Positions 1-46,953 of a stretch of DNA of 46,953 nt are shown here, piece by piece. The notes under the pieces are model-generated. The model was not told the DNA's origin. It searched no databases and was given only the letters and a program-made list of their open reading frames with translations. The stretch lies in the NCBI GenBank assembly GCA_013388755.1, contig JACAEQ010000049.1:1-46953 (forward strand), in the 5' to 3' direction. Position 1 is the stretch's first letter. The number at the start of each line of letters is the position of its first letter. Source of the DNA: Chloroflexota bacterium (GTDB taxonomy: Bacteria; Chloroflexota; Chloroflexia; Chloroflexales; Roseiflexaceae). Both the position numbers and the translations under genes were made by a program.

Positions 1-140
1 CGACTCACTCCCTGTCATGCAATTCGTTCCAGAAACCAGGCCGAAAAGTCTTGACACGCCCACGGAATGTCAAACCGAATCGCGACCGCATCAGGACGCG
101 GTCGTATAAAAACTCTACCCTTGAGAGGCGGGGGAGTTGG

Positions 141-178
141 GGGTGTATCGCGCCTTATTTGCAAGGTATTGGTGCCAG
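141..178. repeat. 38-bp direct repeat, copy 1
   Basis: This is identical over 38 bp to positions 214-251. It starts GGGTGTATCGCG and ends GGTATTGGTGCCAG. The two copies are separated by 35 bp. An inner CCTT...AAGG gives weak dyad symmetry. No third copy is seen in the window. Confidence 0.9.
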
Positions 179-213
179 TCTGTCAATGCGGCGTGTCCAG
201 AGTGGACAAGACA

Positions 214-251
214 GGGTGTATCGCGCCTTATTTGCAAGGTATTGGTGCCAG
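214..251. repeat. 38-bp direct repeat, copy 2
   Basis: Second identical copy of the 38-bp repeat at 141-178. The 35-bp segment between the copies carries a small inverted repeat, TGTCC-agagt-GGACA. The repeat/spacer lengths resemble a one-spacer CRISPR, but with no cas genes and only two copies a local duplication is equally likely. Confidence 0.9.
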
Positions 252-320
252 GGTGCCGGCGAGGTCTACTGAAGTCTGTCGCAGCGTCTGTCAGTCTCTG
301 TTACCTCAACATAGATGTGA

Positions 321-1973
321 TCATGGGCGCGTCACCAGCGGTATCCATGCCGATCTTCTGCCGCGGAAGGTGCTGGCGGTGGCGGTATTGTTGCTGCTCT
401 GCGGATCAGGTTGCGACGACGAGACGATGGCACTGGCGGTGATGGTGCCGCTGCCGGGAGGCACGACAAGTGTGATGGTCAGCACCGGTGCAACGCTTGC
501 CACGCCGAGCGCGCCGCGAATGCAGCTTACGGTTGTGGCGACGGTGCAGGTCCACCCGGCGCCGCCTGTCTGAATGCCGGTTGCACCGGGCGGCGGTGTA
601 AACTGGATCTGTACACTGCCGGCTGCGCCGGGACCGGCGTTTGTGACAATCGCCGAGTAGGTCAGTGTCGCGCCAGGTTCGACCGGATCGGGTGAGTCGA
701 TTAACGCCAGCGCCAGGTCGGCGGGGCCAGGCGGCGGGTTCTCGAAGGCGCCCATGTCACAGGCGGCAAGACCGTCGCCGTTGCCGTCGATCGGGCGGGT
801 TATGCCACGTTGATCCGTCACGGCGCAGGAACTGCCCACTGCCGGGTCGCCGGTGTCAATGGCGGGGCTACCGCTGAGTAATGCCACGGTCGGTGTCGGG
901 CCGCCATTATCCAGGAGTGCAGCAGGCCGTGCGCTGTTGCCGGTCAGATTGCCGGTGAGCGTACCGAGGATCGTGCAGCCAGGTTCGGTGACACGATGGA
1001 TCAGGTTGTACCCCAGCGAGTTCAGTATGCCGAAACAGTCGGGGTTAACATTGGCCGGTGATGGGCTACGATCGGCATTATCGGAAATAATGGTGTTTCG
1101 CAGGTTCAGCTGATTGATGACCAGGCTATCAACGCGTACCGATACGCCGCCGCCTTCGCCGATGTCGTTACGGTCATCGTCAGCGGTATTGCCGGTGATC
1201 GTGACGTTGTTCAGTGTGGCAACGCTCACCGGCGGACTCGCCAGCGCCTGATCGCGCGAAACGCTGATGCCGCCACCGCTGTTGCCGGCACTATTGCCGG
1301 TCATCGTGACATTCGTCAGGGTGGCGCTGCCGCCGTTGAAGACACTGAGTGCGCCACCCAGGCTGGCGGCGCGGTTGCCGGTGAAGGTTACGCGTTCGAT
1401 AGTTGCGCTGGCGCTCGCCGGGTTGACGCCATCGCCAAGCACCTCGATGCCGCCGCCGCGCGTTGCGCGCCCATCGCGTACCACGCTATCCTGCAATGTC
1501 AACGTTGCACCTGGTTCAACGAGGATGCCGCCGCCGCCGCCAGGCGCCTCTCCGGTGCCGCGCAATGTGATGCCGCTGATCGTCAGCACGGCGGTGGCGA
1601 GGGCGTGAAACACGCGGTCACCGGATGCCGCAACAATTGTCGTCGCAGGGGCACCGGCGCCAGTGATCGTCAATGCTGCGCGCACGTCGAGATCGCCGTC
1701 GGCATTCTCGTCCTCAGGGGTCGGTGCAAGCGTCAACGTGTAGGTTCCCGCCGGCACGATAATTGTATCGGGGCCAGGGTTGGCATTGGCGGCGCTCACA
1801 GCCTCCCGCAATGAACAATCGGCGTCGCACACACCATCGGCGGTATCGGCAGTCCTGGTCACGACCAGCGTGAGTGGCGCGGCAGCGGCAGGGATCACTG
1901 CATATACAACCACAAGCGTCGCTCCAAGCACGCCCAGCAGCAGGCGCGCGCGCAGGGGCACGATGGAACGCAT
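321..1973 (-). CDS. secreted CSLREA-type parallel beta-helix protein with DUF11 domain
   Basis: A predicted exported protein of 550 residues. The start at 1973 is chosen over an upstream ATG at 2039 because it has GAGG six bases before it and begins directly with a signal peptide (basic MRSIVPLRAR, a hydrophobic run, then AAAAP near residue 32). The mature N-terminus carries the DADCSLREAVSAAN motif typical of CSLREA-domain proteins. It is followed by right-handed beta-helix repeats with recurring GGGI, TLTNVT and GNSA patterns, then a choice-of-anchor-like region (SPAIDTGDP). A DUF11-type Ig-like domain (ADLALAL...YSAIVTNAGPG) fills the last third. The end WIPLVTRP resembles the short tail seen on many Chloroflexota secreted proteins (recalled, not searched). 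Likely an adhesin or surface protein; substrate unknown. Confidence 0.85.
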   Translation of the reverse strand: MRSIVPLRARLLLGVLGATLVVVYAVIPAAAAPLTLVVTRTADTADGVCDADCSLREAVSAANANPGPDTIIVPAGTYTLTLAPTPEDENADGDLDVRAALTITGAGAPATTIVAASGDRVFHALATAVLTISGITLRGTGEAPGGGGGILVEPGATLTLQDSVVRDGRATRGGGIEVLGDGVNPASASATIERVTFTGNRAASLGGALSVFNGGSATLTNVTMTGNSAGNSGGGISVSRDQALASPPVSVATLNNVTITGNTADDDRNDIGEGGGVSVRVDSLVINQLNLRNTIISDNADRSPSPANVNPDCFGILNSLGYNLIHRVTEPGCTILGTLTGNLTGNSARPAALLDNGGPTPTVALLSGSPAIDTGDPAVGSSCAVTDQRGITRPIDGNGDGLAACDMGAFENPPPGPADLALALIDSPDPVEPGATLTYSAIVTNAGPGAAGSVQIQFTPPPGATGIQTGGAGWTCTVATTVSCIRGALGVASVAPVLTITLVVPPGSGTITASAIVSSSQPDPQSSNNTATASTFRGRRSAWIPLVTRP

Positions 1974-2046
1974 GGCCAACCTCGTATAGCGGACAAGTGG
2001 CGGCTCCACACAGGCGTATTGTACTACATACCCTGGCATGTGATGC

Positions 2047-2076
2047 TTGACAAGTTAAAAGAAGGTCGAGTATACT
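2047..2076 (+). promoter_or_regulatory. sigma-70 promoter of the ilv operon
   Basis: A perfect -35 TTGACA (2047-2052) is separated by 18 bp from -10 TATACT (2071-2076). Transcription should start near 2083, about 27 bases before the leader peptide start codon. It is one of the best promoter matches in the window and heads the branched-chain amino-acid genes. Confidence 0.85.
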
Positions 2077-2109
2077 CCACAGCGTAATGGCCCAGCATAC
2101 ACAGGCAGC

Positions 2110-2181
2110 ATGAACCAGCGAAGCGCCAGCCTCCTCCTTAGCCTGCTCCTTGTAGCCCTGATTAGTATCACGGGTTTATGA
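2110..2181 (+). CDS. ilv operon leader peptide (attenuation)
   Basis: A 23-residue reading frame of ATG to TGA lying between the promoter and the terminator hairpin ahead of ilvB. Eight of its residues are Leu, one Val and two Ile, clustered as SLLLSLLLVALISI. This is what a ribosome-mediated attenuator for branched-chain amino-acid genes needs: shortage of charged Leu/Val/Ile tRNA would stall the ribosome in this run. The stop codon at 2179-2181 lies six bases before a run of six G (2188-2193), so a ribosome terminating there would cover that run. The ribosome-binding site is weak (AGG at 2103-2105). That it is translated is inference, but composition and position are hard to explain otherwise. 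Confidence 0.8.
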   Translation: MNQRSASLLLSLLLVALISITGL

Positions 2182-2219
2182 GCGGTTGGGGGGAAACAAG
2201 CACGGCGCAACGATGAGAC

Positions 2220-2254
2220 GGGCCCCTCCCAGACGCGGGAGGGGTCCTTCGTTT
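2220..2254 (+). terminator. ilvB attenuator terminator hairpin
   Basis: An 11-bp GC-rich stem (2220-2230 with 2237-2247, one G-U pair) with a six-base loop agacgc is followed by the T-rich TTCGTTT. It lies 38 bp after the leader peptide stop and 42 bp before the ilvB start. The left arm (CCCCTCCC) can alternatively pair with the G-run at 2188-2193, giving a plausible antiterminator. The G-run could instead pair with CCTCCTCC inside the leader Leu codons (2130-2137). This fits a classical 1:2, 2:3, 3:4 switch. Confidence 0.75.
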
Positions 2255-2295
2255 ATGCCCGGACACCAGTTTTATCAGTAGCAGAGGAGAAGCAG

Positions 2296-4038
2296 ATGTC
2301 CGACAAGCGTACCGGCGCTCAGGTAATGTGCGAGGCGCTGATCCGCAACGGGGTGGATGTGATGTTTGGCATCCCGGGCGGAGCGATCATGCCGTTCTAC
2401 TACGCGATGTGGGAGTACCGTGACAGGCTGCGGCACATCCTGTGCCGTCACGAACAGGGCGCGGGGCACGCCGCCGAAGGGTACGCCCGCGCCAGCGGGC
2501 GGCTGGGGGTCTGCATCGGTACCAGTGGCCCCGGCACCACCAACCTGGTCACCCCCATTGCCGACGCGATGATGGACAGTACACCATTACTGGCGATTAC
2601 CGGCCAGGTTGGCTCCCACGTGCTCGGTAAGGATGCCTTCCAGGAGACGGATATCACCGGCATTACGATGCCGATCACCAAGCATAACTACCTGGTGAAG
2701 AAAGCCGCCGAGTTACCCTATGTCTTTGAAGAGGCGATCTTTATCGCCACCACGGGTCGCCCCGGGCCAGTGTTGATAGACATCACCAAGGATGCACAGC
2801 AAGCGACGATCGTTCCCGACTGGAACATCAAACTCGACCTCCCGGGCTACAAGCCGAACTATCAGCCGAATCGTAAGCAGGTGCGCGAGGCGATCAAACT
2901 CCTGTTGAGCGCCCGGAAGCCGCTGATTATGGCCGGCAATGGCGTCATCATGGCCGGGGCCGTTGAGGAGTTGCGCGCGTTTGCTGAACAGACACGCATC
3001 CCGGTCATTACCACCCTGCACGGCATCGGCGCCTTTCCTGAGGATCATCCGCTGAGCATCGGCATGCCGGGCATGCATGGCTGGGTGCATGTCAATCGCG
3101 CCATCCAGGAATGTGATGTGCTGTTCAATATCGGCGGGCGCTTCGATGACCGGGTGACGGGCAAGGCCAGCACCTTCGCGCCGCATGCGAAGGTGATTCA
3201 CGTTGACATTGACCCGTCGGAAATTGGCAAGAATGTCAAGGTGACGGTGCCGATTGTTGCTGATGCGCGCCTGGCGCTGCAGGCGTTCCTCAGCGAGTTC
3301 CCGGAGCGTGAGGCGTTTGCCGAGTTGCACGGCCATGCCTCCGACTGGATGGAGCATATCCGTGAGATGCAGTCGAAGCATCAGCACAAGCAGCAGTATC
3401 TCAACCGGTCGGAGACCGAGCATATGAGTCTGCCGCCGCACGACGTCTACGCTGCGCTGACTCGGGCGCTCAACACGCGTGGCAATTATCGCGTCGTTAC
3501 CGATGTCGGTCAGCATCAGATGTGGGCGGCGCAACTGATCGACTGGTATCGCCCGCGCACCCATATCACATCCGGTGGCGCGGGCACCATGGGGTTTGCG
3601 GTTCCGGCAGCGCTGGGTGTGGCAGTGGCCCATCCGAACGACACCGTCTGGGCGGTGTGCGGCGATGGCGGCTTCCAGATGACCAACCAGGAGATGGCGA
3701 CCATCATCCAGGAAGGGATCAAGAATGTCAAGGTGGCCGTAATCAACAATGGGTACCTTGGCATGGTGCGCCAGTGGCAGGAGCTCTTCGAGAACAAGCG
3801 CTACAGCGGCACGCCGCTCTCCGGGCCGGATTTCGCAAAACTGGCCGAGGCGTATTACTGGAAGGGTATCACTGTAGAGGATAGCAGCCAGGTTGAGGCG
3901 GCGATCGAGGAAGCCTATGCGACCGACGGGCCGGTGCTGATTGATTTCCGTGTCGAGCGCGAGGTGAATGTGTTCCCGATGGTGCCGCAGAACAAGAGTA
4001 TCGGTGAGATGATCCTGGAGACGCCACACGAGTCGTAG
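2296..4038 (+). CDS. ilvB: acetolactate synthase large (catalytic) subunit
   Basis: Thiamine-diphosphate enzyme that joins two pyruvates to 2-acetolactate (Val/Leu path) or pyruvate plus 2-oxobutyrate to 2-aceto-2-hydroxybutyrate (Ile path). The 580-residue length is normal. Visible features are the N-terminal GIPGGAIMPFY, the catalytic glutamate E53 in RHEQGAGHAAEGYARASG, the central FAD-binding domain (GRFDDRVTGK) and the C-terminal ThDP/Mg motif starting GDGGFQM near residue 456 and continuing to INNGYLGMVRQWQ. GGAGA five bases before the ATG fixes the start. It is the first structural gene after the leader/attenuator and is followed by its regulatory subunit 57 bp on. Confidence 0.97.
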   Translation: MSDKRTGAQVMCEALIRNGVDVMFGIPGGAIMPFYYAMWEYRDRLRHILCRHEQGAGHAAEGYARASGRLGVCIGTSGPGTTNLVTPIADAMMDSTPLLAITGQVGSHVLGKDAFQETDITGITMPITKHNYLVKKAAELPYVFEEAIFIATTGRPGPVLIDITKDAQQATIVPDWNIKLDLPGYKPNYQPNRKQVREAIKLLLSARKPLIMAGNGVIMAGAVEELRAFAEQTRIPVITTLHGIGAFPEDHPLSIGMPGMHGWVHVNRAIQECDVLFNIGGRFDDRVTGKASTFAPHAKVIHVDIDPSEIGKNVKVTVPIVADARLALQAFLSEFPEREAFAELHGHASDWMEHIREMQSKHQHKQQYLNRSETEHMSLPPHDVYAALTRALNTRGNYRVVTDVGQHQMWAAQLIDWYRPRTHITSGGAGTMGFAVPAALGVAVAHPNDTVWAVCGDGGFQMTNQEMATIIQEGIKNVKVAVINNGYLGMVRQWQELFENKRYSGTPLSGPDFAKLAEAYYWKGITVEDSSQVEAAIEEAYATDGPVLIDFRVEREVNVFPMVPQNKSIGEMILETPHES

Positions 4039-4095
4039 CATGCGTTGTGGTGGCGCCACTCGCGGCACTACCCACGCTCAATAGGAACACATGCC

Positions 4096-4638
4096 ATGAA
4101 AAAACACACAATCGTCGCGCTCGTGCAGGACCGCCCTGGTGTGCTGAGCCGGGTCATCGGGCTTATCCGGCGACGCGGCTTCAATATCGAAAGCCTGGCG
4201 GTCGGCCATAGCGAGACGCCGGGAGTCAGCCGGATGACGATCGTGATCGAGTGGGAGGATGTGGAGCAGGTCGTCAAGCAGCTCTACCGCCTGATCGAAG
4301 TGCTTAAAGTGAGCGACGTGACCGATGACCCGGTCGTCGAGCGCGAGATGACGCTGATCAAGATCCATGCTCCCGGGCCGAAACGGCCGGAGATCGTCGC
4401 GCTGAGCGAAGTATTTGATGCCAAAATCATTGACGTCGGCGCAAATACGATGGTGATCGAGATGACCGGCTCGCCAGCCAAGGTGCAGAACTTTATTGAT
4501 GTGATCCGCCCCTACGGCATCAAGGAGATGATGCGCACCGGGCGGATCGCCATGGTGCGCGGCGTGCGCGGCCATAATGCCGAGGAGTTCGTCGAAAATG
4601 CCAACGGTCACGCCGAACGTGTTCCTGTGATGAATTAG
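4096..4638 (+). CDS. ilvN: acetolactate synthase small (regulatory) subunit
   Basis: The regulatory partner of IlvB; it binds valine and stimulates the catalytic subunit. The 180-residue protein has an N-terminal ACT domain (HTIVALVQDRPGVLSRV, then RRGFNIESLAVG) and a C-terminal ALS small-subunit domain (EVFDAKIIDVG). The reading frame is open upstream to 4045, but the homologous N-terminus MKKHTIVALV begins at 4096, with AGGA ten bases upstream, so that start is preferred. Also called ilvH in some genomes. It should be co-transcribed with ilvB. Confidence 0.95.
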   Translation: MKKHTIVALVQDRPGVLSRVIGLIRRRGFNIESLAVGHSETPGVSRMTIVIEWEDVEQVVKQLYRLIEVLKVSDVTDDPVVEREMTLIKIHAPGPKRPEIVALSEVFDAKIIDVGANTMVIEMTGSPAKVQNFIDVIRPYGIKEMMRTGRIAMVRGVRGHNAEEFVENANGHAERVPVMN

Positions 4639-4686
4639 TGCCTATCCATAGATTAAGGATGGCTGGATGGCATTGCGAGCGATAGC

Positions 4687-4721
4687 GAAGTAATCTCCTC
4701 ATCAAATACCGAGATTGCTTC
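4687..4721. repeat. REP-like inverted repeat (degenerate copy)
   Basis: Arms GAAGTAATCTC (4687-4697) and GAGATTGCTTC (4711-4721) pair with one mismatch around a 13-base loop. The preceding bases, GCATTGCGAGCGATAGC, resemble the reverse complement of the element ending at 34829 (GATTGCTTCGCTTCGCTC then CAATGACA). It appears to be a partial member of the same palindromic family, placed between ilvN and ilvC. Confidence 0.6.
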
Positions 4722-4790
4722 AGCATGTGGCCGGTATACGAGGGAGTATGCCGAGGTTCCAAGCCTTTGCTTGTCTTGACTATTACAGCA

Positions 4791-4811
4791 CGGGGTGGTT
4801 GCTCTGCCCCG
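4791..4811 (+). other. hairpin just before the ilvC ribosome-binding site
   Basis: CGGGGTGG (4791-4798) can pair with CTGCCCCG (4804-4811) around a five-base loop, with two G-U pairs. It ends two bases before the AGGAG at 4814-4818. There is no U-tract, so it is not a normal terminator. It might influence ilvC translation or be incidental. Confidence 0.4.
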
Positions 4812-4832
4812 CCAGGAGTAAGAATCACTGCC

Positions 4833-5855
4833 ATGGCCAGGATTTACTACGAAAACCACGCCGACCTGTCCCGCCTTGCGGGTCGTACCATCGCGATTAT
4901 CGGCTTCGGTAGCCAGGGTCACGCCCACGCGCTGAATCTCAAAGAGAGTGGCTGCGATGTTGTGGTCGGCCTGTATGGCGGGTCGAAAAGCTGGGGCAAG
5001 GCCGAAGGCCTTGGTCTGAAGGTACGCACCGTTGCCGATGCGGCGAAAGAAGCACAGATAATCATGATCGTCACACCCGATACTGGACAGGCGGCGCTCT
5101 ATCGCGACGAGATTGCGCCCGCCATGACCACCGGCAAGACGCTGATGTTCGCCCACGGCTTCAATATTCGCTTTGGCCAGATCGTTCCTCCTGAAGGTGT
5201 GGATGTCAGCATGGTCGCGCCCAAGGCACCCGGGCATCGGGTACGCGAGGTCTACACGCAGGGTGGCGGCGTACCGGCGCTGGTCGCCGTCCACCAGGAC
5301 GCATCAGGCAATGCGCTGGCCGATGCGCTGGCCTATGCACGCGGCCTCGGCTGCACACGCGCCGGTGTGCTCGAAACAACGTTTGCTGAAGAGACCGAGA
5401 CGGATCTGTTCGGGGAGCAGGTTGTATTGTGCGGCGGCGTGTCGGCGCTGGTCAAAACGGCCTTTGAGACACTCGTCGACGCCGGCTATCAGCCTGAGGT
5501 GGCGTATTTCGAGTGTATGCACGAACTGAAGCTGATCGTTGACCTGTTCTACCAGGGCGGGCTAAACTACATGCGCTATTCGGTCAGCGATACCGCCGAG
5601 TGGGGCGACTATACCGCCGGGCCGAAGATTATTACCGATGAGACGCGCGCAACCATGAAGCGCATCCTGGCCGATATCCAGAGTGGCGCATTTGCGGAGG
5701 ACTGGATTGAGGAAAATCACAATGGCCGGCCGCGTTTCAATGCCTACCGGGCGAAGGATGTCTCGCACCAGATCGAGCAGGTGGGTCGCGAATTGCGCCG
5801 TATGATGCCGTTCGTCAATCCGCGCGAGGTGACGCCAGGCGAGGGTGGGGCCTGA
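4833..5855 (+). CDS. ilvC: ketol-acid reductoisomerase
   Basis: Catalyses the NADPH- and Mg-dependent rearrangement and reduction of acetohydroxy acids to dihydroxy acids for Val, Leu and Ile. At 340 residues it is a class I (short) enzyme. The N-terminal Rossmann motif [17 protein letters not shown] lies at about residues 18-34. The knotted C-terminal domain shows [11 protein letters not shown], the E-x-x-H segment [12 protein letters not shown] and [11 protein letters not shown]. The frame stays open upstream to 4725, but the family N-terminus [12 protein letters not shown] starts at 4833; AGGAG lies 14 bases ahead, which is rather long. The stop codon directly abuts the first heptamer array. 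Confidence 0.95.
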
Positions 5856-5988
5856 GAGAACCGAGGACGGAGGACGGAGAACCGAGGACGGAGGATGGAG
5901 AACCGAGAACCGAGAACCGAGAACCGAGGACGGAGGATGGAGAACCGAGAACCGAGGACGGAGGACGGAGGACGGAGAACCAGGAACC
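5856..5988. repeat. heptanucleotide tandem array A
   Basis: Eighteen perfect 7-bp units run without a break from 5856 to 5981, drawn from GAGAACC, GAGGACG and GAGGATG, then a degenerate AGGAACC. The two unit types are mixed, not in a simple higher-order order. The array starts on the base after the ilvC stop codon. Its register AGAACCG matches, on the opposite strand, the AGAACTG unit of array B at 6513-6596. The two arrays therefore flank the four-helix-bundle gene in inverted orientation. Confidence 0.95.
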
Positions 5989-6029
5989 GGGAGCTCCAGA
6001 TCAAGCATCGAGAATAGCATCGTGAGGGA

Positions 6030-6512
6030 ATGGCGAGGGACATTGTGTCGAGCGACTATACCTATCGAAAACTGATTGTCTGGGATCGGGCGCAGCGACT
6101 TGCGCTTGAGGTATTGAAACTCGTCCAGCGATTGCCGTCGGGTTGGGGAACGGCCGTTATTGCACGTCAGATCATCGGTTCAGCAACATCAATCGGCGCG
6201 AATATTGCTGAGGGGCATGGCCGTTTTACACCCGGCGCGCATCGCAATCATCTGTCAATCGCGAAAGGGTCGGCGGCGGAAACTGATAGCTGGCTTGATC
6301 TGCTCTGTCGTGCTGGCCATCTTTCGGAGGAGGAAGAAGCCAGGTTGCACACGGAATGCCATGAGATCATGGCCATGTTGACCAGTAAGATTCGTAAGCT
6401 GGGAGATTCCGTGAATCAGTCTCCTTCCGTGGTTCGCGAAGAAACGGCATCTTATCAGACTGATACGCCCACCGAGCCGCCGTTTCCATTCGTTCCCGAA
6501 GACTATTTGTAG
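6030..6512 (+). CDS. four-helix-bundle protein, S23/23S rRNA intervening-sequence family
   Basis: 160 residues. The core matches the family pattern: YRKLIVWDRAQRLALEVLKL, IARQIIGSATSIGANIAEGHGR, HRNHLSIAKGSAAETDSWLDL, then a helix ending near residue 123. These proteins were first seen in insertions of 23S rRNA genes and are structurally related to the Avd accessory protein of diversity-generating retroelements; a molecular role is not established. The last 35 residues are an acidic/proline-rich tail. The start is uncertain: ATG 6030 has GAGGGA touching it, while in-frame GTG 6045 has GAGGG five to six bases upstream. It sits alone between two inverted heptamer arrays within the ilv-leu operon, which suggests a cassette inserted between ilvC and leuA. 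Confidence 0.88.
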   Translation: MARDIVSSDYTYRKLIVWDRAQRLALEVLKLVQRLPSGWGTAVIARQIIGSATSIGANIAEGHGRFTPGAHRNHLSIAKGSAAETDSWLDLLCRAGHLSEEEEARLHTECHEIMAMLTSKIRKLGDSVNQSPSVVREETASYQTDTPTEPPFPFVPEDYL

Positions 6513-6596
6513 CAGTTCTCAGTTCTCAGTTCTCAGTTCTCAGTTCTCAGTTCTCAGTTCTCAGTTCTCAGTTCTCAGTTCTCAGCTCTCAGCTCT
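6513..6596. repeat. heptanucleotide tandem array B
   Basis: Twelve consecutive 7-bp units: ten CAGTTCT followed by two CAGCTCT. The array begins on the base after the stop codon of the four-helix-bundle gene and ends 30 bp before the leuA start. On the minus strand the unit reads AGAACTG, close to AGAACCG of array A. Array B thus occupies essentially the whole upstream region of leuA, leaving no room for a separate promoter. Confidence 0.95.
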
Positions 6597-6626
6597 CGGC
6601 CAATGAAAAGGAGTCATACAGCAATC

Positions 6627-8306
6627 ATGGAGGATCACGTACGCATCTTCGACACCACATTGCGTGACGGCGAACAGGCGCCGGGTTGCACAATGACGCT
6701 GGAGGAGAAGCTGGAAGTTGCACGGCAACTCGCGCGGCTGGGTGTGGATATTATTGAAGCCGGCTTTCCCGCCGCGTCTCCCGGTGACTGGGCGGCAGTG
6801 CACGAGATCGCCGGTGCGGTCGGCTCGCCTGACGGGCCGGTGATTGCCGCGCTGGCACGCGCCAACAAGGACGATATCGACAAGGCGTGGAGCGCGATCC
6901 AGCCGGCTGCGAAGAAGCGCATTCATACGTTCATCTCCTCGTCCGACATCCATATTGAGCACCAGTTCCGTTCCACCCGCGAGGAAATCCTCGAACGCGC
7001 CAGGCTGATGGTGCGCTATGCGCGCTCCCTCTGCGACGATGTCGAGTTCTCGCCGATGGATGCGACGCGTTCCGAACCGGAATATGTCTACCGCATGCTT
7101 GCCGCGGTCGTCGCCGAAGGCGCAACGACGCTCAATATCCCCGACACGGTCGGGTATGCGACCCCGGAGGAGTACGCCGCCCTGATTGCCGGTATCTACC
7201 GGCATGTTCCCGGCGCTGACCGGGTCATCATCTCGACACATTGCCATGACGACCTGGGGCTGGCAGTTGCCAACTCGCTGGCCGGTGTGCGTGCCGGCGC
7301 GCGGCAGATCGAATGCACCATCAATGGTATTGGTGAGCGTGCGGGTAATGCTTCGCTCGAAGAAGTGGTGATGGCGCTGAAAACACGCCGCTCGTTCTTC
7401 AATGTTGATACGCGGATCAACACGCGTGAACTGGCGCGCAGCAGCCGCTTGCTCAGTACAATCATCGCCATGCCGGTACCGCCGAACAAGGCCATTGTCG
7501 GCGCCAACGCCTTTGCGCATGAATCAGGCATCCACCAGGATGGCGTGCTGAAGCATCGCATGACATATGAGATCATGGATGCAACGACCATTGGCCTGGA
7601 TGGTAATTCGCTCATTCTGGGGAAGCATTCGGGCCGCAATGCGCTGCGCACGAAGCTGGCGGCAATGGGGTATGAATTCGATACCGAGGAGGAGTTCAAC
7701 CAGGTCTTCCAGCGCTTTAAGGAGCTGTGCGACAAGAAGAAGGTCGTGGATGACCGCGACCTGGAGGTGCTGGCGACTGGCGGCTCGTTGCATACGCCAG
7801 AACTGTACCGCCTGGAGCATGTGCAGGTGACCTGCGGTACCGGCGTTACACCGGTCGCGACGGTGCGCATCATTGATCCGGATGGTCATGCGACCACGAC
7901 AGCAGCGCATGGTACCGGCCCGGTTGACGCGATCTACAAGGCTATTGACCGGGTGGTCGGGCGACCGAATGAGCTTATTGAGTTTTCGATCAAGGCGGTG
8001 ACCGAAGGGATTGATGCGGTGGCCGAAGTGTCGGTGCGGGTGCGTGAGCCGGGCGACGCCGTGACGGAGGGCGAGTATCGCGTCGGGCGGCATCGTGGGC
8101 CGCAGATTTACAGCGGCTACAGCGCCAATACCGATACCATCGTTGCCGCAGCCGAGTCGTACATGGCGGCGCTGAACAAGATGATCGCCGCGCGCCAGGA
8201 ACGGTTGAGCGCCGAGAATGCAGCCTATGCCGCCGGGTATGATCGCACGAAGCCGACCTATGCCGTGGACCTGTTCGGCCAGAATGCCGTCGGGGCGACG
8301 GAGTAG
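6627..8306 (+). CDS. leuA: 2-isopropylmalate synthase
   Basis: First committed step of leucine synthesis: acetyl-CoA plus 2-oxoisovalerate to 2-isopropylmalate. 559 residues. The catalytic TIM barrel starts with [19 protein letters not shown], and the metal-binding HxH is in [34 protein letters not shown] and the linker motif [19 protein letters not shown] follow. The C-terminal third is the regulatory domain ([12 protein letters not shown]), so leucine feedback is possible. ATG 6627 matches the family N-terminus, with AAGGAG 13 bases upstream; another in-frame ATG at 6603 lies before that site and is less likely. Transcription probably comes through from ilvBNC past the repeat cassette. Confidence 0.95.
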
Positions 8307-8328
8307 CGGGTACGGGCTCAACATTGCC

Positions 8329-9183
8329 ATGATGAACTCAATCGCCTATCTTGGCCCACCCGGCTCATATAGCGAGATTGCTGCGCTCGCATATGGTGGT
8401 GCGGCTGCGACATACGTTCCGCTGGCCAGCATGCCCGCGGTGGTTACCGCCGTTGAAACGGGTGCAGCGACCGCCGGTGTGCTACCCATCGAGAATGTAC
8501 TGGAGGGAAGCGTCACCACCACGCTCGATCTGCTGATCCACGAAACGAATCTGCGGATCACGGGCGAGACAGTTATCCCCATCCGGCATTACCTTGTCGC
8601 GCGTGCCGGTATTGCGCTTCACGAAGTGAAGGTGCTCTACGGCCATCCGCAATCGCTTGGCCAGTGTCGCCGGTTCATCGAGCGCTGCCTGCCCGGTGTG
8701 GCCACGGTCGCGTCGTTGAGTAACAGCGCCGCGCCTGCCGAGGCACTCGCCGATGAACGGCCGGCGGCAGCCATCGGTACCCTGCGCGCCGCCGAACGTG
8801 TCGGTGCGACGATACTGGCCAGTGATATCCAGGATCGCACCGGCAATGTCACGCGTTTTATTGCGCTTGGCCGCCACGATCACGCGCCCACCGGCGATGA
8901 TAAGACGAGTTTCTGCTTCGGCTTTGACCGTGAGGATCGGCCTGGAGCGCTGGTCGAGGCGCTCTATGAACTGGCATCGGTTGGCATCAATATGACGAAA
9001 CTGGAGTCGCGTCCGGCCAGAGAGGTGCTGGGGCAGTATATTTTCCTGGTTGATATCAATGGCCACCGTGAAGAACCGGCCGTTGCCGCTGCACTTGAGC
9101 GCATTCGCGCGAAGACTGGTCTGTTCAAGGTATTTGGCAGCTATCCTCGCTGGAAGGAGGGCGTCGGGAATGGGTGTGACTAG
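8329..9183 (+). CDS. pheA: prephenate dehydratase with ACT domain
   Basis: Converts prephenate to phenylpyruvate for phenylalanine synthesis. 284 residues, monofunctional, with no chorismate mutase domain. The N-terminal catalytic domain starts IAYLGPPGSYSE and contains PIENVLEGSV and the catalytic TRF triad in GNVTRFIALG. The C-terminal ACT domain (about residues 190-275) has DRPGALVEALYELASVGINM and the Phe-binding motif ESRP, so allosteric Phe control is expected. Start is at 8329 or the adjacent ATG 8332; no good ribosome-binding site is visible, but the gene begins 22 bp after leuA and is probably translationally close-coupled. An aromatic gene inside a branched-chain cluster is a notable mix. 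Confidence 0.93.
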   Translation: MMNSIAYLGPPGSYSEIAALAYGGAAATYVPLASMPAVVTAVETGAATAGVLPIENVLEGSVTTTLDLLIHETNLRITGETVIPIRHYLVARAGIALHEVKVLYGHPQSLGQCRRFIERCLPGVATVASLSNSAAPAEALADERPAAAIGTLRAAERVGATILASDIQDRTGNVTRFIALGRHDHAPTGDDKTSFCFGFDREDRPGALVEALYELASVGINMTKLESRPAREVLGQYIFLVDINGHREEPAVAAALERIRAKTGLFKVFGSYPRWKEGVGNGCD

Positions 9184-9200
9184 GCTGGTACTATCCGTTC

Positions 9201-9223
9201 GGTGGGTCGCGTAGCGAGCCACC
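9201..9223. other. imperfect hairpin between pheA and the flavoprotein gene
   Basis: GGTGGGTCGC (9201-9210) pairs with GCGAGCCACC (9214-9223) in nine of ten positions around a GTA loop. No U-tract follows, so a terminator role is doubtful. It may be a small repeat or an mRNA processing structure. Confidence 0.45.
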
Positions 9224-9300
9224 CGTCGCGTATGATCAAAGCCGTAACCTGTTGCCGGCCCGTGAGCGTACACTGGAAATTGTTACAGGAGGGAGACAAC

Positions 9301-10272
9301 ATGTACGATCTGGTCATTATTGGCGGCGGTGCGGCCAGTCAATCGGCAGCGATGTATGCGATCGGCAAACAGATCCATTTCCTGATGATCTGTGAGAAGC
9401 TGGGTGGCCGCGTCGAAGATGTTGCACCTACCGAACATGACTTTACTCTCGGCAAGATGCTGGTGCATTACGACGCGCCGGATGCCCAGGATGAAGAACA
9501 GCATCTGATTGGCAGCTCCGCTGTTCATCTGTTTGAACGCCAGCTTACAACACAACGTGGGCGGATTCTGGTTGATCGTGTCACGGCAATCGAGCGCGAC
9601 GGCGATGGGTTCCGGATAGTGACGGAGCAGCATGGTGCAAGGAGCAGTCGCGCCGTTATCGTGGCGACCGGGGCCGTGCCGCGCGAGCCAGGGTTGCCGG
9701 GGAAGGGTGCGGCCCATGTGCGCATACTCGGTCACGCAGCCACGACCCACACCAGCAATGTGGCAGGCAAGATCGTGGCTGTGATCGGTATGACTGAACA
9801 GGCGCTCTATGCCACTGCCGAGATGGCGCAACTTGCGCGACACGTCTATCTGCTGACACCAACCACAACCCTGCTCGACAGCCCGATAGGCGCTGCGCTG
9901 GGCCAGCTTCCAAACATCCAGACGCTGGCGCGCGCCCAGATTATTGACGTTGTCGGAACAGGTGCGGTTGAGGAACTGGTTGTTGAACATGCGGGGCGAA
10001 CACATCGTATCGGCGTCGATCTGGCGTTTGTCGATTCAGGGTTGCAACCGCGCAGTAACCTCGTCCAGTCGCTTGTTGAGCTGGATGAGCAAGGTTTTAT
10101 CAAGGTGGATGATCAGAATGCAACAACTGTTCCCGGTCTGTTTGCAGCCGGAGACGTGACCGATGCTCTGGGTGAACAGGTGCTGATCGCGATTGGCGAG
10201 GGTGCACGCGCGGCGATGAGTGCACACCGCTATCTCCTTGAGCGGCCACTGGTGCGCCAGGCAAATCGGTAG
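9301..10272 (+). CDS. thioredoxin-reductase-like FAD/NAD(P) oxidoreductase lacking the CxxC
   Basis: 323 residues with a two-dinucleotide-fold layout. The N-terminal FAD motif is LVIIGGGAASQSAAMYA and the C-terminal FAD motif is TTVPGLFAAGDVTD, as in thioredoxin reductases. The region where the redox-active CATC normally sits reads GHAATTHTSNVAGK and has no cysteine; the only Cys in the protein is C31. The NAD(P) fold is also degenerate (VAVIGMTEQALYATAEM instead of GxGxxA). It is therefore unlikely to be a true TrxB; a flavoprotein reductase for another partner, or a sensor, is possible. AGGAGGGAG right upstream is a strong ribosome-binding site. Neighbours are pheA and cimA. Confidence 0.8.
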   Translation: MYDLVIIGGGAASQSAAMYAIGKQIHFLMICEKLGGRVEDVAPTEHDFTLGKMLVHYDAPDAQDEEQHLIGSSAVHLFERQLTTQRGRILVDRVTAIERDGDGFRIVTEQHGARSSRAVIVATGAVPREPGLPGKGAAHVRILGHAATTHTSNVAGKIVAVIGMTEQALYATAEMAQLARHVYLLTPTTTLLDSPIGAALGQLPNIQTLARAQIIDVVGTGAVEELVVEHAGRTHRIGVDLAFVDSGLQPRSNLVQSLVELDEQGFIKVDDQNATTVPGLFAAGDVTDALGEQVLIAIGEGARAAMSAHRYLLERPLVRQANR

Positions 10273-10321
10273 TGCCGGCGCATGGTGCGGAGTCTGTGTA
10301 TGTGCCAGTCAAAGGTGGAGA

Positions 10322-10359
10322 CGGCGGCAGGTTGGCGCAACACTGCGCCCCTGCTGCCG
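10322..10359 (+). other. stable hairpin upstream of cimA
   Basis: Outer stem CGGCGGCAGG (10322-10331) with CCTGCTGCCG (10350-10359), one G-U pair; inner stem GGCGC/GCGCC at 10334-10338 and 10345-10349 with a six-base loop. It is followed by the only partly T-rich ATCATTCGTTG. It may act as a terminator of the preceding gene or as a leader structure for cimA, whose start is 100 bp downstream. No leader peptide rich in Ile/Leu is seen here. Confidence 0.5.
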
Positions 10360-10459
10360 ATCATTCGTTGCACGGATGCTCGGATGCTATTGATGACGTA
10401 GCTGGTTTCGCTGGTACGCCATCGCTTCTCCAGCATTGTTTCACAACAAGGAGCATACT

Positions 10460-12061
10460 GTGCACATTCTGCTCTACGACACGACACTGCGTGATGGAGC
10501 GCAGCGCGAAGGGCTCTCACTCTCGGTCGAGGACAAGCTGAAAATTGCACGCGAGCTGGACATTCTGGGCGTGCACTATATCGAGGGTGGCTGGCCAGGT
10601 TCAAATCCCAAGGATGCGGAATTCTTTCAGCGTGTGCGGCGCGGTATCTTGCGCCATGCAAAAGTTGCTGCCTTTGGCAGCACGCGTCGCGCCGGTTCAC
10701 GCTGCGAGGCCGACGACAACATCCGCGCGCTGGTCGACGCTGAAACTCCTGTCGTGACCCTGGTCGGTAAGAGTTCGATCCTGCACGTCGCGCGTGTACT
10801 CGAGACGACAAGCGCCGAGAATCTGGTGATGATCGCCGAGAGCGTGGCATACTTCAAGCAACGAGGCAAGGAAGTCGTCTACGATGCCGAGCATTTCTTC
10901 GACGGCTATAAGCTCGATGCCGGCTATGCGCTGGCGACGGTTGCCGCCGCTGCCGCTGCCGGCGCCGATTGTGTCGTGCTGTGCGATACCAACGGCGGCA
11001 GCCTGCCGGATGACGTAGCGGCAATCGTCACCGCTGTGCAGCGCCATCTTGCGGCGCGCACCGCCAACGTCCCCACCCTGGGCATCCATACCCACAATGA
11101 TGGCGCGCTGGCCGTGGCGAATGCTCTTGCCGCCGTGCGTGCCGGTTGCACCCATGTGCAAGGGACGGTCAACGGCTATGGTGAACGTTGCGGCAACATG
11201 GATCTGATCCCGCTGATTGCGAACCTGCAGCTCAAGCTTGGCTACCACTGCGTCGCGCCGGAACAGCTCCGGCGCCTGTCGGAGGTGTCGCATGTGGTCG
11301 CTGCGGTCGCCAATCTCAACCCCGATGCCCACGCGCCATATGTCGGTCATTCGGCATTTGCCCATAAGGGCGGCATTCACGTTGCTGCGGTTGCCAAGGC
11401 GCCCGAAAGTTACCAGCATATTGATCCGGCGCTGGTCGGTAACCGGATGCGCGTGGTTGTCAGCGAGCTTGCCGGGCGCGGCAACGTGCGCATGCGCGCC
11501 GAGGAGCTTGGCCTGGATCTGAATGGCAATGAGCGGGTCGTGTTACAACGCATCAAGGAGCTGGAGAAGCGGGGCTTTCAGTTTGAAGCGGCTGAAGGGT
11601 CGTTCGAAATGCTGGTGCGCCGCGCTGCGCCCGATTATGAACCGCCGTTTGAGTTGCTCGACTTTACTGTGGTCGTCAACAAACATGGCGAGAACGATAT
11701 GATCTCGCAGGCCATGGTAAAACTCAAGGTGTGTGGCGAGGTGATGCACACCGCCGCGGAAGGCGCCGGGCCGGTCAATGCGCTCGACAGGGCGATCCGC
11801 AAGGCGCTCTTGCCGCATTACCCCGAACTTGCCGATGTGCAGCTGGCGGACTATAAAGTGCGCATTGTGGATGAACATCTTGGCACGGCTGCCAGGCCGC
11901 GCGTGCTGATCGAATCGGCGCGCGGCGAAGAACGCTGGAGTACGGTCGGTTGCTCAGAGAACATTATCGAGGCCAGTTTTATGGCACTGTGGGATGGACT
12001 GGAGTTGCCGCTGGCGCGGTCTCGTGCCGTTCAACGTTCGACGCTGAACGTTCAACGGTGA
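10460..12061 (+). CDS. cimA: (R)-citramalate synthase
   Basis: Condenses pyruvate and acetyl-CoA to citramalate, the entry to threonine-independent 2-oxobutyrate and isoleucine synthesis. LeuC/LeuD/LeuB, encoded just downstream, carry out the next steps. 533 residues from a GTG start at 10460 with AAGGAG six bases before it; this start gives the family N-terminus HILLYDTTLRDGAQREG. The CimA-type IEGGWPGSNPKDAEFF separates it from LeuA. Also visible are HTHNDGALAVANAL, NGYGERCGNMDL, SAFAHKGGIHV and a C-terminal regulatory domain (GAGPVNALDRAIRKAL). The last residues (AVQRSTLNVQR) are encoded by a repetitive GTTCAACG sequence and look like a repeat-derived extension. Confidence 0.93.
   Translation: MHILLYDTTLRDGAQREGLSLSVEDKLKIARELDILGVHYIEGGWPGSNPKDAEFFQRVRRGILRHAKVAAFGSTRRAGSRCEADDNIRALVDAETPVVTLVGKSSILHVARVLETTSAENLVMIAESVAYFKQRGKEVVYDAEHFFDGYKLDAGYALATVAAAAAAGADCVVLCDTNGGSLPDDVAAIVTAVQRHLAARTANVPTLGIHTHNDGALAVANALAAVRAGCTHVQGTVNGYGERCGNMDLIPLIANLQLKLGYHCVAPEQLRRLSEVSHVVAAVANLNPDAHAPYVGHSAFAHKGGIHVAAVAKAPESYQHIDPALVGNRMRVVVSELAGRGNVRMRAEELGLDLNGNERVVLQRIKELEKRGFQFEAAEGSFEMLVRRAAPDYEPPFELLDFTVVVNKHGENDMISQAMVKLKVCGEVMHTAAEGAGPVNALDRAIRKALLPHYPELADVQLADYKVRIVDEHLGTAARPRVLIESARGEERWSTVGCSENIIEASFMALWDGLELPLARSRAVQRSTLNVQR
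12027..12058. repeat. inverted repeat overlapping the 3' end of cimA
   Basis: CCGTTCAACGTTC (12027-12039) and GAACGTTCAACGG (12046-12058) pair in 12 of 13 positions around a six-base loop. The core ACGTTCAACG/GTTCAACG is also directly repeated. It encodes the C-terminal tail of CimA and lies just before the ilvE promoter. Confidence 0.75.
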
Positions 12062-12068
12062 GTGTTGG

Positions 12069-12077
12069 TGCTATAAT
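12069..12077 (+). promoter_or_regulatory. extended -10 promoter of ilvE
   Basis: TGC followed by a perfect TATAAT (12072-12077) forms an extended -10 element. No good -35 is present at 16-18 bp, which an extended -10 tolerates. Transcription would start near 12084, giving an untranslated leader of about 47 bases before ilvE. Confidence 0.65.
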
Positions 12078-12130
12078 GCCGCATCTACCGCGTCCGGTTC
12101 CTCGTACCGGTCTCGTCAAGGAGAATACCG

Positions 12131-13051
12131 ATGCCCATCAACGTCTCGAAGTCAATCTGGTTCAATGGCGAGATGGTCCCCTGGGAAAAGGCGACCGTTC
12201 ACGTCATGACTCATGCCTTGCATTATGGCTCATCAGTGTTCGAAGGTATTCGATCGTACGATACGCCGCATGGCCCGGCAATCTTCAGGCTTGGGGAGCA
12301 TATTCGCCGCCTGTTCGACTCGGCCCGGATCTACCGGATGGAACTCCCGTACACACCGGCGCAACTTGTGGACGCATGCCGCGCCGCCGTGCGTGACAAT
12401 GGCTTGAAGAACGCCTATATTCGCCCGCTGGTCTGGCGCGGCTACGGTGAGATGGGGCTGAACCCTTTGCGTTCGCCGGTTGAGGTGATGGTGGCGGCCA
12501 TGGAGTGGGGTGCCTATCTGGGCGCTGAAGGTCTTGAAAAGGGTGTGGATGTTCAGGTTTCGTCGTGGAACCGGGTAGCGCCGAATACGTTGCCGGCGAT
12601 GGCCAAGGCGGGCGGAAATTACCTGTCGTCGCAGTTGATCGTCATGGAAGCGTCACGCAACGGCTATGCCGAAGGTATCGCGCTGGATGTGTATGGCTGG
12701 CTTTCGGAAGGCTCAGGCGAGAATCTGTTCCTCGTGCGCGACGGTGTGATCTACACGCCGCCGGTGACTGCCGCTCTCTTGCCCGGAATTACCCGCGATG
12801 CCGTCATGACCCTTGCGCGCGACCTGGGGTATGAGGTGCGTGAGCAGAGTATGCCGCGCGAGATGCTCTACCTGGCCGACGAACTGTTCTTTACCGGTAC
12901 CGCCGCCGAGGTGACCCCGGTACGTTCGGTGGATAAGCTCACGGTCGGCTCTGGTAAGCGCGGCCCGATCACGACTGCCATTCAGAAAGCTTTCTTTGGC
13001 CTCTTCTCAGGCGAAACGGAAGACCGTCACGGCTGGTTGACGCTGGTGTAG
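12131..13051 (+). CDS. ilvE: branched-chain amino acid aminotransferase
   Basis: PLP-dependent fold-type IV aminotransferase giving Val, Leu and Ile from their 2-oxo acids with glutamate as donor. 306 residues, the normal length. Seen are [33 protein letters not shown], the R-rich [11 protein letters not shown], the PLP-lysine region [12 protein letters not shown], the phosphate-binding [12 protein letters not shown] and the late [18 protein letters not shown] seven bases before the ATG supports the start. A separate extended -10 promoter upstream suggests that ilvE and the genes after it can be expressed apart from ilvBNC. Confidence 0.96.
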
Positions 13052-13111
13052 GGGTCAGGGGTTATCACAGCGATGACTCTGATCTCAAGGTGCGAACCGG
13101 GCCCTGACCCC
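13051..13111. other. 10-bp perfect inverted repeat between ilvE and leuC
   Basis: GGGGTCAGGG (13051-13060, overlapping the last base of the ilvE stop) is perfectly complementary to CCCTGACCCC (13102-13111), with 41 bases between the arms. No T-tract follows. It may be a short dispersed repeat or an mRNA-stabilising structure. Confidence 0.6.
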
Positions 13112-13146
13112 TGGCGCATTCCGTCCTGTCTATCAAAGGCATGAAG

Positions 13147-14574
13147 ATGACGATACCACGTACACTCTTCGACAAAATCTGGGAATCGCATATCGTCCGG
13201 CAGCAGACGGCGGAAACGCCTGCTGTGCTGTATATTGATCTGCACCTGATCCACGAGGTAACGTCGCCGCAGGCGTTTACCGAGTTGCGGCAGCGTGGGT
13301 TAAAGGTGCGCCGGCCCGATCGCACCCTGGCGACGATGGACCACTCGACGCCAACGACGCCGCGTGGACCGGATGGGATCATCCCGGTGATTGATGCACA
13401 GGCAGTGGCACAGCTTGGCCAGCTTGAGACGAACTGCGCCGACTTTGGCATTCCGTTGTTCAAACTGGGCAGCGCGAATCAAGGCATCGTCCACGTCATT
13501 GGCCCGGAGCAGGGGCTGACCCAGCCGGGCATGACGATCGTCTGCGGCGACAGCCATACCAGTACGCACGGTGCATTCGGCGCGCTGGCGTTCGGTATCG
13601 GTACTTCGGAAGTTGCGCATGTGCTGGCGACGCAGTGTCTCATCCAGAACCGCCCCAGGACCATGGAGGTCCGTGTTGATGGCCGCCCGGGCTTCGGCGT
13701 GACCGCCAAGGATATCATTCTGGCCATCATTGCCCGATATGGCGTCGGCGCAGGCACGGGTCACGTGTTTGAGTATACCGGCGCGGCGATCCGTGCGCTC
13801 TCCATGGAGGAGCGCATGACGATCTGCAACATGTCGATCGAAGGTGGCGCGCGCGCCGGGATGATCGCCCCTGACGATACAACCTTCCAGTATATTGCCG
13901 GGCGCCCGTTTGCGCCGCAGGGCGCGGCCTGGGAGGCGGCGCTGGCGCAGTGGCGCTCCCTGCCGACAGACGCCGGCGCCACGTATGATCGGACGATCAC
14001 GCTGGATGCGTCGCAACTGACGCCAATGATTACCTATGGCACCAACCCGGGTATGGGCATGCCGATCGACGGGCGCATTCCATTGCCGGAGGAGATGCCG
14101 GATCCATCGGCGCGCCAGGCGCTCGATAAGGCGTTACGCTATATGGACCTGCGCCCTGGTGAGCCCTTACTTGGTCACAAGATTGATGTCGTGTTTCTGG
14201 GAAGTTGCACCAATTCACGAATCTCGGATCTGCGCCTGGCTGCCGGTATGCTGAAAGGTCGTCGCGTCGCCGAAGGCGTGCGGATGCTGGTTGTGCCTGG
14301 CTCGCAACAGGTCAGGCAGCAGGCGGAAGCCGAAGGATTGCATGAAGTGTTCCGCGCCGCCGGTGCCGAATGGCGCGAGGCCGGGTGCTCTGCCTGCCTC
14401 GGCATGAATGATGATAAGGTTCCTGCCGGGAAGTATGCGGTGTCTACCAGCAACCGCAATTTCGAAGGTCGCCAGGGGCCGGGCGCGCGTACGTTCCTTG
14501 CCAGCCCGGTTACGGCCGTTGCTGCTGCGATCGAGGGTGCTGTGGCCGATCCACGGAAGTATCTGCGTAATTGA
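13147..14574 (+). CDS. leuC: 3-isopropylmalate dehydratase large subunit
   Basis: Aconitase-family [4Fe-4S] enzyme isomerising 2- to 3-isopropylmalate; with citramalate as substrate it also serves the CimA route. 475 residues, the bacterial heterodimer-type length. The N-terminus is [14 protein letters not shown], and DHSTPTTP and [20 protein letters not shown] follow. The cluster ligands are C in FLGSCTNSR and the pair in [12 protein letters not shown] 13147 is preferred to 13141 because AAAGG sits seven bases before it. The small subunit follows after a 304-bp gap instead of the usual tight coupling. Confidence 0.95.
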
Positions 14575-14878
14575 TACGAGGTACGCGGTGGCGTACCAGC
14601 AGGTTGGCCTGGCGGGCGGCACGCCCTCCAGAGTCCATCATCCGGCGGCGGGAAGGCGGTCGCACCGCGGAAAAGAACGCCGTCCCGCCAGCGGACGGGC
14701 CCTGGCATGCGCCCGGCTGGCTGATTGCGCGTGTGACCGCGTAAGTCGTGTAATTGAGGGCCCCGCCGGGGAGATGAGTCGACCCCCTCCCCCGGCGGGG
14801 GAGGGCTGGGGTGGGGATGACGGGCGTATTTGAAACGTATTGGGTTTCATTACGCGACAGTCTCCTGCGGAGGTTATT
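14575..14878. other. GC-rich spacer between leuC and leuD with several hairpins
   Basis: No credible gene is seen. The segment has a 9-bp C/G-run hairpin (14785-14805; CCCTCCCCC/GGGGGAGGG with loop GGC). It also has an inverted repeat TGAAAC/GTTTCA (14831-14836, 14844-14849), and CTCC-tgc-GGAG that includes the leuD ribosome-binding site near 14863-14873. The C/G-run hairpin, with its flanking CTGGGGTGGGG, resembles a common dispersed intergenic repeat of high-GC bacteria (recalled). Confidence 0.6.
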
Positions 14879-15490
14879 ATGGAGAAGATCTCTTCGATCA
14901 CCGGACGGTTTGTCGTGCTGCCGGTGCAGGATATTGACACGGACCAGATCATTCCGGCACGCTACCTGAAGGTGACCGACAAATCGGGACTGGCAGAGGG
15001 GCTGTTTTTCGCCTGGCGCTTCAATGCCGACGGTAGCCCGAAGCCTGATTTTGTGCTGAATCGCCCCGAGGCGCAGGGAGCGACCATCCTGGTCGCCGGG
15101 CGAAACTTCGGCTGCGGCTCATCACGCGAGCATGCGCCCTGGGCCTTGCAGGGGTACGGCTTTCAGGCGGTCATCAGCCCCTACTTTGCCGATATCTTTC
15201 GCAACAATGCGCTCAAAAATGGCTTGCTGCCGGTACAGGTTGATGAAGAGACCTACGAGCAACTCGTGAGCCTGTTCGACGAGGACCCGACCACTGAGGT
15301 ACGCATTGACCTGGAGTCGCAGTCGGTCACCCTCCCGGACGGGCGCAGTGCCCGCTTCCCGATTGACCCGTTCGCGAAGCATTGTTTACTCAACGGGGTG
15401 GATCAGATGGGCTTCTTGCTGGCGGAGGAGCCGGCAATTGCGGCCTATGAAGCCGGCCATGCGCCGCGCGTGGTCACCACACGTTCCTGA
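14879..15490 (+). CDS. leuD: 3-isopropylmalate dehydratase small subunit
   Basis: The swivel-domain partner of LeuC. 203 residues with [18 protein letters not shown] at the N-terminus and [21 protein letters not shown], the family signature containing the substrate-binding serine/arginine. GGAGG five bases before ATG 14879 decides the start; an in-frame ATG at 14840 lies upstream without such a site. It is followed 26 bp later by leuB. Confidence 0.95.
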
Positions 15491-15516
15491 AAAGCAGCCG
15501 AAAGCGGGGTACTACC

Positions 15517-16632
15517 ATGCATGCGGTCATAACGGCACTCCCCGGCGACGGGATCGGCCCGGAGGTGGTGGCTGAAGGCCTGCGGGTGCTGCACCGGGTG
15601 GGCGAACAGTGGGGGCATCGTTTCGAGGTGCGTGAGGCGTTGCTTGGTGGTTGCGCGATTGACGCGACGGGGACGGCCTTGCCGGAAGCAACGTTGCAGG
15701 CCTGCCGCGACTCTGATGCGGTATTACTCGGCGCCGTCGGTGGCCCGAAGTGGGACGATCCGGCGGCAAGCGTTCGCCCGGAGCAGGGATTGCTTGGCCT
15801 GCGCAAGGCGCTCGGGTTGTTCGCGAACCTGCGCCCGGTCACGCTCCACCCGCGGCTGATTGCTGCCTCGCCTCTGCGTCCCGAACGTCTGCAAGGCGTT
15901 GACCTGCTGGTGGTGCGCGAGTTGACCGGCGGGATCTATTTCGGTGAAAAGGGGCGCGATGCCACGCCAGATGGCGGCGAGAGCGCCTATGATGAGTGTG
16001 TCTATACGACTGCCGAAATCGAGCGGATCGTGCGTGTAGCGGCGCAGCTGGCGCGCAGCCGGCGCAGAAAGCTGACATCGGTGGATAAGGCGAACGTACT
16101 GGAGACCTCGCGGCTCTGGCGCAGCGTGACGGCGCGACTGATGCGCGAGGAGTATCCTGATGTGCAGCTTGAGCACATGCTGGTGGATGCCTGCGCCATG
16201 CATCTCATCCGCCGCCCGGCCGATTTCGACGTGATCGTCACCGAGAATATGTTTGGTGACATCCTCACCGACGAGGCCGCGATGCTGGCCGGCTCGCTGG
16301 GTATGCTACCCTCTGCGTCACTGTGCGCGGCTGCCGGCCACCACCGGACCTCTGACGTCCAGCCTCGCCGCATGGGCCTGTATGAACCCATTCACGGCTC
16401 AGCGCCGGACATTGCCGGTAAAGGCATCGCCAACCCACTGGCAACGATCCTCAGCGTGGCGTTGCTGCTGCGCCATTCGCTTGGCCTTGATGTGGAAGCG
16501 CGCGCGATCGAGGCGGCAGTGGCGCGCGCGCTTGACGACGGTATTGTCACCGGCGACATTGCCGCGCCCGGCGAGCGCGTCTGCACAACAACCGAGGTTG
16601 GCGCAGCAGTTGTGGAACGACTTGTCGCGTAA
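15517..16632 (+). CDS. leuB: 3-isopropylmalate dehydrogenase
   Basis: NAD-dependent oxidative decarboxylation of 3-isopropylmalate to 2-oxoisocaproate; probably also acts in the citramalate route. 371 residues. Visible are [24 protein letters not shown], the substrate loop [43 protein letters not shown], the Mg-binding [16 protein letters not shown] and [21 protein letters not shown]. Between LPSASL and GLYEP there is a segment of 17 residues where a short (about five-residue) stretch is usual, so a small insertion near the cofactor side is likely. Last gene of the block, ending 17 bp from the convergent acyl-CoA synthetase gene. Confidence 0.95.
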
Positions 16633-16649
16633 CGTCCGATCGAACCTCG

Positions 16650-18194
16650 TTACACTCCGGCTGCCGCTTCCAGCGGGCGCAATTCGCGCTTCAGGATCTT
16701 GCCGGTCGCGGTCTTTGGCAGAGTATCGCGAAACTCGACCGATCGCGGATACTTGTACGCTGCCAGCCGTTCCTTGCAGTATTCGATCAGTTCTGCTTCC
16801 GTCATTGTGTGCCCGGGCTTCAACGCGACCACCGCCCGCACCTCTTCGCCCAGCGCCGCGTCGGGTATGCCGATGACCGCTGCTTCGGCAATTGCCGGGT
16901 GTCCGTACAGCACCTCCTCGATCTCGCGCGGATAGACGTTGAAGCCACCCCGGATGATCATATCCTTCACACGATCCTTGATGAAAAAGAAACCGTCGTC
17001 GTCGCGCAGTGCGATGTCGCCGCTGTAGAACCAGCCATTGCGAATGGCGGCAGCGGTGGCTTCGGGCCGTTTGTAATACCCCTTCATCACATTATGGCCG
17101 CGAATGACGATTTCCCCCAGTTCTCCGGTCGGCACGTCGCGTCCCTGGTCGTCAACGACCCGCATGGCGATACCCCAGATCGGTATGCCGATCGAGCCCG
17201 GTTTCGGCTCGCGGTCGAGATGATTGAACGATGCGACCGGCGAGGTCTCAGAGAGGCCGTAGCCTTCGAGAATGGTCACGTTGTATTTCCGATTAAATGC
17301 ATGCATGACCTCCACCGGCATGGCCGAACCACCCGAAACACAATACCGGAGCGCCGAGAGATCATACTGATCGGCGCCGGGGAAGTTGAGCAGGTAGAAA
17401 TACATCGTCGGCACACCGGCGAAATAGGTCACCCGGTCGCGTGCCATCACCTCAAGCGCTTTCTGCGGCTCAAAACGCGGCAGCATCGTGATCGTTCCGC
17501 CGGCATAGACCACGGCATTCATCACGCACGTCTGCCCGAAGCTATGGAACAATGGCAACGCCGCCAGCCCCACGGTCTCAGGAGTCACATGCAGCAGCTT
17601 GTCGGCACAGATTGTCGCGTTGAGGAACATGTTGGCATGCGTCAGTTCCGCCCCCTTGGGTCGCCCCGTGGTGCCACTGGTATACAGGATGACCGCCGTA
17701 TCATCTGGCATCGTCTGGATCGTATCGAACAGTGGCGGGTTGTCGGCCAGGAGCTTGCCGAGCGGCAGCGCGCCCTCGGGAAGCGCAACCGTTGAGCCCG
17801 GGGCCTGTGCGACGATCAGGTGGCGGCATGTTTCGACCATGCGAAAACCGGGTGCTGCTTCGCCAATGAAGCCCTCCCACGTCAGCAGGGCCACCGCATC
17901 GCTGTCTTCCAGGTGGTACTCGACTTCGTGATGCTTGAAGAGCACATTGAGCGGGACAACCGTTGCGCCTGCCTTCAGAATGCCGAAGTAGCACATGATG
18001 AAATGCGGTGTGTTCGGCAGCATCATCGCAACCTTGTCGCCGGGGCGCACGCCAAGCGCTGCCAGACCGGCGGCGATCTTGTTCGCGGCGCTATTCAGTT
18101 CTGCATAGGTCATCCGCATACCGTCGAGGATGACGGCGGTCTTGCCCGGCGTGCGTTGTGTGCTCTGTTCCAGGATGATGGCGAGGTTCAGCAT
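16650..18194 (-). CDS. long-chain acyl-CoA synthetase (AMP-forming)
   Basis: 514-residue ANL-superfamily ligase, FadD-like, activating a carboxylic acid to the acyl-adenylate and then acyl-CoA. Core motifs in order are YTSGTTGRPKGAELTH (P-loop), YGLSETSP, GWFYSGDIAL, KDRVKDMIIRGGFNVYPREIEE (hinge) and PKTATGKILKREL with the C-terminal catalytic lysine. AAGGAGG six bases before ATG 18194 fixes the start; a longer frame to 18230 lacks support. It has its own consensus promoter and reads against leuB. The exact chain length of the substrate cannot be told from sequence. Confidence 0.92.
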   Translation of the reverse strand: MLNLAIILEQSTQRTPGKTAVILDGMRMTYAELNSAANKIAAGLAALGVRPGDKVAMMLPNTPHFIMCYFGILKAGATVVPLNVLFKHHEVEYHLEDSDAVALLTWEGFIGEAAPGFRMVETCRHLIVAQAPGSTVALPEGALPLGKLLADNPPLFDTIQTMPDDTAVILYTSGTTGRPKGAELTHANMFLNATICADKLLHVTPETVGLAALPLFHSFGQTCVMNAVVYAGGTITMLPRFEPQKALEVMARDRVTYFAGVPTMYFYLLNFPGADQYDLSALRYCVSGGSAMPVEVMHAFNRKYNVTILEGYGLSETSPVASFNHLDREPKPGSIGIPIWGIAMRVVDDQGRDVPTGELGEIVIRGHNVMKGYYKRPEATAAAIRNGWFYSGDIALRDDDGFFFIKDRVKDMIIRGGFNVYPREIEEVLYGHPAIAEAAVIGIPDAALGEEVRAVVALKPGHTMTEAELIEYCKERLAAYKYPRSVEFRDTLPKTATGKILKRELRPLEAAAGV

Positions 18195-18258
18195 CGAATG
18201 CCTCCTTGTGTGAACACCACTGTTCGTCATCGCTGTTTGTCGTTATGGGGGTGACGCG

Positions 18259-18288
18259 ATTATACGCGTTCGTGTGTGGCATTGTCAA
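18259..18288 (-). promoter_or_regulatory. consensus sigma-70 promoter for the acyl-CoA synthetase gene
   Basis: On the minus strand, TTGACA (18288-18283) is followed by an 18-bp spacer and TATAAT (18264-18259), both perfect hexamers. Transcription would start near 18252, leaving an untranslated leader of about 57 bases. Confidence 0.88.
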
Positions 18289-18308
18289 CGAACCTGATGC
18301 AGGTCGGC

Positions 18309-18337
18309 TTGCCAAGCCGGTGGCTTGCTGCTACAAT
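18309..18337 (+). promoter_or_regulatory. sigma-70 promoter for rpmG
   Basis: TTGCCA (18309-18314), 17-bp spacer, TACAAT (18332-18337). The -35 lies inside a near-palindrome GGCTT-gcc-AAGCC (18307-18319), a possible operator. The start point would be near 18344. It is arranged back to back with the acyl-CoA synthetase promoter. Confidence 0.8.
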
Positions 18338-18401
18338 ACGCGCTAGCGTGAGGCGCCGGGGGGCGGCGTCGGGTTGATGTATCCGAAAGTAGAGTAACAA
18401 C

Positions 18402-18566
18402 ATGGCCAGCAAAAAAGGCAACCGCATCATTATCAAAATGCGCAGCACCGAAAGCGCACATACCTATACAACGATGAAGAATCGCAAGAACGACCCGAAT
18501 CGCCTCGAGTTGCGGCGGTATGATCCAACATTGCGCAAACATGTGACGTATCGCGAGACGAAGTAG
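18402..18566 (+). CDS. rpmG: 50S ribosomal protein L33
   Basis: A 54-residue basic protein, [16 protein letters not shown] at the start and [14 protein letters not shown] at the end, matching bacterial L33 of the large ribosomal subunit. It lacks the two CxxC zinc pairs, so it is the zinc-independent form. It stands alone with its own promoter and a strong terminator, rather than in a ribosomal operon. Confidence 0.95.
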
Positions 18567-18591
18567 GGCGCCGGTTGGTCCAGAGTGTCAT

Positions 18592-18630
18592 GAAACCGCA
18601 TGATGAGGTGCATCGTGCGGTTTCTTGTTT
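18592..18630 (+). terminator. rpmG intrinsic terminator
   Basis: GAAACCGCA (18592-18600) pairs perfectly with TGCGGTTTC (18616-18624). Inner GATG/CATC pairing extends the stem, and TTGTTT follows. It ends the rpmG transcript 26 bp after its stop codon. Confidence 0.88.
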
Positions 18631-18712
18631 CGTGCCGCATCCGATTCCGGGTGGACGGTGGTAGGAATGATTGACCCACTCACTGCTCGCTTGCTCATAA
18701 GGATGGTTTTTT

Positions 18713-19183
18713 ATGAACGAACCCCCTGATCGCGCTGGCCTGCTCGCGGCCCTGGAGGTCGAACGTGATGCGTTGCTCGCGCTGTTGCCGCGCTTTGATG
18801 ATGAACAGTGGCGTGCGCCAGCGCGCACCGATGGCTGGAGTCCACATGATATCGTTATGCACCTGGCGGACTCAGGTTATGGTATGGCGCTGATGGTTCT
18901 GGGAGAGATGACGCCGTCATTGCCTCTGACCGACCAGGGATGGATGGACATTGATGGCTATAATGAGCAGCGCCGGGTGAAGAACGCCGCCTTGACACGC
19001 GAGAAGGCAATGGGCCGTATTGCCGCGTCGTTCGAGCATGTGCGCCGTGCCATTGAGGCTACCGACGATATGAATGCGCCCGGCCCGTATGGCCCGGTGC
19101 ACACGCGTGGTTTCTGGCTGCAACGCATGGTTGATCATGCCCGGCTGCACCGCCACGAACTTGAGGAGAGCCTGGCGCCATGA
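18713..19183 (+). CDS. DinB / maleylpyruvate isomerase-like metal-binding four-helix protein
   Basis: 156 residues with the DinB-fold pattern: an N-terminal helix (LLAALEVERDALLALLPRF), then EQWRAPARTDGWSPHDIVMHLADS, and a final MVDHARLHRHELEE. The histidines in DIVMHLAD and DHARLH are placed like the metal triad of the family. Members include thiol transferases dependent on small thiols, but no substrate can be assigned. The stop codon overlaps the next gene's start by four bases (ATGA), implying translational coupling. Confidence 0.75.
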   Translation: MNEPPDRAGLLAALEVERDALLALLPRFDDEQWRAPARTDGWSPHDIVMHLADSGYGMALMVLGEMTPSLPLTDQGWMDIDGYNEQRRVKNAALTREKAMGRIAASFEHVRRAIEATDDMNAPGPYGPVHTRGFWLQRMVDHARLHRHELEESLAP

Positions 19184-20736
19184 TGGTCGGTCTGCTGCCA
19201 CTCGATGAGCGGCCGGTCAATACGCGTTACCCGGCGATGATTGCTGCAATTGCCGGGGTCGAACTGGTGTTGCCGCCGGACGAACTCTTACCCGCGCTGC
19301 GCGAGCCGGCGCGCTGTGATGATCTCGCTGCCTGGATGCGGACCATCGCTCCGGCGCTCGATGCGCTGGTGGTCGATCTCGAAATGCTGGCGTTCGGCGG
19401 GCTGATCGCTTCGCGTATCAGCCAGGAGCCACCAGGCAGTGCGCTGGCACGCCTCGACGCGCTGCGCACCGTCAAACAGGAGTTGCCGCAGTTGCCGCTG
19501 CTGGCCTTCAATGTTGTCACGCGCATCCCGAATGCTGATGATAACCTGGAGGAGCCGCTCTACTGGGACACCTACGGTACACGTCTGCATCGCCTGTCAC
19601 AGTTGCTCGACCGTTCGGCGCAGGGTGAATCGCTGGCCGGTGAGATCGCAGCACTGCGCGCCGAGATCCCTGCCGCCGTGACGCATGACATGCTGCGCCG
19701 GCGCTTGAGGAACCATATCGTCAATCTTGGCGCGCTTCACCTGCTCGACTCGGGCGCGCTCGATCTGCTGGTGCTCAGTTCTGACGACACCAGCCCGTAT
19801 GGTCTTGGTTCGCGTGAAAAGCGCTGGCTTGCGGGCTGGGCCGAGTTGTTGATGGCATCTGCGGTACCTGAGACGTACGCTGGCGAGGCTACGGCACATA
19901 CCGTCACCACCACAGAACGCCTGCTCATGTATCCGGGCGCCGACGAAGTCGGCTGCGTCTTACTGGCGCGGGCCGTCAATCAGCATGCCCGGCATTCGCC
20001 ACGGATTGCGCCCCTCTACGCTATTCCTGGTGGCGAGGAGATCGTGGCGCCGTATGAAGATGGCCCGGTGCGCCTGACGATCGAACGCCAGATTCGCGCT
20101 GTCGGCGGTGTGCTCTGCACCACTGATCCCGATCTATGGCTCGCGGTCAATACACCATCGCCGCGTCGCACGGAATGGGATCCGTCGTTCGCCGAGTCGG
20201 AACGCGCCGCGCGCTATGAGGCGCTGGCGGCGCTGGTGGATCGCATTTATGCGCTGCAGCACGCGGGGCAGCAGGTGATCGTGGTTGATGTGGCGTATCC
20301 GAATGGCGCCGATCCCGTCCTGACCGAACTGTTGATCGAACGTATCGACCTGCTGCGCCTTGCCGGGTATGGCGCCTGGAACACCGCCGGTAACACGATC
20401 GGCACGGCACTGGCCCAGGGATGTGTTGCTATCCGGGCGGAGACGCCGGCGCAACGCGCGGCGCACGAGCGCTTCCTGTTACATCGCCTGGTTGAGGACT
20501 GGGGCTATCAGCAGGTAGTCCGCCGCGCGGCTCGTGCATGGCTGAAGCACACATCCGGCAATGATGAGCCGGATGACACGACCCTGGGAGGGGTGTGCCG
20601 CTGGATCGAATTGCAGCTCGATGCGCGCATCGGCGAACTGCCGGGGTTTGCCGGTCACTGGCGCATTGCGCCTGGAAGTGTGCGCCTGCCCTGGCGGCGT
20701 CTCTTCGAGGTGGATTTCGGCCTGGAGACCGTATAA
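19180..20736 (+). CDS. DUF4127 family protein
   Basis: 518 residues beginning MVGLLPLDERPVNTRYP, the signature opening of DUF4127 proteins, followed by DLEMLAFGGLIASR, FNVVTRIP and LLVLSSDDTSPYGLGSREKRW. The family's biochemical function is unknown to me; the conserved D/E/R residues suggest an enzyme. There is no signal peptide or membrane segment. It overlaps the DinB-like gene by four bases (start 19180 or adjacent 19183) and precedes a DNA glycosylase-like gene by 38 bp, in a same-strand run. Confidence 0.85.
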   Translation: MMVGLLPLDERPVNTRYPAMIAAIAGVELVLPPDELLPALREPARCDDLAAWMRTIAPALDALVVDLEMLAFGGLIASRISQEPPGSALARLDALRTVKQELPQLPLLAFNVVTRIPNADDNLEEPLYWDTYGTRLHRLSQLLDRSAQGESLAGEIAALRAEIPAAVTHDMLRRRLRNHIVNLGALHLLDSGALDLLVLSSDDTSPYGLGSREKRWLAGWAELLMASAVPETYAGEATAHTVTTTERLLMYPGADEVGCVLLARAVNQHARHSPRIAPLYAIPGGEEIVAPYEDGPVRLTIERQIRAVGGVLCTTDPDLWLAVNTPSPRRTEWDPSFAESERAARYEALAALVDRIYALQHAGQQVIVVDVAYPNGADPVLTELLIERIDLLRLAGYGAWNTAGNTIGTALAQGCVAIRAETPAQRAAHERFLLHRLVEDWGYQQVVRRAARAWLKHTSGNDEPDDTTLGGVCRWIELQLDARIGELPGFAGHWRIAPGSVRLPWRRLFEVDFGLETV

Positions 20737-20774
20737 AACGATCTCGGTCGTGGACTGCGGCACGTGGCGTCCTG

Positions 20775-21659
20775 ATGAGTGTGCATGCACCGATCACCGA
20801 TCATGGGTCAGGGTTGCGCCTGCTCTCGTGCGTTGCTGCGCTCGACGAACACTTCGGCCACGAGCCGCACTGGTGGCCGGTCATCACGGATCGCCCGCAA
20901 TTTGAGGTTATCGTGGGCGCCGTCCTGGTGCAGCAGACGCGCTGGGAGACGGTTGAGGCTGCGGTGGCACGCCTGCGCGACGCAGGGTTGATGGCACCGG
21001 CGGCAATGGCGGCCTGTGAGACCAGCGCCCTTGCTGCGCTGATACGCCCTTGCGCGTTCCATATGCAGAAAGCGCCGGGGTTGCAGGCGATTTGCCGCGC
21101 ATTGCTGGTGCACTACGCCGGGGACGCAGCACAATTGCTTGCGGGGGAACGAGCCGTCGTGCGGGGACGCCTGCTGATGCTGCCACGGATCGGTCGGGAG
21201 ACGGCGGACACGATCATGCTGTACGGGGGAGGCTGGCCGCTGTTTGTTGTTGATGCCTATGCGCGGCGACTATTCGCGCGCCTCGATCTGGTACCGGGGT
21301 TCGACTTTCTCCGTGCATCCTACGATGCCGTGCAGGCGCTGATCGAGGGGGAACTGGCGGCGTATCTGCCCTGGCATACGCGTGGTGATGGGCGCAGCTT
21401 TTCTATTCATCGGATGGCAAACACCCATGGGGATGCGACGTTCTTCTATGCACAGTTGCATGCATTGATTGTTGAAGCCTGCGTGCATCATTGCCTGGCG
21501 CGGAAGCCGCGCTGCGACCGGCCCGGGCAGGCGCGCATGTTCGTTGATCCGCTCAAGTGCGCGGCGCACTGTGTCAATTGTAGCGGCTGCCCATTGCGCC
21601 ACGATTGCGCTGCCTACCGGCGCGGTATGGCCGGGCTGCGTGAGGCCGCGTCTGCATAG
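20775..21659 (+). CDS. endonuclease III-like HhH-GPD DNA glycosylase (MagIII-like)
   Basis: 294 residues. The helix-hairpin-helix motif LPRIGRETADTIMLYG leads to the catalytic aspartate D160 in FVVDAYARRLF. The residue at the position of the bifunctional lysine K120 of endonuclease III (18 before the Asp) is E142. The protein should therefore act as a monofunctional glycosylase without lyase activity, as in the MagIII 3-methyladenine glycosylases. A C-x6-C-x2-C-x5-C set near the C-terminus fits a [4Fe-4S] cluster. The start at 20775 gives the first domain a normal length; the frame is open further upstream inside the DUF4127 gene. Damage specificity is inferred, not proven. Confidence 0.82.
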   Translation: MSVHAPITDHGSGLRLLSCVAALDEHFGHEPHWWPVITDRPQFEVIVGAVLVQQTRWETVEAAVARLRDAGLMAPAAMAACETSALAALIRPCAFHMQKAPGLQAICRALLVHYAGDAAQLLAGERAVVRGRLLMLPRIGRETADTIMLYGGGWPLFVVDAYARRLFARLDLVPGFDFLRASYDAVQALIEGELAAYLPWHTRGDGRSFSIHRMANTHGDATFFYAQLHALIVEACVHHCLARKPRCDRPGQARMFVDPLKCAAHCVNCSGCPLRHDCAAYRRGMAGLREAASA

Positions 21660-21717
21660 CTCACGACCGTGCGCGATCGCGTGATGCGGTCATCGGATGC
21701 ACAGGAGTCTCGTGCCT

Positions 21718-22740
21718 ATGCCTGTCATACACTACCAGCATCTCCTGCGCCTCACCCACGCCATGATCGCCGCACTCGGCACGCCGGATGACCTGGCGCA
21801 CATGGTCGCCGGGTCGCTGGTAGAGGCGAATCTCCGCGGCCATGACTCACACGGCGTGCTACGCCTGCCGTGGTATGCGCGCTTTGTGGATGATGGTCGC
21901 CTATTGCCTGCCGCCCGCCCGTCGCTGGCAGAACAGCGCGGCGCCACGGCCAGAATTGACGGCGCATTCGGTTGGGGGCAGCCGGCAGCGCGCCTGGCGG
22001 CGGGCACCGCAGTGGATCTGGCAGCCGAATATGGCATCGGCCTGACAATCATCGAACGCGGCAATCATATCGGGCGCGTTGGCGAATATGTCGGGCTGAT
22101 TGCCGAGGCTGGCATGGTTGGTATGGCATGGTGCAATGCAAGCCCGTCGGTCGCACCGTTTGGCGGGCGGCACCGTCTGATGGGCACCAACCCGTTTGCA
22201 TGGGCCGCACCACGTGGCCCCGGGCGCGCCCCACTGATCCTCGATTTCGCCACCTCGATCGTTGCCGAGGGGAAGTTGCGAGTTGCGCGCGCTGCCGGCC
22301 AATCGCTCGATCCTGGTCTGATTCTCGATGCGGCAGGCCACCCGTCGCAGAACGCCGACGATTTCTATGCCGGCGGTGCGCTGGTGCCATTTGGTCTGCA
22401 TAAAGGTTCCGGTCTGAGCGTGATGATTGAGTTGCTTGCGCGCGCAGTCGCCGGCGTTGAGCATGGTGCGACGGAGTATCGCGGCTATAATGGCACCATG
22501 CTGCTGGCGATCGCGATGAGCGGTGTCGTGGATACGGACAGATACCTGGAAGCCGCGGAACGCTTCTGTGCCGCTGTCGAATCCAGCGAGCCCGCCGATG
22601 GCGTTCCACGCGTGTTGCTCCCCGGCCAGCCCGAGGAGGCCATACGGGCGCAGCGCCTGGTGGATGGGATTCCGCTGGCCGCGCGGACGTGGGACGACAT
22701 TCGCGCGCTTGCGGCTGATTTGCGCGTTCATGGAGTCTGA
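21718..22740 (+). CDS. malate/L-lactate dehydrogenase (Ldh2) family oxidoreductase
   Basis: 340-residue NAD(P)-dependent 2-hydroxyacid dehydrogenase-like protein of the Ldh2/MDH2 (type-2 malate dehydrogenase) family. Typical are EANLRGHDSHGVLRLPWYA, the GSNHFG-like RGNHIGRVGEYV, GTNPFAWAAPR, LDFATSIVAEGKL and GLHKGSGLSVMIELLARAV. AGGAG is ten bases before ATG 21718; an in-frame GTG at 21712 lies closer to it and is an alternative start. Substrate could be a ureidoglycolate, sulfolactate or malate-like acid. It is followed at once by a hydrolase gene, so the pair may act in one catabolic route. Confidence 0.88.
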   Translation: MPVIHYQHLLRLTHAMIAALGTPDDLAHMVAGSLVEANLRGHDSHGVLRLPWYARFVDDGRLLPAARPSLAEQRGATARIDGAFGWGQPAARLAAGTAVDLAAEYGIGLTIIERGNHIGRVGEYVGLIAEAGMVGMAWCNASPSVAPFGGRHRLMGTNPFAWAAPRGPGRAPLILDFATSIVAEGKLRVARAAGQSLDPGLILDAAGHPSQNADDFYAGGALVPFGLHKGSGLSVMIELLARAVAGVEHGATEYRGYNGTMLLAIAMSGVVDTDRYLEAAERFCAAVESSEPADGVPRVLLPGQPEEAIRAQRLVDGIPLAARTWDDIRALAADLRVHGV

Positions 22741-22751
22741 GGAGCACGCAG

Positions 22752-23801
22752 GTGAACGACACCAATCAGGAGCGTATCTATCCGGCGGAGCATTCGCCCA
22801 GAGCCTTCTACCAGACGTGGGCCGCCAGCCATCCTCCGACAATGACGTTTGCCAGCCGCGCCCATCGCGCAACTATGTGGCAGCAGGAATTGCGCGTCCA
22901 GCTGCTTGCCTGTCTTGGCGAGATGCCGCAGCCGGTCGAGTTGCAGCCGGAACTGGTCAACGAGGTGGATGCGGGTGACCATGTGCGCCAGAAATGGTTA
23001 CTCCGCACCGAGCCGCATTTCCGCCTGCCATTGTTTCTGTTGTTGCCGAAGAGAGTGCATGCGCCCGCGCCCGCAGTGATTGCCGTGCATGGCCATGGGC
23101 CCGGCAAGGTGCATACAGCCGGTTTGCCGGATGCACCTGGAGCCGATGAGGCTGCTGCCGACGAACTGGACTATGGCCTGGCAGCTGTGCGTCGCGGCTA
23201 TGTTGCACTGTGTCACGACATGCGCGGTTTTGGCGAATGTGTTGATGAGGATCATCGCATGATGGCGCACGGCTATTCATGTATCTACTCTGCCGGTCGC
23301 TCAATCATGCTGGGACGCACATTGCTCGGTGAGCGCGTATGGGACGTGCGGCGCGCGATCGATTTCCTGGCCAGCCGCCCCGACGTCGATGCCGGCCGCA
23401 TCGCCTGTGTCGGCCATTCGGGCGGCGGTACGGTTACTCTGTTGACCGCCGCCGTTGAGCCGCGCCTGCGCGCAGCCGTGGTGAGCGCGTACCTGTGCGC
23501 CTGGAGCGCGAGCCTGTATGGCGTTGGCCATTGCCCGTGCAACTATGTTCCCGGCCTGGCGCGCCTGGCAGACTGTGGTGATATTGGCGCGCTGGCTGCA
23601 CCCACGCCGTTGCTGGTCACCACCGGAACGCATGATGACATCTTCCCGCTGGCCGGGGTCCAGCGCGCCTTTGCCACGGTGAGCGATGGTTATGCCGCAC
23701 TTGGCGCCGCCGACCGCGTCGAATTGTACGTTGGCGAGGGTGGGCACCGCTTCTTCGGTGCGCCGACCTGGCTGTTTCTGGAGCGCTGGTTGCGTGGTTG
23801 A
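22752..23801 (+). CDS. alpha/beta hydrolase (dienelactone/acetylxylan esterase-like)
   Basis: 349 residues. A catalytic triad can be seen: nucleophile Ser in CVGHSGGGTV, Asp in GTHDDIFPL and His in GEGGHRFFG; PAVIAVHGHGPGK carries the oxyanion-hole region. The N-terminal 90 residues form a cap/lead-in as in the abhydrolase_7 or acetylxylan esterase-like groups. The start is GTG 22752 with GAGGAG seven to eight bases upstream, overlapping the stop region of the preceding Ldh2-family gene, so the two are likely co-translated. It ends 30 bp from a convergent gene. Confidence 0.85.
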   Translation: MNDTNQERIYPAEHSPRAFYQTWAASHPPTMTFASRAHRATMWQQELRVQLLACLGEMPQPVELQPELVNEVDAGDHVRQKWLLRTEPHFRLPLFLLLPKRVHAPAPAVIAVHGHGPGKVHTAGLPDAPGADEAAADELDYGLAAVRRGYVALCHDMRGFGECVDEDHRMMAHGYSCIYSAGRSIMLGRTLLGERVWDVRRAIDFLASRPDVDAGRIACVGHSGGGTVTLLTAAVEPRLRAAVVSAYLCAWSASLYGVGHCPCNYVPGLARLADCGDIGALAAPTPLLVTTGTHDDIFPLAGVQRAFATVSDGYAALGAADRVELYVGEGGHRFFGAPTWLFLERWLRG

Positions 23802-23831
23802 GAGCAATGCGCTACAAAGATGTGGAAGTGT

Positions 23832-24581
23832 TCAGCGAAACGCAGACAATGCATCGTTTTGCTGGCGTTCGAGTGCGCGTTCGAGCTGGAGCCGGGTGAT
23901 CAGTTGCAGCCGTAGCAGAATCGCGCCAAGCGTTTCGCGCCGCCCGATACGCCGCAGGCGAATCTGTTCCACGAGCGCGCGTTCGAGGTCTTGCGGTTTC
24001 AGCCCTTCAGCCAGCAAGTATTCGCCAAGCGCGCGTGGCGCCGCCTCATTACTGGTACGCTGCCGTAACTGTAGCATCAGCGCGCGCGCCAGCGTCTCAG
24101 GCGACACCGTGCCACGGGCAACGGCCATGTCACCAAACATGATCTGCTCGCCACGCCGGCGCGCCGCGGCCTGCTCCTGTAAGAGCCACTCCAGTTCATC
24201 AGCGGTGATCGCGCCCATATCAACCAGGATGGTTCCGAGGGTTGGCGATGCATCCATCTGCTTGAAGATCCGAGGCTTGTGGCCGCTCAGGGCGCGTCGT
24301 GCGCGAGCAACACGCAGTGCCCCCGACGCTTCGGTATCTCCAGGATCGATGGTCAGGCGATACTCAAGATAACCGATCTCGAGCTCAAGATCGTCGGGCG
24401 CCAGCGCACTGGCCCGTGCCAGGCAGTCGAGACGATGCCCCGGCTCGGTAACAAGCTGCGCCAGCGCCAGCCACGCCTCGACGCAGCGATGGCCGGCTGC
24501 GACATGATTACGGAGCGCGATGAAACTGGCGCGCGCCGATTCAACCACAGGGCACGGGCGAGGGCAAAGGGTGACCTTCAT
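23832..24581 (-). CDS. protein with four tandem MshEN-like (GspE N-terminal) motifs
   Basis: 249 residues. The N-terminal 100 residues are helical and TPR-like (AWLALAQLVTEPGHRLDCLARASALAP). Four copies of a 22-23-residue motif, [LF]G..........L..[AL]L..Q, follow at about 115-137, 149-171, 185-206 and 218-240, for example LGTILVDMGAITADELEWLL. Such motifs form MshEN domains, which bind cyclic di-GMP in some ATPases of type II secretion and pili. The arginine usually leading the motif is missing in all four, so ligand binding is doubtful. No ATPase domain is present. It has a strong promoter of its own. Function unknown. Confidence 0.7.
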   Translation of the reverse strand: MKVTLCPRPCPVVESARASFIALRNHVAAGHRCVEAWLALAQLVTEPGHRLDCLARASALAPDDLELEIGYLEYRLTIDPGDTEASGALRVARARRALSGHKPRIFKQMDASPTLGTILVDMGAITADELEWLLQEQAAARRRGEQIMFGDMAVARGTVSPETLARALMLQLRQRTSNEAAPRALGEYLLAEGLKPQDLERALVEQIRLRRIGRRETLGAILLRLQLITRLQLERALERQQNDALSAFR

Positions 24582-24648
24582 GGGCGTGAGACATCAGGTG
24601 CAACACGACATGAACCGGCGACGCTACACTGTGCTGCCGATTCTGCCT

Positions 24649-24677
24649 ATCATACGTCATGCAGGTCGCCCTGACAA
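24649..24677 (-). promoter_or_regulatory. promoter of the MshEN-like gene
   Basis: Minus strand TTGTCA (24677-24672), 17-bp spacer, TATGAT (24654-24649), each one mismatch from consensus. The start point would be near 24642, about 60 bases before the gene. Confidence 0.75.
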
Positions 24678-24716
24678 GGGTTTGCGTACGGCCACTTCGC
24701 GCGTGCTGACCGGTGT

Positions 24717-25250
24717 TCATGGGATCAAGCCATGAGATGCGCCTGGGCGGAACGCCAGCTCCCAGCGCCAGCCCTGGTCACTGCGGATGCCATGCCAGAT
24801 GCCAGCGGTTGGTGCGTGGTTACCGTAGTCGTAGCGATGCCCGCTCAGATCGATCCGGTCCCTGGTGGTATGTTGCAGCGCGGCGAGAACGCAGCAGCCG
24901 TGGGTCACCAGCGCAACGCGCTGGAGCGGCGAGTCGTCGAGCTGGCCAAGTAACTCGGCCACACGGGCGCGTACCTGGTCATGCCGTTCGCCGGGCGCTC
25001 CTTCGCGTAAATGATCGATAATGCTGAGTTCAAGCCCGCTGAGCCGTGCGATTGTCTCGGCGGTGACACGGGCACGGGTAAATGGCGACGAAAGCAGGCG
25101 CTCGACGCGGCGCTCACGGATCCAGTGACCCGCCTCGATAGCCTCCTGCTCGCCGCGCAAGGTCAATGGCGGGCCGGGCAGGATATTGTAGGGCACGCCA
25201 GTGGCGCGATCCGGTTCGGCGTGCCTGATGAGAAAGAGTTCGTCAAGCAT
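24717..25250 (-). CDS. histidine phosphatase family protein (phosphoglycerate mutase-like)
   Basis: 177 residues. FLIRHAEPDR near the N-terminus carries the phospho-accepting histidine of the RHG/RHA superfamily. LLSSPFTRARVTAETIA is the second arginine region and VALVTHGCCV the second catalytic histidine. The small size and RHAE motif suggest a phosphatase such as an alpha-ribazole or sugar phosphatase rather than a glycolytic mutase. The start is at ATG 25250, or possibly ATG 25268. A TACAAT hexamer only nine bases upstream of 25250 suggests a leaderless transcript. Transcribed divergently from the patatin gene. Confidence 0.85.
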   Translation of the reverse strand: MLDELFLIRHAEPDRATGVPYNILPGPPLTLRGEQEAIEAGHWIRERRVERLLSSPFTRARVTAETIARLSGLELSIIDHLREGAPGERHDQVRARVAELLGQLDDSPLQRVALVTHGCCVLAALQHTTRDRIDLSGHRYDYGNHAPTAGIWHGIRSDQGWRWELAFRPGASHGLIP

Positions 25251-25258
25251 ATGCCACG

Positions 25259-25264
25259 ATTGTA
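25259..25264 (-). promoter_or_regulatory. -10 element implying a leaderless transcript
   Basis: Minus strand TACAAT (25264-25259) within GGTACAAT. With a normal 6-8 bp distance the start point falls within two bases of the ATG at 25250. No convincing -35 is present. Confidence 0.45.
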
Positions 25265-25322
25265 CCATAACCGGTTGTATTTCTTCATGTTCATAAGCGA
25301 TGGTCCTCTGCGGAGCTTTTTA

Positions 25323-25331
25323 TGGTACACT
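25323..25331 (+). promoter_or_regulatory. extended -10 promoter of the patatin-like gene
   Basis: TGG followed by TACACT (25326-25331) gives an extended -10. Transcription would start near 25338, about 25 bases before the gene, whose GAGG ribosome-binding site is at 25353-25356. Confidence 0.5.
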
Positions 25332-25362
25332 TGCGCCCATCCCTTTGTAGGTTGAGGCTGGC

Positions 25363-27708
25363 ATGCCACACGATGACTGGCCGGAGTATTCCAGCGCCGA
25401 TTTCATCAAGGATGATCTGCGTTGTTGCGACCTGGTGATGAAAGGCGGCATCACGAGCGGCGTTGTCTATCCGCCGGCGATCATTGAGCTCGCGACGCGC
25501 TATCGCTTCGTCAATATCGGCGGCACATCAGCAGGGGCAATCGCCGCCGCCGCTGCGGCAGCAGCGGAGTATGGGCGCGCCATCTCCTATGCCGGGTACA
25601 GCAGCGGTTTTCAACGCCTCGACCGGTTGCGCGTCTGGCTTGGCGAACGCGATGGCAATCTTCCGGGCCTGTTTCAGCCGACGGGCCGGGTGCGCCCGCT
25701 GTTTTATGTGCTGCTCGATCTGGTGATTGCTGCGCGAACAGCCCCGCACCATCCGGCGAAACGCGCGCCAGCCGCTGCGATGCGCCTGCCGTTCGCGGTA
25801 ATGCGATTCGGCTGGCAGGTGATCGTTACTGGTGTTCGTGGCGCGGGAGTGGTGATGCGCCATCATGGACGGCTGGTTTCCGGAGTCGGCGGAGCGGTGG
25901 CGCTGGTCATTGCCGCGATCTGGTTGTTGCCGTCGCTGCTCAATGCCGAACTGCCCGGCGCTGCGATCGTTGCGTTTCGGCTGGCGCTGGCGATACTGGC
26001 TGGATTGCTGGCAGGGGTGCTGGTGGGCATCGCGAATCTTGTGTGGCTCGCGACAAGCGCACTGCCACGCAGTTTTTTTGGCATGTGCAGTGGCCACGCC
26101 AGCGACACACTACCAACGGGATGGCCACCCACGCTGGGCGATGAGTCCGGCAATGGCCGCCCGCCGGCATTGACCGACTGGTTGCATGCGGTGGTCAATG
26201 GCCTGGCCGGGCGTACTGCGCACGAACCGCCATTGACCTTCGGTGAACTGGCAGAAGCGCGTGCCGGCGATCAGGGCGTGAGGCTGCGGATGATGACCAG
26301 CAACCTGACCGAGCATATGCCATATGTTCTGCCGAAGGATCTGGGCCGCTTCCTCTTTGATCCGGTTGAGTTCGCGCGTCTCTTTCCTGCGCCGGTGATG
26401 GATCATCTACGCGCCTGCAGCGCCGGTGCAGCGTATCATGTTGCCGGTGTGACAGGTACGTCGCGCACGCTGCTACCGCTGCCTGTCTGGCGCGATCTGC
26501 CGGTGGTTGTCGGTGCGCGTCTCAGCCTCAGTTTTCCGCTCCTCATCGCTGCCATCCCGCTCTACACACTCAGTGTCGCCGGGCAACGCGAAATCGGCGC
26601 CGGGCGCGTAGTACGCGCCGAGTATGTGCAGCGCCATCTGTTCAGCGATGGCGGAATCGCAAGTAATTTCCCGATCCATTTCTTCGATCGCTGGTTGCCG
26701 ACCCATCCGACGTTTGGTATCAACCTGGTGCAACTTGCCGCAACTGATGCCGACGACGAGCATCTCCTGCGCACGTTGCTGTCGGAAGGGGTCGAAGGCA
26801 TGCCCGGTGCAGCGCCGCAGCCGGAGATGGTCGTCAAGCAGGCCTGCCTGGGACGCACCGATTTCAACGCCTCCGCGCCAGCGCGGCTTCCTGTGCGTGC
26901 TGGCGCGGCGTTCAGCGATCCGCAGGGCGAGGTGTACCTGCCGCCTGCCGGTCCGGGGGAGGACTATATCGAGTGGAAGGATATCGCCAGTGTCCCGGCC
27001 TTTCTCTGGGCCATCTTCGGCACGGCGCAGAACTATCGCGACACGGCTCAGGCGCGCCTGCCGAGCTATTATGAACGTATCGTGCGCGTGCGGCTAAAAC
27101 CGGATGAAGGCGGGTTGAACCTGCGCATGCCGCGGCATATTGTGGCTGCAATCGGGCGCAAAGGGCGGCTTGCGGGCCGTGCCCTGCTGCCACGCGAGCC
27201 GGAGGCGGCGGGGCGGCGACGTGGCGGCTTCAGCTTTGATGAGCATCGCTGGGTGCGACTGGTGGTGCTGCTCTCGGAGCTCGATCAGCAGTTGCGCGAC
27301 ATGCGCGCCGCGTATGATGATGAACAGGCAGACTATCCAGGGTTCCTGCGAGCTGCCATGGCCGACGATACGCTGCCGCAATGCCCACCCTACTATCACG
27401 GATCTGCCGCTGAACGCGCGCTCTTTGCGCGCCGGATCGAGGCATTGATCGCACTCTATACGCGCTGGAGCGATCTGGACGAACAGACGACCGCGCGACT
27501 GAACGATATGCTGTTGCGCCTCAATCGTTCTGCTCTGGAAGACCTGGCGCGCCTGATCGATCAACCGGACGATCAGGCGGCCCTCGAGGGGTTGCGACAC
27601 TGGATCGGGGCTATGCATGCAGAGAAGGTGCGCGCTGCCAAAGGTGCAGAACGCGAGCGCGGCGCGGTTGAGGATATGATCGATCTGCGGGTGACACCGA
27701 CGATCTGA
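25363..27708 (+). CDS. patatin-like phospholipase with internal membrane segments
   Basis: 781 residues. The oxyanion loop is MKGGITSGVVYPPAI, the nucleophile S56 sits in GGTSAGAIAAAA, and the dyad aspartate D429 in HLFSDGGIASNFP. The catalytic Ser and Asp are about 370 residues apart because a long insert separates them. That insert includes two hydrophobic helices (near residues 170-190 and 205-230) which should anchor the protein in the membrane. The C-terminal 280 residues are charged and largely helical with no recognised domain. Probably a membrane-associated lipid acyl hydrolase; physiological role unknown. GAGG six bases before the ATG supports the start. The next gene follows 46 bp on. 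Confidence 0.85.
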   Translation: MPHDDWPEYSSADFIKDDLRCCDLVMKGGITSGVVYPPAIIELATRYRFVNIGGTSAGAIAAAAAAAAEYGRAISYAGYSSGFQRLDRLRVWLGERDGNLPGLFQPTGRVRPLFYVLLDLVIAARTAPHHPAKRAPAAAMRLPFAVMRFGWQVIVTGVRGAGVVMRHHGRLVSGVGGAVALVIAAIWLLPSLLNAELPGAAIVAFRLALAILAGLLAGVLVGIANLVWLATSALPRSFFGMCSGHASDTLPTGWPPTLGDESGNGRPPALTDWLHAVVNGLAGRTAHEPPLTFGELAEARAGDQGVRLRMMTSNLTEHMPYVLPKDLGRFLFDPVEFARLFPAPVMDHLRACSAGAAYHVAGVTGTSRTLLPLPVWRDLPVVVGARLSLSFPLLIAAIPLYTLSVAGQREIGAGRVVRAEYVQRHLFSDGGIASNFPIHFFDRWLPTHPTFGINLVQLAATDADDEHLLRTLLSEGVEGMPGAAPQPEMVVKQACLGRTDFNASAPARLPVRAGAAFSDPQGEVYLPPAGPGEDYIEWKDIASVPAFLWAIFGTAQNYRDTAQARLPSYYERIVRVRLKPDEGGLNLRMPRHIVAAIGRKGRLAGRALLPREPEAAGRRRGGFSFDEHRWVRLVVLLSELDQQLRDMRAAYDDEQADYPGFLRAAMADDTLPQCPPYYHGSAAERALFARRIEALIALYTRWSDLDEQTTARLNDMLLRLNRSALEDLARLIDQPDDQAALEGLRHWIGAMHAEKVRAAKGAERERGAVEDMIDLRVTPTI

Positions 27709-27741
27709 GGTCGGGATGCGCTGGCCGTAGTGGCGCTATGG

Positions 27742-27747
27742 TACGAT
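27742..27747 (+). promoter_or_regulatory. -10 element just upstream of the GH57 gene
   Basis: TACGAT within GGTACGAT, eight bases from the ATG at 27755. If used, transcription would start at or next to the start codon (leaderless). No ribosome-binding site is visible before this gene. Confidence 0.4.
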
Positions 27748-27754
27748 AGACAGT

Positions 27755-29290
27755 ATGAACCAGCCGCCAGCCGGGTACCTTGCCCTTGTTCTGACCGGCC
27801 ACGTGCCGTACCTGCGTGCTGCGGGTCGTCGTCCCGACGGCGAGGACCCGTTGCATGAGACGATCGCCTTCTCGCTGGTGCCGACGCTCAATGTGCTCTA
27901 CGACCTGCGCGAGCGCGGCGCGCGGCCCTACGTTACGCTGGCGTACTCGCCGGTGTTGCTCGAGCAACTGGCGGATATTGTCGTCCAGAAGCATTTCGTC
28001 GTCTGGATGGAGGAATGGCTGGCACGCTGCGAGGTCGCCTTGCGCCGCTGGCAGCGCCAGCGCAATGGTCACCAGGCGTACCTGGCCCGTTTTTATCTTG
28101 ACTGGGGCCAGGGTGTCTTGCGGAGTTTCACCGAGCGGTATGGTCGCAATCTCGTGGCGGCGATGCGCGAGTTGTGCGCCGACGGTACGGCTGAACCGCT
28201 GGCGGGTGCAGCAACACACGCCTACTTACCGTTGCTGGCTCGCCCGGAGTCGATTCGCGCTCAACTTGATGTCGGTACACTGAGCGTGACTCGCCTCCTC
28301 GGGCGCCGCGCGCGTGGATTGTGGCTGCCGGAATGCGGCTTTCGCAGTGGCCTGGAACAGGCGCTACGTTTCAACGGAACGCGCTACTTCATTGTCGATC
28401 CGGCCAGCGTTGCGGCGGGATCGAACGTGACCCACCTCCGGCCACGCTGGGTGTTGCCGCGCCGGCTTGCCACTCTGTTGCGCGCAGTAGATGCATCGTA
28501 TCAGGTTGCGTCGCCTGGCCTGGGGTATGTTGGCGATCCTCTGTATCTGGCCATCCGCCGCGAGCGCGATTTCCACCTGGCGCTGTGGCGCAATGGCGCC
28601 GATCTTGCCGCCACCGAGCTCTATGATCCCTACCATGCCTTCCGCCGCGCCCAGGAACATGCGACGCACTTTGTGGAGTGGAACGCCGCCGAGTTGCAGG
28701 CGCTCGCCGCCTGGCACGACCGGCCAGGGATTACGGTCGCCGTGCTTGACGCCGATCTGCTTGGCCGGCGCTGGTTTGAGGGCCCCACCTGGTTGCGCGC
28801 GCTGCTGGAGGTTGTGTTGCTCCACAAGCCATTTGCGCTGACAACGCCGTCGCCCTACCTGCGCGCCTTTCGGCCGCGCCAGGGAGTGACATTACATGAT
28901 GGATCGTGGGGGGCGGGCGGCGGCCACGAGGCGTATGCCACGCCCCAGAGCGCTGCTCTGCAGCGCGCGATTACCGAGATGGAGTCGCTGGTCGTCACGA
29001 CGGCACGACGGTTCCCCGATGCGCACGGTGACCAGGAACGCGTGCTGAACCAGGCGGTTCGCGAGCTGCTCCTGGCGCAGTCGAGCGACTGGCCGCTGTT
29101 ACTTGGCCGCCAGGAGCATAGTGCCGTACATCGCCCGTGGGATCATCTTGCCCGTAGCCGACAACTGTGCGCGCTTGCTGCGCGCGAGGCGCTGGATGAA
29201 ACGGATCAGGTGGAACTTGCTGCGATAGAAGAGCTGGATAACCCATTCGCGCACCTGAATTACCGTGTGTTCGCCAGTGAGACGGTCTGA
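27755..29290 (+). CDS. GH57 family protein, 1,4-alpha-glucan branching enzyme-like
   Basis: 511 residues resembling the GH57/DUF1957 branching enzymes of glycogen metabolism. Motif 1 is LTGHVPYLR; the nucleophile motif GLWLPECGF contains E193. The expected acid/base motif (usually D-x-E-L-F-G-H-W-W) reads LDADLLGRRWFEGP with D332 present but the glutamate and the GHWW replaced. The C-terminal helical region carries WPLLLGRQEHSAVH (normally WPFI...) and ends normally. It could be an active branching enzyme with an unusual motif 4 or a diverged relative. It lies 46 bp after the patatin gene and converges on a rhodanese gene five bases away. Confidence 0.8.
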   Translation: MNQPPAGYLALVLTGHVPYLRAAGRRPDGEDPLHETIAFSLVPTLNVLYDLRERGARPYVTLAYSPVLLEQLADIVVQKHFVVWMEEWLARCEVALRRWQRQRNGHQAYLARFYLDWGQGVLRSFTERYGRNLVAAMRELCADGTAEPLAGAATHAYLPLLARPESIRAQLDVGTLSVTRLLGRRARGLWLPECGFRSGLEQALRFNGTRYFIVDPASVAAGSNVTHLRPRWVLPRRLATLLRAVDASYQVASPGLGYVGDPLYLAIRRERDFHLALWRNGADLAATELYDPYHAFRRAQEHATHFVEWNAAELQALAAWHDRPGITVAVLDADLLGRRWFEGPTWLRALLEVVLLHKPFALTTPSPYLRAFRPRQGVTLHDGSWGAGGGHEAYATPQSAALQRAITEMESLVVTTARRFPDAHGDQERVLNQAVRELLLAQSSDWPLLLGRQEHSAVHRPWDHLARSRQLCALAAREALDETDQVELAAIEELDNPFAHLNYRVFASETV

Positions 29291-29295
29291 TCACC

Positions 29296-29637
29296 TCACC
29301 GTTTGATCGGTAACCCGGCACGCGCCCAGGCGATGATGCCACCCCGTAAGTTGAGCACGTCACGATAACCGGCGCGCCGCAGCAGATCGGCGGCGACACC
29401 GCTGCGATTGCCGGAACGGCAGATCGCGATGATTGTCGTGTCCCGCGGGAGACTTGCAAGCTTCAGCGAAAGCTGGCCGAGCGGGATCAGGACGCTCTCC
29501 GGGATGTGCGCATCAGCGTATTCCTCATGCTCGCGCACATCGAGCAGGTAGAGCCGGTCGCCACGCGCAAGACGCTCATGCACCTCGGCCGGCGTTATTT
29601 CTCCCACAGCGGGCTGCGGCTTGAAGAAGTTAAACAC
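29296..29637 (-). CDS. single-domain rhodanese sulfurtransferase
   Basis: 113 residues. A short hydrophobic N-terminus (MFNFFKPQP) is followed by a rhodanese domain: ITPAEVHERLA, LYLLDVREHEEYADAHIPESVLIPL, and the active loop AICRSGNRSG with cysteine C73 carrying the persulfide. The start is GTG 29637 with AAGGG about eight bases upstream. It is downstream of a persulfide dioxygenase-rhodanese fusion on the same strand, so it probably passes sulfane sulfur in the same sulfide/persulfide pathway. Confidence 0.9.
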   Translation of the reverse strand: MFNFFKPQPAVGEITPAEVHERLARGDRLYLLDVREHEEYADAHIPESVLIPLGQLSLKLASLPRDTTIIAICRSGNRSGVAADLLRRAGYRDVLNLRGGIIAWARAGLPIKR

Positions 29638-29705
29638 AGATAAACCCTTTCATGATCACATCAACGTTTACCAAACCTGATGGCACCGCAGGCGATCCGT
29701 GCAGG

Positions 29706-31121
29706 TTATCGCGCTACCGGGCCGCCGGCGAGTTTCCAGCCTTCGAATCCGTCGCGCATCTCGACCAGGTTGGTCCAGCCGCGCGCTTCGAGCACGCTGG
29801 CGGCAATCGGTGAGCGTGTGCCGCTCTGGCACGTGATAATGACCAGCCGGTCCTCCGGCAACTCACCACGCCGCGCCACCAGCTGCCCCAGCGGGATATT
29901 GATCGCGCCGGGGGTGTGGCCTTCGGCAAATTCGGTGGCCGTGCGTACATCCACCACCAGAGCATCTTCGTGCAATATCGCACTCTCCAGCTCGACGGCG
30001 CGGCGGCGCGCCAGCGTCGCGACGGAATGGCCGGCAAGCTGCCACTGGTCCAGGATGGTTGCGGCATCCCAGTAGCCTGTGACATTGTCGAGGCCGATCA
30101 GCGTTAACTCATCGCGCGCGCGCCGGGCTGCGTCGCTCGAACCAATCAACGCCAGCGGGCGATCGTACGGCAACAACCAGCCTGCCCAGGTCAGAAAGTC
30201 GTTCTCGAGCGGAAGATTGATGGCGCCAGGAACATGGCCGGCAGCAAATGCGTCAGACGATCGCACATCCACGATGATCGGCGCATCGGGGCGCCCGGGA
30301 TGCAGATCGCTGATGGCGAGTGGCACCAGCGCGCCCGCCGGGCGGAGTGGTGGGCCGTCGCGGTTAATGCGCTTCATCTGCGCAAAGTAGGGCGGCGGAT
30401 CGGGCTGGCCGGCAAGCACCGCCGTAACAAACGCCTGTTCCTCGCCGATCGCGAAGGCCCAGCCATGACGTTTCTCGTAGCCAACCGTACTCTGCGGTAC
30501 TGCGCCAAGCGCCTTACCACAGGCGCTACCGGCGCCGTGACCGGGCCATATCTGTACGTAATCGGGCAGGGTGCGGAACCGTTGCAGTGAACCAAACAGC
30601 TGACGCGCGCCAGCCTCCATCGTGTTGGCAATACCTGCGGCACGTTCCAGCAGATCGGGCCGGCCAACATCACCGACAAACACAAAGTCGCCGCTGCATA
30701 CGCCCATTGGCTCATCGGCGGCGGCGCCGTCGGTCACCAGGAACGACAGATGCTCGGGCGTATGGCCCGGCGTATGTACGGCTTGAATCCGCACATTGCC
30801 AATCGTGATGATGTCGCCGTCGCGCAGCAAGGTTGCACCGTCGGCGGCGGCAAAGGCGTATTGCCACTCAGCCGGCCCCATGGCGGAAAGGAACAGACGT
30901 GCCCCGGCACGCTGCGCCAGTTCACGCGCGCCGGACACATAGTCGGCATGGATGTGTGTTTCCGTAACCGCGACAATGCGCAGCCCGGCGCGTTGCGCGG
31001 CGTCAAGATACTGATCAATGTTGCGGTTCGGATCAATAACCGCCGCCTCGCCGGATGCCTGACAGCCGACCAGATAGCTGGCCTGGGCCAGGCCGGCGTG
31101 ATAGAAACGCTGCAACAACAC
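29706..31121 (-). CDS. CstB-like persulfide dioxygenase-sulfurtransferase
   Basis: 471 residues in three parts. Residues 1-235 are an ETHE1-like metallo-beta-lactamase domain (ETHIHADYVSGARELA, HTPGHTPEHLSF, CSGDFVFVGDVGRPDL, IWPGHGAGSACGK). Residues about 265-350 form a rhodanese-like domain whose loop (LIGSSDAARRA) has no catalytic cysteine. Residues about 365-471 form an active rhodanese with C431 in ITCQSGTRSP. This order is that of staphylococcal CstB, which oxidises persulfides to sulfite and makes thiosulfate. The start is GTG 31121 with AGGGGGT upstream. It lies 68 bp after the sensor kinase gene on the same strand and before a small rhodanese gene. No CstR repressor is seen here. Confidence 0.88.
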   Translation of the reverse strand: MLLQRFYHAGLAQASYLVGCQASGEAAVIDPNRNIDQYLDAAQRAGLRIVAVTETHIHADYVSGARELAQRAGARLFLSAMGPAEWQYAFAAADGATLLRDGDIITIGNVRIQAVHTPGHTPEHLSFLVTDGAAADEPMGVCSGDFVFVGDVGRPDLLERAAGIANTMEAGARQLFGSLQRFRTLPDYVQIWPGHGAGSACGKALGAVPQSTVGYEKRHGWAFAIGEEQAFVTAVLAGQPDPPPYFAQMKRINRDGPPLRPAGALVPLAISDLHPGRPDAPIIVDVRSSDAFAAGHVPGAINLPLENDFLTWAGWLLPYDRPLALIGSSDAARRARDELTLIGLDNVTGYWDAATILDQWQLAGHSVATLARRRAVELESAILHEDALVVDVRTATEFAEGHTPGAINIPLGQLVARRGELPEDRLVIITCQSGTRSPIAASVLEARGWTNLVEMRDGFEGWKLAGGPVAR

Positions 31122-31189
31122 CTGTTCACCCCCTGATGTACTTTGTGCCAGTTCTCACCGGTTATGTGATGCGCCAGTGGGGCATGGGG

Positions 31190-32620
31190 TTACACGACCG
31201 TCGCTATGGGTAACGTGAACCAGAAACATGCACCCTGGCCCGGTTCGCTCACCACGCCGATCTGGCCACCATGCGCCAGCACCAGCTGGCGGGCAATCGC
31301 CAGCCCGAGGCCGCTACCGCCCTGGGATCGCGCCCGACCACGATCGGCGCGCCAGAAGCGCTCGAAGACGAACGGCACGTCAGCAGGCGCGATGCCAGGG
31401 CCGGTATCGCAGACACTGACATAGAGTGCAGGCGCACCCGGTTCTATTGTACCCGGAAACGCACGCGGATCGGCGGTCGCACGCAGTTGGATGGTACCTC
31501 CGGAGGGTGTATGGCGCAGTGCATTCGAAACAAGGTTGTTCAGCACCTGCACGATGCGATCGCCATCGGCGATGGCCCGTGGCAGGTCGGGCGCACACTC
31601 GGCGCGTAGCTCCACGCCCTTCTCGGCAGCCGGTGCAGCAAATGATGCCATGGTTCGGGCGATGGATGCCGCCAGATCGATCGGCTCCCGGCGGAGATCG
31701 ATCTGGCCGGACTCAGCCAGCGTCAGTTCGCGCAGATCGGCGACGAGGCGGTGGAGTACCAGCGTCTCGTCATAGATCGTTGCGATCTCTTCCTTCTGTA
31801 ATGGAAACACATCGTCCAGCAAGGCGCGCAGATTGCCCTGGATGACCGTGAGCGGTGTGCGCAGTTCGTGGGCGATATCGGCTATCATCCGGCGGCGTGC
31901 CAGTTCTGATTGTTCCAGGCTGGCGGCCATCGTGTTGAATGCCGCGGCAGCGCTCGCCACCTCGATCGGGCCGCTTATGGGTGCGCGCTGTGCCAGATCG
32001 CCGGCAGCGAGACGTTGCGCCGCCTGTGCGAGGCGATCCAGCGGCGCCGACAGACTACGCGCGATGATTACCCCGAGCAGCAACCCGAGCATCCCGGCCA
32101 GCACTCCGGCTTGCAGAAATGCCTGGTTGAGTTGATCGAGGAAGTGTTGCGCCGCGAGTGAGAGTGCCGCGTAGCGGGGTGTCGAGGCTGTAAGATAACC
32201 GGCGATGACACCGTCCACGACGATTGGCAGCGCTGCGTTTCGTTCGCTCGCGCTCACGTGGGTCGCTGTGGTGCCTCCTGGAAGGCCGGCACGGTAGACG
32301 ATCGTGCCGTCAGCATCGGCAAGTGTCAGTTCGAGTGGACCGCGCATCATGCCCGGGTTGCCTATGCCTGGCCCCATGCTGCCAGGACCCATCCCACGCG
32401 AATCGGCAAAGACCGTGGCTACGCCTGTCCAGCTGTGATGCACTGCATAATATTCGGTGAGGCGCGGAACCAGGCCGAGCTGCTGGAGTTGTGCCTGAAC
32501 CAGGAACACCCGAAAACCGGCACCCGCCTGTAGATGCGCCAGGGATGCCGCCGTCAACACGCTGAGGGCCGTGACGATCGCAAAGGCGAGTGCGAGTTGA
32601 ACCTGAAGACGACGCATCAT
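31190..32620 (-). CDS. sensor histidine kinase with Met-rich periplasmic segment
   Basis: 476 residues, BaeS/PhoR-type. TM1 is about residues 8-28, followed by an extracytoplasmic sensor to about 165, TM2 about 168-190 and a HAMP domain. HisKA has the phospho-accepting H251 in DIAHELRTPLTVIQGN, and HATPase has NLVSNALRHTPSGG, DTGPGIAP and GGSGLGLAIA. The sensor contains H61-H62 and a Gly/Pro/Met segment with M77, M82, M91 and M92, a composition seen in Cu(I)/Ag(I)-binding proteins, so metal sensing is a reasonable guess. Its ATG overlaps the stop of the response regulator gene (ATGA). Confidence 0.93.
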   Translation of the reverse strand: MMRRLQVQLALAFAIVTALSVLTAASLAHLQAGAGFRVFLVQAQLQQLGLVPRLTEYYAVHHSWTGVATVFADSRGMGPGSMGPGIGNPGMMRGPLELTLADADGTIVYRAGLPGGTTATHVSASERNAALPIVVDGVIAGYLTASTPRYAALSLAAQHFLDQLNQAFLQAGVLAGMLGLLLGVIIARSLSAPLDRLAQAAQRLAAGDLAQRAPISGPIEVASAAAAFNTMAASLEQSELARRRMIADIAHELRTPLTVIQGNLRALLDDVFPLQKEEIATIYDETLVLHRLVADLRELTLAESGQIDLRREPIDLAASIARTMASFAAPAAEKGVELRAECAPDLPRAIADGDRIVQVLNNLVSNALRHTPSGGTIQLRATADPRAFPGTIEPGAPALYVSVCDTGPGIAPADVPFVFERFWRADRGRARSQGGSGLGLAIARQLVLAHGGQIGVVSEPGQGACFWFTLPIATVV

Positions 32621-33330
32621 GCACCTGCCCGGTGTTCAGCAGACACACGCAGACGGTAACCAACCCCGTAGACAGTTTCGATCCTCAGCCCGGCATCCAT
32701 GGATTCGAGCTTGCGACGCAGGTTCTTAATGTGGCTATCAATCGTGCGTTCGAGACCTTCATACTGATAGCCGGGACCGTGTTCGATCAACTCCTGACGG
32801 GTGAATGCATGCCCGGGTTGCGACAGGAACAGGCGCAGGAGATCGAACTCAGTGGGTGTCAGGTTGAGGAGTACGCCGCCAACGCTGGCTTCGTGGCGAT
32901 CGAGATCGAGGCGTAGCCGACCAGCCTCCAGCACGTCAGGTACAGTCAAGGCTGTGCCACTGGCGCGCCGCAACACTGCTCGTACGCGTGCCACCACCTC
33001 ACGCGGGTTGAATGGCTTGGTCATATAGTCATCAGCGCCGAGCTCCAGGCCAATGATCTTGTCCATGTCATCAACCCGTGCGGTAAGCATAATGATCGGA
33101 ATGGTGGCACAATGAGGGTCCGCGCGGAGCGTACGTGTGAGGTCCGTTCCGTCGCTATCTGGCAGCATCAGGTCAAGCACGATCAGGTCGGGACGCTCGC
33201 TGCGCGCCAGACGCAGCGCAGTAACGCCATCATACGCTGTCAACGCTTGGAATCCTGCCTGTTCGAGATAAGCGGCGACCAGGCGCACAATCTGGCGATC
33301 ATCATCAACAATCAGAATACGCTGGGCCAT
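32617..33330 (-). CDS. OmpR/PhoB-family response regulator
   Basis: 237 residues. The receiver domain has the acidic pocket D9-D11, the phospho-acceptor D53 in LIVLDLMLPDSDG, the T in IIMLTAR and the lysine in YMTKPFNP. A winged-helix DNA-binding domain (LNLTPTEFDLLRLFLSQPG, ERTIDSHIKNLRRKLE, ETVYGVGYRL) forms the C-terminus. AAGGAG lies ten bases before the ATG. It is the cognate partner of the kinase it overlaps; the promoter region upstream holds a 12-bp inverted repeat that could be its target. Confidence 0.95.
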   Translation of the reverse strand: MAQRILIVDDDRQIVRLVAAYLEQAGFQALTAYDGVTALRLARSERPDLIVLDLMLPDSDGTDLTRTLRADPHCATIPIIMLTARVDDMDKIIGLELGADDYMTKPFNPREVVARVRAVLRRASGTALTVPDVLEAGRLRLDLDRHEASVGGVLLNLTPTEFDLLRLFLSQPGHAFTRQELIEHGPGYQYEGLERTIDSHIKNLRRKLESMDAGLRIETVYGVGYRLRVSAEHRAGA

Positions 33331-33411
33331 AGGCGCAAATCTCCTTGTGTACTACACCGCATGATGGCACATTCCGGATGGAACGATCTATCCCGACGGT
33401 GAACCATTATG

Positions 33412-33454
33412 AACCGCTGCAAGAGCTCACCCTGCGGTTGCCCTTGCAGCGGTT
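33412..33454. promoter_or_regulatory. 12-bp perfect inverted repeat upstream of the two-component genes
   Basis: AACCGCTGCAAG (33412-33423) and CTTGCAGCGGTT (33443-33454) are perfectly complementary with 19 bases between. It sits in the 228-bp gap between the secreted-protein gene and the response regulator gene. There is no T-tract on either strand, so an operator or mRNA structure is more likely than a terminator. Confidence 0.55.
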
Positions 33455-33558
33455 GTCGCTGGTCGAATGTGGGGTGGGTAGGGGGTACGGGCGTCTCGCC
33501 TGTCTACTGGAGCACGATTGTCAGCGTGAAGCGCGTTGCTGCCCGCATCCTGCCACAG

Positions 33559-34158
33559 TTAACGGCGCCAGCGTGGACCATGGCCGCCCGGCTGCGGTGT
33601 GGCGGGTTGCGGAGGCTGCAACTGCCCGCGCCCCGCACCCGCCTGCGCCTGCGGACCCTGGCGAACTGCTGCGCCCAGTAAGGGATCGTGTGCCTGGCGC
33701 ACCCAGCTATCCATTGGCGAGTTGATGAGCACGACGATGTGGGTGCGCATGCTGTCCCGAGCATCATCAGCCTGCTTCTGGGTGATGGCACCACTCTTTA
33801 TCAGGGCGTCGAAGCGAGCAAGGTGCGGTGCAACGAAGGCATCCACAATCGCGTCAGTTGGTACACCTCGCGCCAGCGCCAGGTCGGCGATCGTCTTACC
33901 GTTCTGCAATTCAAGTAGCAGGGCCTGGCGCGTCATACCGAGCTTGTCGGCGGCTACGCCGATCAACCCGCCGCTCATATCCTGTGCACCACCCATGTGC
34001 CCCATGGCCATACTGGCATTGGTCTGGCCGCCAGCCGGGCAAGCGATACCGCCGGGGCATATGCCGGGGTTGGTCTGGGCCGTTACCGCTGGAACTGCGT
34101 ATGCCAGCGCTGCAACTACAGCTGCACCTGCCAGAAACGAGAGGATTCGCGATGTCAT
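33559..34158 (-). CDS. secreted Cys/Met/His-rich protein with DUF2680-like helical repeats
   Basis: 199 residues. A signal peptide (to about residue 28) is followed by a low-complexity segment with C34, C40, M50, M52, H54, M55 and M61 that could bind a soft metal. Next is a helical region with the pattern LGMTRQALLLELQNGKTIA, DLALARGVPTDAIVDAF and LIKSGAITQKQADDARDSM. This resembles the DUF2680/YckD-like repeats of exported proteins in Chloroflexota and Firmicutes (recalled). The tail is Gln/Pro/Gly-rich and ends GPRWRR. AGGAG seven bases before the ATG. It is directly upstream of, and reads toward, the two-component genes; an extracytoplasmic partner or target of that system is plausible. 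Confidence 0.72.
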   Translation of the reverse strand: MTSRILSFLAGAAVVAALAYAVPAVTAQTNPGICPGGIACPAGGQTNASMAMGHMGGAQDMSGGLIGVAADKLGMTRQALLLELQNGKTIADLALARGVPTDAIVDAFVAPHLARFDALIKSGAITQKQADDARDSMRTHIVVLINSPMDSWVRQAHDPLLGAAVRQGPQAQAGAGRGQLQPPQPATPQPGGHGPRWRR

Positions 34159-34275
34159 TGTTTTGCTCCTGTACGGGTCACTGCCCGTTTCATTTGTACA
34201 TCACGGGCGTAGTGTAGCAGGCAATGATGGAGATCCAGTGGAAAGACGCGACAAAAGATGCGGAATGAATGAACA

Positions 34276-34304
34276 TTGCATTCTACGTATCGCTATGCTA
34301 CACT
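34276..34304 (+). promoter_or_regulatory. promoter of tRNA-Arg
   Basis: TTGCAT (34276-34281), 17-bp spacer, TACACT (34299-34304). The start point would be near 34311, seven bases before the mature tRNA. Confidence 0.75.
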
Positions 34305-34317
34305 AAGCGTGGGGTCC

Positions 34318-34393
34318 GGTCCAGTAGCTCAATGGATAGAGCACCAGTCTTCGGAACTGGGTGTTGGGGGTTCGAGTCCCTCCTGGACCGCCA
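34318..34393 (+). tRNA. tRNA-Arg (anticodon UCG)
   Basis: A complete cloverleaf of 76 bases. The acceptor is GGTCCAG (34318-34324) with CTGGACC (34383-34389), then a G discriminator and an encoded CCA. The D arm is GCTC/GAGC. The anticodon stem CCAGT/ACTGG has loop CTTCGGA with anticodon TCG at 34351-34353. The T arm is GGGGG-TTCGAGT-CCCTC. It reads CGA (and by wobble CGG) codons. A alone in the D loop before the stem fits arginine identity. Confidence 0.96.
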
Positions 34394-34431
34394 TAATGTG
34401 TCCACTACCCGGCAGCGTCACGATCAGCGAT

Positions 34432-34463
34432 GGCACCTGGCGCCTCGCGCTGCGCCAGGTGCC
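34432..34463 (+). other. perfect 12-bp hairpin downstream of tRNA-Arg
   Basis: GGCACCTGGCGC (34432-34443) and GCGCCAGGTGCC (34452-34463) around an eight-base loop. No U-tract follows directly (GGTCGTGCC), although a CCTTTTA lies 13 bases on. It probably ends or protects the tRNA transcript. Confidence 0.6.
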
Positions 34464-34752
34464 GGTCGTGCCGATTCACCTTTTATCTCCCGTATCGCCC
34501 TGCTGCGAGGTCCATGATCGTCGGTGATCGTTGGCGCTCCACGATGAGTGGAACGAACATGGCGCCGTGTGCTGACAGTATCGTGATCGCAAAGGGGCAT
34601 TGTCGTCGCGATGCATCACTCGACATCACGACCGTGGCGAGCAGCAACCGTGATCCGCGGACGCGCCGCCGTTCCTGCGCGCCGCGCGCCTCATCGGAGT
34701 GTAAGATTGTTGCATGTTGCTCGAAGTCCCTATCCGAGGAACCATCGCCTCC

Positions 34753-34829
34753 TGTCATTGCGCGGAGCGTCAGCGACGAGGCGATGTCTTCTCGCGCCGC
34801 TCGATTGCTTCGCTTCGCTCACAATGACA
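34753..34829. repeat. REP-like palindromic element
   Basis: Bounded by TGTCATTG (34753-34760) and CAATGACA (34822-34829), with inner GATTGCTTCGCTTCGCTC next to the right end. The related but shorter sequence at about 4671-4721 shares the GCATTGCGAGCGATAGCGAAG...GATTGCTTC theme. This type of 'cattgcgagcgaagcgaagcaatc' palindrome is scattered in many bacterial genomes (recalled). Confidence 0.7.
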
Positions 34830-34907
34830 CGTGGCGTAGCGTTTTTTCGGATAGACACTGACTCCTATCTGTCCGGCACACCTATCCGGCAGTGACAGCG
34901 AGACGCC

Positions 34908-37286
34908 ATGAATGACGACACCCCCCTCAGCGTGCTGCTCATCGCCCAGAATGATGAAGTTGCAGGCAAGCTCCGCACGACGTTCGGTGATCTGGCTGTT
35001 ACTCTCGATTATGTCTCGCCCGACCAGGCGCTCTATGCGTTGACGATCTCCCAGACGGATGTCGTTCTGCTGGATGTAAGCTCTCTCCCTGGCGTTCCGC
35101 TGGAGTTGATAGCCGCGATCGTCATGGTCGCGCCGAGCGTGCCGATCCTGGCGCTGGTCGTGAACGAGACTGACCCGCGTGCCCTGGCGGCGCTGGCCGC
35201 CGGTGCGCACGATTTTGTGAGCTCGGCCGCTACTGCCGGCTCGATAGTTGACCGGTTGCGAAACGCGGTGGATCATCGCCTGGCCGGGCAGAATGGGCGC
35301 CCCCAGGCGTTGACCGAACTGGTGTCGCGTAGCAGCGATGCTGCGTTGTTGATCGGGCGTGATGGGCGCGTGAGTCAGGCAAATGTCGCGGCTGCCAGTC
35401 TGTTTGGCGTTCTGGCGGAGACACTCATCGGCCAGCCATTTGGTACGCCAATCGTTTCCAACCTGGCGACAACGATTGACATTCCGCGTCGTGATGGCCC
35501 GCCTATCGCCGCCGAGCTCTTCCTGTTACGCGTGCTCGGTGAGGAGCATGATGATGCCTACCTGGCGATTTTGCGCGATGTGACGCGTCGGCGTCGCCTG
35601 GAGGTTGATCTACGGCTCATGATGGCGGCAATCGCCAGCACCAGCGACGGCATTGTGATTGCTGATCTTGATGGCATGCCGCACTACCAGAACCCGGCGT
35701 TCCAGCGCATGGTTGGCTATACGCTCGATGACCTGCGCACCGCCGGTGGCCTGTTGCGGCTGTACCGCGACCTGGGTGCCGGGCGGGCGGTGCTGGCCGC
35801 TGTGCGGACCGGCCAGCCGTTCCAGGGTGAGATGCGCCTGGTTGATAGCCGTGGCCAGTTTCTCAATGTGTTGTTGAATGTTGATGCCGTGCTGGACGCC
35901 GAGGAGCAGGTCATTGCGCTGGTGGCCGTCCATACCGATATTACGCAGCGTAAGTTGACCGAAGATCGTCTGGCGTATCTCTCGTCGCACGACACATTGA
36001 CCGGGCTCGCTAACCGGGCGCTCCTGCTCGATCGGCTGCAGATGGCGCTCGATCGTCGGAGCCGGCGCGGGTCGCAGCCATGCGCGGTACTTCTGCTTGA
36101 TCTGGATCGCTTCAAGCAGATCAATGACAGCCTGGGGCATACGATCGGTGATGAGGTGCTGGTGGCAGTTGCCGGGCGACTCAAGCATATTACGCGCCCT
36201 GGAGATGTTGTGGCGCGTCTGAGCGGCGACGAGTTTGCGATTGCGCTTGAGGTGATCAATACGGTCGAAGATGCCTGGCGCGTGGCGACACGCGTCCAGT
36301 ATGCACTGAACCAGCCGGTGGCGGTGCAGAACCATTCGCTGACGGTTGGCGGCAGCATCGGTATTGCGATTGGCGATGGGCGCGCGACCGATGCGGCAGC
36401 GCTCTTGCGCGACGCCGATACCGCATTGCACCAGGCCAAGGCACGCGGGCGTGCCCGTACCGTTGTGTTTGAAGATGCTATGCATGCTGCGGCGACGGCG
36501 CAATTGCAGCTCGAGATAGAGCTGCGCCAGGCGTTGCAGCTTGGCACGCTGGTCATGCACTACCAGCCAATCGTCAATCTGTGCAGTGGCGCGCTGCTTG
36601 GCCTTGAGGCGTTGCTGCGCTGGGAGCGCCCGATGAACGGCTTGATGCTGCCGGATACGTTCATGCGGGTTGCCGAAGAGGCCGGCATGATCCCGGCCAT
36701 TGGCAGCTGGGGCATTACGGAAGTCTGCCGGCAGGCACGCAGTTGGCGCGAGCGATTCGGATCGCTCGCGGAGGTGCCGGTCAGTATCAACATTCACAGC
36801 CGCCATCTTGAGCAACCCGAGTTGCCCGACCTGGTGAGCCAGGCGCTGATCCAGGCCAACCTTCCCGGTTCGGCCCTGATGATCGAGGTCACGGAACAGG
36901 CAGCCCTCAGCGACCTGGACCTCATGGTAGCGCAGTTGAGCCAGCTCAAAGCTCTGGGTGTGCGTATCATGCTCGATGACTTTGGCACCGGCTACTCGTC
37001 GCTGAGTTACCTGGCGCGTCTGCCGATTGACGGCGTCAAAATCGATCGGACGTTTGTGCAATCAATGACGCGCGATCCGCATGCTGCAACGATCGTGCGT
37101 GCGGTTGTGACCCTTGCTCGTGAGTTGCAACTGGATGTGGTGGCTGAAGGGGTCGAGACCGAGCCACAGCGTGATGCGCTGCTGAAACTTGAGTGTATGA
37201 GCGCCCAGGGATGGCTCTATGGCCGGGCAGTGGAATCGGCGGCAATTGTTGAGCTCTTTGCGAAGGGGGCGGTGCTGACACCGTAG
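34908..37286 (+). CDS. REC/PAS-GGDEF-EAL cyclic di-GMP signalling protein
   Basis: 792 residues. The N-terminal 120 residues resemble a receiver domain ([16 protein letters not shown] in VVLLDVSS) with a shortened active site. Two PAS domains follow ([49 protein letters not shown]). The GGDEF domain has [17 protein letters not shown] and the variant signature SGDEF, so cyclase activity is possible but uncertain. The EAL domain looks complete: [46 protein letters not shown], consistent with c-di-GMP hydrolysis. It is followed eight bases later by the L7/L12-like membrane protein gene. A MshEN-motif protein, another candidate c-di-GMP-related protein, is encoded 10 kb away. Confidence 0.92.
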
Positions 37287-37294
37287 TCTGTGTT

Positions 37295-37816
37295 ATGGAC
37301 GAGTTGTGGCAACAGGTGATGGATCAACCCGTGCTGCTGCTGGGTGGGTTGATCCTGATCGCTGTCATTGCGATTGCAATTCTGCGCCGGCAGGCTGGCA
37401 GCGGCATTGTGATCGTGCAGAGTGCTCCACCGGCGGCAAAGGCACCACCGGTGGACGACAGCGATCTGGCGGGTACGGTGCGGGCCTTGCTGGCGGCAGG
37501 CAAGAAAATCGAAGCGGTGAAGCTGGTCCGTGAGCGTACCGGACTCGGGTTGAAGGAAGCGAAAGATTTCGTTGATGGCCTGGAACAGCCTGCATTTGCT
37601 GCGCCGGCGATCCCCATGACCCCGGGCCAGCAAGGCGACATCCCCGGTGATCTCCGCTCGATAATGGCCATAGCGGACGATGTCAATCGTGAGGTTCAGG
37701 CGCTCCTGGCGGCCGGCAAAAAGATCGAGGCGATCAAACTGGTGTGCGAACGCACCGGTATGAACCTGAAACAGGCGAAAGATCTCGTTGAACGCGTGGA
37801 GCGTCGCCTGAAATAG
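37295..37816 (+). CDS. membrane-anchored protein with two ribosomal L7/L12 C-terminal-like motifs
   Basis: 173 residues. A hydrophobic segment (residues 12-30) is followed by RRQ, giving a single N-terminal anchor with the rest probably cytoplasmic. Two copies of a motif follow, at about 64-96 ([23 protein letters not shown], then EAKDFVD) and about 138-170 ([21 protein letters not shown]). This is the core of the L7/L12 C-terminal domain, which in ribosomes contacts elongation factors. Proteins of this kind are annotated simply as L7/L12-like; function unknown. The start ATG at 37295 has no strong ribosome-binding site and lies eight bases after the GGDEF-EAL gene, so the two are likely co-transcribed. 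Confidence 0.8.
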
Positions 37817-37873
37817 CCGGCGCTGTCTCAGGTTCAGGCGGAATGCTGTGGCGCGCGCTCGCGCCAGGAGCGT

Positions 37874-38212
37874 CTACCGGTTATCCCCGTCGCCGCCGAT
37901 CCGGTCGCGTTCCTGGCGTGAGCGCAGCTTCTCGAGGTTGGCCTCGGCGACTTCAGCCAGCGTCAGATCGAGTTCGGTGCAGATCTGCGCCAGGTACCAC
38001 AGCACGTCACCCAGTTCCTGCTTCAGCGCCGCGCGATCCGCGGCTGCGATCACACCACCCCGGTCGCGAAAGATCTTCTTGATCTTGCCCGCCACTTCGC
38101 CGGCTTCGTTGGCCAGCCCCAGCGCCGGGTAGACGATCGGATGATCAACATGGACGTGGCGCCACGTGCTGCGCGAGCGGCGCTGGTACTCATTCAGGCT
38201 ATCACTGGTCAT
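37874..38212 (-). CDS. MazG-like nucleotide pyrophosphohydrolase
   Basis: 112 residues of the all-alpha NTP pyrophosphatase superfamily. The Mg-binding acidic residues are visible in LGLANEAGEVAGKIKK (E..E) and further on in LKQELGDVLWYLAQICTEL (E..D). Such enzymes hydrolyse nucleoside triphosphates to monophosphates, cleaning the nucleotide pool. It starts one base after the stop of the zinc peptidase gene upstream, so the two form an operon. Confidence 0.9.
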   Translation of the reverse strand: MTSDSLNEYQRRSRSTWRHVHVDHPIVYPALGLANEAGEVAGKIKKIFRDRGGVIAAADRAALKQELGDVLWYLAQICTELDLTLAEVAEANLEKLRSRQERDRIGGDGDNR

Positions 38213-38213
38213 G

Positions 38214-38915
38214 TTAACGACGCCTGGTCAACAGTGAGACATAATATAGCATCTGCAGGATGGCGGTGGCTGCTGCAGCGACATAGGTCAGCGCTGCGGC
38301 ATCGAGCACGGCTTTGACGCCGGCGGACTCTTGCGTTGTCACCAGGCCGTAACGCTCGAGCATGGCGCGCGCGCGCGCGCTGGCATCGAACTCAACCGGC
38401 AGTGTCACCAGGCTGAAGATTGCCCCCCCACTCATCAGCAAGACGCCGATCCAGGCAATCGCCAGGCCCCCGCCACCGCGTGAGAGCGCGCCCAGCACCA
38501 GGCCAACCATCAGCAAGATTCCACCCAGTTGTGAACCGACATTGACGATGCCGACGATCCCGGAACGCAGGCGTAACCAGGCATACCCCTGCCGATCCTG
38601 CAGGGCATGCCCGAGCTCATGCGCCACGACCGCCATGGCAGCGACCGATGGCTGAGCCACGGAACTGGCAGAGAGGCGCATGATTTTGGCGCGCGGGTCG
38701 TAGTGGTCGGTCAGGTCGCCGCCGATCTGTTCGATCCTGACATGGTCGAGCCCTTCATTACGCATCAGGACCCGTGCAACATCCAGGCCGGTCATGTTGC
38801 GCATGTTGCGTACCTGGGCGTAGCGTTTGTATGTTGACTGGACCTTCCATTGCGCCCAGAGGGTGATGCCGGCGCCGATCAGCATCACAATCAGATAGAG
38901 TGGGCTAAAGTACAT
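38214..38915 (-). CDS. membrane zinc metallopeptidase, YugP family
   Basis: 233 residues with an N-terminal TM helix (FSPLYLIVMLIGAGITLWAQ), the zinc site H99-E100-x-x-H103 in VVAHELGHALQD, and three further TM segments toward the C-terminus. The family (YugP/Zn_peptidase_2) shows TGLDVARVLMRNEGL and LTDHYDPRAKIMRLS before the HExxH, both present. Cellular substrates are not known. It is 18 bp downstream of the ABC permease gene and directly upstream of the MazG-like gene. Confidence 0.9.
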   Translation of the reverse strand: MYFSPLYLIVMLIGAGITLWAQWKVQSTYKRYAQVRNMRNMTGLDVARVLMRNEGLDHVRIEQIGGDLTDHYDPRAKIMRLSASSVAQPSVAAMAVVAHELGHALQDRQGYAWLRLRSGIVGIVNVGSQLGGILLMVGLVLGALSRGGGGLAIAWIGVLLMSGGAIFSLVTLPVEFDASARARAMLERYGLVTTQESAGVKAVLDAAALTYVAAAATAILQMLYYVSLLTRRR

Positions 38916-38933
38916 TGGTGTTCCTTTCCAGGG

Positions 38934-40514
38934 TTACGTGGCGCGAAACTGGCGTCGGAGCAATACCGCCACCAGGGCAAAGGTCACACTGGCGATCAGT
39001 GCCAGTTCGAGCCACACCTCTGTACCGGGTAGCGTGCCGCGCAGCATCAATGCCTGAAACCCGGCCACGCCGTGACTCATCGGGATGATCGCCACGACCG
39101 GCATGATCCATCCGGCGAAACTATCGCGGCTGATAAAGAAGCCGCTGAAAAAGATTGATAACAACAGCGTGATCATCGCATACTGAATCGCCTGGCTGTC
39201 GGACCTGGCGATTGTCGAGATCAGAAAACCGACGCCGAGCGATGCCAGGGTCAGCAGCAGTAGTAGAACAGCGAAGAACTGCCAGTTACCGAGTAATGGT
39301 ACGCCCAGCAGGCGCATCGCTGCTGTGAGGACGGTCGCCAATAATGTGATCACCAGCGTATAGCTGAGATACTTGCCAATCAACAACTGTACCATTGTTG
39401 CTGGTGCGACGCGAAACAACTCAAAGGCGCCCATCAGCCGTTCGCGCACCAGCGCCAGGGCGCCGAGCGAGACGGCCGTGTGCTGAACCAGTAGCGCCAG
39501 TACGCCTGGTGCATAGTATACCACTGCGGGGTAAGCGCCGCTTGCCTGGCCGCTCCCCTCGGTGCGAATGTTCTGGTAACGGTGTTGGAGGGGCGAGACG
39601 ATCGTTTCGGGCGCGATACTGACGAAGATCGTTATCTGCTGTTCAAGTAACGCCAGGAGTTCCCTGGACTCGCGGATCTCGGCCAGCCCGCGCTCCAATG
39701 AACCAGAATCGAGGATGGCATTCACGTGATCAAGCGAACGCACCGCATCGTCAGCGGTCGTGCGCAATCGCTGGATCTCGTCGCCCTGGCCGGCAACCAT
39801 ACCGTTGGGTGGGGTCATGTCGCGCAGTTGCATGATCAGGTCGCGCAGTGTGCGCAGGTCGCGCTGGATCATCGCGCGCTCGGCGCTCCCGACCTGCCCC
39901 TCAAGTTCGGTCAGGCGTTCGGCGCCGAGTGCGACCTGTACGCTGACAGATCGTGCCTGCTGCTGTGCCAGGCGCATCTGTTCGGTCAGGAGCGCTTTGT
40001 TGATCTCATTGACCTGGGCGTAGGCCAGGTACTGGATCCAGCCCTCGATCAAGGGGTTGATGGCATTGGAGTAGACCTGGATTGTCGGGTTCTCGCCGCG
40101 CTGCAACCCGGTGAAGATATCACGCGGGACGATCTGAACGACATCGAGATCGCCGCGCGCCAGCGCCGCGCGCGCCTCGTCTGCGGTATATTCGTGATTG
40201 CTGAGGGTGAAATTGAGCCTGACAGCCGCAATCAAACGGGTGCGGACGTCGGCCGGCAGGTCATCCGGCAGCAGGAGGGCGGTGTGCAATACCGGGTTGC
40301 TGTTGACGAAGCCGATGCCAAACAGGACAAGCACCAGCAACGGCCCGCCAATCAGGCTGGCGATCAGGAGTGGCTGGCGGCGAATCTCGCGTACCTCTTT
40401 CAGGAAATAGCCGCGGGCACGGATGAGCCAGCGGAGGATCTCGCCCGGGATAGTGTCATGATGGCGGAGGGATGACATGTCCGTTCGGTGGGGTGCGTGC
40501 CGGTCAGATGCCAT
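38934..40514 (-). CDS. ABC-2 type transporter permease
   Basis: 526 residues. A cytoplasmic N-terminus (LKEVREIRRQPLL) leads into TM1 (LLIASLIGGPLLVLVLFGIG). A large extracytoplasmic domain of about 250 residues with coiled-coil-like stretches (AERLTELEGQVGSAERAMIQ) follows, and five TM helices make up the C-terminal third. This is the YhgE/NatB-like layout of ABC-2 exporters. The start is at 40514 (GAGG upstream) or in-frame ATG 40478. Paired with the ATPase gene 18 bp upstream. Substrate unknown. Confidence 0.88.
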   Translation of the reverse strand: MASDRHAPHRTDMSSLRHHDTIPGEILRWLIRARGYFLKEVREIRRQPLLIASLIGGPLLVLVLFGIGFVNSNPVLHTALLLPDDLPADVRTRLIAAVRLNFTLSNHEYTADEARAALARGDLDVVQIVPRDIFTGLQRGENPTIQVYSNAINPLIEGWIQYLAYAQVNEINKALLTEQMRLAQQQARSVSVQVALGAERLTELEGQVGSAERAMIQRDLRTLRDLIMQLRDMTPPNGMVAGQGDEIQRLRTTADDAVRSLDHVNAILDSGSLERGLAEIRESRELLALLEQQITIFVSIAPETIVSPLQHRYQNIRTEGSGQASGAYPAVVYYAPGVLALLVQHTAVSLGALALVRERLMGAFELFRVAPATMVQLLIGKYLSYTLVITLLATVLTAAMRLLGVPLLGNWQFFAVLLLLLTLASLGVGFLISTIARSDSQAIQYAMITLLLSIFFSGFFISRDSFAGWIMPVVAIIPMSHGVAGFQALMLRGTLPGTEVWLELALIASVTFALVAVLLRRQFRAT

Positions 40515-40532
40515 AACCGTTCGCCTCGCAAC

Positions 40533-41522
40533 TCATGACTGCTTGCCTGTTTCCTCGGCTTCCCACTGATGAATAATGCGAACGAAGACATCATCGAACG
40601 TCAGCGCCAGTTCCTCGGCGCTCTCAACCACAATGTTCGGCCCATCAGGATTCTCGAGCACATTCAATACCTCAGGCAACCAGTCGCCAGCGTCGTCAAC
40701 GGTGACGTGCAGTTCACGGTCGGTACCCGGTACATAGCGCACCTCTTTGACATGGCGATAGCGCCGGAGCGTGCCGACCGCCGAGGCCAGGTGGGCCGGG
40801 TTGGCCAGCGTCAGGTGAATGATCTCGCCACCCAGGGCGCGGCGCTTCAAGTTGTGCGGCGTATCGAGCGCCAGCAGCCGTCCCTGGCGCATGACCGCAA
40901 CGTAATCACAGTACATCGCCTCGCTCACGATCTGCGTCGTGATAAAGAGGGTATGACCATCGTCGCGCAGGGTGCGGAAATACTGCCAGAACCGGCTGCG
41001 CAACACCGGATCGATCCCGGCCGTCGGCTCATCGGCGAACAGCAACTCCGGGTTGTGCATCAGTGCGCCGACCAGCATGAGCCGGCGTTGCATCCCGCCG
41101 GAGAGCTGCCGCCCCAGGCGATTGCGCGCATCGGCCAGGTCAACGAACTCGAGTAGTTCGTTCAGGCGCTTGCGGATCTGGCCGGTGCGCATGCCATACA
41201 ATGACGCGATGAACTCGGCGTTCTCGACGACGTTCAGGTTTGGGTAGAGGACGAACTGCTGCGGAATGTACCCGATCCGCGCACGGTGGCGGGTGGTGAA
41301 TGCCGCCGGGTCGGCGCCGAGGACGCGCACCGATCCGCGTTGCGGGCGGTAGAGGCCAAGCGCCAGTCGCACGGTAGTGGTTTTACCGCAGCCGCTCGGG
41401 CCGATCATGCCAAGAATTGCGCCTTCTGCCAGGGTGTAGGTCTGATCGAACACGCCGGCGTTCTCGGCAAACATGAGCGTGACATCGCGCGCCTCGATGG
41501 CGTTGTGGGCTGGCTGATCCAC
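40533..41522 (-). CDS. ABC transporter ATP-binding protein
   Basis: 329 residues. Walker A is GPSGCGKTTTVRL, the Q-loop PQQFVLYPNLNV, the signature LSGGMQRRLML, Walker B LLFADEPTAGIDP and the H-loop region FITTQIVSEA (Gln/Ile in place of the usual T-H, with TTQ at that position). A C-terminal extension of about 100 residues is typical of drug/Na exporter ATPases. GTG 41522 with GAGG five bases upstream is chosen over an upstream GTG at 41591, which lies before a likely -10 element. Works with the permease encoded next. Confidence 0.9.
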   Translation of the reverse strand: MDQPAHNAIEARDVTLMFAENAGVFDQTYTLAEGAILGMIGPSGCGKTTTVRLALGLYRPQRGSVRVLGADPAAFTTRHRARIGYIPQQFVLYPNLNVVENAEFIASLYGMRTGQIRKRLNELLEFVDLADARNRLGRQLSGGMQRRLMLVGALMHNPELLFADEPTAGIDPVLRSRFWQYFRTLRDDGHTLFITTQIVSEAMYCDYVAVMRQGRLLALDTPHNLKRRALGGEIIHLTLANPAHLASAVGTLRRYRHVKEVRYVPGTDRELHVTVDDAGDWLPEVLNVLENPDGPNIVVESAEELALTFDDVFVRIIHQWEAEETGKQS

Positions 41523-41564
41523 GGAGACCTCGAGTACATGGTGGCGAAGGACCGCTTCGGGCTC

Positions 41565-41570
41565 ATTGTA
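41565..41570 (-). promoter_or_regulatory. -10 element for the ABC exporter operon
   Basis: Minus strand TACAAT (41570-41565) within GGTACAAT. It would start transcription near 41558, about 36 bases ahead of the GTG at 41522. The -35 is poor. Confidence 0.45.
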
Positions 41571-41653
41571 CCGCAGATATCCACCGCGCACTCAGCCGAT
41601 GATGGGTAGCCGCCGGAACGAGTTGCCTTCAACTGTGCATGGTCACATGGGGG

Positions 41654-41659
41654 TATAAT
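41654..41659 (+). promoter_or_regulatory. -10 element of purF
   Basis: A perfect TATAAT, but without a clear -35 or TGn extension. The leader to the purF start would be about 115 bases and contains a near-palindrome GGGAGCGTTCCC (41702-41713), a possible regulatory structure. Confidence 0.5.
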
Positions 41660-41780
41660 ACCTATGCGCGGATGGAGGAAGCGATCGCAGGGAGCGCTAT
41701 GGGAGCGTTCCCGTACGCGTCGGCGCCAGATACCGGCGAACCGGCGCTATGGGCGTCGCCAGCAAAGGGGGATCATGATC

Positions 41781-43178
41781 ATGGCAGGCGACAAGCCAGG
41801 GCACGAGTGTGGTGTATTCGGCCTGTATGCACCGGATGAGGATGTCGCCCGGTTGACGTTCTTCGGGCTGTACGCCTTGCAGCACCGTGGCCAGGAGAGC
41901 GCCGGGATTGCCGTGGCTGATGGGCGGCGTATCCACTTGCACAAGGATATGGGCCTCGTTGCGCAGGTGTTCAATGAAGAGAAACTGCGCCCATTACGCG
42001 GCCATGTTGCCATTGGCCATACGCGCTACTCAACCACCGGTTCATCGCGGCTGCAGAATGCGCAGCCGTTTGTTGTCGAAAGTGCCCTTGGCCCGCTGGC
42101 GGTTGGTCATAACGGCAACCTGACGAATGCGCAACGGTTGCGGCGTGAATTGTTGCAGCGCGGCGTCGGGTTGACATCGTCAAGCGACAGCGAGGTGATT
42201 ACCCAGATGCTGGCCGGTGGTGAAGGACGCACCTGGGAAGAGAAGCTGCGCGTCTTCATGATCCGTGCCGAGGGAGCGTACTGCCTTACGGTGATGACAC
42301 GCGACACACTGTACGCCGTGCGTGATCCGTGGGGCCTGCACCCGCTCTGCTATGGGCGCCTTGGCAACACGGGGTGGGTCGTGGCGTCGGAAACGTGCGC
42401 GCTCGCGACGATTGGCGCCACGTTCGAGCGTGAACTGGCGCCGGGCGAGATTATGGTATTCGATGATCGGGGCCCGCGCACCGTCGCACTTTCACCTGCG
42501 CCGCAGCGTGCGATGTGCCTGTTCGAATATATCTATTTTGCCCGGCCTGACAGCCTGATTGACGATCAGACGCTCCATGCCGCGCGTGTGGCGGCCGGGC
42601 GCGAACTGGCGCGCGAGGCGCCGGTTGTCGCCGATATCGTGATTCCGGTGCCCGACAGCGCCGTGCCCGCCGCGATCGGTTATGCGCAGGAGTCGGGTAT
42701 CCCGTATCAGGAAGGCCTGATCAAGAATCGTTACATCGGGCGTACCTTCATTCAGCCTGACGACCGGCTGCGTAAGCTCGGCGTGCAACTGAAGTTCAAC
42801 CCGTTGAGCGACAGCCTGGCCGGCAGGCGTGTCATCCTGGTGGACGACAGTATTGTTCGCGGTAACACGTCCGGGCCGATCGTGCGCCTGCTACGCGATG
42901 CCGGAGCGATCGAGGTGCATATGCGCGTCTCGTCGCCGCCGATCAAGCATCCCTGTTTTCTGGGCGTTGACATGGCGACCTACCCTGAGCTGATCGCGCA
43001 CCGCATGACTCTCCCCGAGATCCAGGATCACCTGGGTGTGGATAGCCTGGCGTACCTCAGCCTTGACGGCCTCATCCGTGCCACGGGGAACGCCGGCAAG
43101 GGGTTCTGCCGCGGTTGTTTCACCGGTAAATACCCGGTTGATATTCAACTGGTTGAGAAGGAGACGTTCGAGGCGTAG
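41781..43178 (+). CDS. purF: amidophosphoribosyltransferase
   Basis: First committed enzyme of purine synthesis: PRPP plus glutamine to phosphoribosylamine. 465 residues from ATG 41781 (ATG 41775 is also possible; AAAGGGGG lies just ahead). A nine-residue propeptide precedes the Ntn-nucleophile cysteine C10 in ECGVFGLYAP, which must be cleaved to activate the glutaminase. Other motifs are LQHRGQESAGIA, GHTRYSTTG, GHNGNLTN, SDSEV and the PRPP loop VILVDDSIVRGNTS. Four cysteines (AMCLFE, HPCFLG, FCRGC) match the [4Fe-4S] ligands of the B. subtilis-type enzyme. It stands alone, divergent from the ABC genes. Confidence 0.97.
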   Translation: MAGDKPGHECGVFGLYAPDEDVARLTFFGLYALQHRGQESAGIAVADGRRIHLHKDMGLVAQVFNEEKLRPLRGHVAIGHTRYSTTGSSRLQNAQPFVVESALGPLAVGHNGNLTNAQRLRRELLQRGVGLTSSSDSEVITQMLAGGEGRTWEEKLRVFMIRAEGAYCLTVMTRDTLYAVRDPWGLHPLCYGRLGNTGWVVASETCALATIGATFERELAPGEIMVFDDRGPRTVALSPAPQRAMCLFEYIYFARPDSLIDDQTLHAARVAAGRELAREAPVVADIVIPVPDSAVPAAIGYAQESGIPYQEGLIKNRYIGRTFIQPDDRLRKLGVQLKFNPLSDSLAGRRVILVDDSIVRGNTSGPIVRLLRDAGAIEVHMRVSSPPIKHPCFLGVDMATYPELIAHRMTLPEIQDHLGVDSLAYLSLDGLIRATGNAGKGFCRGCFTGKYPVDIQLVEKETFEA

Positions 43179-43438
43179 ACCAGGGCCACGCCGGCGTGGC
43201 GTCTGTACTTCTGGAAACGACATCAGGCATTCATGGTTTTCCTGGAAGCGCGGACGCAACCGTCCCCGCCTGGCGCCGTTCACCCGTCGGCGGTGTAGCA
43301 GGCATACTGCTTTCCCAGGCGCATTCCGCCGCCGATTCGTGATTTCGGGGGTGTTCCTTCAGATCTCCGTCGGATGCCGCGCGCGAGCGAGGCTTCTCCA
43401 CGGTGAATGGTTCTTCCCTGGCAGCAGATGAACAGGCG
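43179..43438. other. non-coding region after purF
   Basis: No gene seen. GCCACG-CCGG-CGTGGC (43185-43200) directly after the purF stop is a perfect 6-bp hairpin, part of a 16-bp palindrome, and may end the purF transcript although no U-tract follows. The remainder shows no obvious signals; both neighbouring genes end here (convergent). Confidence 0.55.
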
Positions 43439-44194
43439 TTATCGGATGAGGTGAGGCCTGACAAACTGGAGCAGTAACTCGACGTTCGCCACGTTGCCGA
43501 CCGGGACGTCGAGATCGTTGAACCAGCCACCGTCTGGCCGCTCGATGATCAGCGATCCACCGCTGACATGAATGCCGGCAATTTCGTTCCACGGGATCGA
43601 TTTGCCCTTGACCCGCAGACCGGCGGGTTCAACGGCGACCATGCCGAACGCCACGGGCTGGCCGGCTGCGTATGTCGCCTGGAGCCTCGGCAGCAGCAGC
43701 GGGTAGATCTTCTGCCGGATCGTCTCGTATGCTGCGGCTGCGTTCCTCACATGATCGTAAAAGAAGATCGAGTCGCCGCTGCGATGCACTACCTTGTACG
43801 AGTGACGTACGAAGCGTGTCTGGGGATTAATCGTCTGATAATGGAAGATGGCGTCGATCTCCTCCCAGCCCCAGGTCTTCTGGCCGCTCTTATCCGCATA
43901 GTGCAGGCCGTGTTCATAGAGCTTCAGCGACATATCGCGTGTATTGCGCGCGTCGAAGAAGCCGACCAGGCCAAGCCCGAGCGCGCAGAATCCGGCGAAT
44001 CCCAGACAGATCAATGCCTGCTGGCCCGCTGCCTCGGCCATCACCAGAAACGCGATCAATCCCGCGATCATCAGCACAACCCCGATCCCCAGAGCGACAT
44101 AACTCTGAATCATCCGGCCACGACTGCCAACAACGGCCTGCGGATGGTCGGAGATCAATGCGCCAAACTGAATGGGTCGGGATGCTCTGCTCAT
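43439..44194 (-). CDS. membrane protein with DUF6585-like domain
   Basis: 251 residues. Two TM helices (about 31-50 and 57-77) are followed by a soluble domain with SLKLYEHGLHYADKSGQKTWGWEEIDAIFHY, a pattern of PH-like/DUF6585 proteins in which a beta-strand 'E.G' is followed by WEEI. The C-terminal part repeats this theme (LRVKGKSIPWNEIAGIHVSGGSL). No enzyme motif is seen. AGGAG six bases before ATG 44194 decides the start over an upstream ATG. Function unknown; homologues are common in Chloroflexota (recalled). Confidence 0.65.
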   Translation of the reverse strand: MSRASRPIQFGALISDHPQAVVGSRGRMIQSYVALGIGVVLMIAGLIAFLVMAEAAGQQALICLGFAGFCALGLGLVGFFDARNTRDMSLKLYEHGLHYADKSGQKTWGWEEIDAIFHYQTINPQTRFVRHSYKVVHRSGDSIFFYDHVRNAAAAYETIRQKIYPLLLPRLQATYAAGQPVAFGMVAVEPAGLRVKGKSIPWNEIAGIHVSGGSLIIERPDGGWFNDLDVPVGNVANVELLLQFVRPHLIR

Positions 44195-44198
44195 CGGT

Positions 44199-44262
44199 GA
44201 CTCCTGGCGTATCAATCTGGATGGTGCTTCCACCGATATTATACATACGAGTACCAGGAGTC
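44199..44262 (-). promoter_or_regulatory. promoter region with inverted repeat before the DUF6585-like gene
   Basis: Minus strand TATAAT at 44243-44238, start point near 44231; the -35 is weak. GACTCCTGG (44199-44207) and CCAGGAGTC (44254-44262) form a perfect 9-bp inverted repeat. One arm is the ribosome-binding site and the other lies upstream of the -10. Confidence 0.5.
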
Positions 44263-44282
44263 GCTACAGCACTGGGGACAAC

Positions 44283-45725
44283 TCACCCGCTGGCGGCGGC
44301 CGGGACCTGGAGCTGTACTGCCGGATCGCCGAAGACCATGTAATTCTGCGCATCGTTGCGCAAGATGTATGCCTGTGCCTGCTTCGCACGAAAGTCTGGC
44401 GTTTCGTATATGTCGCCGCGCCGCAGACGATCGATATCGTCGGCCAGTTTGCTGTTCAGTGCAACGTAACGCTGACCGATGGGCGCCATCGCCTGGCCGA
44501 CAGGCTGGAGATCATGAAGCAGATGTCTGACGGTCATGGCGAATGGTGCGACTCGCGCCTCCCAGTGTTCGTTGTCTGACGCCTGACCTTCATCGTGAAA
44601 GCCGCAGACCCAGGCGGCATCGACATGGCCGATGAATCCTACTGGCCCATGTGGCAGCGCAAGCAAACGTTGCGGCAGCGCCGCAATGAAATCCGTATCC
44701 GTATTCAGTTCTTCCAGCAGCGGCGTCCAGTGTGCATACTCGCTGCGTGCCGGCGTTCCATAGCCAAAACAGGTGAACTGGAACAGAATGGCACCATCCA
44801 GGATGTACTGGTCACGCGCGATATCGGCGGCGCTCAGTAACCAGCGTTCACGCGGTTCGTCCCGGTTATGCTGGCAACAGATGGCGCCATTCACCCGCCG
44901 CTGGACGTCAGGCGGCTCGGCGGGCGCAACCATGCCATGGCTGGCCACAAAGACGAGTGCAGGGCGGGTAGCGCGCATTGTTGCCAGCAGTGCCTCCTTC
45001 GTCGCACGATCGCCGCTGAGGACATGGGGCACAAATCCGTACTCACAGCCCACCAGACGGGCGATTGGCTCGGCAAGGAAGCGGCGGCTGTAGTATGTCG
45101 CATCATGGTCAAGACCACGGGGCGGCAACTGGGGCGCGAAGAAGATTGCTTCGCGTTCAACCGCCGGCTCTGGCGCGTTCTCCAGGCGCAACACCTTGGT
45201 GACATATGATTGAAGGTCGTCAGGTGAGTCGAAATGGAGCCTCCCGGTGGCCGCGATCGTTTGCAACAGGGCCTGGAAGCGGAATGGAACATGGTCGGGA
45301 TCGCCGATGATCAGCACATAGAACGGCGGGCGAGTGAGATCACGTGTCACATAGTTGTGCTCAATCCAGCGCCACCAGTCTTCCTCAGCGCCTCTGGCAT
45401 AGATGAGGGGCGCCTCAGGATGTGGCATGCCACGGTGACGGGCCAGTGGCTGGATGATCTCAGTGATCGCTGCGCGCGCCGGATCATCTGCTGCGAGCAG
45501 GTATGTCCATCCTGCTGCGCGCGGATCGCCATAATCAGGCGATGGAAGGCGGCGTGCCTTTTCGCGCAGGAGTGCAACATCACGCGGGACCGTTGTTAAT
45601 GCAAGCAGACGATCGTGCGCGCGATAGAGGGCGCGCACGGTCTCGCGCCCGGCGATCTGGTCATCAATGGCCTCACAGAGCAGATTGCCGGTTGTATAGT
45701 CAATCCCCATTCCAAGAATGTTCAT
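44283..45725 (-). CDS. caspase-like (C25/gingipain-type) peptidase
   Basis: 480 residues. The second half carries a clan CD layout: a strand-loop with the catalytic His, VFVASHGMV (H263), and 56 residues later the catalytic Cys in FQFTCFGYGTP (C319). GPVGFIGHVDAAW follows, and a terminal NYMVFGDPAVQLQV like the end of C25 domains. The first half has a strand FYVLIIGDPDHVPFRF and DDLQSYV, probably the N-terminal caspase-like subdomain. No signal peptide, so it should act inside the cell. It begins five bases after the stop of a TPR gene, so the two are one unit, with the TPR protein a possible scaffold or substrate selector. Confidence 0.72.
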   Translation of the reverse strand: MNILGMGIDYTTGNLLCEAIDDQIAGRETVRALYRAHDRLLALTTVPRDVALLREKARRLPSPDYGDPRAAGWTYLLAADDPARAAITEIIQPLARHRGMPHPEAPLIYARGAEEDWWRWIEHNYVTRDLTRPPFYVLIIGDPDHVPFRFQALLQTIAATGRLHFDSPDDLQSYVTKVLRLENAPEPAVEREAIFFAPQLPPRGLDHDATYYSRRFLAEPIARLVGCEYGFVPHVLSGDRATKEALLATMRATRPALVFVASHGMVAPAEPPDVQRRVNGAICCQHNRDEPRERWLLSAADIARDQYILDGAILFQFTCFGYGTPARSEYAHWTPLLEELNTDTDFIAALPQRLLALPHGPVGFIGHVDAAWVCGFHDEGQASDNEHWEARVAPFAMTVRHLLHDLQPVGQAMAPIGQRYVALNSKLADDIDRLRRGDIYETPDFRAKQAQAYILRNDAQNYMVFGDPAVQLQVPAAASG

Positions 45726-45730
45726 TCTGC

Positions 45731-46953
45731 TCAGTGCTCCTTTTTGGCGGCGGCATAGGCCTCGTGCAATAACGTTCGTATCTGCTGCACGCGCGGATCG
45801 TCTGTGAGATCAGCCTGCTCGTACAGGGCCTCCTCTATATCGTCGCGCGCGACGTAGAGTAACCCTCTCGCTCGCAAGCGATCGCCCGCCATCACGCGAT
45901 GACGTGTCCGCTGATACTCGGCCACTGCCTGGTCAATGCGGCGACTGCACAGTAACGCCAGTGCAAGATCGAACTGAACTGAGAAATAACCTGGCTGCAA
46001 GGAGAGCGCCTCGTTGTACAGGCGAATTGCCTCATCGTAATGGCTGAGTTGATACTGGCACCAGCCAAGCGCCGAGAACAATTCTGCGGTGACCGTCCCG
46101 GCATGGTCTGCGGCTTCCTTGATCGCGGCTTCGTATTCGGAGATGGCGGCTGGATCATGCGCCAGGCGCAGTGCGTTGCCCAGCCCTTTATGCGCCCAGA
46201 GTGTGTCGGGATAGGTTGCAAGCTTCAGCGCCTGTTCATAGGCCATACGTGCCTGATCGCTCTGTTGCAGATTCTCATACGCCCAGCCCCGGTGCAACCA
46301 TGTGTCAACGCCAGGCTCCGCAATCTGGTCAAGCGCCTCGAGCGCAGCCGTATAATCGCCAATACTGCTGGCAATCGAAGCATATGTGGTCAGTACTATG
46401 GGATCGTGGGGTTGTAGCTGCTTTGCCCGGCACACTGCCGTCCACGCCAGAGTGTACTGCTCGAGCTGCGCATGCGTGTAGGCCATAGCAGCCAGCAGTG
46501 ATGCGTCTTCGGGATTGCCGTCAAACGCACGCTGTAGTGTTTCCAGCGCCTCCGCATACTGCTCCAGGTCAATCAGCGCGTACCCTTTGAGGCTGAGCGT
46601 CGCGTTATCATCCGGCGCCACGCGCAGGGCGCGTTCGAACAGTCGCAATGCTTCCTTTGCACGACCCTGGAGGCGCAGCATCTCTGCCTTGCTGCGCAGG
46701 GCGTCCACGTTCTGCGGCTCGATTTCCAGCGCGTGTTCGATCGTCTCCAGCGCCTGTGACACGTCGTCAGCGTCGTACTGGATGCTGGCCTTCAGCACCA
46801 GAACGTCAGTATTGTCGGGCAGCAGGCGGAGGGCAGCGTCAATCGCCGTGAGCGCCTCATCATAGCGCGCCAGGGTGGCGAGTGCGTCCGCGAGCTGATA
46901 GTGTGCCTCCGGGTTATCCGGCGCCAGGGTGATGATCTGGCGCAGGGTCGCAA
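45731..46953 (-). CDS. TPR-repeat protein, partial (N-terminus outside window)
   Basis: About 407 residues are visible and the frame stays open to the window edge, so the true start lies beyond 46953. A GTG at 46798 could be mistaken for a start, but the upstream codons continue a perfect TPR (ARYDEALTAIDAALRLLPDN). Roughly ten or more tetratricopeptide repeats run to near the C-terminus, for example ALRLFERALRVAPDDNATL and EQALKLATYPDTLWAHKGLG. The last 50 residues are a helical tail. Acts as a protein-protein scaffold by family. It is directly upstream of the caspase-like peptidase gene on the same strand. Confidence 0.88.
   Translation of the reverse strand, partial: ATLRQIITLAPDNPEAHYQLADALATLARYDEALTAIDAALRLLPDNTDVLVLKASIQYDADDVSQALETIEHALEIEPQNVDALRSKAEMLRLQGRAKEALRLFERALRVAPDDNATLSLKGYALIDLEQYAEALETLQRAFDGNPEDASLLAAMAYTHAQLEQYTLAWTAVCRAKQLQPHDPIVLTTYASIASSIGDYTAALEALDQIAEPGVDTWLHRGWAYENLQQSDQARMAYEQALKLATYPDTLWAHKGLGNALRLAHDPAAISEYEAAIKEAADHAGTVTAELFSALGWCQYQLSHYDEAIRLYNEALSLQPGYFSVQFDLALALLCSRRIDQAVAEYQRTRHRVMAGDRLRARGLLYVARDDIEEALYEQADLTDDPRVQQIRTLLHEAYAAAKKEH

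Follow-up and report, generated by a model that had tools for sequence, protein, structure and literature searches.

The ilvB operon of a Roseiflexaceae genome (5.08 Mb in 145 contigs) is preceded, within the stretch of 46,953 nucleotides analysed here (the window), by what is very probably a ribosome-mediated leader-peptide transcription attenuator. This assignment draws on anatomy, conservation, coevolution, codon bias and folding, all of them computational. The device is real and conserved and, as a prediction, almost certainly functional as a ribosome-mediated attenuator. Kinship labels used below (f1, g1, f7, g7 and the like) are those assigned by genome search; the ilvB of the window is 91-93% identical to the ilvB of genus g7. 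The parts of the device and the genes behind it are, in order:

2047 to 2076, forward strand: sigma-70-type promoter, TTGACA (2047-2052), 18 nt, TATACT (2071-2076), 11 of 12 consensus positions
2110 to 2181, forward strand: predicted leader peptide ORF, MNQRSASLLLSLLLVALISITGL followed by the stop, with Leu/Val/Ile control codons; judged from conservation in relatives, pN/pS and codon bias
about 2132 to 2148, forward strand: region 1, Leu codons (CTC CTC CTT ...), predicted to pair with region 2 as a protector helix unless covered by a ribosome; folding with and without ribosome footprint
2186 to 2193, forward strand: region 2, TTGGGGGG, left arm of the antiterminator, including the G-run at 2188-2193; hidden by a ribosome which has reached the stop codon (folding)
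2220 to 2247, forward strand: intrinsic terminator stem-loop of 11 bp (arms 2220-2230 and 2237-2247) with a short T-rich tail to 2254; -27.0 kcal/mol for 2216-2251
2225 to 2232, forward strand: region 3, CCTCCCAG, partner of region 2 (antiterminator) or of region 4 (terminator); folding and coevolution
2296 to 4038, forward strand: ilvB, acetolactate synthase large subunit, ATG at 2296, first gene of the operon (TIGR00118, 720 bits)
4045 to 4638, forward strand: ilvN, acetolactate synthase small subunit, probably with its start codon at about 4098 (TIGR00119)
4725 to 5855, forward strand: ilvC, ketol-acid reductoisomerase (TIGR00465)
6603 to 8306, forward strand: leuA, 2-isopropylmalate synthase (TIGR00973)

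The promoter match is unique within 1500-3000, where 0.5 such matches are expected, and relatives carry TTGACA/TATACT-like elements at the equivalent position. Given this promoter, the transcript is expected to start near 2083. From ilvB onwards the gene order is ilvB, ilvN, ilvC, a four-helix-bundle protein gene (TIGR02436, at 6030-6512 between ilvC and leuA), leuA, pheA and cimA; being on the same strand, leuA probably belongs to the ilvB operon. The products of ilvB, ilvN, ilvC and leuA make Ile, Val and Leu, which are the amino acids that the leader would sense. As the neighbouring gene on the 5′ side of the device (321-2039) is divergent and points away on the opposite strand, the terminator at 2220-2247 is not the terminator of that gene.

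The 23 codons of the leader include 8 for Leu, 1 for Val and 2 for Ile, and the G-run begins six bases past the leader stop. The sequence-only reading had called the attenuator complete on the basis of a near-consensus promoter, a 23-codon leader with 11 branched-chain residues, a G-run six bases after its stop and an 11-bp terminator stem before ilvB. All of these parts were recovered with their coordinates and counts, but the protector helix between the Leu codons and the G-run, which completes the set of four regions, had been overlooked. The window holds a Leu/Val/Ile-rich ORF, a terminator between this ORF and the first structural gene and an antiterminator that is mutually exclusive with this terminator, with the final two bases of region 3 sitting in the terminator loop. 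Folding of the RNA from 2083 to 2260 yields z = -3.98 against shuffles. A weak point is the T-tract following the terminator, which in the window is short and interrupted (CCTTCGTTT); relatives have better tracts.

The leader of the window was folded with a ribosome footprint at successive codon positions. With no ribosome, or with a ribosome at codons 1-4, region 2 is taken up by the Leu codons at about 2132-2148, and region 3 is left for the terminator. An A-site at any of codons 5-21 lets region 2 pair with region 3 ahead of the synthesis of region 4. A ribosome that has reached the stop codon covers region 2, so that the antiterminator is lost and the terminator forms. This contrast between stalling and stopping was found in 42 of 47 genera and, together with the folding of the window, agrees with the earlier proposal that stalling frees the G-run to pair with the left arm of the terminator. 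The placement of region 2 varies by genus, from inside the last leader codons to past the stop, yet it always lies within the cover of a terminating ribosome. The protector helix forms in the folded leader of the window but is not universal, as several lineages form the antiterminator even without a ribosome. The finished terminator (-27.0 kcal/mol) far exceeds the antiterminator (-16.5 kcal/mol in the window) in stability, so that antitermination must be kinetic.

The transcript start, the actual termination, the stalling and the amino-acid response which we infer from these features would combine as follows. RNA polymerase would initiate near 2083 and a ribosome would start on the leader. 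With ample charged Leu, Val and Ile tRNA, the ribosome would reach the stop codon and hide the G-run in region 2, so that regions 3 and 4 could form the terminator and transcription would stop near 2250. If one of these charged tRNAs were scarce, the ribosome would stall on Leu, Val or Ile codons, covering region 1 and exposing region 2, which could then capture region 3 before region 4 exists and thereby permit readthrough into ilvB-ilvN-ilvC-leuA. Without a ribosome, region 2 would be sequestered by the Leu codons, and the terminator would form.

That the alternative helix matters in itself is indicated by its coevolution, and compensatory change in the stems, which had been suggested as a check, was indeed seen between genera in the antiterminator pairing. 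Across 47 genera, the mean pairing energy of region 2 is -20.7 kcal/mol with the left terminator arm from its own genus and -16.9 kcal/mol with those from other genera (p ~5e-5). Examples of such pairs of region 2 and region 3 are UGUUUGGGAGGGGCU with AGCCCCUCCCAAACA (G074), UGCGGAAGG with CCUUCCGCA (G077) and CCGUUUAGGA with UCCUAAACGG (G155). The advantage of own pairing persists under within-family permutation (p=0.00045 in Chloroflexales, p=0.0001 in the class), a procedure which removes shared ancestry in part. For Roseiflexaceae alone (n=8) it does not reach significance (p=0.1). In addition, terminator-loop bases which are unused by the stem match region 2 at 1.38 bases, compared to 0.86 bases in permuted loops (p=0.0004). 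Testing region 2 against region 3 with dinucleotide shuffles gave a median p of 0.2-0.6 in some genera and 0.065 in the window; as shuffles retain the G-runs this test is weak for several genera, and cross-pairing between genera was therefore used. The match of region 2 to its own region 3 and to the terminator loop is direct evidence that the antiterminator itself, besides the terminator, is under selection.

Translation of the leader is supported by the pattern of substitutions. Its pN/pS lies at 0.18-0.65 in eight groups of close relatives, and as all eight values are below 1 the leader behaves like a translated frame, which is, judged from these ratios, under purifying selection. The codons are also unusual: GTA makes up 70% of Val codons in leaders vs 8% in window genes, ATT 67% of Ile codons vs 29%, CTC and CTT together 79% of Leu codons vs 31%, and CTG 8% of Leu codons vs 50%. 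Selective tRNA charging leads one to expect that attenuation leaders are strongly biased in their codons (PMC1183508). The preference for CTC and CTT could partly be due to pairing with the G-run, an explanation which cannot account for GTA and ATT. Retention of Leu, Val and Ile at changed sites was considered as a further argument and dropped, as it showed no excess over the neutral expectation of 0.35.

A conserved hydrophobic frame could also encode a functional small membrane peptide, with the hairpin being an ordinary partial terminator that is not coupled to it. The peptide is indeed one hydrophobic segment, the frame is conserved and the stretch LVLLLIGWS is kept between Chloroflexaceae genera. 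This explanation is nevertheless very unlikely, considering the non-preferred codons throughout the leader, the coevolution of regions 2 and 3, the G-run which falls within the ORF end or past the stop depending on the genus but always under the terminating ribosome, and the constant location of the device at the operon head, before ilvB or ilvD. Similarly, the peptide might cause nascent-chain arrest and, within the exit tunnel, sense a free amino acid instead of a missing charged tRNA. Such an arrest could use the same RNA switch, and in Chloroflexaceae parts of the peptide are conserved from genus to genus. Between families, however, the peptides vary freely and keep only their Leu/Val/Ile content, pN/pS is just moderately below 1 and the choice among synonymous codons is strongly biased, all of which makes arrest by the peptide highly improbable compared to stalling for want of charged tRNA.

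Chance occurrence was assessed by a scan for ORFs of 10-45 codons with a Leu/Val/Ile-rich stretch and a terminator-like hairpin within 90 nt. Requiring at least 8 Leu, Val or Ile in 12 codons, the scan has a single match on both strands of the window (94 kb), which is this device, and no match in 300 dinucleotide-shuffled operon upstream regions of 800 nt. Requiring at least 9 in 12, it yielded one match in a 367 kb antisense control and none in a 247 kb sense control. The false-positive rate of the scan is near zero. Its 45-codon ORF limit caused the leaders G088, G106, G099 and G125 at class level to be missed or mis-started; these were seen by eye.

Lack of conservation of the leader frame in close relatives had been named as a refutation of the attenuator, and this was not the outcome: in Chloroflexales and further afield, frame and hairpins stay together with the operon head. 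The device, defined as Leu/Val/Ile-rich ORF plus terminator, was found in 68 of the 71 Chloroflexales genomes with an ilv operon head that were examined. In the other three, the contigs are cut or masked at the operon head, so that all 68 genomes with an intact head carry it. In operons starting with ilvD, including that of Herpetosiphon (MNNRPAFIIISNLLSLVIVVITRSLLCGRG), it lies before ilvD, and it is therefore tied to the operon head and not to one gene. Upstream of ilvD, trpE, hisD and leuC in the same genome (including L212, L214 and L219) no matching leader was found; as ilvD, trpE and hisD do not have a leader-peptide attenuator, the ilvB operon is the only one with the device among the operons examined.

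Some further observations concern these operon heads. In nine loci from several Chloroflexaceae genera and one Roseiflexaceae genus (L117, L106, L107, L122, L124, L011, L115, L116, L131), an additional small ORF, about 31-42 codons long, with an amphipathic start and a Pro/Val/Arg-rich end (e.g., MEQRIGRIIGDLLARLGSLRLQPAPVPVRVRR) is located between the attenuator terminator and ilvB; no such ORF is present at this location in the window. Most Chloroflexaceae (e.g., L106, L110, L115) show a conserved AGACTGA-type stretch directly 5′ of the terminator left arm. Five records titled Gemmatimonadetes (L034-L038) contain an ilvB that is 70-72% identical to that of the window, above the value for Herpetosiphon (63%), for which operon transfer or a binning error are possible explanations.

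As T-boxes stand before ilv operons elsewhere in the class and the phylum, a T-box or a metabolite riboswitch next to an incidental ORF has to be considered as well. This is extremely improbable, as no Rfam family was found at 1950-2400 even at E = 1, and the T-box model RF00230 has no match in the window at its gathering score and none in 1950-2400 at E up to 1. Moreover, the T-box-bearing family f7 of the same class has the leader attenuator as well.

In four genera of f7, a full T-box (106-147 bits) with its own terminator is followed by a Leu/Val/Ile leader with antiterminator, a second terminator and ilvB, as seen in the final ~560 bases before ilvB at loci L174, L178, L181 and L182. Read from two alignments, the specifier of this T-box looks like CUC (Leu). 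To our knowledge, no tandem of a T-box and a leader-peptide attenuator has been described. The tandem of f7 may be new; leader peptides go unmentioned in a 2025 survey of contiguous riboswitches (PMC12452182).

Leader-peptide attenuators are established in Proteobacteria. With the ilv, leu, trp and his attenuators known there, such as those of E. coli ilvGMEDA, ilvBN and leuABCD, the device shares the promoter, the type of Leu/Ile/Val-rich ORF, the ordered helices 1:2, 2:3 and 3:4, the biosynthetic operon downstream and the biased control codons. It differs by belonging to another phylum, and no sequence similarity was noticed. Furthermore, many relatives have region 2 within or just past the last leader codons, and some do not have the 1:2 protector. 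T-box leaders of ilv genes (RF00230) likewise sense tRNA charging and control an intrinsic terminator, but the window has no T-box match, and in f7 the T-box is located upstream of the leader-peptide attenuator. The ilvB leaders of Actinobacteria (Corynebacterium, Mycobacterium, Streptomyces) also combine a short Ile/Val/Leu-rich ORF with a terminator before ilvB (PMC1262725; PMC11857589; PMC10272879). Their codon runs are reported to overlap the terminator hairpin, and how they act is debated; in the device described here, the terminator stands apart and the alternative helix shows coevolution. A point for caution is that, for the similar-looking ilvB leader of Streptomyces coelicolor, mutation of candidate control codons is said to have been without effect in the study as cited in PMC1262725.

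Leader-peptide attenuators have been predicted before ilvB in Actinobacteria (PMC1262725) and occur in a few Firmicutes (PMC2965389; PMC9413887; PMC5794164); according to PMC2965389 (2010), none were known outside Proteobacteria and Actinobacteria before its own find in Firmicutes. A survey of cis-regulatory RNAs that included five Chloroflexi genomes does not mention leader peptides (PMC3766115), and a survey of short leader genes regarded Chloroflexi as too sparsely sampled (PMC4833913). In the open PMC literature, a scope which excludes the broad prediction paper of Lopatovskaya et al. 2010, no description of leader-peptide attenuation in Chloroflexota was found. The remark of the sequence-only reading that it was not aware of a description for this lineage holds within that literature. 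The mechanism is hence of a known kind, and Chloroflexota appears to be a lineage for which it is undescribed in the open literature searched.

Chances are roughly even that ilv leader-peptide attenuation is ancestral, or nearly so, in Chloroflexota, which would add a further deep lineage with an antiterminator maintained by coevolution and, in f7, with a Leu-type T-box in tandem as a two-step gate for tRNA charging. Class-wide conservation and coevolving alternative helices imply that ribosome-mediated attenuation is far more widespread, and, with the f7 tandem, the question of why a cell should monitor tRNA charging twice becomes open to experiment. The approximately 47 natural variants at genus level allow the study of how the switch tolerates shifts of region 2 relative to the stop codon. 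The device also predicts that transcription and translation in Chloroflexota would be coupled closely enough for a ribosome to direct termination.

Follow-up and report, generated by a model that had tools for sequence, protein, structure and literature searches.

The intervening sequence (IVS) in the rRNA of Coxiella burnetii contains an S23 open reading frame (ORF) and a 28 bp terminal stem, carries in its 5′ region GACAGAT heptamers whose copy number differs between strains, and is cleaved by RNase III in vitro (PMC4990558). In our literature search, which left subscription journals and preprints outside its range, this was the only paper to bring S23 or a four-helix bundle together with heptamer repeats. 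Heptamer arrays have been reported separately: those of Xanthomonas and Nostoc (GGGAATC and GGGGA(C/T)T) have been studied as G-quadruplexes, with 70 inverted array pairs in Xcc and no link to S23 reported (Rehm et al., PMC4692102), and the TAACTGA direct repeats of Beggiatoaceae have been read as post-transcriptional regulatory sites, with S23 left unmentioned (PMC4679880). Two other systems invite comparison. In REP/BIME-RAYT pairs, the single gene for TnpA-REP, a Y1 transposase, is flanked by inverted repeats that recur as many dispersed non-coding copies. Avd, a homologous four-helix bundle, serves the diversity-generating retroelements (DGRs), where it works with a reverse transcriptase (RT) and a template repeat.

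We analysed a 46 953 nt stretch of a Chloroflexota contig (JACAEQ010000049.1; hereafter, the window), in which an S23 gene stands between inverted heptamer arrays inside the ilv-leu operon. We know of no catalytic function of the S23 protein. The feature is probably a representative of a widespread mobile cassette, in which an S23/IVP gene is enclosed by inverted arrays of 7 bp (sometimes 8 bp) units. Cassettes of this kind are spread across many bacterial phyla, phages and plasmids and have apparently not been described so far.

The S23 cassette between ilvC and leuA

The plus-strand gene order in the window is ilvB-ilvN-ilvC-[array A]-S23-[array B]-leuA-pheA (Table 1). As the first-pass annotation had stated, both arrays begin on the base after a stop codon: array A, with 18 units, abuts the TGA of ilvC (5853-5855), and array B, with 12 units to position 6596, follows the TAG of the S23 gene. 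In array A, GAGAACC alternates with GAGGACG and GAGGATG, and a degenerate tail continues to ∼ 5997. The claim that the two arrays mirror each other holds for the AGAACCG half of array A (AGAACYG) but not for the interspersed AGGACGG units, which have no mirror in array B. Of the two candidate starts of leuA, 6603 and 6627, the latter is the probable one.

Table 1. Coordinates of the cassette and of its neighbours in the window.
Feature	Coordinates	Strand	Evidence
ilvC (ketol-acid reductoisomerase), upstream host gene	4833..5855	+	PF07991 + PF01450, ORF
Array A, 5′ arm, 18 heptamers GAGAACC / GAGGACG / GAGGATG	5856..5981	+	sequence, TRF 5856-5989, period-7 score 61
S23 / 23S rRNA-intervening-sequence protein, four-helix bundle, 160 aa	6030..6512	+	PF05635 (6.4e-28), TIGR02436
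Array B, 3′ arm, CAGTTCT x10, then CAGCTCT x2 (12 heptamers to 6596)	6513..6597	+	TRF 98% matches, 12.1 copies; period-7 score 75
leuA (2-isopropylmalate synthase), downstream host gene	6603..8306	+	PF00682, PF08502, ORF

The highest period-7 score in 60 first-order Markov simulations of the entire window was 10, far less than the scores of arrays A and B (Table 1), and there are no other period-7 arrays scoring above 10 in the window. The RNA duplex between the two arms has a predicted energy of -99.3 kcal/mol; the simulations and the minimum free energy (MFE) structures are predictions from single sequences. The product of the S23 gene scores 97.5 bits against PF05635 (curated cut-off 33.8) and 94.7 against TIGR02436 (cut-off 24), and is thus a member of the family. 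Its solved relatives are 2RLD and 2GSC (XCC0516), each deposit holding five chains of one sequence.

S23 proteins of the ilvC clade (window positions 6460-6512, and orthologues) have in common a C-terminal acidic-aromatic tail, PPFPFxPEDY, which is absent from the generic family. Elsewhere in the window, the last codons of a cimA-like ORF consist of two degenerate heptamer units, AACGTTC AACGCTG (12033-12061), so that an array seems to have lengthened its reading frame.

Age and upkeep of the ilvC-leuA copy

S23 genes are present in seven of 30 ilvC-leuA junctions, the window (L014) included, the others being L016, L017, L018, L024, L025 and L041; further copies are L058 (G005, upstream of leuA) and L071 (G019). 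Damaged copies at ilvC-leuA are the frameshifted L016, L025 with its internal TGA, and the truncated relic L019. Where most of the gene is left, the upstream arm is of the AGAACNN type and the downstream arm is its inverse; in L024 and L058, both arms have period 8. In all nine ilvC-type cassettes, one arm is paired with the other in the predicted MFE structure. A gene conserved at this locus without arrays, which the first-pass annotation had named as counter-evidence to look for, did not turn up: the copies in relatives that retain most of their length all keep their arrays, and only the relic L019 lacks a downstream one.

In the phylogenetic tree, the S23 copies of the ilvC junction form one clade together with two copies that another family has at its pheA-cimA junction (L054 and L055). 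The dN/dS values are 0.03-0.22 overall and 0.10-0.22 between the gene of the window and its orthologues at this junction, which indicates purifying selection. Thus, the ilvC-leuA copy is an old insertion that has been relocated once, is selectively maintained and vertically inherited across two families, and has not freshly moved. Its history would have comprised insertion, vertical inheritance, a single relocation to the pheA-cimA junction and several losses.

Empty ilvC-leuA junctions include L015 (27 bp, one unit left), and two others (L033 and L036) have an inverted array pair and no S23 gene. The comparison of empty sites suggested for this junction did yield S23-free relatives; the clean empty sites come from phages and plasmids (see below). 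In relatives that lack S23 (L026-L032, L034 and L037), strong, unrelated hairpins occupy this same place between the two genes.

Arrays of period 7 or 8 accompany S23 genes

A scan of 85 000 genomes returned 79 S23 loci from many phyla. Coverage by period-7 arrays beside these genes was 14.3% at 0-50 bp and 0.23-0.47% at 1-10 kb. Period-8 coverage fell from 3.2% near S23 to less than 0.15%, and other periods were near zero. On the same contigs, arrays lay beside 40 of 75 S23 genes versus 34 of 581 other genes, and inverted matched pairs beside 19 of 75 versus 1 of 581, which bears out the expectation that period-7 arrays would flank S23 genes more often than other genes. The idea that the arrays are a generic intergenic feature was rejected on this control.

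The match between the two arms is specific to each locus. When upstream 150 bp flanks were compared with reverse-complemented downstream flanks at 75 loci, the mean complementarity score was 16.0 within a locus and 7.7 across loci; the locus' own partner was the best match in 36 cases and within the top 5% in 51 (3.75 expected), and clear complementarity was absent in 24 of the 75 pairs. Control flanks displaced by 0.5-5 kb gave a faint excess at best (own partner within the top 5% in 3/69, 6/51 and 5/39). The arms also have a polarity, the 5′ arm being G-richer and the 3′ arm C-richer: upstream, G exceeds C in 32 cases versus 1, and downstream C exceeds G in 34 versus 3. The upstream neighbour of the S23 gene is codirectional in 49 of 55 cases.

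Unit sequences are free to differ. The seven S23 copies of Niastella have seven different units, every one of them matched or nearly so from left to right; likeness of units between loci is limited to closely related S23 proteins, and the units change more quickly than the protein does. Since stop triplets are only mildly over-represented in the units (20/39 versus 14.3 expected, sd 2.7), a seed derived from the stop codon of the target was not adopted. Across 12 genomes, array density was 25 arrays in 831 kb for S23-positive versus 3 in 894 kb for S23-negative genomes. Other junctions occupied by S23, with neighbours read from translations, are accB-accC, hisA-hisF, nuoC-nuoD, one in an efflux operon and one at leuB; carA-carB was identified from the N-terminal residues of the ORF that follows.

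Two further loci deserve separate mention. At L136 (2768-3428), an inserted ORF, which by eye has the look of a GIY-YIG-type endonuclease (YYYTYVLLSDKDQKFYTGYTSD...), interrupts the S23 gene. On a Cloacimonadota contig (L123), two S23 genes that are 96% identical (9982-10363 and 15103-15496) lie ∼ 5 kb apart, both with TTAGGTG-type arms; they are a recent duplication in which the arrays moved along with the gene.

Other S23 genes of the genome and dispersed arrays

The genome to which the window belongs (G000, 5.08 Mb) has four PF05635 genes, all four between 7 or 8 bp arrays and all with different units: GGAACGT; GAGAACC/CAGTTCT; GGGTTAA/TAACCCC; and an 8 bp unit of the GATTGCGA type. In the tree, the three genes other than the ilvC copy scatter among distant lineages, including other phyla. 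The GATTRCGA unit of another G000 cassette is confined to ∼ 1.3 kb around its own S23 gene and is thus not a dispersed unit. An RT gene (G000:C140:17042-18007) lies ∼ 5 kb from the fourth S23 gene.

Arrays with the unit of the ilvC-type arms (AGAACYR x3) were found in all ten genomes with an ilvC-type cassette or relic versus five of 28 others, a count that leaves out G028 and G037, whose cassette unit is AGAACAT, and takes genomes without correction for phylogeny. Nine of these ten genomes have 22 to 462 such matches each and the tenth has one. Among the five positive others is G003, whose ilvC site has one unit left and no gene. Arrays of AGAACAT are confined to the genus in which the S23 arms have this unit. 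Among 250 genomes of Lysobacterales, where the arms of the accB-S23-accC cassette are GGGAATC, GGGAATC arrays go together with S23 (30/36 versus 64/214, odds ratio 11.7, p 1.6e-9, not corrected for phylogeny). Of the arrays far from S23, 24 of 72 have an inverted matching partner nearby.

Occupied and empty sites

Close relatives with and without the cassette were available at three junctions. In a phage group (L302-L312), three contigs (L308, L309 and L312) have the block inserted antisense to a phage gene, whose Shine-Dalgarno sequence lies on one side of it and whose ATG lies on the other; eight related contigs are empty. On plasmids of Calothrix brevissima, the block lies between the stop codon of an integrase gene and the next ATG; in the homologous plasmids of Tolypothrix, Aulosira, Nostoc and Nodularia that were examined, this junction measures 2 to 3 bp and is empty. 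A Nostoc edaphicum plasmid has the block between nrdB and nrdA, antisense to the operon, and Calothrix NIES-4105 is empty there. In the phage and plasmid comparisons, the arrays form part of the inserted block. The clean empty sites show that gene and arrays arrived together, and several packages of S23 plus arrays are proven insertions.

No target-site duplication was visible in the three comparisons, and no recombinase partner of the cassette was identified. A consensus query of the INPHARED phage collection gave no S23; IMG/VR contigs do have S23.

With these empty sites and the dispersed arrays that share the arm unit, both proposals of the first-pass annotation, a mobile cassette and a logic like that of REP/RAYT pairs, stand, the latter with a protein that is unrelated and non-enzymatic.

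Discussion

The cassette resembles the 23S rRNA IVSs in its PF05635 protein, in its heptameric repeats and in the order inverted repeat, S23 ORF, inverted repeat; enclosure by complementary, stem-forming termini is here a matter of prediction (MFE structures of nine cassettes and the A:B duplex). IVSs sit inside 23S rRNA and are cut out by RNase III with no religation, whereas the cassettes lie between protein genes, in the window between ilvC and leuA, and on plasmids and phages, and no census locus had at least two 23S rRNA motifs. The cassettes further differ from IVSs in having site-specific matched arrays and dispersed array-only copies. Such copies (AGAACYR; GGGAATC in Lysobacterales) and the single gene between inverted repeats are shared with REP/RAYT systems, but the cassette protein is a four-helix bundle with PF05635 as its only domain and no Y1 (HUH) transposase, and its repeats are tandem 7 or 8 bp arrays of free unit sequence. 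Neither the fixed terminal inverted repeats nor the target-site duplication of MITEs and insertion sequences is found, the unit being different at each site. Like the cassette arms, the arrays of Xanthomonas and Nostoc have period 7, lie between aligned ORFs and form many convergent inverted pairs, and their GGGAATC unit also forms the arms of accB-S23-accC, a cassette from the same order, Lysobacterales. G-quadruplex formation, by which those arrays have been explained, was rejected as a general function, since units of the AGAACYG, AATTATG and GATTATG types have no G-tracts and the first and last of these cannot form quadruplexes. The TAACTGA repeats of Beggiatoaceae are likewise dispersed intergenic heptamer arrays, and their unit is also the one that flanks S23 genes at L061 and L064.

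Site-private arrays that match from left to right, together with the proven insertions, point to a widespread kind of mobile cassette. It is best read as IVS-like, mostly sense-oriented in operon junctions, with arms able to pair in RNA. A resident, non-mobile regulatory module, whose intercistronic hairpin sets the relative expression of the flanking genes and whose S23 protein regulates that hairpin by binding its RNA, would fit the age and conservation of the ilvC-leuA locus, the purifying selection on the gene, the pairing of the arms in MFE structures and the presence of other strong hairpins at S23-free junctions; given the clean empty sites at three unrelated junctions, the antisense orientation of the phage and nrd genes and the spread of one genome's S23 genes over the tree among other phyla, we consider it unlikely. 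It is decidedly unlikely that the arrays are a passive mutational product, grown by slippage and matched by template switching between arms, with S23 as a tolerant bystander: in many bacterial genomes heptamers are more common than any other longer simple repeat (a survey by Mrazek, cited in PMC4679880) and the units do change faster than the protein, but the arrays are strongly specific to S23 over other genes and to periods 7 and 8, have a G-rich/C-rich polarity relative to the ORF and arrive together with the gene.

An RT recruited by S23, building the arrays and copying the cassette in the manner of Avd/DGR systems or of telomerase, would explain a fixed period with free sequence. The link to Avd drawn in the first-pass annotation survives as homology of PF05635 to Avd (PMC10053308) but not as a need for RT: the near-complete S23-positive genomes G015 (four S23 genes), G036 and G007 have no RVT_1 match, and the weak Avd-like match beside an RT at L067 has no arrays. 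Dependence on RT was therefore rejected, and we regard such a system as very improbable. The L067 locus itself (G031:C15:4494-5655) is probably a DGR; as a negative control it is useful. There is only the slightest chance that S23 genes insert preferentially into arrays already present. Inverted pairs without S23 exist, as at L033 and L036 and among the distal arrays with an inverted partner, but the phage and plasmid empty sites examined are free of arrays, on which ground this route was rejected, and it would leave direct rather than inverted flanks.

How a mobile cassette of this kind might work can be sketched from the layout of its parts. In the operon transcript, the two arms would pair into a long hairpin with the S23 ORF looped out, as in 23S rRNA IVSs, and RNase III would probably trim this hairpin. 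An oligomeric S23 protein may bind the arms or the hairpin and favour copying of the arms. The arms could stay matched through repeated recopying of one from the other, by fold-back or by template switching, or through selection for pairing, and array-only copies would be non-autonomous offspring of the cassette. We tentatively suggest, as a possibility and no firmer, that the ends are specified by period and not by sequence: the S23 oligomer would measure 7 (or 8) nt and, with host replication or repair, build and recopy arrays of any unit, their arms always matching, and seed array-only copies genome-wide. If true, such an element would need neither transposase nor RT, the rRNA IVSs would be a special case of it, and it would account for much of the heptamer-repeat excess of bacteria.

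The analogy with REP/RAYT pairs stands, at a far wider scale than first proposed. PF05635 is a large family, found across phyla, whose function is not known, and the surplus of heptamer arrays in bacterial genomes has long been noted but not explained; the link between them gives both a common explanation. It widens the rRNA IVSs into a general kind of mobile cassette that sits in core operons (ilv-leu, accB-accC, hisA-hisF, nuoC-nuoD and nrd), and the old questions of IVS mobility and S23 function become directly testable in ordinary laboratory hosts.
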